Assembly (NCBI GenBank): GCA_021848085.1
Contig: JAJZNB010000085.1
Coordinates: forward strand, 1 to 35,384
From: Actinomycetes bacterium
GTDB taxonomy: Bacteria; Actinomycetota; Acidimicrobiia; Acidimicrobiales; UBA8190
DNA length: 35,384 bases
Direction: 5' to 3'
The notes below the pieces were generated by a model. It was not told the DNA's origin and ran no database searches. It worked only from the letters and a program-made list of their open reading frames with translations. The translations under genes and the position numbers were made by a program. Position 1 is the stretch's first letter; every line of letters begins with the position of its first letter. Shown here one piece after another: positions 1 through 35,384 of this stretch.

Positions 1-1
1 G

Positions 2-181
2 GCCGCCCCGGCCCCCCCCCGGGCCGGGCTCCTGGCCGGCATGCAGGTGCCGGCCAGCGCCGGCTTCGCCGGGGCGGTGGGCCCCCTCAAGTGGTTCGGG
101 CCCGGCGACAAGAACGTCACCACCCCCGGCGTGCTGGTCAAGTGGGAGAACGGCGCCGAGACGGTCGCCGCCCTCGGCTGA
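2..181 (+). CDS. ABC transporter substrate-binding protein, C-terminal fragment (5' truncated by window edge)
   Basis: Open frame from position 2 to TGA at 179-181: AAPAPPRAGLLAGMQVPASAGFAGAVGPLKWFGPGDKNVTTPGVLVKWENGAETVAALG*; directly upstream of LivH/LivM/LivG/LivF-like genes, and the end resembles branched-chain-type periplasmic binding proteins. Confidence 0.55.
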   Translation, partial: AAPAPPRAGLLAGMQVPASAGFAGAVGPLKWFGPGDKNVTTPGVLVKWENGAETVAALG

Positions 182-292
182 CGTGGTCGGTGCGGCAGCC
201 GGCGGTCGTTCGGTTGCCGCACCCTCGTCCCGGCCCGGCGGCGCACGCCGCCCCATGACGTCTCACACCACCGACGGCGAGGGAGGCGGACC

Positions 293-1198
293 GTGAACGC
301 CCAGAGCGTCAACCAGATCATCAACGCCCTCACCCTCGGGTCGGTCTACGCCCTGTTCGCCCTGGGGCTGTCGCTGGTGTGGGGGGTGCTCGACGTGCTC
401 AACCTGGCCCAGGGGGCGCTGTTCCTGCTGGGGCCGTTCGTCGCCTACGAGGTGGCCCGGGCCCTGCCGCTGCCGCTGGTGGCCGTGCTGCCCATCGCCA
501 TGGTGGTCACCGGCCTGGTGTCGGTGGTGCTCGAGGTGGCCATCTTCCGCTACGTCCGGCGCAGCGTCGACGACCGCAAGCGCCGCGAGCTGACCATGCT
601 CATCACCAGCATCGGTGCCGCCGCCATCATCACCCAGGTGGTGGCCAACAAGACGGCCGACACCATCTTCTACATCCCCCACGCCGTGTTCCGCCCCGTC
701 ACCTACACCATCGGTCGCCACGTGCACATCACCAACCTCGACATCGTGCTGCTGGTGGCGGCCCTGGGCCTGGGGGTGGTGCTGGCCCAGTGGGTGCGCC
801 GCTCGCGCCACGGGCGGGCGCTTCGGGCGGTGGCCTTCGACGCCCGGCGCGCCGGGCTGTTCGGCGTGTCGGCCGACCGGCTGGCCGCCCTCACCTTGTT
901 CGTGAGCGGCGCCCTGGCCGCCGCCGCCGGCGTGCTGTTCTCGGTGAGCGTCGGCGGCATCGACTCGAGCGTGGGCGACAGCTACCTGCTCACCGCCTTC
1001 GCCGTGGTCATCCTGGGCGGAGTGGGCAGCGTGGCCGGCACCGTGGTGGGCGCCTTCGTGGTGGCCGGGGCCGAGACGGCGGTGACGGCCGCCGGCGTCG
1101 GCCAGTGGCAGAACGCCGTGGTCTTCGGCGTGATCCTGGTGGTGCTGGCCGTGCGTCCCGAAGGGCTGTTCCGCGCCCAGCGGACCCAGCGTGTGTAG
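293..1198 (+). CDS. Branched-chain amino acid-type ABC transporter permease (LivH-like)
   Basis: GTG start; hydrophobic multi-TM protein (QIINALTLGSVYALFALGLSLVWGVLDVLNLAQGALFLLG...AFAVVILGGVGSVAGTVVGAF) typical of LivH. Confidence 0.9.
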   Translation: MNAQSVNQIINALTLGSVYALFALGLSLVWGVLDVLNLAQGALFLLGPFVAYEVARALPLPLVAVLPIAMVVTGLVSVVLEVAIFRYVRRSVDDRKRRELTMLITSIGAAAIITQVVANKTADTIFYIPHAVFRPVTYTIGRHVHITNLDIVLLVAALGLGVVLAQWVRRSRHGRALRAVAFDARRAGLFGVSADRLAALTLFVSGALAAAAGVLFSVSVGGIDSSVGDSYLLTAFAVVILGGVGSVAGTVVGAFVVAGAETAVTAAGVGQWQNAVVFGVILVVLAVRPEGLFRAQRTQRV

Positions 1199-1258
1199 CG
1201 CCGCCTTCACCACCGCCGTGGGCGGCGTCGGCAGCACCGTCTCGGGTGCCGCCGCGGC

Positions 1259-2260
1259 GTGGGCCCCGGCGGCCGGGAGGTGCTGGCCGTGACCCATCTT
1301 GCGGTGCTGGTGGGCGGTATCAGCGCGGTGGCCGGCATCAACGCCTCCACCTTGCAGACCATGCTGGTCGATGCCCTGCTGGCCTTCAGCGTGCAGATCT
1401 GCCTGCGGGCCGGGGTCTTCTCGCTGGCCAGCGTGGCCTTCTGGTCGCTGGGGGGCTACACCGCCGGCATCATGGCCAAGCACGGGCAGCCCACCGTGGT
1501 CGCCTTCGCCGTCGTGGTGCTGGGCGCGGCGGTGCTGGGCGCCGTCATGTCGCTGGCCCTGGGCCGGCTGCGGGGCCTGTACCTGGCCATGGCCACCGTC
1601 GCCCTGGACCTGGTGGTGGTGGTGCTCATCACCAACGCCACCTCGCTCACCGGGGGCGCCGAGGGGCTCTTCGCCATCCCGATCCGCCTGGGCACCCGCT
1701 CCACCCTGGCCATCGTGGTGGTCGCCGTCGTCGGGCTGGCCTGGAGCGAACGGGGCCGGGCCGGTCAGGTCATCCGGGTGCTGCGCAACGACAGCGACGT
1801 CGCCGCCGCTCTGGGGGTCGAGGTCCGGCGGGCCGAGCGGGCCGTGTTCGTGGCCAGCGCCGTGCTCGGCGCCTTGTCAGGGGCGTCGTACGCCTTGCTG
1901 TTCAGCACCATCCAGCCCAGCCAGGGCGGCTTCTCGGCCATCGTCACCGCCCTCACCATCGTGGTCCTCGGCGGCATGGACACCTGGGTGGGAGCCCTGG
2001 TGGGGGCGCTGGTGGTGGTCGGCCTGCCCTTGTGGGTGACACCGATCAGCAATTGGACCGGGGTGATCTACGGCGCCGCCATCGTGGTGGTGGCCCTGGC
2101 GGCGCCGCGGGGACTGGTCGGGCTGGTGGGCCAGACGATCCGCCGACTGTCGGCGCTGGGCCACGGCCAGCACCGCCTGCGGCTGATGGCGGCTGGTGAG
2201 CCGGGCGGTGTCCCCGGGACGCCGGCGCCGGTCGACGACGCCGCCCAGGGGGTGTCGTGA
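1259..2260 (+). CDS. Branched-chain amino acid-type ABC transporter permease (LivM-like); start uncertain (GTG at 1259, 1280 or 1289)
   Basis: Multi-TM; LivM-like motifs (GVFSLASVAFWSLGGYTAGI, GLYLAMATVALDLV, VIRVLRNDSDVAAALGV, IVTALTIVVLGGMDTWVGALVGA). Confidence 0.88.
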   Translation: MGPGGREVLAVTHLAVLVGGISAVAGINASTLQTMLVDALLAFSVQICLRAGVFSLASVAFWSLGGYTAGIMAKHGQPTVVAFAVVVLGAAVLGAVMSLALGRLRGLYLAMATVALDLVVVVLITNATSLTGGAEGLFAIPIRLGTRSTLAIVVVAVVGLAWSERGRAGQVIRVLRNDSDVAAALGVEVRRAERAVFVASAVLGALSGASYALLFSTIQPSQGGFSAIVTALTIVVLGGMDTWVGALVGALVVVGLPLWVTPISNWTGVIYGAAIVVVALAAPRGLVGLVGQTIRRLSALGHGQHRLRLMAAGEPGGVPGTPAPVDDAAQGVS

Positions 2261-3174
2261 GCGCCCCCGACCAGGCGCCGGTGGTGCCGGCGCTGGTGGC
2301 GGCGGACGACCTGCAGGTCCGCTTCGGCGGCGTCACCGCGGTGGCCGGGGTGTCGTTCACCTTGGACGCCGGCCAGTGCTGCGGGCTGATCGGCGCCAAC
2401 GGCTCGGGCAAGAGCACCTTGCTGGCCGCCTTGTCGCGGCTGTGCCACGGCCAGGAGCACGGCGACATCCGCCTGGCCGGCACCAGCGCCATGGGCTGGA
2501 CGCCGGCCCGGGTGGCCCGTTGGGGCGTGGCCCGCACCTTCCAGACGGTGCGGCTGGTGGCCGACCTCGACGTGGCCGAGAACGTGCTGGTGGGGGCGAC
2601 ACCCGCCTCGCTGGCCTCGTCGGCGGACGAGCCCGACTCGTCGGCCCCAGCATCGAGAGCCGGCACCGCACCATCGAGAGCCGGCGCCGGCGCCGGCGGT
2701 GGCCCGGGCGGCTTCTGGCCGCGCCGCCGCCGGCGGGCCGCCGAGGCGGCGGCCCGGGTAGAGGAGGCCCTCGACATCGTCGGCGTGGGCGAGCACCGCC
2801 GCCGGCGGCCCGACGAGCTGCCCTACGGGCTGCAGCGGCGGGTGGAGATCGCCCGGGCCATCGTGGCGCGGCCACGGGTGCTGCTGCTCGACGAGCCCAC
2901 CGCCGGCATGACCGGCGCCGAGCGGGCCGAGCTCGGCGAGCTGTTCCGCCGCCTGGCCGAGGGGGGGATGGCGGTGCTGGTGGTGGAGCACGACGTGCGC
3001 TTCGTCACCACCACCTGCGACGTCGCCTTCGCCCTCGACGCCGGCGCCGTCATCGCCCGGGGCACCCCCGAGCAGGTGATCGCCAGCCCCGAGGTGCGCC
3101 AGGCCTACCTGGGCACCGCCGCCGCCGGGCCTGCAGCGCCGGGCCCCGCCGCCACCGGAGGATCGGCGCCATGA
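2257..3174 (+). CDS. ABC transporter ATP-binding protein (LivG-like) with a low-complexity insert
   Basis: GTG start overlapping the previous stop; Walker A GANGSGKST, signature-like YGLQRRVEIARAI, Walker B VLLLDEPTAGM, VVEHDVRFV. Confidence 0.9.
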   Translation: MSAPDQAPVVPALVAADDLQVRFGGVTAVAGVSFTLDAGQCCGLIGANGSGKSTLLAALSRLCHGQEHGDIRLAGTSAMGWTPARVARWGVARTFQTVRLVADLDVAENVLVGATPASLASSADEPDSSAPASRAGTAPSRAGAGAGGGPGGFWPRRRRRAAEAAARVEEALDIVGVGEHRRRRPDELPYGLQRRVEIARAIVARPRVLLLDEPTAGMTGAERAELGELFRRLAEGGMAVLVVEHDVRFVTTTCDVAFALDAGAVIARGTPEQVIASPEVRQAYLGTAAAGPAAPGPAATGGSAP

Positions 3175-3899
3175 GCCTGCTCGAGGCCAGGGACGTGACG
3201 GTTCGCTACGGCGGCATCGTGGCCGTGCGCGGCGTGTCGCTGCAGGTGGAGGCGGGCGAGGTGGTGGCCCTGCTCGGCGCCAACGGGGCCGGCAAGAGCT
3301 CGCTGCTCAACGGTCTCGTCGGCCTGGTGCGCGGCACCAGCGGGTCGGTGCTGCTCGAGGGCCGCGAGGTCGGGCGCCAGCCGACGTTCCGCCGGGCCCG
3401 GGCCGGGCTGGTGCAGGTCCCCGAAGGCCGTGGCGTCGTCGCCACCCTCACCGTGGAGGAGAACCTGCTGCTCGGCGCCTACACCCGCCGGGGTCGTGGC
3501 GCCGCTGCCGAGGCGCTGGCCTCGGTCTACCAGCTGTTCCCCGTGCTCGAGGAGCGGCGCCGGGTGGGCGGGGCCATGCTGAGCGGCGGCGAGCAGCAGA
3601 TGCTGGCCGTCGGGCGGGCCATGGCCGGAGCACCGCGCTGCGTCGTGCTCGACGAGCCGTCGGTGGGCCTGTCGCCTCTGATGGTCGACACCGTCTTCGC
3701 CAAGATCCGGGCCATGGCCGACACCGGCATGGGGGTGCTGCTGGCTGAGCAGAACGTGCCGGCCAGCCTGGCCATCGCCGACCGGGTCTACGTGCTCCAA
3801 CGCGGCGAGGTGGTGGCCAGCGGCACGGCGGCCGCCATCGGCGCCGACGACGCCATCATGGCCGCCTTCCTCGGCCTGGCCGACGGGGCGCGACGGTGA
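3171..3899 (+). CDS. ABC transporter ATP-binding protein (LivF-like)
   Basis: ATGA overlap with LivG-like; Walker A GANGAGKSS, signature LSGGEQQMLAVGRAM, Walker B CVVLDEPSVGLSP. Confidence 0.92.
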   Translation: MSLLEARDVTVRYGGIVAVRGVSLQVEAGEVVALLGANGAGKSSLLNGLVGLVRGTSGSVLLEGREVGRQPTFRRARAGLVQVPEGRGVVATLTVEENLLLGAYTRRGRGAAAEALASVYQLFPVLEERRRVGGAMLSGGEQQMLAVGRAMAGAPRCVVLDEPSVGLSPLMVDTVFAKIRAMADTGMGVLLAEQNVPASLAIADRVYVLQRGEVVASGTAAAIGADDAIMAAFLGLADGARR

Positions 3900-4648
3900 G
3901 CGACCCGGCGCCGCGCCTGCAGGTTGGCAGGCCGCGGCCGGGGGTGGCGCTGGTGACCATGGACCGCCCCGACAAGCGCAACGCCATGGACCCCCGGTTC
4001 TTCCACGAGCTCATCGCCGTCATGGGCCAGCTCGGTGCCGACCCGGCCGTCCGCGCCTGCGTGATCACCGGCGCCGGCCCGGCCTTCTCGGCCGGCGGCG
4101 ACCTCGCCTCGTTCGCCGAGCTGCACGACACCGCCGACCACCGGCGCCAGCTGTCGCTGGTGTTCGACGCCTTCGGATCGGTCGAGCGGGCCGGGGCGGT
4201 GGTGGTGGCGGCAGTCAACGGCGTGGCCTACGCCGGCGGCCTCGAGCTGGTGCTGGCCTGCGACCTGGCCGTGGCCGCGGCTGGCGCCCGCTTCGCCTTC
4301 AAGGAGGTGGCCGTCGGCCTGATGCCCGCCTTCGGCATGCTGCGCGCCCGCCAGCGCATCGGCGAGGGCTGGGCCCGTCACCTGGTGCTCAGCGCCGACG
4401 ACATCGACGCCCACCAGGCCGAGCGCCTCGGCCTGGTGCAGCAGGTCGTCCCCGACGACGAGGTGGTGGAGGTCGCACTGGGCCTGGCCGAGCGCATCGC
4501 CGCCCACCCGCCGCTCGGGCCGGCGGTGGCCAAGCAGGTGCTGTCCATGGGCCTCGACGCCGGCGACGTGGCCGCCCGTGAGGCCACCGCGATGCTCTTC
4601 GCCACCGAGGAGCACCGAGCCGCCGTCGAACGGTTCCTGGCTCGCTGA
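3896..4648 (+). CDS. Enoyl-CoA hydratase/isomerase family protein
   Basis: GTGA overlap; crotonase motifs DRPDKRNAMD, GAGPAFSAGGDL, AAVNGVAYAGGLELVLACDLAVA, FKEVAVGLMP. Confidence 0.9.
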   Translation: MSDPAPRLQVGRPRPGVALVTMDRPDKRNAMDPRFFHELIAVMGQLGADPAVRACVITGAGPAFSAGGDLASFAELHDTADHRRQLSLVFDAFGSVERAGAVVVAAVNGVAYAGGLELVLACDLAVAAAGARFAFKEVAVGLMPAFGMLRARQRIGEGWARHLVLSADDIDAHQAERLGLVQQVVPDDEVVEVALGLAERIAAHPPLGPAVAKQVLSMGLDAGDVAAREATAMLFATEEHRAAVERFLAR

Positions 4649-4709
4649 GGCACGACCAGCCCATGCCACGACCAGGCACGACCAGCAGGGAGCGACCCGA
4701 GATGCCCCG

Positions 4710-6317
4710 ATGACCACCGTGGAGCCAAGTTCGCAGCCGCCTCGCACCATGGGCGAGTGGGTCCGTCAGCGCGCCGCCCGCTACGGCGACAAGCACGCCC
4801 TCGACGTGGCCGACGTGCGACGCACCTACCGCCAGGTCGACACCGAGAGCGACCGGATGGCCGCCGGGCTGGCCAGCCTGGGCCTGGGGGTGGGCTCCCA
4901 CGTCTGCACCATGCTCAAGAACAGCGTGGAGAGCATCGACGTCTGGTTCGCCCTGGGCAAGCTCGGCGCCGTCGAGATCCCGGTGAACACCGCCACCCGC
5001 GGCGCCTCGCTGCAGTACCTGGTGGACCAGTCCGACGCCGAGGCGCTGGTGGTCGACGAGGAGTACCTCGAGCGGCTGGCCGCGGTGGCCGACGATCTGC
5101 CCAAGCTCGGCCACGTGGTGGTCCGAGGCGAGGGGCGGGCGGTGGAGGTGGCGCTGCCGGAGAAGCTGGCCTTGCACGACCTCAGCGAGCTGTACCGCGA
5201 CGACGACCCGCCGCGTCCGGCCATCGACGGCGACGACCCCAACGTCATCATCTACACCTCGGGCACCACCGGCCCGGCCAAGGGCGTGGTGCTCAGCCAC
5301 GAGGCCAACCTCGAGCTGGCCCGCCACACCGTGGCCCTCATGGGCTACACCGAGCACGACGTCCTGTACACCGCCTTCCCGCTGTTCCACATCAACGCCC
5401 GCTACACCAGCGTGGTGGCCGCCCTGGAGTGCGGTGGCAGCCTGGTGATGGACCAGCGCTTCTCGGTGAGCCGCTTCTGGGACATCTGCCGGGCCAAGGG
5501 TGTCACCGCCTTCAACTTCCAAGGGGCGTTGCTGCTCATGCTGATCAAGCAGCCCGAGCGACCCGACGACGCCGACAACCCGGTGCGGGTGGCCTTCGGG
5601 GCGCCGGTGCCACCGGAGATCTACCACGAGCTCATCGGGCGCTTCGGGGTGCGCGTCGCCGAGGTCTACGGCATGACCGAGGTGGCCAACACCGTCGAGA
5701 ACCGGCTCGACTCGTTCAAGGTCGGGGCAGCCGGCCGCGAGGCGAGCCGCTTCGAGGTGCGCGTCGTCGACGGCGAGGACCGGTTCGTGCCGCCCGGCGT
5801 GGCCGGGGAGATCGTGGTCCGGCCCAAGAAGCCGGGCATCATGATGCTGGAGTACTACAAGATGCCCGAGGCCACGGTGCGGGCCTTCCGCAACCTGTGG
5901 TTCCACACCGGCGACCGGGGCCGGCTCGACGAGGACGGCTACCTCACCTTCCTCGACCGCATGAAGGACGCCATCCGCCGCCGGGGCGAGAACATCTCCT
6001 CGTGGGAGGTGGAGAAGACGGTCAGCGCCTTCCCCAGCGTGCTCGAGGCTGCCGCCTACGGGGTGGCCTCCGAGCTGAGCGAGGAGGAGGTCATGATCGC
6101 CGTGGTGCCCCGCCCCGGCCACCGCGTCGACATCCCCGCCCTGCTGGAGCACTGCGTCGACAACCTGCCGCACTTCGCCGTCCCCCGCTACGTGCGGTTC
6201 CTCGACGAGCTGCCCAAGACGCCGTCGCAACGGGTCGAGAAGTACCGGCTGCGGACCGAAGGGGTCACCGCCGACGCCTGGGACCGCGAGGAGCACGGCT
6301 TCGTCGTGCGCCGCTGA
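4710..6317 (+). CDS. AMP-dependent acyl-CoA synthetase/ligase (CaiC/FadD-like)
   Basis: YTSGTTGPAKGVVLSHEA, EVYGMTE, WFHTGDRGRLDEDGYLTFLDRMKDAIRRRGENISSWEVE, ...TPSQRVEKYRLR. Start at MTTVEPSS. Confidence 0.92.
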   Translation: MTTVEPSSQPPRTMGEWVRQRAARYGDKHALDVADVRRTYRQVDTESDRMAAGLASLGLGVGSHVCTMLKNSVESIDVWFALGKLGAVEIPVNTATRGASLQYLVDQSDAEALVVDEEYLERLAAVADDLPKLGHVVVRGEGRAVEVALPEKLALHDLSELYRDDDPPRPAIDGDDPNVIIYTSGTTGPAKGVVLSHEANLELARHTVALMGYTEHDVLYTAFPLFHINARYTSVVAALECGGSLVMDQRFSVSRFWDICRAKGVTAFNFQGALLLMLIKQPERPDDADNPVRVAFGAPVPPEIYHELIGRFGVRVAEVYGMTEVANTVENRLDSFKVGAAGREASRFEVRVVDGEDRFVPPGVAGEIVVRPKKPGIMMLEYYKMPEATVRAFRNLWFHTGDRGRLDEDGYLTFLDRMKDAIRRRGENISSWEVEKTVSAFPSVLEAAAYGVASELSEEEVMIAVVPRPGHRVDIPALLEHCVDNLPHFAVPRYVRFLDELPKTPSQRVEKYRLRTEGVTADAWDREEHGFVVRR

Positions 6318-6349
6318 GGCCTGGGTGGGCCGGCTGACCTCGGCCCGGG

Positions 6350-8020
6350 TCAGAGCCGCGGGTGGTGGACGGCTTCGGCGGCGGCTGCCTCGCCAGCCAG
6401 GAAGCCGAAGGTGACGGCGGGACCGATGGTGCCGCCGGGGCCGTAGTAGGCCTGGCCCGTCGGCGCCGCCGCGCAGTTGCCGGCGGCGAACAGCCGGGGG
6501 ATGGGCGAGCCGTGGACGTCGACGACCCGACCGGTGGGATCGATGACCGGACCGCCTTTGGTGTCGAGGGCGCCGGGCCCGAGGATGATGCAGTGGCAGG
6601 GCCCGTCGGTGTCCAAGGGGCGCATGGTGGGGTTGGGCAGCCCCGGACGAGGCGGTCCGGCCCAGGCCCGCTCGAGCAGGGAGCCGCCGCGGCCGAAGTC
6701 CCGGTCGGTCCCCTCCACCGCCATGGTGTTGAAGCGGGCCACGGTGCCGGCCAGGGTGGGGGTGAAGGTCGGCCCGAGCCGGACGCTGCCGATGGCGGCG
6801 CCCATCTGGGCGAGCCGGGCGTCGATGACGGCGGCCAGCCCGGCCAGGTCCGGTGCCGACAGCATGTTCTGGTGGCCCTCGTCGGGCCCGGGCACCGGCC
6901 AGCGAGGGCGGGTGGTGGGCCGGTCGTCGTGCAGCACGGCGTCGTCGAAGATCATGAACAGCAAGAAGTTGGGGTACTCCAGGCGGCTGGGGTCCCAGAC
7001 GTGGTGGATCTGACCGCGGTCGTTGTAGGCCATCTTCTCGTTCATGACCCGCTCACCGAACCGGTTGACCATCACCATGGAGTCGCCGAACGGGTAGACG
7101 CAGTCGTGGGGTGTCCGCCGGTCCCGCAGCGCCAGCTCCACCACCACCTGGCTCCACCAGGCGTGGGCCATGGCGCCGAGGGCGGCGCCAGCCCGGATGC
7201 CGATGCGGACGAAGTCGCCGCGGGCGCTCGCCGCGGCCGCTCCGCCCAGCACCGGACCCCGCAGAAAGGCCGAGACCAGCTGCTCGTCGTGGAGGAAGCC
7301 GCCGGTGGCGAAGACCACGGCCCGCCGGGCGCCGGTGAGGACGGTGGCCGTGCCCCGGTGGGCCTCGACCCCGACGATGACCCCGTCGCCGTCGCGCACG
7401 AGGTCGACGACACGGGTCTCGCTGCGGACGCGCACCGACAGGGCCGCGGCGGCACCCAGCATGGCGTCGACCAGCACCTGGCCTCCGGTCGGGCCCTCGC
7501 CGGGGCGGGAGCCGTCGGGCATGCGGATCTTGACGGCCCGCCCCACCGGCATCTCGTCCTCGGGGAACGGTGCGTAGTAGTCGGGATAGTCCGGGTCCAC
7601 GGCGTCGTCGTAGGGGATGGCGCCCAGAGCGGCCAGCTCGGTGAAGGCGCGGGGCCCGTGGTCGACGAAGGCCTCGAGGAGGGCCAGATCGTCGGGGCGC
7701 AGGCCCCACCCCGGTGCGTCGGGGGCGAAGCGGGTGGGATGGGCGCCACGGGCCAGGAAGCGAAGCGCCCGCTGGCGGTCGTCCACCAGGCCGGCGGCCG
7801 CCATCACCGGGTTGCCCGGGATCCACATGACCCCGCTCGACTTCGCCGTGGTCCCACCGGGGTGGTTGGCGGCATCGAGGACGGTGACCGACGCCCCGCC
7901 TCGGGCGGCGGCCAGGGCGGCGGACAGGCCGGCGGCGCCCGTCCCCACCACGACGACGTCGGCCACGTCGTCCCACTCGCGACCCCAGGGATCAGGCGGT
8001 GTGTCGGGTTCGTCGGACAC
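6350..8020 (-). CDS. FAD-dependent oxidoreductase, 3-ketosteroid-delta-1-dehydrogenase-like (FAD_binding_2 family)
   Basis: GTG start after AAGGAGCACC RBS; VVVVGTGAAGLSAALAAARGGASVTVLDAANHPGGTTAKSSG and C-terminal AYYGPGGTIGPAVTFGFLAGEAAA, typical of KstD-like enzymes. Confidence 0.82.
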   Translation of the reverse strand: MSDEPDTPPDPWGREWDDVADVVVVGTGAAGLSAALAAARGGASVTVLDAANHPGGTTAKSSGVMWIPGNPVMAAAGLVDDRQRALRFLARGAHPTRFAPDAPGWGLRPDDLALLEAFVDHGPRAFTELAALGAIPYDDAVDPDYPDYYAPFPEDEMPVGRAVKIRMPDGSRPGEGPTGGQVLVDAMLGAAAALSVRVRSETRVVDLVRDGDGVIVGVEAHRGTATVLTGARRAVVFATGGFLHDEQLVSAFLRGPVLGGAAAASARGDFVRIGIRAGAALGAMAHAWWSQVVVELALRDRRTPHDCVYPFGDSMVMVNRFGERVMNEKMAYNDRGQIHHVWDPSRLEYPNFLLFMIFDDAVLHDDRPTTRPRWPVPGPDEGHQNMLSAPDLAGLAAVIDARLAQMGAAIGSVRLGPTFTPTLAGTVARFNTMAVEGTDRDFGRGGSLLERAWAGPPRPGLPNPTMRPLDTDGPCHCIILGPGALDTKGGPVIDPTGRVVDVHGSPIPRLFAAGNCAAAPTGQAYYGPGGTIGPAVTFGFLAGEAAAAEAVHHPRL

Positions 8021-8159
8021 GGTGCTCCTTCGTAGGTTGGGCGGCGGTCGAGGCCGCGTCGTTCGAGGTCTGGTGGTCGAGCTGGCGGTGGCGGAAGGCG
8101 GGTCTCGGCGGCGGGCGGGCGACGACGCCGGGGCGGGCCACAGGGGCGCCGGATGGCCG

Positions 8160-8573
8160 TCAGGCGGGCAGCAGCACCCGGGCCTGGCCGGCCATGACCG
8201 TGTCGTCACCGCGCCGCAGCCACACGTCGCAGGTGGCCAGCGTCCCGCCCCGGTCGGGCTCGACGGCGGTGACCGTCCCGCCGGCCACCAGCCGGTCCCC
8301 GGCGAACACGTTGGCCAAGAAGCGCACCCGCAGCCTCCGCAGGTGCTGGTGCCCGCCGGCCCAGGCGGCCAGCATGTTGGCCACGTAGGCCATGTTGTTC
8401 GGCCCCTGGTTGACGGGCCGGTCGCCCATGCCCAGCCTCCGCACGGCGGCCACCTCCCAGTGGATGGGGTTGGGATCGGCCAGCAGGGCGGCCATGGTCT
8501 TCATCTTCTCGGCATCGACCGCCTCCACCACCCACTCGGGCAGGGCGTCACCCACCGACGCCGGGCCGCTCAC
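8160..8573 (-). CDS. MaoC-like (hot-dog fold) dehydratase, second subunit/half
   Basis: DPNPIHWEVAAVRRLGMGDRPVNQGPNNMAYVANMLAAWAG...LRRLRVRFLANVFAGDRLVAGGTV; overlaps the upstream hot-dog gene. Confidence 0.8.
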   Translation of the reverse strand: MSGPASVGDALPEWVVEAVDAEKMKTMAALLADPNPIHWEVAAVRRLGMGDRPVNQGPNNMAYVANMLAAWAGGHQHLRRLRVRFLANVFAGDRLVAGGTVTAVEPDRGGTLATCDVWLRRGDDTVMAGQARVLLPA

Positions 8574-9010
8574 AACCCTCTCCGGGGGAACACGAACGAG
8601 TTGGTCGACACCGCCGCCACCTCGCCGTGGGCGTCGACCAGCTCGAGCTCGAAGGCCACGATGTCGAACACGCCGGTGCGCTGGCCCTGCTTGCGCTCGG
8701 CGCTGGTGATGCCGCCGCGCACCTCGAAGGGCTCACCGACCCGAAGCGGTCGGCGCAGGTCGATCTCGGCCTCGCCGAACATCACCCCGTCCTCGGCGGT
8801 GGCGCCGGCCAGGGCGAACAGCTCGTCGAGGGAGATGCCCATGCCGGCCAAGGCCCCGTAGTAGCAGAACATGGGGTGGGCGACCTCGTCCCCGGGGGGC
8901 GGGGAGAGCACCGCGTCGCAGGTGAGCCAGTTGCGGTATGGCTCCACCCGGTAGGTCCCCCCGGGGAAGCGGTGCCCGACGATGGCCTGCAGATCGGCCA
9001 GCGACGTCAT
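8570..9010 (-). CDS. MaoC N-terminal / FAS1-like hot-dog dehydratase domain protein
   Basis: MTSLADLQAIVGHRFPGGTYRVEPYRNWLTCDAVLSPPPGDEVAHPMFCYYGALAGMGISLDELFALAG...; longer start at 9070 possible but it would overlap the operator-like palindrome. Confidence 0.72.
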   Translation of the reverse strand: MTSLADLQAIVGHRFPGGTYRVEPYRNWLTCDAVLSPPPGDEVAHPMFCYYGALAGMGISLDELFALAGATAEDGVMFGEAEIDLRRPLRVGEPFEVRGGITSAERKQGQRTGVFDIVAFELELVDAHGEVAAVSTNSFVFPRRGL

Positions 9011-9067
9011 GGTTGTCACGCCTGTGGTCACCTCCCGCTCGCCGGGCACCGCCGGCGACACGGTGAC

Positions 9068-9085
9068 CAACCTACCGATTGGTTG
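9068..9085. promoter_or_regulatory. TetR-type operator-like imperfect palindrome (site 1): CAACCTACCGATTGGTTG, followed by AAGTT
   Basis: Arms CAACC/GGTTG in an AT-rich island between divergent genes; CTACCGATTGGTTGAAGTT matches site 3 (CAAACGACTGGTAGAAGTT) at 15 of 19 positions. Confidence 0.6.
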
Positions 9086-9120
9086 AAGTTCTTCGCAAGA
9101 GGTCCGGCAGCATTGAACAT

Positions 9121-9134
9121 CAACCCAGTGGTTG
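9121..9134. promoter_or_regulatory. TetR-type operator-like palindrome (site 2): CAACC-CAGT-GGTTG
   Basis: Perfect 5-bp arms with 4-nt spacer in the same divergent intergenic region as site 1; reverse complement CTACCAACCACTGGGTTGATG resembles site 3 with one indel. Confidence 0.5.
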
Positions 9135-9219
9135 GTAGGTTTTGGGTGCCGGGTCGGGCCGCACCTCGCCCTGCCGGCGCGACGGAGCCGCCGGCCGGTC
9201 CGGCAGGGGAGGGGACGCC

Positions 9220-10314
9220 ATGGCGACGACGATGGAGATCGAGGAAGCCGACGTTCAAGAGGTGTTCTTCGCCGAGGGGCTCACCGACGGCCTACCCGTG
9301 GTCCCTCCCACCCCCGAGCGGGTGGAGGCCATGCTGGTCGCCGGCGGGGTGGGCGCCGACGAGATGCTCGGCACCATCACAGCTCGCAACCGCTCCGTCA
9401 CCGCCGAGCAGGCCGCTGTCAACGCGGTCATGGCCGGCTGCGCCCCCGCCTCCTTCCCGGTGGTGCTGGCCGCCCTGTCGGCCATGCTCGACCCGGCCTT
9501 CAACGCCAATGCCGTGCTCACCAGCACCGGCGGCGCCGCCTTGTGCCTGGTGGTGAGCGGCCCGCTGGCATCGGCCATCGGGCTCAACGCCGGTCACGGC
9601 GCCCTCGGCTCGGGGCATCGGGCCAACGCCACCATCGGCCGCGCCTTGCGGCTGGTGGCCATCAACGTCCTCGACGCCCGCCCCGGCGGCATGGACGGGT
9701 CGTCGCTGGGCAACCCCGGCAAGTACTCGCTGTGCTTCGCCGAGTCGTCGCCCCCGGCCCCGTGGGAGCCGTGGCGGGTGGCCCTCGGCTACGACGCGGC
9801 CGACACCACCGTCACCATCATGGGCACCGAGGGGCCGCGCCAGGTCGCCAACCTGCTCAACGGCGACGGCCACGGCGTGCTGCGCACCTACGCGGCGGCC
9901 ATGCGCAACCCCTCCACCTTCTGCGTCGGCAAGGGCGGCCAGGGGATCGTGGTGGTCGGCCCCGAGCACGCCGCCGCCCTGGTCGAGGCCGGCATCAGCC
10001 GGGCCGAGGTGCAGGCCTACCTCGCCGAGGCCAGCCGGGTGCGCCCCGAGGAGCTCGAGGAGGCCGGGGTCCTGCTGGAGCAGGGCTCCCAGCACGACAT
10101 GGCGCCGGGACCAGACGGCAAGCTCCCCACCGTGGGCGAGCCCGACGACGTCGTCGTCGTCACCGCTGGCGGTGGCGGCGCCGGCTGGTCGGCCTACCTG
10201 CCCGCCTTCGCCCCCACCATCCACACCCGCAGCGTCACCCGCCGGGTCCGCCTCCCCGGCGAGGCGCTTCCCGATTGCGGACCCGACAGCTGCACCGTCG
10301 ACCTCAGCCGCTGA
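9220..10314 (+). CDS. Conserved protein of unknown function, genomic partner of the UGSC-family protein
   Basis: Start MATTMEIEEADVQEVFFAEGLTDGLPVVPPTPERVEAML; good RBS (AGGGGAGGGG); C-terminal Cys motif DCGPDSCTVDLSR. No catalytic family recognised with confidence. Confidence 0.75.
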   Translation: MATTMEIEEADVQEVFFAEGLTDGLPVVPPTPERVEAMLVAGGVGADEMLGTITARNRSVTAEQAAVNAVMAGCAPASFPVVLAALSAMLDPAFNANAVLTSTGGAALCLVVSGPLASAIGLNAGHGALGSGHRANATIGRALRLVAINVLDARPGGMDGSSLGNPGKYSLCFAESSPPAPWEPWRVALGYDAADTTVTIMGTEGPRQVANLLNGDGHGVLRTYAAAMRNPSTFCVGKGGQGIVVVGPEHAAALVEAGISRAEVQAYLAEASRVRPEELEEAGVLLEQGSQHDMAPGPDGKLPTVGEPDDVVVVTAGGGGAGWSAYLPAFAPTIHTRSVTRRVRLPGEALPDCGPDSCTVDLSR

Positions 10315-10333
10315 GCCCGCCCGAGGCCCGCCC

Positions 10334-10373
10334 GCCCCGAGCACCTCGCCCCGAGCACCTCGCCCCGAGCACC
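10334..10373. repeat. 14-bp tandem repeat (GCCCCGAGCACCTC), about 2.9 copies
   Basis: Units start at 10334, 10348 and 10362, in the intergenic gap before the UGSC-family gene. Confidence 0.8.
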
Positions 10374-10481
10374 ACCCGCCCGCCGGCGACACCCCGGCAC
10401 CGCCGCCGGGCACCGAACCAGCCCCCGGACACCCAACCAGCACCCGACACCGAGCTGACGCCCGGACATCGAGGAGGAGCC

Positions 10482-11054
10482 ATGGCTTCCATCACCGTCT
10501 TGCGACCCGACGTCCACCAGGAGGCCGCCGACGCCTTCCCACCGGCGCCGCCGCCCACCCCCGACCGGCCGCTGGTGCTCACCCTGATCGACAACGGCAA
10601 GCCCAAGGCCCGCGAGCTGCTCACGGCCATCGCCGGCGAGCTGGGCGCGCTGGTTCCGCTGGCGTCGGTGGAGGTGGTGCGCAAGGAGGCGGCCGCCAGG
10701 CTGCTGTCGGAAGACGACGCCCGCGCCATCGCCGCCCGCTCCGACATCGTCATCGCCGGGCTGGGCGACTGCGGCGCCTGCTCGGCCTGCTCGGTGGACG
10801 ACGCCGTGGAGATGCAGCGCCGTGGGGTGCCGGCGGTGGTGGTCATCTCCGACGTGTTCCAGGGGCTGGCCGCCTCCTTCGCCGCCTCGCGTGGTCTGGC
10901 CGCCTGTCCCACCGCCGTGGTGCCCCACCCGGTGTCGTCCAAGAGCGACGCCCACATCGCCGAGCTGGCCCGTCGGGTCGTCGGCACCGTCCACCAGCAG
11001 CTGCTCGGCCGGCCCGCGCCGGTCGCCGTCCCGGTCGGCGCGGCGGCCCGCTGA
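10482..11054 (+). CDS. UGSC-family protein, cysteine-containing (non-selenocysteine) form
   Basis: GAGGAGGAGC RBS; TLIDNGKPKARELL... and signature IAGLGDCGACSACSVDDAVEMQRRGVPAVVV; the Sec position of the UGSC motif is a TGC Cys codon here. Confidence 0.75.
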   Translation: MASITVLRPDVHQEAADAFPPAPPPTPDRPLVLTLIDNGKPKARELLTAIAGELGALVPLASVEVVRKEAAARLLSEDDARAIAARSDIVIAGLGDCGACSACSVDDAVEMQRRGVPAVVVISDVFQGLAASFAASRGLAACPTAVVPHPVSSKSDAHIAELARRVVGTVHQQLLGRPAPVAVPVGAAAR

Positions 11055-11085
11055 GGCCTGCGCCACCGACGAGAGGAACGCCCCA

Positions 11086-12249
11086 GTGGACTTCGCGCTC
11101 AGCGACGAACAGGTCGCCCTGGCCGACACCTTGCGGCTCTGGGTGGACAAGCACTGCCCCAAGGACGTGGCCCGCCACCTCGAACGCCAGGAGCTGGCCT
11201 TCCCGTACGAGCTGTGGGACCAGATGGCCGACGCCGGGCTGCACGGCATCGGCATCGACGAGCGCTACGGCGGCCAGGGCGGCGACGTCACCACCCAGAC
11301 GGTGGTGGCGCGCGCCCTGGCCCGCTCGCTGGCCGGGTTGACCTGGATCTGGGGCATCTCGTCGTTCGCCGGGGGGAAGTCGGTCGGCCTGTACGGCACC
11401 GAGGAGCAGAAGCAGCGCTTCCTGCCCGAGCTGGCCGCCGGCCGGCTGCGCTTCGCCATCGCCGTCACCGAACCCGCCGGCGGCACCGACGTGCTCGGGG
11501 CCATGACCACCCGGGCGCGCCAGGTTCCCGGCGGCTGGCGGATCACGGGAGCCAAGACCTGGTCGACGTGCGCCAACGTGTCGGACTACTTGCTGCTGCT
11601 GGCCCGCAGCCAGCCCGACCCGGCCCGCAAGACCGACGGGCTCACCTTGTTCCTGGTGCCCCAGCCCAGCGAGGGCTTGGAGACCCGACCCATCCACAAG
11701 CTCGGCATGCGCTGCATCCCGAGCTGCGAGGTCTTCCTCGACGACGTGTTCGTCCCTGACGATCTGGTGCTGGGCCCACCCGGGCAGGCGTGGCGGATGC
11801 TGACCGGCACCTTGAACAACGAGCGCATCGTGCTGGCCTCTTTGTGCTGCGGCATCCTCGACGGGGTGCTCGAGTCGGCCGTGGAGCACGTGGCCCAGCG
11901 CCGGGCCTTCGGCCGGCCCGTCGGCGAATTCCAGGCCGTGCAGCACTTCCTGGCCGACATCGCCATGTGGCAGGCGCAGGCCGAGCTGGTCACCATGCGG
12001 GCCGCCTGGCTCCAGAGCCAGGGACGCCCGTGTGCCACCGAGGCCAACATGGCCAAGCTGCTGGCGTCGGAGTACGCCGTGGCCGCCGCCGACCTCGGCA
12101 TCCAGATGCTTGGCGGCATGGGCTACTCGGCCGACACCGACATGCAGCGCTACTGGCGCGACGCCCGCATCTACCGCATCGCCCCCATCTCCAACGAGAT
12201 GGTGCGCAACGTCGTGGCCGAGTCGCTCGGCCTGGGCCGCTCGTTCTGA
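11086..12249 (+). CDS. Acyl-CoA dehydrogenase family protein (paralogue 1)
   Basis: GTG start; AVTEPAGGTDVLGAMTTRARQVPGGWRITGAKTWSTCANVSDYLLLLAR, LGIQMLGGMGYSADTDMQRYWRDARIYRIAPISNEM. Confidence 0.92.
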   Translation: MDFALSDEQVALADTLRLWVDKHCPKDVARHLERQELAFPYELWDQMADAGLHGIGIDERYGGQGGDVTTQTVVARALARSLAGLTWIWGISSFAGGKSVGLYGTEEQKQRFLPELAAGRLRFAIAVTEPAGGTDVLGAMTTRARQVPGGWRITGAKTWSTCANVSDYLLLLARSQPDPARKTDGLTLFLVPQPSEGLETRPIHKLGMRCIPSCEVFLDDVFVPDDLVLGPPGQAWRMLTGTLNNERIVLASLCCGILDGVLESAVEHVAQRRAFGRPVGEFQAVQHFLADIAMWQAQAELVTMRAAWLQSQGRPCATEANMAKLLASEYAVAAADLGIQMLGGMGYSADTDMQRYWRDARIYRIAPISNEMVRNVVAESLGLGRSF

Positions 12250-12302
12250 CTGGCCGCCACGTCCCCCGCCGCCACCGGCCCCACCAGGAGCACCACCACG
12301 CC

Positions 12303-12815
12303 ATGGACCTAGATCCCCGCCTGCAGACCCTGCGCGACGAGCGCGACGTGGCCGCCGTGCTGCTGCGCTACTTCCGCGGCATCGACGCCGGCCGGCCCGA
12401 GGTGGCGGTGGAGGAGCTCGCCGACGACGCCACCGCCGACATCATGACCGGAAAGGTGTACCAGGGGCGCGACCGCATCGGCCGGGCCCTGGGGCGCATC
12501 CTGGTCCGCTACGAGCGTACCAGCCACCACGTCACCAACGTGCTGGTGGACCTCGACGGCGACCGGGCCCTGTGCTCGGCCTACGTCTACGCCTTCCACC
12601 GCATGCGCGACAGTGGCCAGCCGTGGCACCTGTGGGCCCGGATCCGCCAGGAGCTGCGGCGCCAGGACCGGGGCTGGGTGGTGGAGTCGCACCGGCTCTA
12701 CGGCGTCGACGCCGTACCGCCGCGCCCCGACATCGCCGCCGACTGGTATGTGCACCCTGCCGACGTCCCCGGTGAGCTCGCCGTCGGGCGCGTCGGCGCC
12801 GATGGCCGACCCTGA
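12303..12815 (+). CDS. SnoaL-like / nuclear transport factor 2-like protein
   Basis: RDVAAVLLRYFRGIDAGRPEVAVEELADDATADIMTGKVYQGRDRIGRALGRI...TSHHVTNVLVDLDGDRALCSAYVYAFHR; typical NTF2-like layout. Confidence 0.78.
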   Translation: MDLDPRLQTLRDERDVAAVLLRYFRGIDAGRPEVAVEELADDATADIMTGKVYQGRDRIGRALGRILVRYERTSHHVTNVLVDLDGDRALCSAYVYAFHRMRDSGQPWHLWARIRQELRRQDRGWVVESHRLYGVDAVPPRPDIAADWYVHPADVPGELAVGRVGADGRP

Positions 12816-12824
12816 GGAGAGACC

Positions 12825-13523
12825 ATGACCAGCCGAAGCGAATGGCACGCCGGCGCCGCCCCGGCCGCCGCCGGCCACGACCGGGCCATCGTGGAGCGCC
12901 TGGGCGAGCTGTCGTCGGCCGGCCCGCTGGCGCCGGGGACGGTGGCGCTGTGCGTGGCCGCCGTCGCCGCCTGGAAGGACGAACCGGCCTGGCTGCGGGC
13001 CGCCCTGCAGCTGGCCCGGCACCACGGGGTCACCGCGGCGGCCCTGCGCCAGGGGGGGGCGGTGGTGGCGCTGGCCCGCGGCACCTGTGCCGAGCGCCGC
13101 TACCTGGCCGGCGTGGCCCAGCAGTTCCCCAACGTCGTCACCTTGGCGGTGGCCGAGGAGCGCGCCGGCGACGCCGGGTTCGACGCCTGGTCGTACTTCG
13201 AAGGGCACTTCGGCACCGTCCCCGAGCGGGTCGCCCTGCTGCGCCAGCTGCTCCCCGACGAGCTCGCCACCTACGGCCGGTGCCACGCTGCCGCCCTGCA
13301 CAGCCCGGTGCTCGACACCACGGTGGCCGAGCTGATGCTGTGCGCCTTGAACGCCTCGGACTTCCAGCAGGAGCTCCTCCAGATCCACGTGGTCGGGGCC
13401 CGCCGGGCGGGAGCCAGCGAGGAGGAGATCGCCCAGGCCGGCTTCGCCGCCACCCCCTTCTGCGGCATCGCCGCCTGGCCGGCGCTGGCCGCCGCCATCG
13501 TCGCCACCCGACCCCCGGCGTGA
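12825..13523 (+). CDS. Carboxymuconolactone decarboxylase (CMD/AhpD-fold)-like protein
   Basis: VAELMLCALNASDFQQELLQIHVVGARRAGASEEEIAQAGFAATPFCGIAAWPAL resembles the CMD core helices; no CxxC seen. Confidence 0.65.
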   Translation: MTSRSEWHAGAAPAAAGHDRAIVERLGELSSAGPLAPGTVALCVAAVAAWKDEPAWLRAALQLARHHGVTAAALRQGGAVVALARGTCAERRYLAGVAQQFPNVVTLAVAEERAGDAGFDAWSYFEGHFGTVPERVALLRQLLPDELATYGRCHAAALHSPVLDTTVAELMLCALNASDFQQELLQIHVVGARRAGASEEEIAQAGFAATPFCGIAAWPALAAAIVATRPPA

Positions 13524-15193
13524 CCGTCGTCGCCGACCGCAGCCGCTGGACGGTCACCCGGCTGCTGGCCGAGCGCAGCCGCGACCTCGGCCAGCGGACG
13601 CTGGTCTCCTTCGCCGTGGGCGACAGCGCCCTGTCGTACCGGCAGGCCGAGGAGCTGTCGGGGCGTGTGGCGGCCAACCTGGCCGCCGGGGGGATCGGCC
13701 CGGGCGACGCGGTGCTGCTGATGCTGCGCAACCGGGCCGAGCTCGTGCTCAGCTGGCTGGGGCTGGCCCGCATCGGCGCCGTGCAGGTGCCGGTCAACGT
13801 CGACTACGCGGGCATGTTCCTGGAGCAGGTGGTGAACCAGTCGGGGGCCCGGCTGCTCGTCGTCGAGGCCGACCTGCTCGGCGCCGTGGTCCGCTCGGCG
13901 CCCCGGCTGCCGCACCTGCAGCGGGTGCTGGTGGTCGGCCCGGTGCCCCCGACGGCCGGCGGCTTCGCTGTCGACAGCTTCGACCGGCTGCTGCGCCGAG
14001 CCGACCCGCCGTCGTTCGAGACCCGTCCCCGCGACATCGCCGGCATCTACTTCACCTCGGGCACCTCCGGCCGCTCCAAGGGGGCGATGGTCACCAACGC
14101 CCAGGCCCACCTGCTGGCCGAGCGCCACCAGGAGCTGATGCGCATGGGCGAAGGCGACGTGTTCATCACCCACCTGCCGCTGTTCCACATCAACGCCCAG
14201 GTGCTGGCCATCGTCAACGCCATGCTGGTCGGCGCCGGAGCCCGTCTGGAGGCCCACTTCTCGGCCAGCAACTGGCTCCGCCAGGTGCGCGCCGCCGGTG
14301 CCACCCACACCGGGCTGCTCGGGGTGATGCTCAGCTTCCTGCTGAAGCAGCCGGTCGGCCCGGCCGACGCCCGCAGCGGCCTGGCCTGTGTGTGGACGGT
14401 GCCGTGCCCGGCCCCGCAGGCCCGCCAGTTCAAGGACCGCTTCGGCGTCGGCCGGCTGGTGTCGTCCTATGGCTGCACCGAGGTGGGCATGGTGGCCAGC
14501 CAGGACGACGACGGCGAGGTGCTGGGCAGCGCCGGGCGGGTCGGCGCCACCTGGTACGAGACGGCCATCGTCGACCCCGACAGCGACGAGCCGCTGCCGC
14601 CGGGGGTTCCGGGCGAGCTGGTGGTGCGCGGCCGGGTGCCGTGGATCGTCACCCCCGGCTACGTGGGCAGCCCCGAGGAGACGCTGCGGGTGCAGCGCAA
14701 CCAGTGGTTCCACACCGGCGACCTCGTCCGTCAGGACGACCGCGGGCGGATCTGGTTCGTGGATCGGGTCCGCGACTGCATCCGCCGCCGGGGGGAGAAC
14801 ATCGCCTCGGTGGACGTGGAAGCGGTGCTGGGGGAGCACCCCGCCGTCGCCGACGCCGCGGTGGTGGGCGTCGCCTCGAGCGAGCCCGGCGGGGAGGACG
14901 AGATCCTCGCCTGGGTGGTGCCGGCGGCCGGCGCCGGCCTGGCGCCCGAGGCGGTGTGGTCGTGGTGCGACGAGCGGCTGCCGCGCTTCGCCGTGCCGCG
15001 CTACGTCGCGGTGGTGGGCGAGCTGCCCCGCACGCCGACCGGCAAGGTCACCAAGTACGCCCTGCGCGACCGCGGCCTGCCCGAGGAGGCCGCCGACCGC
15101 GGCCCGGCGGTGGGCGGCACCAAGCGCACCGTGCCGACCGTGCCGCAGGGCGCGCCGGACGGCACCGTGCCGGCTCGGGCGCGAGGAGGATGA
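13520..15193 (+). CDS. AMP-dependent acyl-CoA synthetase/ligase (paralogue 2)
   Basis: GTGA overlap with CMD gene; FTSGTSGRSKGAMVTN, SSYGCTEVGMV, WFHTGDLVRQDDRGRIWFVDRVRDCIRRRGENIASVDVEAVL, TPTGKVTKYALR. Confidence 0.92.
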   Translation: MTVVADRSRWTVTRLLAERSRDLGQRTLVSFAVGDSALSYRQAEELSGRVAANLAAGGIGPGDAVLLMLRNRAELVLSWLGLARIGAVQVPVNVDYAGMFLEQVVNQSGARLLVVEADLLGAVVRSAPRLPHLQRVLVVGPVPPTAGGFAVDSFDRLLRRADPPSFETRPRDIAGIYFTSGTSGRSKGAMVTNAQAHLLAERHQELMRMGEGDVFITHLPLFHINAQVLAIVNAMLVGAGARLEAHFSASNWLRQVRAAGATHTGLLGVMLSFLLKQPVGPADARSGLACVWTVPCPAPQARQFKDRFGVGRLVSSYGCTEVGMVASQDDDGEVLGSAGRVGATWYETAIVDPDSDEPLPPGVPGELVVRGRVPWIVTPGYVGSPEETLRVQRNQWFHTGDLVRQDDRGRIWFVDRVRDCIRRRGENIASVDVEAVLGEHPAVADAAVVGVASSEPGGEDEILAWVVPAAGAGLAPEAVWSWCDERLPRFAVPRYVAVVGELPRTPTGKVTKYALRDRGLPEEAADRGPAVGGTKRTVPTVPQGAPDGTVPARARGG

Positions 15194-15194
15194 C

Positions 15195-16151
15195 ATGCGG
15201 ATCGCTGTGATGGGAGCGGGGGCCATGGGCTCGGCCTTCGGGGGCTATCTGGCCCTGGCCGGCCACGACGTCACGTTGGTCGACGTCCGCCGCGAGTGTG
15301 TCGACGCCGTCAACGACCGGGGCCTGCTGCTGCGGCTGCCGGGCGGGGAGGAGCGGCAGGTGGCCCTGTCGGCCGCCACCGACCCGTCAGGGCTGGCCCA
15401 CCTCGACCTGGTGATCGTCTTGACCAAGGCCTTCGCCACCGCTGACGCAGCTCGGTCGTTGAAGGGCGTGGTCGGGGCGGCCACCTGGGTGGTGACGCTG
15501 CAGAACGGCATCGGCAACGACCGGGCCCTGGCTGCCGTGCTGGGGGCGGAGCGGGTGGTGGGCGGCACCACCACGGTGGGAGCCGAGCAGACCGAGCCCG
15601 GCACCACCACCGTGGCGCCCAGCACGGCCAGCGGCGACACCGTCACCTACCTGGGGACGCCACCGGGCGCGGCGGGCGGCGAGGTGACCAGGGTGGCCGA
15701 GGTGCTGACGGCGGCGGGTCTGCCCGCCGTGGTGCTGCCCTCGGCGGAGGAGGCGGTGTGGACCAAGGTGGCCCTGGCCGCGCCCATGGCGTCGATCAGT
15801 GCCGTGCTGGGCTGGACGGTGGCCGACGTCTACCGGAACCCCCACACCCGCCAGCTGCTGCGGACGCTGTTCGACGAGATCATGGCCGTGGCGGCGGCCC
15901 GGCGCGTCCTGGTGGACCCCGACACGGTGTGGGGCTACTGCGAGCACACCTGGCAGACGGTGGGGCCGCACATGACCTCCATGGCCGTCGACGTCCGCCG
16001 CGGCCGCCGCACCGAGATCGACGCCCTCAACCTGGAGGTGGCCCGCCTGGGCGAGGCGGCGGGCGTGCCGGCGCCGGCCAACCGCAGCCTGGGCCTGCTG
16101 GTCCAGGCCCTCGAGGCGCCGGAGGCATCCCCGCTGGTACGGTCCCGCTGA
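15195..16151 (+). CDS. Ketopantoate reductase (PanE/ApbA) family oxidoreductase
   Basis: MRIAVMGAGAMGSAFGGYLALAGHDVTLVD, VLTKAFATADA, LQNGIGNDRALAAVLG, VWTKVALAAPMASISAVLG. Confidence 0.85.
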   Translation: MRIAVMGAGAMGSAFGGYLALAGHDVTLVDVRRECVDAVNDRGLLLRLPGGEERQVALSAATDPSGLAHLDLVIVLTKAFATADAARSLKGVVGAATWVVTLQNGIGNDRALAAVLGAERVVGGTTTVGAEQTEPGTTTVAPSTASGDTVTYLGTPPGAAGGEVTRVAEVLTAAGLPAVVLPSAEEAVWTKVALAAPMASISAVLGWTVADVYRNPHTRQLLRTLFDEIMAVAAARRVLVDPDTVWGYCEHTWQTVGPHMTSMAVDVRRGRRTEIDALNLEVARLGEAAGVPAPANRSLGLLVQALEAPEASPLVRSR

Positions 16152-16238
16152 CCGGGCGGCTCCCCGGCTCGCTGGCGCGCCCGCCGCGCCGCCGCCTGCT
16201 CCGATGCGGGTTGCCAGCACCACCAGGCCGTGACTACT

Positions 16239-16256
16239 CTACCAAACGACTGGTAG
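16239..16256. promoter_or_regulatory. TetR-type operator-like palindrome (site 3): CTACCA-AACGAC-TGGTAG
   Basis: Perfect 6-bp inverted arms around CAAACGACTGGTAGAAGTT in an AT-rich island ~75 bp upstream of the CrtI-like gene. Confidence 0.65.
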
Positions 16257-16329
16257 AAGTTTCTGGTCCGGTGGCCGCCCGGCTGGGCCGAGACCACCGT
16301 GGCACCCGGCACACCCGGACGAGGAGGGG

Positions 16330-17730
16330 ATGGAGCCCGTGAGCTCATACGACGTGGTGGTCATCGGCGCCGGAGCGGCAGGCCTCACCGCCGGGGCGCT
16401 GCTGGCCAAGGAGGGCAAGCGGGTCCTCATCGTCGAGCGCGACAGCTACCTGGGCGGCCGGGCCGCCGAGCTGCCCGACGAGGACTTCAAGATCAACCTG
16501 GGCGGCCACCTGGTCGAGGACGGCGGATCGGGGCTCACCAAGGTCTTCGAGCACGTCGGCAAGACCCTGGTGCACGGCGAGGTGTCGGCCGAGATGCCGG
16601 TGTGGGACCACCAGGCCGGCCGGTGGGGGTCGATCCGCGACCGCTACGCCGGGTCGAAGTCCGAGCTCAAGAAGGTCATCGCCGCCATCAAGGAGACGCC
16701 GTACGAGGCCTTCGACGCCTGGGACGACCGCACCCTGCGCCAGTGGCTGGCCCAGTACACCACCGACCAGGGCGTCTACGACCTGTTCGAGCTCACCTCG
16801 GTGCTCGAGTGCGTGGTCGACAACTGGTGGGACCACTCGGCCAGCGACAACCTCTACGTCCGCAAGATGCACTACGAAGAGCAGCACATGGCCGCCTACT
16901 CGTTCTGGCCTGGCCAGGGTTGGGATGGCATGTGGCAGGACCTGGCCGACGCCTTCACCGAGCACGGCGGCACCTTCCGGCTCGGCACCTCGGTGGAGCG
17001 GGTCGTCATCGAGGACGGCGAGGTGAAGGGCGTCGCCGTCGCCCGCCAACCCAAGATCATCCCCACCGAGGTCTTCGAGGAGGAGATCGTCGAGGCGCCG
17101 GCGGTCATCTCCACCCTGCCGGTGTGGAGCGTGCTGCGGGTGGTGCCCGAGCACCAGCTGCCCGACTGGTACGCCCAGACCATCCGGTTCCTCGCCCAGG
17201 ACCGCTTCCGGGTGTCGTGGCTGGGGCTGTACCTGGCCACCGAGGAGCCGGTGGCGGTCAACAACCGCAAGGAGCTGGCCACCTGGCTCAGCACCCCCAC
17301 CACCGAGGGGGCGGGCTTCATGTTCGAGCAGTCGGCCATGGATCCCTCCTCGGCGCCGCCCGGGGTCCACCTCTACGTGATGGGCGCCTCGTTCCCCGGC
17401 AGCCGCGGCCGCGACCAGCAGTACCTGCGCGCCATGTTCGAGCGCTTCGAGGACGGCGTGCGGATCATGTGGCCCGGCTTCAAGAACACGGTGTGGCGCC
17501 GGCGCCACATGGCCTTCGACCCCGCCTTCGGCGTGGTGCAGAAGCCCTACCTGGTCGGCTCCTACCGGCCCCACTGGACGGTGCCGACCATCGAGGGCCT
17601 GTGGTTCGCCAGCGAGACCTTCAAGAGCCGCGGGGTGGGCACCGACCGGGCCGCCCGCGCCGCCCTCACCGTGGTGGAGGAGTACCTCGGCCGGCGCCTG
17701 GCCACCTTCGGCGACGGCTGGCGGTACTGA
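16330..17730 (+). CDS. NAD(P)/FAD-dependent oxidoreductase, phytoene desaturase/CrtI-like
   Basis: SYDVVVIGAGAAGLTAGALLAKEGKRVLIVERDSYLGGRAAEL (dinucleotide-binding motif), C-terminal IEGLWFASETFKSRGVGTDRAARAALTVVEEYL. Confidence 0.85.
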   Translation: MEPVSSYDVVVIGAGAAGLTAGALLAKEGKRVLIVERDSYLGGRAAELPDEDFKINLGGHLVEDGGSGLTKVFEHVGKTLVHGEVSAEMPVWDHQAGRWGSIRDRYAGSKSELKKVIAAIKETPYEAFDAWDDRTLRQWLAQYTTDQGVYDLFELTSVLECVVDNWWDHSASDNLYVRKMHYEEQHMAAYSFWPGQGWDGMWQDLADAFTEHGGTFRLGTSVERVVIEDGEVKGVAVARQPKIIPTEVFEEEIVEAPAVISTLPVWSVLRVVPEHQLPDWYAQTIRFLAQDRFRVSWLGLYLATEEPVAVNNRKELATWLSTPTTEGAGFMFEQSAMDPSSAPPGVHLYVMGASFPGSRGRDQQYLRAMFERFEDGVRIMWPGFKNTVWRRRHMAFDPAFGVVQKPYLVGSYRPHWTVPTIEGLWFASETFKSRGVGTDRAARAALTVVEEYLGRRLATFGDGWRY

Positions 17731-17756
17731 GCGGCGCCGGAGCGAAGGAGACCACC

Positions 17757-18134
17757 ATGCACCAGCTGCCCGGCGTCATCGAGGCCTATCTGGAGTGCCT
17801 CAACACCGAGGACTGGGAGCGCTTCGCCGGCCTGTGGCACCCCGAGGCCACCCTGCGGGCGGTGGGCACCCGCCCCCGCACCAGCCTCGAGGACATCCTG
17901 GCCTACTTCCGCGCCGCGCTGGCCCACTGGGAGGAGCACCGCGACTCGGCCACCCGGGTGTTGCCCTGCGGGGACGCCGTCACCGTGGAGCTGCACTTCC
18001 GGGGCAAGCTGGTCAGCGGCACGGTCGTGGAATTCGATGCCGTCGACGTCTTCGACCTGGCCGGCGGCACCATCCGCGCCCTCAGCACCTGGTACGACAT
18101 CGCCGACGTGCGCTCGCGGCTGGTGCGGGCCTGA
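17757..18134 (+). CDS. SnoaL-like / NTF2-like protein
   Basis: IEAYLECLNTEDWERFAGLWHPEATLRAVGTRPRTSLEDILAYFRAAL...VEFDAVDVFDLAGGTIRALSTWYDIADVRSRL; typical SnoaL_2 pattern. Confidence 0.85.
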   Translation: MHQLPGVIEAYLECLNTEDWERFAGLWHPEATLRAVGTRPRTSLEDILAYFRAALAHWEEHRDSATRVLPCGDAVTVELHFRGKLVSGTVVEFDAVDVFDLAGGTIRALSTWYDIADVRSRLVRA

Positions 18135-18210
18135 GCCGAGCCGGCCCACCGTCGAGGGGCGCTGTCGGCCGTGGCCTGTCGGGCGTGACGCCGGCGATCA
18201 GCACAGCGGC

Positions 18211-18240
18211 GGCCGGCCCAGCGGTGGCCGGCCCAGCGGC
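18211..18240. repeat. 15-bp direct tandem repeat (GGCCGGCCCAGCGGY x2)
   Basis: Units at 18211-18225 and 18226-18240, in the intergenic region. Confidence 0.8.
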
Positions 18241-18278
18241 GCCGTTGACGGCACCGGGGCCACCGGCCATAATCAAAG

Positions 18279-18292
18279 CAAACGGTGGTTTG
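18279..18292. promoter_or_regulatory. Operator-like palindrome (site 4): CAAAC-GGTG-GTTTG
   Basis: AT-rich island ATAATCAAAGCAAACGGTGGTTTGAAAAC upstream of the VOC gene; outer TCAAA (18273) / TTTGA (18289) also inverted. Confidence 0.45.
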
Positions 18293-18421
18293 AAAACGGG
18301 GCCGGGGCCGAAGGGCGCGGCGCCTGGGTCCTGGGCTGGCCAGGGCCGGCCACCAGCAACCCCCCGGGCGCCGCGGGTGCGCGGGGGAGAGCCGGGGGAG
18401 GAGCACGATGAGGACACGGCC

Positions 18422-18967
18422 ATGACGACGCCCGCTCGTGGCGGGCACCACGTCGCCGTGCGGGTCGCCGACCTGGAACGCTCGGTCGCCTTCTACGTGG
18501 CGGCCTTCGGTGGCCGCCAGCGCACCCGCCCCGTCACCTTGACCGGTGCCTTCCCCGAGAAGATCTACGGCGGTGGGCCTGGCTGCACCGTCCGGCTCTG
18601 CCATGTCGGCTTCGCCCACGGCGCCGTGGAGCTCTTCGAGCTCTCCCCGCCCCGCCCACCGTTCACCGCCCCCCAGGCCGACGCCGGCATCATGCACGCC
18701 GCCTTCCAGGTCGACAGCGTCCACCAGACCGCTGACGCCGTGGTCGACGCCGGCGGCGCCGTGGTGGGCGAGGTCATCGACTGGGGCGGCAAGCCCTTCG
18801 CCTACTGCACCGATCCCGACGGCAACGTGCTGGAGCTGGCCGAGGTGTCGTGCGAGGAGACCTACGGCCTGGTGGAGAAGGTCTTCCCCGGGTCGCTGAT
18901 CGCCACCGACAACGACCAGGGTGCGACGGGAGCTGCCGCCGTGCCCGCCAACGAGGAGGACAGCTGA
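18422..18967 (+). CDS. VOC (glyoxalase/bleomycin-resistance/dioxygenase) family protein
   Basis: GGHHVAVRVADLERSVAFYVAAFGG...AVELFEL...IMHAAFQVD...FAYCTDPDGNVLELAE; His/Glu metal-ligand pattern. Confidence 0.88.
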   Translation: MTTPARGGHHVAVRVADLERSVAFYVAAFGGRQRTRPVTLTGAFPEKIYGGGPGCTVRLCHVGFAHGAVELFELSPPRPPFTAPQADAGIMHAAFQVDSVHQTADAVVDAGGAVVGEVIDWGGKPFAYCTDPDGNVLELAEVSCEETYGLVEKVFPGSLIATDNDQGATGAAAVPANEEDS

Positions 18968-19767
18968 TGGGCAGGTTCGACGGGCGCGTGGTGATCGTCA
19001 CCGGCGCCGGCAACGGCATCGGCCGGGCGTGCGCCGTGGCCTTCGCCAACGAGGGTGGCACCGTCGTGGCCGCCGACCTCGAGAAGGACTCCGCCGCCTC
19101 GGTGGTGGAGGAGATCGAGCGCAACGGTGGCCGGGCCCGGGCCCACCAGCTCGACGTGGCCGACGAGGCCAGCATCGTGGAGCTGATCGAGGCCACCGAG
19201 CGCGACCTGGGCCGTCTCGACGTGCTGCACAACAACGCCGGCATCCACGAGACCCAGCTCACCGCCGAGGCCCGCAGCGACCAGCTGCCCACCGAGGTGT
19301 GGGACCGGGTGGTGGGTGTCAACCTGCGCGGCCTGTGGCTGGCCTCCAAGTTCGCCGCCCCGGCGCTGGCCCGAGCCGGTGGCGGCGCCATCGTCAACGC
19401 CGCCTCCATCGGCGGGCTGGTCGGCTACCCGATGGGCGGCGCCTACGGGCCGTCGAAGGCCGGCATCGTGCAGCTCACCCGGGTGATGGCCCTGGAGCTG
19501 GCCGCCAACGGCACCCGGGTCAACTGCTACGCCCCGGGCAACACCGAGACCCGCATGGTCACCCAGTACTTCGAGGGCGACGACGGGCAGGTGGACGAGA
19601 TGGTGAAGCAGCAGCTGGTCGGCACCCACCTGCTGGGCCGCCTCATCCGGCCCGAGGAGGTGGCCTCCGCCGTGCTGTTCCTGGCCAGCGACGACGCCTC
19701 CGCCATCACCGGCACCTGCCTGGTGGTCGACGCCGGCACCTTGGCCTGGCGGGGGATCAACGCATGA
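18967..19767 (+). CDS. Short-chain dehydrogenase/reductase (SDR)
   Basis: TGATG overlap; VTGAGNGIGRACAVAFANEG, LHNNAGIHE, YGPSKAG (YxxxK), CLVVDAGTLAWRGI. Confidence 0.92.
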   Translation: MGRFDGRVVIVTGAGNGIGRACAVAFANEGGTVVAADLEKDSAASVVEEIERNGGRARAHQLDVADEASIVELIEATERDLGRLDVLHNNAGIHETQLTAEARSDQLPTEVWDRVVGVNLRGLWLASKFAAPALARAGGGAIVNAASIGGLVGYPMGGAYGPSKAGIVQLTRVMALELAANGTRVNCYAPGNTETRMVTQYFEGDDGQVDEMVKQQLVGTHLLGRLIRPEEVASAVLFLASDDASAITGTCLVVDAGTLAWRGINA

Positions 19768-19916
19768 CGGCCGGTGCCGAGCGCCGGCACCTCAGCGAGG
19801 AGGAGATCGTGGAGCTGAGCGTTCTGGCCGCCGCCGTCGGGGGGTTCGCGTCGATCAACGTGGCCCGCAACATCGAGGAGCGGCAATGGTTCGACCTGGC
19901 CGAGCCGGTGGCCTAG
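19764..19916 (+). CDS. 50-aa microprotein resembling the C-terminal part of CMD-fold proteins
   Basis: ATGA overlap with SDR stop; MTAGAERRHLSEEEIVELSVLAAAVGGFASINVARNIEERQWFDLAEPVA*, ends 4 nt before the next ATG. Not listed as its own ORF in the track. Confidence 0.6.
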   Translation: MTAGAERRHLSEEEIVELSVLAAAVGGFASINVARNIEERQWFDLAEPVA

Positions 19917-19920
19917 GCCG

Positions 19921-21585
19921 ATGAGCGACGTCATGATCGCCCCCAGCGGCCCTGCTCTCGACGCCCCGGTCGGCCTGCTGCGCGGCACCGGCTTCGACCT
20001 GGGCCCCTACGCCCGGCGCCTGCCGCTCGAGGAGCGCTCGCTGGTGCGGCTGCTGGCCGAGCAGGCGGCGGAGCGACCCGACCACACCTGGTTGGTGTTC
20101 GACAGCGGCCCGTCGCTGACCTACGGCGAGGCCGAGGCCCGTACCAACCAGGTGGCCCACGCCGTCCTCGACACCGTCGGAGCCGGGGCGCACGTGGCCC
20201 TGTTCCTGCGCAACCAGGTCGAGTTCCTGCCGACCTTCCTCGGCGCCATGGCCGCCGGCGGCGTGGCGGTGCCGCTCAACGCCGAGGGGCGAGGGCCGCT
20301 GCTGGCCTACGTCATGGAACGCTCCGACGCCCGGGTGCTGGTGGCCCGCAGCGACCTGCTCGACCGGCTCGAGGACCTCGACGCGCTCGGCCCGGTGCGC
20401 ATCGTGGTGGCCGTCGGCGACGGGCGGGTGCCGCCCAGCATCCACGGCGTGCCGGTGGTGGCCTGGGAGGACTGGGTCGGAGCCCGGCCCACCACCCCGG
20501 CGCGACCGTTCCCCCGCTTCGACGAGCCGGCCCTCATCCAATTCACCTCGGGGACCACCGGCCGGTCCAAGGGGGCGGTGTACCCCCACCACTTCCTCTA
20601 CCTGTACCCGGCCATGGTGGCCGACTCGCTCAGCCGCCGCCCCGACGACGTCCTCACCACCCCGCTGCCGCTGTTCCACGTCGCCGCCTTGCACCTGGTG
20701 GCCAACACGGCGCTGCACGCCGGGTGCACCGCCCACCTGAAGAGCCGCTTCTCGGCGTCGCAGTACTGGGAGCAGGTGGCGGCCGACGGTGCCACCTACT
20801 CGGTGATGCTCGGCCCCATGGCGGCGGTCATCATGAAGACCGTCGACGAGGCACCGCCGCACCGGATGCAGACCATGTTCTGCCTGCCGGCCCCGCCCGA
20901 GCGCGAGGAGTTCGAGCGGCGCTTCAAGGTGAAGATGCTGTGGCACGGCTACGGCATGACCGAGATCTACCCCCTGCCCATGCGGCCCGACGTGCTCGAC
21001 GGCGCAGCGCCGGGCACCCTCGGCTATCCGGTGCGGTGGATGGACTACGGCGTGGTCGACCAGCACGACCAGCTGCTGCCGGCAGGCGAGGTGGGCGAGC
21101 TGGTGTTCCGTCCGCTGCTGCCCCACGCCATGGCCCGCGGCTACTACAAGGATCCCGAGGCCACCTTGGCCGCCTTCCGCAACTTCATGTTCCACACCGG
21201 CGACCTGGCCAGCTACGATGCCGACGGCTGCCTGCACTACCACGGGCGCATGCAGGAGCGGCTGCGGCGCCGGGGCGAGAACGTCAGCGCCTACGAGCTG
21301 GAGCTGGTGGTCCTGCGCCATCCCCAGGTGCTCGAGGCGGCCGCCTTCGGCGTGGCCGCCGACCTCGGCGAGCACGACATCAAGCTCGACGTGCGCAGCC
21401 GCGACCAGCTCGACCTGGCCGACCTGCACGCCTGGCTGCAGCGCAACCTGCCGCGCTACATGGTGCCGCGCTACCTGGAGCAGCGCGACGAGCTCCCCAA
21501 GACCCCCAGCGAGCGGATCGAGAAGTACAAGCTGGTGGAGCAGGGCGTCGACCGGCCGTCGGTCTACGACAGCGAGCGCCGGTGA
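19921..21585 (+). CDS. AMP-dependent acyl-CoA synthetase/ligase (paralogue 3)
   Basis: FTSGTTGRSKGAVYPHHF, WHGYGMTEIYPL, FHTGDLASYDADGCLHYHGRMQERLRRRGENVSAYELELV, TPSERIEKYKL. Confidence 0.92.
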   Translation: MSDVMIAPSGPALDAPVGLLRGTGFDLGPYARRLPLEERSLVRLLAEQAAERPDHTWLVFDSGPSLTYGEAEARTNQVAHAVLDTVGAGAHVALFLRNQVEFLPTFLGAMAAGGVAVPLNAEGRGPLLAYVMERSDARVLVARSDLLDRLEDLDALGPVRIVVAVGDGRVPPSIHGVPVVAWEDWVGARPTTPARPFPRFDEPALIQFTSGTTGRSKGAVYPHHFLYLYPAMVADSLSRRPDDVLTTPLPLFHVAALHLVANTALHAGCTAHLKSRFSASQYWEQVAADGATYSVMLGPMAAVIMKTVDEAPPHRMQTMFCLPAPPEREEFERRFKVKMLWHGYGMTEIYPLPMRPDVLDGAAPGTLGYPVRWMDYGVVDQHDQLLPAGEVGELVFRPLLPHAMARGYYKDPEATLAAFRNFMFHTGDLASYDADGCLHYHGRMQERLRRRGENVSAYELELVVLRHPQVLEAAAFGVAADLGEHDIKLDVRSRDQLDLADLHAWLQRNLPRYMVPRYLEQRDELPKTPSERIEKYKLVEQGVDRPSVYDSERR

Positions 21586-21906
21586 TCCTCGGCGACACCG
21601 AAGGGCCCGGGGCCGCCCGGGCGGACGCCGCCGGTGCGGCGCGCCGCGGTGGCAGGGCCATGCCAGGCGGTACGACCCGCGGTGGCGGTGGCGGTGGCGC
21701 GCCGGGCGGTACGCGACGCGGTGGCGGCACCTTCGAGGGCGCCGCGCCAGCGTCGGGTTCGGGGTGCTCCCCATGCCGGGGGGCATCCGAGGCCATCCAC
21801 TACCATCGATGGCGACGGCAACCGCCGAAGTCCGCACCGCTGGCGGCGGAGACCGGAGCGGGTCGTGGTCGGAGATGCCGTCCTGTCCGCCAAGACGAGG
21901 GTGACC

Positions 21907-22914
21907 ATGGCACGCAACGACCAGTCGAAGGGCGATCCGAAAGGCACCACGGCGGGCAACAGCCGGCACCGCCAGGTCCGCCGGCGCCAGCAGGAGATCC
22001 TCGACGCGGCGGCGGAGATCTTCCGGGACAAGGGCTACGAGGCCACCTCGACCCAGGACATCGCCGAGGCGGTGGGGCTGCTCAAGGGGAGCCTCTACTA
22101 CTACATCGACTCCAAGGAAGACCTGCTGTTCGCCATCATCGACGAGGCCTACAAGGGGGCCCTCGAGACGGTGCAGGTCTCCACGGCCGCCGGCGGCAAC
22201 GCCTTGGAGAAGATCCGGGCCCTGATCGACGCCCATGTGGCCTACTTCACCTCCAACCAGGTCAAGATGGCCGTGCTGTTCCGCGACTTCCGGTCGCTGA
22301 GCGAGGAGCGCCAGCGGATCATCGCCGGCGAGGGCGACTTCTACCTCGAGGAGGTCCGGTCGCTCATCCGCCAGGGCCAGCGCGAGGGCGTGGTGGCAGA
22401 CGACATCGACCCGCGCCTCACCAGCATCGCCATCACCGGCATGGTCAACTCCCTGTCGCAGTGGTACGACCCGGCCGGCCCGAGCTCGTCCGAGGAGATC
22501 TCGGACGCCTTCGCCCGGCTGGTGGTCGGCGGCCTGGCGACGGGCACGGCGGCGGCCCAGGCGGCCATGAGCACCACACCCCGCCGCGCCCCGGGCAGCT
22601 CCGGCCCGGCGTCGCCGGGCAGGAGACCGTCGACGGGCAAGGCCGGTGCCGGCCGCCGGCTGCCCAAGGCGGCCAGCAACGGCGCGTCGGGCACCGCTAC
22701 GACGTCGGGCACCGGCAAGATGTCGGGCAACGGCGCGGCGGGGGCCGGCGGCCCGTCTGGCACCGGCAAGCCAGCGGGCACCGGCAAGAGGTCGGGAGCC
22801 GCCCCCGCATCGACCGCGGACGGCGCCGCCACGGCGTCGGCGCCTTCGGACGGGGCGCGCCGGCGCCCGACCCGACGTACGACCGAACCGGTCACGCGCC
22901 GCTCGGGTCGCTGA
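21907..22914 (+). CDS. TetR/AcrR family transcriptional regulator with ~115-aa basic low-complexity C-terminal tail
   Basis: N-terminal HTH RRQQEILDAAAEIFRDKGYEATSTQDIAEAVGLLKGSLYYYIDSKEDLLFAIIDEAY; tail rich in G/A/S/T/K/R with SGTGK repeats. Confidence 0.92.
   Translation: MARNDQSKGDPKGTTAGNSRHRQVRRRQQEILDAAAEIFRDKGYEATSTQDIAEAVGLLKGSLYYYIDSKEDLLFAIIDEAYKGALETVQVSTAAGGNALEKIRALIDAHVAYFTSNQVKMAVLFRDFRSLSEERQRIIAGEGDFYLEEVRSLIRQGQREGVVADDIDPRLTSIAITGMVNSLSQWYDPAGPSSSEEISDAFARLVVGGLATGTAAAQAAMSTTPRRAPGSSGPASPGRRPSTGKAGAGRRLPKAASNGASGTATTSGTGKMSGNGAAGAGGPSGTGKPAGTGKRSGAAPASTADGAATASAPSDGARRRPTRRTTEPVTRRSGR
22567..22911 (+). repeat. Low-complexity/repeat-encoding tail segment of TetR gene (TSGTGKMSGNG...SGTGKPAGTGKRSG)
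   Basis: Recurrent (t/g)cgggcaccggcaag-type units between ~22687 and ~22795. Confidence 0.7.
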
Positions 22915-22926
22915 GCACGGCGCCAG

Positions 22927-22953
22927 CCGCGGCCGGCGGAGCGCCGGCCGCGG
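22927..22953. terminator. Perfect 12-bp GC hairpin (CCGCGGCCGGCG-GAG-CGCCGGCCGCGG)
   Basis: Uninterrupted 12-bp inverted repeat with 3-nt loop between the TetR stop and the LLM ATG; no T-tract, so the terminator role is tentative. Confidence 0.5.
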
Positions 22954-22963
22954 GAGGCACCCG

Positions 22964-23998
22964 ATGACGCTCGACATCGGCGTCGGCCTGTGGACCATGC
23001 AGTCCACCGCCTCGGCGCCGGCCGCGCCCGCCGCGCTGTACCGGCGCTTCGTCGACGACGCCCGGCGCGTCGAGGAGCTCGGCTTCCACTCGCTGTGGAT
23101 GGCCGAGCACCGCTTCTGGTACGACGGCTGGTGCCCCAACCCGTTCACGGCGGCGGCGGCCGCTGCCGCTGTCACCGAGCGACTGCGCTTCGGCACCGGC
23201 ATGCTGCTGCTGCCCCAGCAGGACCCGCGGCGGTTGGCCCAGACCGTCGTCACCGTGGACCGCCTGTCGGGCGGGCGTCTCGACGTCGGCGTCGGCCTGG
23301 GCCATCGCGACGCCGAGTTCGACGGGCTCGGGATCCGCCGGGCCAGCCGCGGCGCCCGCATGGACGAAGCTCTCGACGTGCTGCGGGCCGCCTTCAGCGG
23401 CGAGCCGTGGCACCACGACGGCCGCCACCTCCACTACGGCCCCCAGCCGGCGCTGCCCCCGCCGGTGCAGCGCCCCCACCCGCCGCTGTGGCTGGGCGGC
23501 ATGGCCGACGCCGCCGTCCAGCGCGGCATCGACCGCGGCCTGTCGTTCCTGCTGCCCCAGACCCTCTATCCCCACGAGGTGGCCGACATGGCCCAGCGCA
23601 TCCGGGCCGGCTGGGAGAAGGCCGGGGTGGCCCCGGGACGCATCGGCATCCTGAAGGACTGCTGGGTGGCCGACGACGCCGAGGCGGCCCGCCGCTGGTT
23701 CCTGGCCCGCACCGCCGTGCACTACCGCGAAGAGGCCGGCTCGTGGTGGGTGCTCAAGGGCCGGGCCACCGGCTTCGAGGAGCCCGAGCTGCTCGACCGG
23801 CAGCTGACCCGCATCGTGGAGACCCCGCTGGTCGGCACCCCCGACCAGGTCGGCGGCGAGCTGCAGCAGCTGGCCGACGCCGGCGCCGACCTGGTGGTGC
23901 TGCGCTTCAACTTCGACGTCACCGCCCCCTGGTCGATGCAGGCCATGACCCTGTTCAGCCACACGGTGCTGCCGGCGTTCACCGAGGAGGCGTCGTGA
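22964..23998 (+). CDS. LLM class (luciferase-like; F420/FMN-dependent) oxidoreductase 1
   Basis: DARRVEELGFHSLWMAEHRFW...TERLRFGTGMLLLPQQDPRRLAQTVVTVDRLSGGRLDVGVGLGHRDAEFDGLGI. Confidence 0.9.
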   Translation: MTLDIGVGLWTMQSTASAPAAPAALYRRFVDDARRVEELGFHSLWMAEHRFWYDGWCPNPFTAAAAAAAVTERLRFGTGMLLLPQQDPRRLAQTVVTVDRLSGGRLDVGVGLGHRDAEFDGLGIRRASRGARMDEALDVLRAAFSGEPWHHDGRHLHYGPQPALPPPVQRPHPPLWLGGMADAAVQRGIDRGLSFLLPQTLYPHEVADMAQRIRAGWEKAGVAPGRIGILKDCWVADDAEAARRWFLARTAVHYREEAGSWWVLKGRATGFEEPELLDRQLTRIVETPLVGTPDQVGGELQQLADAGADLVVLRFNFDVTAPWSMQAMTLFSHTVLPAFTEEAS

Positions 23999-24894
23999 GG
24001 TTCGGGCTGGTGGTGCGTGTCGTCGACGCCGAACGCCCGCTGCCGGGCCTGGTGGCTCAGGCCCAGGCGGCCGAGGCGGCCGGCTTCGACCTGGCGTGGG
24101 TGGACGAGCAGCCCGACGGCGCCCTGCCCGACGCGCTGGCCGTGGCCTGCGCCCTGGCCCCCCACACCATCACCATCCGGGTCGGTGTCGGCTGCCAGGC
24201 TGGCGCCACCCACCCCGTCCACCTGGCCGAGCAGGCGGCCGTCGCCGACCTCACCCTGGGCGGCCGGCTGGTGCTCGGCCTGCGCCCGGTGCCGGGCACC
24301 GAAGAGCGCCTCGGCGAGGTGGTCGACCTGCTGGCTGCGGCCGGTGCCAGCGCGCCGTTCGCCCACCACGGCGAGCACTGGCAGGTGCCGGCCCAGCTGC
24401 CCGACAACCACTTCGGGGTGACCGACCAGGTGACGGTCACCCCGGCGCCGCTGCAGCTCGAGCTGCCGCTGTGGCTGAGCGGCCCGGACACCGCCGTCAC
24501 CGAGGTGGCGGCCAGCCGGGGGCTGGGGCTCGTCGGCGGCGACGACGAGGACGCCGACGCCCTGACCCGGCGCTGGGCCGCCATCGAGCAGCAGGCCGGC
24601 CCGGCAGCGCGGCGGCTGCGGCGCGTCGGGCGGCGGCGGGCGCCGACCGTCGGCGGTGCTCTCGACGGCGACGCCCTGCTGGCCCGGCTGGGCGAGGACC
24701 AGCGACGCTGGCACCTCGACACCGCCGTGCTCGAACCGCCGGCCGGCGCCGGCACCGACCAGATCGCCGACCTGGTGGACGCCGTCGCCCACCACATCCG
24801 ACCTCGCCTGGCCCTGGCCGCGCTGCCGCCGGGGCTGGTGGAGCACTGGCAGCGCATCCTCGAACCGACCCCCGGGAGGAACACCCATGTCTGA
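23995..24894 (+). CDS. Short, divergent LLM-like (luciferase-like) protein 2
   Basis: GTGA overlap with LLM 1; VRFGLVVRVVDAERPLPGLVAQAQAAEAAGFDLAWVDEQ...LAEQAAVADLTLGGRLVLGLRP. ORF-track start at 22990 is upstream read-through. Confidence 0.72.
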   Translation: MRFGLVVRVVDAERPLPGLVAQAQAAEAAGFDLAWVDEQPDGALPDALAVACALAPHTITIRVGVGCQAGATHPVHLAEQAAVADLTLGGRLVLGLRPVPGTEERLGEVVDLLAAAGASAPFAHHGEHWQVPAQLPDNHFGVTDQVTVTPAPLQLELPLWLSGPDTAVTEVAASRGLGLVGGDDEDADALTRRWAAIEQQAGPAARRLRRVGRRRAPTVGGALDGDALLARLGEDQRRWHLDTAVLEPPAGAGTDQIADLVDAVAHHIRPRLALAALPPGLVEHWQRILEPTPGRNTHV

Positions 24895-26038
24895 GGCCTA
24901 CATCGTCGACGCCATCCGCACCCCGGGCGGCCGCCGCGGCGGCGGGCTCAGCCACCTGCACCCCGTCGACCTCGGCGCCCGGGTGCTGCAGGGGCTGGTG
25001 GAGCGCGCCGGCATCGACCCCGGCACCGTCGACGACGTCATCTTCGGCTGCGTCGCCCAGGTCGGCAGCCAGGCCTGGAACATCGCCCGCAACGCCTGGC
25101 TGTCGGCCGGCTACCCCGAGCACGTCCCCGGGGTCACCATCGACCGCCAGTGCGGCTCGTCCCAGCAGGCCGTCCACTTCGCCGCTCAGGGCGTCCAGGC
25201 CGGCGGCTACGACCTGGTCGTCGCCGGCGGGGTCGAGGTGATGAGCCTGGTCACCTTGAACAGCTCCGGCGAGGTCGGCCCCCAGCTGGGCTTCCGCTAC
25301 CCCTTCGACGGGGAAGGCTGGCACGCCCGCTTCGGCGACCAGGAGATCCACCAGTTCCGCGGCGGGGAGCTCATCGCGCAACGGTGGGACATCTCGCGCT
25401 CGGACATGGAGGAGCTGGCCCTCACCAGCCACCAGCGCGCGGCGCGAGCCTGGGACGAGGGCCGCTTCGACACCCAGATCCTGCCTGTCGACGGCTGCAC
25501 CCGCGACGAGGGCATCCGCCCCGACACCACCTTGGAGAAGATGGCCACCCTGCCGCCGCTGCTCGGCGAGGGCGGTCGGCTGACCGCCGCCCTGGCCAGC
25601 CAGATCGCCGACGGCGCGTCGGCGCTGCTCATCGCCTCCGAGGAGGCCGTCGCCCGCTACGGGCTCACCCCTCGGGCCCGGCTCCACACCATGGTGGTGA
25701 CCGGCAGCGATCCGGTGCTGATCCTGACCGGCCCCATCCCGGCCACGGCCAAGGCTCTCGAGAAGGCCAAGCTGAGCGTCGACGACATCGACCTGTTCGA
25801 GTGCAACGAGGCCTTCGCCTCGGTCGTGCTGGCCTGGTCGCGCGAGACCGGGGTGCCGCTGGAGCGCACCAACGTCAACGGCGGGGCCATGGCCCTGGGC
25901 CATCCGCTGGGGGCCAGCGGCGCCAAGCTGATGACCACGTTGCTGTGCGAGCTCGAGCGCACCGGAGGCCGCTACGGCTTGCAGACCATGTGTGAGGGTG
26001 GCGGGCTGTCCAACGCCACCATCCTCGAGCGGGTGTGA
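24887..26038 (+). CDS. Thiolase family protein (acetyl-CoA acetyltransferase; FadA/FadA6-like)
   Basis: AYIVDAIRTPGGRRGG, TIDRQCGSSQQAVHFAAQ, ECNEAFA, NVNGGAMALGHPLGASGAKLM, MCEGGG. Confidence 0.93.
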   Translation: MSEAYIVDAIRTPGGRRGGGLSHLHPVDLGARVLQGLVERAGIDPGTVDDVIFGCVAQVGSQAWNIARNAWLSAGYPEHVPGVTIDRQCGSSQQAVHFAAQGVQAGGYDLVVAGGVEVMSLVTLNSSGEVGPQLGFRYPFDGEGWHARFGDQEIHQFRGGELIAQRWDISRSDMEELALTSHQRAARAWDEGRFDTQILPVDGCTRDEGIRPDTTLEKMATLPPLLGEGGRLTAALASQIADGASALLIASEEAVARYGLTPRARLHTMVVTGSDPVLILTGPIPATAKALEKAKLSVDDIDLFECNEAFASVVLAWSRETGVPLERTNVNGGAMALGHPLGASGAKLMTTLLCELERTGGRYGLQTMCEGGGLSNATILERV

Positions 26039-26061
26039 GTGCCGCCGGGCTACAATAAGTT

Positions 26062-26079
26062 CAAACGACCGGTCGATTG
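26062..26079. promoter_or_regulatory. TetR-type operator-like palindrome (site 5): CAAACGACCGGTCGATTG
   Basis: Perfect 10-bp core CGACCGGTCG, 8 of 9 base pairs over 18 bp; differs from site 6 at 2 of 18 positions; AT-rich island upstream of VOC gene. Confidence 0.72.
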
Positions 26080-26114
26080 AAGAACGATCATGGCCGGGGG
26101 CAAGGGAGGCGTCG

Positions 26115-26651
26115 ATGACCACCATCCACATCGATCACATCTCGCTGCTGGTCAAGGACCTGGAGCGAGCCGAGGCCGACTGGCACCAGATCCTCGGCGC
26201 CCTGTCCCCCGGCCACACCTTCCACGTCACCCGGGGCGAGGGGGCCGACGAGCTCGACGGCATCCCCATGCGGTGGGTGACCTTCCAGAACCCCGATCCC
26301 CGCGGGGTCTCCATCCAGCTGTGGGCGGCGGCCGAGGCGGGCACCTGGGTGGACAAGGTGCTGGCCAAGCGGGGCGAGCACGTCCACCACGTGGCCTTCT
26401 GCGCCGACGACTTCGACCAGATGATCGACCGGGTGAAGGACCAGGGCGTGCCTCTGCTGCTGGAGCAGCCGTCCAACCCCGACACCCAGCCCTGGCTCAA
26501 GTGGAACTTCATCCCCGGCGAGTTCTCCCACGGCCCGCTCATCGAGCTGGCCACCCGCTACCTGGCGGTGGGCGACAGCTGGCTGCCACACCCGGGCAAC
26601 CCCGAGAACGCCGAGCTGGCCAGCGAGCTGACCGCCCGCTTCGTCAAGTGA
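26115..26651 (+). CDS. VOC family protein, possibly methylmalonyl-CoA-epimerase-like
   Basis: TTIHIDHISLLVKDLERAEADWHQILGA...VSIQLWAA...HVHHVAFCADDFDQMIDRVKDQGV...GPLIELATRY; His/Gln/His/Glu candidate metal ligands. Confidence 0.8.
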   Translation: MTTIHIDHISLLVKDLERAEADWHQILGALSPGHTFHVTRGEGADELDGIPMRWVTFQNPDPRGVSIQLWAAAEAGTWVDKVLAKRGEHVHHVAFCADDFDQMIDRVKDQGVPLLLEQPSNPDTQPWLKWNFIPGEFSHGPLIELATRYLAVGDSWLPHPGNPENAELASELTARFVK

Positions 26652-27742
26652 CCGCCGCCTCGGAGGCGGGGCGCGTCGGGTTCACCCTGCCGGTCGAGGA
26701 CGGCTTGTCGGCCCCCCAGCTGCTCCAGGTGGCGAAGGGGGTGGAGCAGGCCGGCTTCGACACCTTGTTCGTCGGCGAGGTGGCCGGCCCCGAGGTGTTC
26801 TCGCTGCTGGGCATGGTGGCGGCCACCACCACCCGGATCCGCTTCGGCTCGGGCATCGTGGCCGTCTACACCCGCTCCCCGGCCCTCACGGCCATGGGCT
26901 TCGCCACCTTGTCGTCGATGGCGCCAGGCCGGGTGGTGGCTGGGCTCGGCGCCAGCAGCCCCATCGTGGTGGGCGATTGGCACGGCATCCCCTTCGAGGC
27001 GCCGCTGGCCACCACCCGCGACTTCGTGGCCGCCCTGCGCGACGTGCTGGGCGGCGGCCGGGTCGAGCGCGGCGGGGACCGCTTCCCCATCAGCGGCTTC
27101 CGGCTGCAGATGACGCCGGGAGCGCCGGTGCCGGTGGTGCTCGGCGCCATCAACGACAAGATGCTGGCGCTGGCCGGCGAGGTGGCCGACGGCGTGTTCC
27201 TCACCTGGTGCACCCCGGCCGAGGTTCCCGGCAAGCTGGCCGTGGTCCACCAGGCGGCCCGGCGGGCCGGGCGCGACCCGGCCGCCTTGGAGGTGATCTG
27301 CTCGTTCTGGGCCTACGCCGGCCCCGAGCCCGAGCGGGCTCTGGACCGGATGCGGCGCTTCGTGCTGGCCTACGCCATGGTGCCCACCCACCGCTCGGCC
27401 TTCGTGGCCGCCTTCCCCGGCCTGCAGGAAGCCTCCGAGGCCTGGGCCGCCGGAGGGCGGGCCGACGCCCTGGCCCTGGTCGGCGACGACGTGGTGCAGG
27501 CCCTGTGCGCGGTGGGCGACGGCGACACCGTGGCCCGGCGGGTGCGCGAGCTGCACGCGGCGGGGGTCGACGTGCCGGTGCTGCTGGCCGCCGGGGCCGA
27601 TCCCGCCGATCCCGCGGCGCCGCTGCGCACCGCCCGCCTGACGGCCGAGGCCCTGGGCCTCACGGCTGCGGCCCCGGGCGCGACGGCCGGGGCGCTGGGT
27701 CGGGCGGGGCGGGCACCGGCCGGCCGAGGCGCCGGCGGCTGA
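26648..27742 (+). CDS. LLM class F420/FMN-dependent oxidoreductase 3
   Basis: GTGA overlap; VGFTLPVEDGLSAPQLLQVAKGVEQAGFDTLFVGEVAGPEVFSLLGMVAATTTRIRFGSGIVAVYTRSPALTAMGFATLSSMAPGRVVAGLGASSP. Confidence 0.9.
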   Translation: MTAASEAGRVGFTLPVEDGLSAPQLLQVAKGVEQAGFDTLFVGEVAGPEVFSLLGMVAATTTRIRFGSGIVAVYTRSPALTAMGFATLSSMAPGRVVAGLGASSPIVVGDWHGIPFEAPLATTRDFVAALRDVLGGGRVERGGDRFPISGFRLQMTPGAPVPVVLGAINDKMLALAGEVADGVFLTWCTPAEVPGKLAVVHQAARRAGRDPAALEVICSFWAYAGPEPERALDRMRRFVLAYAMVPTHRSAFVAAFPGLQEASEAWAAGGRADALALVGDDVVQALCAVGDGDTVARRVRELHAAGVDVPVLLAAGADPADPAAPLRTARLTAEALGLTAAAPGATAGALGRAGRAPAGRGAGG

Positions 27743-27804
27743 CCGACGGTCAGCGGCCCACGGCCCCCGCCAGCAGGCCGCGGTGACGCCGCCCGAGGCA
27801 GAAC

Positions 27805-27822
27805 CAACCGACCGGTTGATTG
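27805..27822. promoter_or_regulatory. TetR-type operator-like palindrome (site 6): CAACCGACCGGTTGATTG, overlapping TTGACA
   Basis: Perfect CAACC-GACC-GGTTG arms; followed by TTGACA (27820-27825), matching the -35 consensus; upstream of acyl-CoA dehydrogenase 2. Confidence 0.72.
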
Positions 27823-27906
27823 ACAATGGTAGCGTGGCAGGGGGCGACGTCCGGCTGCCACCGACAGCGCCGGGCCACGCCGGCGACGACACGGAGGATG
27901 AGCGGC

Positions 27907-29066
27907 ATGGATTTCGGGTTCACCGACGAGCAAGAGCAGTTCCGGGACATGGTGCACACCTGGGTCGAGCGCGAGGTGCCCAAGGAGAAGGCCCGGGACT
28001 TCGAAGCCCAGGAGTTCGAGTACCCCTTCGAGCTGTGGGACAAGATGTCGGCGGCCGGCTTCCACGCCATCGGTCTGCCCGAGGAGCACGGCGGGCAGGG
28101 CGGTGACGTCGTCACCCAGATGATCCTGGCCCGCGAGCTGGCCCGGTCGCTGGCCGGCCTGACGTGGATCTGGGGCATCTCCTCGTTCTGCGCCAAGTCG
28201 GCCGCTCTGTTCGCCCCCGAGGAGCTCAAGAAGGAGCTCATCCCCAAGCTGGCCGCCGGCGACATCCGCATCGCCATCTCCCTCACCGAGCCGTCGGGCG
28301 GCACCGACGTGCTGGGACAGATGAAGACCAGTGCCACCAAGGTCGACGGCGGCTGGCGCATCAGCGGCCAGAAGATCTGGTCGACCGCGGCCCACGTGTC
28401 GCAGTACCTGATGCTGGTGGCCCGCACCGACCCCAACGCCGCCAAGGCGGCGCGGGGCGTCACCATCTTCCTGGTGCCCAACCCCTCCGAGGGGATCGAG
28501 ATCCGCCAGATCCCCAAGGTCGGCATGCGCTCGGTCGGGTCGTGCGAGGTGTTCCTCGACGACGTCTTCGTCCCCGACACCCATGTGGTGGGCGAGGTCA
28601 ACCAGGGCTGGTACCAGATGCTGCAGACCCTCAACAACGAGCGGATCATGGTGGCCGCCTTGTGCACCGGCATCCTCGACGGGGTCATCGAGGACGCGGT
28701 GGACTACCTCGGCCAGCGCAGCGCCTTCGGCAAGCCCATCGGCCAGTTCCAGGTGCTGCAGCACTACCTGGCCGACATGGTCATGTGGCGCAAGCAGGCC
28801 GAGCTGGTCACCTACGAGGCAGCCTGGCGCCAGCAGAAGGGCCTGCCCTGCGGGGTGGAGTCCACCATGGCCAAGGTGATCGCCTCCGAGCACGCCGGCA
28901 AGGCCGCCGACCTCGGCATCCAGATGCTCGGCGGCATGGGCTACGCCCTCGAGACCAACATGCAGCGCTACTGGCGCGACGTCCGGCTCTACCGCATCGG
29001 CCCCATCACCTCCGAGATGGCCCGCAACGTGGTGGCCGAGTCCTACGGCATGCCCCGGTCGTTCTG

Positions 29067-29067
<1 letters not shown>
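27907..29067 (+). CDS. Acyl-CoA dehydrogenase family protein (paralogue 2)
   Basis: SLTEPSGGTDVLGQMKTSATKVDGGWRISGQKIWSTAAHVSQYLMLVAR; LGIQMLGGMGYALETNMQRYWRDVRLYRIGPITSEM; clearly paralogous to 11086-12249. Confidence 0.93.
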
Positions 29068-29849
<782 letters not shown>

Positions 29850-29974
29850 GCAGCGCCCGGTCCAGGCGGCAGGCGCCGGCCCGAGGCGCCAGGCCCCGCA
29901 CCGCCCGCCCCCACGGCGGCGGCCCCGGCCGCGCCACCCGCACCATGATCCACCCAACCGGCGGCCACCAAGCT

Positions 29975-30019
29975 GGCGGCCTGCGAACCGGCGGCCTGCG
30001 AACCGGCGGCCTCCACGAC
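29975..30019. repeat. 15-bp tandem repeat (GGCGGCCTGCGAACC), 2 exact copies plus degenerate third
   Basis: Units at 29975, 29990 and 30005, just upstream of the IpdA-like gene. Confidence 0.8.
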
Positions 30020-30039
30020 ACCTGCCCGCAGGAGCGACG

Positions 30040-30933
30040 ATGAGCAAGGACAAGCGGGCTTCGCTGGCCGAAGCGGCCAGCCTGGTCCACGACGGCGACG
30101 TGGTCGCCATCCAGAACATGGCGACTCAGCTCGCCCCCATGGCCCTGGTGCGCGAGCTGATCCGCCAGCAGCGGAGCAACCTGGGCGTGGTCTGCCTGGT
30201 GGGCGGCATCCTGGTCGACTGGCTGGCGGCGGCCGGGGTCATGGACCGCTTCATCGGCGGGGCGGTGTCCATGGAGCAGTTCGGCCTGTGCCAGCGCTAC
30301 CGCAAGGGGGTGGAGGCGGGGGCCATCCGGGTCGAGGAGCTGTCGGAGACGGCTGTCAACGCCCGCCTCGGCGCCGGCGCCCGCAACCTGCCGTTCCTGC
30401 CGACCCGGGGCATGATCGGCACCGACGTCATCGCCCAGAACCCCGACAACCTGCGCCTCATCGAGGACCCCTTCGGCGGCCAGCAGCTGGTGGCCTGCCG
30501 GGCCCTGGTGCCCGACGTGGCCCTGGTCCACGCCCATCGCGCCGACCGGGCCGGCAACGTGCAGCTCGACCCCACCGCCTTGTGGCCCGACCTCGGCATC
30601 ATGCCCAAGGCGGCCAAGACGGTGGTGGTGACGGTGGAGGAGATCGTCGGCACCGACATGCTGCGGCGCCACCCCGACCGCACCGTGCTGCCCGGGTTCG
30701 TGGTCGACGCCGTGGTGGAGGTCCCCTTCGGCGCCCATCCCACCTCGTGCTTCCCCCACTACGGCTACGACGCCGCCCTGCACCGGGCCTGGGTGGCCGC
30801 GGCCCGCGACGACGCCGAGACCGGGCGCTTCCTCGACCGCTACATCTTGACCCCTGACAGCCAAGCCGACTACCTGGCTGCCGTCGGCGGTGCCGGCACC
30901 CTGCTGGCCCTCGAGCACTGGGAGCACACATGA
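30040..30933 (+). CDS. Class I CoA-transferase alpha-like subunit, IpdA-like
   Basis: KRASLAEAASLVHDGDVVAIQNMATQLAPMALVRELIRQ...AGAIRVEELSETAVNARLGAGARNLPFLPTRGMIGTDV...HRADRAGNVQLD...VVDAVVEVPFGAHPTSCFPHYGYD; long-range resemblance to IpdA as remembered. Confidence 0.82.
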   Translation: MSKDKRASLAEAASLVHDGDVVAIQNMATQLAPMALVRELIRQQRSNLGVVCLVGGILVDWLAAAGVMDRFIGGAVSMEQFGLCQRYRKGVEAGAIRVEELSETAVNARLGAGARNLPFLPTRGMIGTDVIAQNPDNLRLIEDPFGGQQLVACRALVPDVALVHAHRADRAGNVQLDPTALWPDLGIMPKAAKTVVVTVEEIVGTDMLRRHPDRTVLPGFVVDAVVEVPFGAHPTSCFPHYGYDAALHRAWVAAARDDAETGRFLDRYILTPDSQADYLAAVGGAGTLLALEHWEHT

Positions 30934-31808
30934 GCAGCCCCGTCCACCGGGCCCCCGGACCGCCGGCCGTCGTCGGATCGGCCAACGGCTCGGATCCCGA
31001 CGCTCCCGCCCGCGACTGGGAGCTCGACGAGCTGATGATCACCACCCTGGCCGCCTGCTTCGACAACGACGACCAGGCGTGCAACGGGATGGCCTCGTTC
31101 ATCCCCGTCAGCGCCTTCATGCTGGCCCGCCTCACCCACGCCCCCGACCTGGTGTGGCTGGCCGGCGCGGTCGGCCTGGACCCCCGCCCCGAGCGGGTCC
31201 CGGCGTCGACCCTGGAAGCGCCGCTGTGGCGCGACTCGGTGATGTACCTCGAGCAGTACGGCGACTTCTGGAACTACGCCTTGAACGGCCGGTGGATCCA
31301 GAAGTTCTGCGTCGGCGCGGCCCAGCTCGACCGCTACGGCAACGCCAACAACTCGGTCATCGGCGGCGACTACCACGCCCCCAAGGTCCGCCTGCCCGGC
31401 ACCGTCGGCATGGGCGACATGGGGTCCATCGGCAAGCTGCTGTACTACTGGAACCCCCACCACAGCCCCCGCTCGCTGGTGGAGAAGGTCGACTTCGTGT
31501 CGTGCGCCGGCTACCTGGGCGGGGGTGACGAACGCCAGCGGCTGGGCCTCGAAGGCGGGCCGCAGCTGGTGGTCACCAACCTGTGCGTGCTGGACTTCGA
31601 GCCCACCTCCAAGCACCTGCGCCTGAAGTCGGTGCACCCCGGCGTCACCGTGGAGCAGGTGCAGGCCGCCACCGGCTTCGAGCTGCCGCTGCCCGACGGG
31701 GAGGTACCGGTCACCGCCGTGCCCACCGCCGGCCAGGTTCGCCTCATCCGCACCGTCATCGACCCCGACGGCATGTGCAAGCGCGAGCTCGGCATCACCA
31801 AGCGCTGA
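30930..31808 (+). CDS. Class I CoA-transferase beta-like subunit, IpdB-like
   Basis: ATGA overlap with alpha; KFCVGAAQLDRYGNANNSVIG, VEKVDFVSCAGYLGGG, VVTNLCVLDFEPTSKHLRLKSVHPGVTVEQVQAATGFELPLPD...RLIRTVIDPDG; IpdB-like. Confidence 0.85.
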   Translation: MSSPVHRAPGPPAVVGSANGSDPDAPARDWELDELMITTLAACFDNDDQACNGMASFIPVSAFMLARLTHAPDLVWLAGAVGLDPRPERVPASTLEAPLWRDSVMYLEQYGDFWNYALNGRWIQKFCVGAAQLDRYGNANNSVIGGDYHAPKVRLPGTVGMGDMGSIGKLLYYWNPHHSPRSLVEKVDFVSCAGYLGGGDERQRLGLEGGPQLVVTNLCVLDFEPTSKHLRLKSVHPGVTVEQVQAATGFELPLPDGEVPVTAVPTAGQVRLIRTVIDPDGMCKRELGITKR

Positions 31809-31857
31809 CCACCCCGCCACCCCGCCACCCCGCAACCCTGTCACCCCGCCACCCCCG
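31808..31857. repeat. Degenerate 8-bp tandem repeat (CACCCCGC-like), about 6 copies
   Basis: accaccccgccaccccgccaccccgcaaccctgtcaccccgccacccccgc in the IpdB-LLM gap. Confidence 0.7.
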
Positions 31858-31874
31858 CCAAAGGAGCCACCCGC

Positions 31875-32990
31875 GTGGACATCGAGCTCGGCGTCCCGGG
31901 GCAGATCATGCCTCCTGCCGCCAAGGCCATCGAGCTGGCCAAGCGATCCGAAGCCGACGGGTTCGACTCGGTCTGGTGGCCGTGTCACCTGATGGGCTGG
32001 CATGCGGACTCGGTGTGGACCGAGGACCTCACCCCGCTGGCCGCCTACCAGGACAGCCCCCACGTCTACTTCGACCCGCTGCTCATGATGGGGGCGGTCG
32101 GCTCCCACACCCAGCGCATCAAGGTGGGGGTGGTGGTCACCGACCTCATCCGCCGCAACCCGGCCATGGCCGCCCAGGCCATGCTGACCGTCGACCACCT
32201 GGCCGGCGGCCGGGCCATCTTCGGCCTCGGGTCGGGCGAGCGCATGAACATCACCCCCTACGGCATGCCCTTCGACCGGCCCGTGGCCCGGCTGTCGGAG
32301 GGGATCGACGTCATCCGGCGGCTGTGGGAGGCCGACGGCCCCGTCGACCTCGACGGGCAGTTCCACCACCTGCACGACGCCGTCTTGGGCCTGCGGCCCT
32401 ACGGGGAGCGGCCGCCACCCATCTGGACCGCCGCCCACGGGCCGAAGATGCTGGCCTTGACCGGCGAGAAGGCCGACGGCTGGCTGCCGACCAAGATGTC
32501 GCCGGCCGAGTACACCGCGGCCCTCACCACCATCCGCCAGACGGCTGAGGACGCCGGGCGCGACCCGGGCGCCATCACGCCCGGGCTGCTGGCCTACACC
32601 CTGCTGGCCCCCGACGAGGAGACCCTGGAGCGGCTCACCGCCACGCCGCTGGTGCGCTTCTTGTGCGTGGCCATGCCCCCCGACATCTACAAGAGCATGG
32701 GGGTGGAGCCGCCGCTGGCCGCCACCGGGGGAGGGTTCCACGACTTCGTCCCGGCTGCCGTGGACCGGGCCGAGGGGCTGCGCATCATCGACGCCATCCC
32801 GCCCCAGGTGGTGCGCCAGTACGCCTTCTGCGGCACCCCCGATCAGCTCGCCGAGCAGATCGTCGAGTACCACGACGCCGGGTTGCGCCACTTGATCATG
32901 TGGAACATCACCGCCTTCGGCGACCCGTCGCTGGCCGGCTGGTCGTTCAAGGCCATGGCCGAGCTGCGCGACCTGCTGCGGGCCCGCTGA
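31875..32990 (+). CDS. LLM class F420/FMN-dependent oxidoreductase 4
   Basis: GTG start after AAGGAG; IELAKRSEADGFDSVWWPCHLMGW...HTQRIKVGVVVTDLIRRNPAMAAQAMLTVDHLAGGRAIFGLGSGERMNITPYGM. Confidence 0.92.
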   Translation: MDIELGVPGQIMPPAAKAIELAKRSEADGFDSVWWPCHLMGWHADSVWTEDLTPLAAYQDSPHVYFDPLLMMGAVGSHTQRIKVGVVVTDLIRRNPAMAAQAMLTVDHLAGGRAIFGLGSGERMNITPYGMPFDRPVARLSEGIDVIRRLWEADGPVDLDGQFHHLHDAVLGLRPYGERPPPIWTAAHGPKMLALTGEKADGWLPTKMSPAEYTAALTTIRQTAEDAGRDPGAITPGLLAYTLLAPDEETLERLTATPLVRFLCVAMPPDIYKSMGVEPPLAATGGGFHDFVPAAVDRAEGLRIIDAIPPQVVRQYAFCGTPDQLAEQIVEYHDAGLRHLIMWNITAFGDPSLAGWSFKAMAELRDLLRAR

Positions 32991-33103
32991 CCTGGCCGGG
33001 CGGGGAGCTGGGCTCACCGTGCTCGCCGCCGGCGGCGGCGGCGCCGGTGAGGGGTGTGAGCTGTGATTGCCCGACGGCAGGCGCGGCGGGCAAGCTGACC
33101 GGC

Positions 33104-34153
33104 ATGGCCGCCTCGTTCCGACCCGCCGCTGACGACCCCGAGGACTGGACGGCGCCGGGTGCCTACCCGGTGGCGCCCGGGGTGTTGCGCATCCCGCTGC
33201 CGCTGCCCAACGACGGGCTGCGGGCCGTCAACGTCTACGCCATCGACGACGGCGAGCGCCTGGTGCTGGTCGACTCGGGCTGGGCCATCCCCGGCGGGCG
33301 CGAGGCGCTCGAGAAGGCGCTGGCCGCCGCCGACCGCTCGCTGGGCGACATCGCCCGCTTCCTGGTCACCCACCTGCACCGCGACCACTACTCGCTGGCC
33401 ATCGCCATCCGGCGCGAGCTGGGGACCCCGGTGTCGCTGGGCGCCGGGGAGGAGCCGTCGCTGCGCATCGTGCAGCAGCCCGACCACCCCCCGCTCGAGC
33501 CGCAGCTGCAGCAGCTGGTGCACTACGGCGCCACCGACCTGGTGGCCCACATCCGCGCCGCGCGCGCCGCCGCCCCGCCGCACCACCTCGACTGGGCCAG
33601 CCCCGACCAGTGGCTGACCCCGGGCACCGTGGCGCTCGAGCGCGGCCGCAACCTCGAGGTGATCGAGACGCCGGGGCACACCCGCGGCCACGTGGTGTTC
33701 TTCGACCATGGCGGCGGGCTGCTGTTCGCCGGCGACCACGTGCTGCCGACCATCACCCCTTCGATCGGGTTCGAACCGGCGGTGGTCCCCGACCCGCTGG
33801 GGGCCTTCCTCGGCTCGCTGGCCAAGGTCCGCCAGCTGCCCGACGCCACCCTGCTGCCGGCCCACGGGCCGGTGGCCCCCAGCGTGCACCGGCGCATCGA
33901 CGAGCTGGTGGAGCACCACGGCCGCCGCCTGGACCAGACCGAGGCGGCGGTGACCGCCGGGGCCGACACCGTCGTCGCCGTCGCCGCCCGGCTGCGCTGG
34001 ACGCGACGCGAACGCCACCTCGACGAGCTCGACCCGTTCAACCAGATGCTGGCCGTCACCGAGACCGGTGCCCACCTGACCCTGTTGTGCGCCCAGGGCC
34101 GGGTGGTGCGGGTCGACGACGAGGACGGCCTGCAGCACTACACCCCAGGCTGA
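33104..34153 (+). CDS. MBL-fold metallo-hydrolase
   Basis: LVLVDSGWAIPGGREALEKAL, FLVTHLHRDHYSLA (HxHxDH), ETPGHTRGHVVFFDHGGGLLFAGDHVLP. Confidence 0.92.
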   Translation: MAASFRPAADDPEDWTAPGAYPVAPGVLRIPLPLPNDGLRAVNVYAIDDGERLVLVDSGWAIPGGREALEKALAAADRSLGDIARFLVTHLHRDHYSLAIAIRRELGTPVSLGAGEEPSLRIVQQPDHPPLEPQLQQLVHYGATDLVAHIRAARAAAPPHHLDWASPDQWLTPGTVALERGRNLEVIETPGHTRGHVVFFDHGGGLLFAGDHVLPTITPSIGFEPAVVPDPLGAFLGSLAKVRQLPDATLLPAHGPVAPSVHRRIDELVEHHGRRLDQTEAAVTAGADTVVAVAARLRWTRRERHLDELDPFNQMLAVTETGAHLTLLCAQGRVVRVDDEDGLQHYTPG

Positions 34154-34161
34154 CGGGGCCA

Positions 34162-34215
34162 CCCGGCGGTCCCGCCGGGACGTGACGTCGATCAGCGGCC
34201 AGCGGGGCTGGCCGC
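34162..34215. terminator. Two consecutive strong hairpins between convergent genes (candidate bidirectional terminator)
   Basis: CCCGGCG-GTCC-CGCCGGG (34162-34179) and perfect 9-bp GCGGCCAGC-GGG-GCTGGCCGC (34195-34215) between the two stop codons (34153 and 34218). Confidence 0.6.
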
Positions 34216-34217
34216 GG

Positions 34218-35099
34218 CTACCGGTAGGAGTAGAAGCCCTGGCCGGTCTTGCGGCCCAGCAGCCCGGCGTCGACCATCCGGCTGAGCAGCGGCGGCGGGG
34301 CGTACAGCGGCTCTTTGAACTCCTGGTAGAGCGACTCGGCCACCGCCTGGGTGGTGTCGAGGCCGATCAGGTCGGCCAGGTGCAGCGGCCCCATGGGGTG
34401 GGCGCAGCCCTCCACCATGCCGGTGTCGATGTCGTCGGCGGTGGCGAAGCCCGACTCGAGCATCCGCACCGCGGACAGGATGTAGGGGATCAGCAGGGCG
34501 TTGACCACGAACCCAGCCCGGTCCTGGGAGGAGATGGCATGCTTGCCCATCTGCTCCTCGGCGAACAGCCGGGCCCGCTCGGCGGTGTCGGGGCTGGTGA
34601 GCAGCGAGGTGATCAGCTCTACCAGGCGCAGCACCGGCACCGGGTTGAAGAAGTGCAGGCCGACGACCTGCTCGGGCCGGCCGGTCACCATGGCCAGCTT
34701 CATGATCGGGATCGACGACGTGTTGGAGGCCAGGATGGCGTCGTCGGCGGTGACGATCTTGTCGAGGCGGCGGAAGATGTCGGTCTTGGCCGTCTCCTCT
34801 TCCACCACGGCTTCCAGGACGATCTGCCGGTCGGCCATGGCGTCGAGATCGGAGGTGAAGGTGATGCGCGCCAGCGCCTGCTCTCGGCGGGTTCCCTCGA
34901 GCTTGCCGGCCTTCACGGCCCGGGCCAGCGACTCCTCGACCCGGCGCCGGCCCACCGACACCGCCGGCTCGTCGATGTCGTAGGCGATCACGTCCAGGCC
35001 GACGCGCGCCGCCACCTCGCTGATGCCCGATCCCATCAGACCACAGCCCACCACGCCGACCCGCTGGAGCTTCCCGCGGTTGCCTGTCTGCTGCGTCAT
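34218..35099 (-). CDS. 3-hydroxyacyl-CoA (3-hydroxybutyryl-CoA) dehydrogenase
   Basis: KLQRVGVVGCGLMGSGISEVAARVGLDVIAYD, NTSSIPI, GLHFFNPVPVLRLVE, DRAGFVVNALLIPYILSAV, GPLHLADLIGLD, RKTGQGFYSYR; AGGAG RBS. Confidence 0.95.
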   Translation of the reverse strand: MTQQTGNRGKLQRVGVVGCGLMGSGISEVAARVGLDVIAYDIDEPAVSVGRRRVEESLARAVKAGKLEGTRREQALARITFTSDLDAMADRQIVLEAVVEEETAKTDIFRRLDKIVTADDAILASNTSSIPIMKLAMVTGRPEQVVGLHFFNPVPVLRLVELITSLLTSPDTAERARLFAEEQMGKHAISSQDRAGFVVNALLIPYILSAVRMLESGFATADDIDTGMVEGCAHPMGPLHLADLIGLDTTQAVAESLYQEFKEPLYAPPPLLSRMVDAGLLGRKTGQGFYSYR

Positions 35100-35330
35100 G
35101 CTTGCTCCTCTGCTCGTGCTGTTGGCTCCCGACGTCGGCGTGGCGCCCCGGCCCCGGCCCCGGACCGGCCCGGATCCGGCCGGTCCGGGGCCGGGCCGAC
35201 TCACTGTGTCGGGGAGTCGTGCGTCGCCTCGCTGCCGGTGCTCCGGTTGCGGATGGTGGAGGGTCAGGGGGGAACCTGCGCCCTCCAGTCGGGGCCGCTT
35301 GGGGGTGCAGCAGGTGGCGGACCCGCCGCC

Positions 35331-35384
35331 GTGCTCTTGTAACGGCCGTGCTCTTGTAGATGGCGGTGCTCTTGTAGATGGCGG
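35331..35384. repeat. 18-bp tandem repeat (GTGCTCTTGTAGATGGCG), about 3 copies, truncated by window end
   Basis: Units at 35331 (17-bp variant GTGCTCTTGTAACGGCC), 35348 and 35366; the last two are identical. Confidence 0.85.

Follow-up and report, generated by a model that had tools for sequence, protein, structure and literature searches.

A Cys-form UGSC protein, remote homologue of the GrdB/PrdB selenocysteine domain, and its linked partner as a putative thioredoxin-dependent reductase

In glycine and proline reductases, bonds between selenocysteine (Sec) and carbon are made and broken, and glycine reductase uses the dithiol of thioredoxin (PMC10298544). FarB/FarE, a GrdB-type pair of Cloacibacillus, is a proposed fluoroacetate reductase to which cleavage of the C-F bond has been assigned (PMC10838667); as a substrate-specific pair for which Sec-mediated cleavage of a carbon-heteroatom bond has been proposed, it shows the substrate diversification of this family. 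The "UGSC-containing protein" is known from the GOS selenoproteome paper of 2008, which also mentioned a "UGSC/Unknown_1" fusion and in which the protein was guessed to be thioredoxin-like and redox active (PMC2398784). We came across no study of UGSC function in our searches of the literature.

The window analyzed here, a contig of 35,384 nucleotides from an actinomycete (GenBank assembly GCA_021848085.1), carries a UGSC-family gene in its Cys form, preceded by a gene that we refer to as the partner. In our reading, which we hold to be probable, the two encode a two-subunit thioredoxin-dependent reductase, with UGSC supplying the catalytic Sec or Cys and the partner binding an organic substrate. 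The relevant features are as follows.

9206 to 9214, + strand: GGGGAGGGG, purine-rich and Shine-Dalgarno-like, 5' of the partner gene (read from the sequence)
9220 to 10314, + strand: partner gene, ATG at 9220, stop at 10314, 364 amino acids; putative substrate-binding subunit
9439 to 9441, + strand: partner Cys74 codon (AGCxP), kept in at least 90% of 60 relatives
9733 to 9735, + strand: partner Cys172 codon (CxAE), kept in at least 90% of 60 relatives, with the invariant Glu175 nearby
10471 to 10479, + strand: GAGGAGGAG, purine-rich and Shine-Dalgarno-like, 5' of the UGSC gene (read from the sequence)
10482 to 11054, + strand: UGSC-family gene, Cys form, ATG at 10482, stop at 11054, 190 amino acids; putative catalytic subunit
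10770 to 10772, + strand: UGSC codon 97, TGC (Cys); TGA (Sec) in 75 of 81 relatives; aligns with the Sec of GrdB
10779 to 10781, + strand: UGSC codon 100, TGC (Cys); Cys in 81 of 81 relatives; putative resolving Cys
10788 to 10790, + strand: UGSC codon 103, TGC (Cys), third Cys of CxxCxxC; in relatives W 28, C 27, G 15, S 6, A 5
11086 to 12249, + strand: acyl-CoA dehydrogenase gene, 31 bp downstream of the UGSC gene

Both genes of the pair lie on the same strand, separated by 167 bp, and the coordinates, lengths and two sequence motifs given in a preliminary description of this DNA were all present exactly as described, including TGC as the codon for the first Cys of the UGSC motif. Three direct repeats of CGCCCCGAGCACCT, spaced by 14 nucleotides, are located between the two genes (10333 to 10380), and no consensus promoter or terminator was found between positions 8900 and 11200. 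The acyl-CoA dehydrogenase gene is probably cotranscribed with the UGSC gene and is a neighbor outside the conserved pair.

The short protein matches the Pfam UGSC family (PF24696) over nearly its full length (150 bits, E = 9.5e-44, residues 6 to 175 of 190; gathering score, 25 bits), with which it shares the C/U-G-x-C motif and the near-invariant Asn38/Lys40 and His149-Pro150. Since its score against the NCBIfam equivalog NF041046 (118.8 bits) stays under the cut-off of 125 bits, we consider it a divergent UGSC member, at the level of Pfam and not of the NCBIfam equivalog. Its motif reads CGACSAC, so that the literal U-G-S-C with Sec is departed from twice (Cys for Sec, Ala for Ser), while the broader pattern, G-x-C after either Sec or Cys (UxxC), is present as CGAC. 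The UGSC-family layout put forward in the preliminary description was thereby borne out by the HMM search with Pfam, but neither in the form of a literal CGSC nor at the NF041046 cut-off. In an AlphaFold2 model (pLDDT 94.6; as for the partner, plasmid-derived rows were left out of the input alignment), the protein adopts a flavodoxin-like alpha/beta fold, with Cys97 sitting between strand 89-95 and helix 98-113.

Position 97 is occupied by Sec in 75 and by Cys in 6 of the 81 aligned GTDB relatives, and the CxxC/UxxC motif is kept in all 81, as well as in divergent plasmid forms. On the partner tree, the Cys form of the window belongs to a supported clade with seven rows, of which five are Sec forms; because it nests inside a Sec clade, Cys most likely replaced Sec here. 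At least three to four Sec/Cys switches occur on the tree. Loss of the Sec machinery was rejected as the cause, since the genome contains SelA (335.9 bits) and a tRNA-Sec candidate (66.4 bits) on the same contig, C36. The tRNA-Sec search was loose, every genome yielding matches, and we therefore trust only those above the gathering score of 47. Additionally, a tRNA-Sec gene is situated about 0.5 kb from a UGSC-partner pair in two genomes (G031:C39:3897-3988 and G091:C3:94142-94233), an arrangement that perhaps represents a mobile selenium cassette.

The strongest mechanistic clue is the distant homology of UGSC to GrdB and PrdB, a relationship that the preliminary description did not contain. 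Against TIGR01917 (GrdB) and TIGR01918, the UGSC protein of the window scores 19 bits (E = 5e-4) and 16.7 bits, respectively, below the curated cut-offs of 602 and 65, and Pfam GRDB (PF07355; cut-off, 22) gives no match to it. Among 49 UGSC members, 21 match TIGR01917 (best E value, 6e-6), 9 match PrdB (TIGR04483), 8 sarcosine GrdF, 7 TIGR01918 and 3 betaine GrdH, whereas families outside the GrdB/PrdB group are matched by at most 4. A profile comparison with hhalign aligned UGSC to a GrdB/PrdB-like profile with a probability of 94.1 (E = 1.3e-7), placing Cys97 on the Sec of GrdB, compared with at most 1.1 for 19 unrelated neighbor families and at most 0.1 for six column-shuffled controls. The homologous stretch spans about 60 to 90 columns and includes a strand, the U-x-x-C at the start of a helix, the E..GIP strand and the HP motif, with the catalytic residue aligned. 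By sequence comparison, then, UGSC is remotely homologous to the GrdB/PrdB Sec domain without belonging to that family.

The likeness is confined to the Sec domain; UGSC has no counterpart of the N-terminal part of GrdB, and a pyruvoyl subunit of the GrdE/PrdA type (PF09338) was not found in the genome of the window, which is about 89% complete. In sequence the partner shows no such relationship, and its candidacy as a homologue of the GrdB N-terminal part or of GrdE/PrdA was rejected (hhalign probability < 0.5). Since the partner resembles neither, the substrate activation chemistry of those enzymes (pyruvoyl in GrdE/PrdA) is not transferable to the pair. Likewise, FarB/FarE consists of GrdB and GrdE homologues in an anaerobe, whereas the window pair combines only a recognizable Sec domain with a new partner. 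Hosts of UGSC relatives, such as haloarchaea and Mycobacterium, live with oxygen.

Genes of the GrdB/PrdB group themselves also occur in the class to which the window belongs. Short stand-alone PrdB-like proteins that match only the C-terminal part of Pfam GRDB are present in about one-quarter of the class genomes (L072 to L098), and at two UGSC loci (L124, 13063 to 13770; L132, 16687 to 17409) a PrdB-like short protein is encoded a few kilobases downstream of the pair. Complete GrdB, with the STUGT motif, and GrdE-like genes were found in a few class genomes (L069 to L071 and L099 to L102), and the two adjoin in G018, G022 and G082.

The link between UGSC and the partner was surveyed in 247 genomes of the class. 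Both genes are present in 86, UGSC alone in 3, the partner alone in 2 and neither in 156 (Fisher p = 3.7e-60), and their copy numbers correlate across the 247 genomes (r = 0.98), with up to eight pairs per genome; the co-occurrence that the preliminary description suggested surveying was found, and the partner is not conserved without UGSC in most genomes. At 80 GTDB-species loci, counting only partner genes that are not at a contig edge, 78 of 83 have a UGSC gene within 700 bp on the same strand, with the partner first in 52 cases and UGSC first in 26. Among the five exceptions, UGSC lies further off in two (829 bp in L172 and 5.2 kb in L140) and was not found in the fetched locus in three (L131, L142 and L164). 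Pairs are common in bacteria and haloarchaea, and among 17 plasmid loci selected through the partner, 16 have UGSC adjoining or fused. Single-polypeptide fusions of the two, with UGSC ahead of the partner, occur in Variovorax boronicumulans, Sporomusa termitida and Vibrio europaeus, the first with an intact CGAC motif and a UGSC match of 2.4e-21. In two haloarchaeal plasmids (L062, 7983 to 10645; L202, 2453 to 5152), two partner paralogues flank one Cys-form UGSC, an order that suggests a possible heteromeric partner.

The partner, to which the preliminary description assigned no function, belongs to no named family: Pfam and NCBIfam gave no convincing match for it or for any of 59 diverse relatives, and sequence comparison with the PDB revealed no related chain. 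Its invariant or near-invariant residues include Asp23, Pro26, Cys74, Arg141, Cys172 and Glu175. The C-terminal DCGPDSC, singled out earlier as a Cys feature, did not hold up as a conserved metal or redox motif, being private to the window protein and absent in relatives; the conserved cysteines are Cys74 and Cys172. Sec in the partner was likewise discarded, as the TGA codons in some matches are true stop codons near the C terminus. With Foldseek, its AlphaFold2 model (pLDDT 93.5) best matched class I fumarase and Toblerone-fold cyclic amide hydrolases, at E values of 4e-4 to 3e-3 over long stretches. With TM scores of 0.17 to 0.32 for the best PDB folds (all < 0.35, against a threshold of > 0.5), root mean square deviations of 12 to 17 Å and no sequence similarity, no relationship of the partner to either enzyme is demonstrated. 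A fold search against viral structures produced no match.

These fold matches, weak as they are, bear on a different reading of the pair, namely, a non-redox lyase, isomerase or hydratase whose two domains bind and rearrange a catabolic intermediate, with Sec or Cys acting as nucleophile or as acid/base. One UGSC protein also weakly matches class I fumarase models (0.0019), and in the fused proteins of Sporomusa (L064, 7317 to 9041) and Vibrio (L065, 7359 to 9044), DMGTS replaces the Sec/Cys motif while the whole partner is retained, with genes for aconitase X and DUF126 adjoining and, in Vibrio, an enolase-like gene also nearby. This Cys-less branch beside aconitase X shows that the two domains can serve without Sec or Cys, and it is the main caution on the redox cycle proposed below. 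Still, we consider a non-redox enzyme unlikely, given the preservation of CxxC/UxxC in all 81 aligned GTDB relatives and in the divergent plasmid forms, the poor superposition of the partner on its fold matches, and the thioredoxin-like fusions and trxB linkage, which point to redox turnover.

The evidence for thioredoxin as the reductant of the proposed two-subunit enzyme comes from the relatives. In 20 of 150 distinct partner proteins, all from the class of the window, an N-terminal domain carries KRDCPTC (or close variants), followed later by TVPTL; a pattern match in L170 was spurious and is not among the 20. This domain aligned with thioredoxin in hhalign (probability of 58.9, with a small profile), CPTC falling on CGPC and the cis-Pro region being in place, and weakly matches TraF (2.4e-4) and thioredoxin (0.0034). 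In Arthrobacter, the genes stand in the row trxB-trxA-partner-UGSC, and trxB-like (thioredoxin-reductase) genes, which flank eight pairs, account for 8 of 580 genes within 2.5 kb of a pair and for 0 of 951 further away (p = 4e-4), counts that are not fully independent because the loci are related. Most loci of relatives have no nearby trx gene, none was recognized in the window, and the partner of the window itself has no thioredoxin domain.

The same features (UxxC motif, thioredoxin-like domain and trxB linkage), together with the earlier guess of a thioredoxin-like redox protein (PMC2398784), would also fit a thiol redox or detoxification protein, peroxidase-like or a disulfide reductase, that protects the enzymes of the operon, with the partner as a scaffold. 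We find this improbable. The flavodoxin-like UGSC model does not support a thioredoxin fold, its 50 best PDB matches including no thioredoxin structure, and the placement in catabolic operons that also encode transporters, CoA ligases and CoA transferases, along with up to eight pairs per genome, suits diversified substrate specificity better than a general protective role.

A NifU-like CxxC domain (PF01106, 27.2 bits; cut-off, 27) is fused to UGSC in Arthrobacter, and either this fusion or similar motif-bearing open reading frames or extensions near the pair occur at L063 (9051 to 9866), L058, L190 (10704 to 10985), L193, L198, L002, L123 and L177; the domain is a possible third component. 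That the Cys pair of UGSC carries sulfur, selenium or an iron-sulfur cluster with such a helper strikes us as very unlikely nonetheless, as only a minority of loci have the NifU-like part, which the window lacks, and as cofactor assembly does not fit the catabolic operon context. Finally, two linked but independent catabolic proteins sharing no enzyme, as the three fetched loci without UGSC might indicate, are highly improbable, since the two genes occur at nearly one-to-one copy number in 86 genomes, adjoin whichever comes first, and are naturally fused in some relatives, in one case with CGAC intact.

The surroundings of the pair offer some indication of the substrate. Besides what we read from the sequence as a branched-chain-type ABC transporter, the window encodes acyl-CoA dehydrogenases, several acyl-CoA ligases, a thiolase, two SnoaL-like proteins, SDRs, luciferase-like oxidoreductases and a CoA transferase of two subunits. 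The regions at 6350 to 9070 and 11086 to 31808 hold an FAD_binding_2 oxidoreductase gene and a MaoC-like gene on the minus strand, along with SnoaL-like, CMD, ApbA, luciferase-like, thiolase and CoA-transferase genes; together they have the look of a cluster for the catabolism of a cyclic or branched acid, possibly a steroid- or terpenoid-like one. For the pair in the window, the substrate is probably formed within a CoA-linked catabolic route, as one of its intermediates. With the window, a close relative (L186) has in common the adjacent ligase (60%) and a thiolase (72%), and L104 shares the CoA-transferase subunits (46 to 49%). Across relatives, neighbors are diverse (SDR, tricarboxylate-transporter binding proteins, CoA-transferases, LLM oxidoreductases and others), with no universal third gene beside the pair and the commonest neighbor cluster (SDR) in only 16 of 80 loci, so that a single conserved pathway for all pairs was rejected. 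Such variation would be expected of one type of enzyme that has adapted to a range of substrates. Where the preliminary description saw a two-component redox or thiol enzyme embedded in acyl-CoA metabolism, the two-gene unit, the fusions and a thiol/selenol redox role linked to thioredoxin have gained support, but the acyl-CoA setting is local to the window; its interpretation is partly supported.

The computed basis for a two-subunit thioredoxin-dependent reductase, then, consists of the remote homology with its catalytic-residue register, the invariance of Cys100, gene linkage, fusions, the thioredoxin-like domain on 20 partners and the trxB linkage; from these we infer the physical complex, the reductive direction, the type of bond and the substrate. 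Modeled on glycine and proline reductase chemistry as described in a review (PMC10298544), the cycle might run as follows. The partner, with its invariant Asp23, Arg141 and Glu175 and its conserved Cys74 and Cys172, would hold the organic substrate, and the Cys97 thiolate (a selenolate in Sec relatives) would attack an activated carbon-heteroatom bond of it. Cys100 would then resolve the adduct, yielding the reduced product and a Cys97-Cys100 bond (Se-S in Sec relatives), and the thiols would be restored by thioredoxin, fed by thioredoxin reductase and NADPH. Because the Cys forms can be expressed without Sec machinery, this biochemistry is straightforward to test.

Our analysis thus supplies UGSC with an evolutionary origin (the Sec domain of GrdB/PrdB), a partner family that is unnamed in Pfam and NCBIfam, a likely electron donor and testable chemistry. 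More tentatively, UGSC and its partner may be a widespread, largely aerobic counterpart of the glycine and proline reductases, that is, a diversified, thioredoxin-powered family of two-subunit selenol/thiol reductases in which each partner directs cleavage to a carbon-heteroatom bond in its own catabolic intermediate and of which the window holds a Cys-for-Sec version. If this is true, selenol-driven reductive bond cleavage, known from anaerobic amino acid fermentation, would also operate across numerous catabolic operons in bacteria and haloarchaea.
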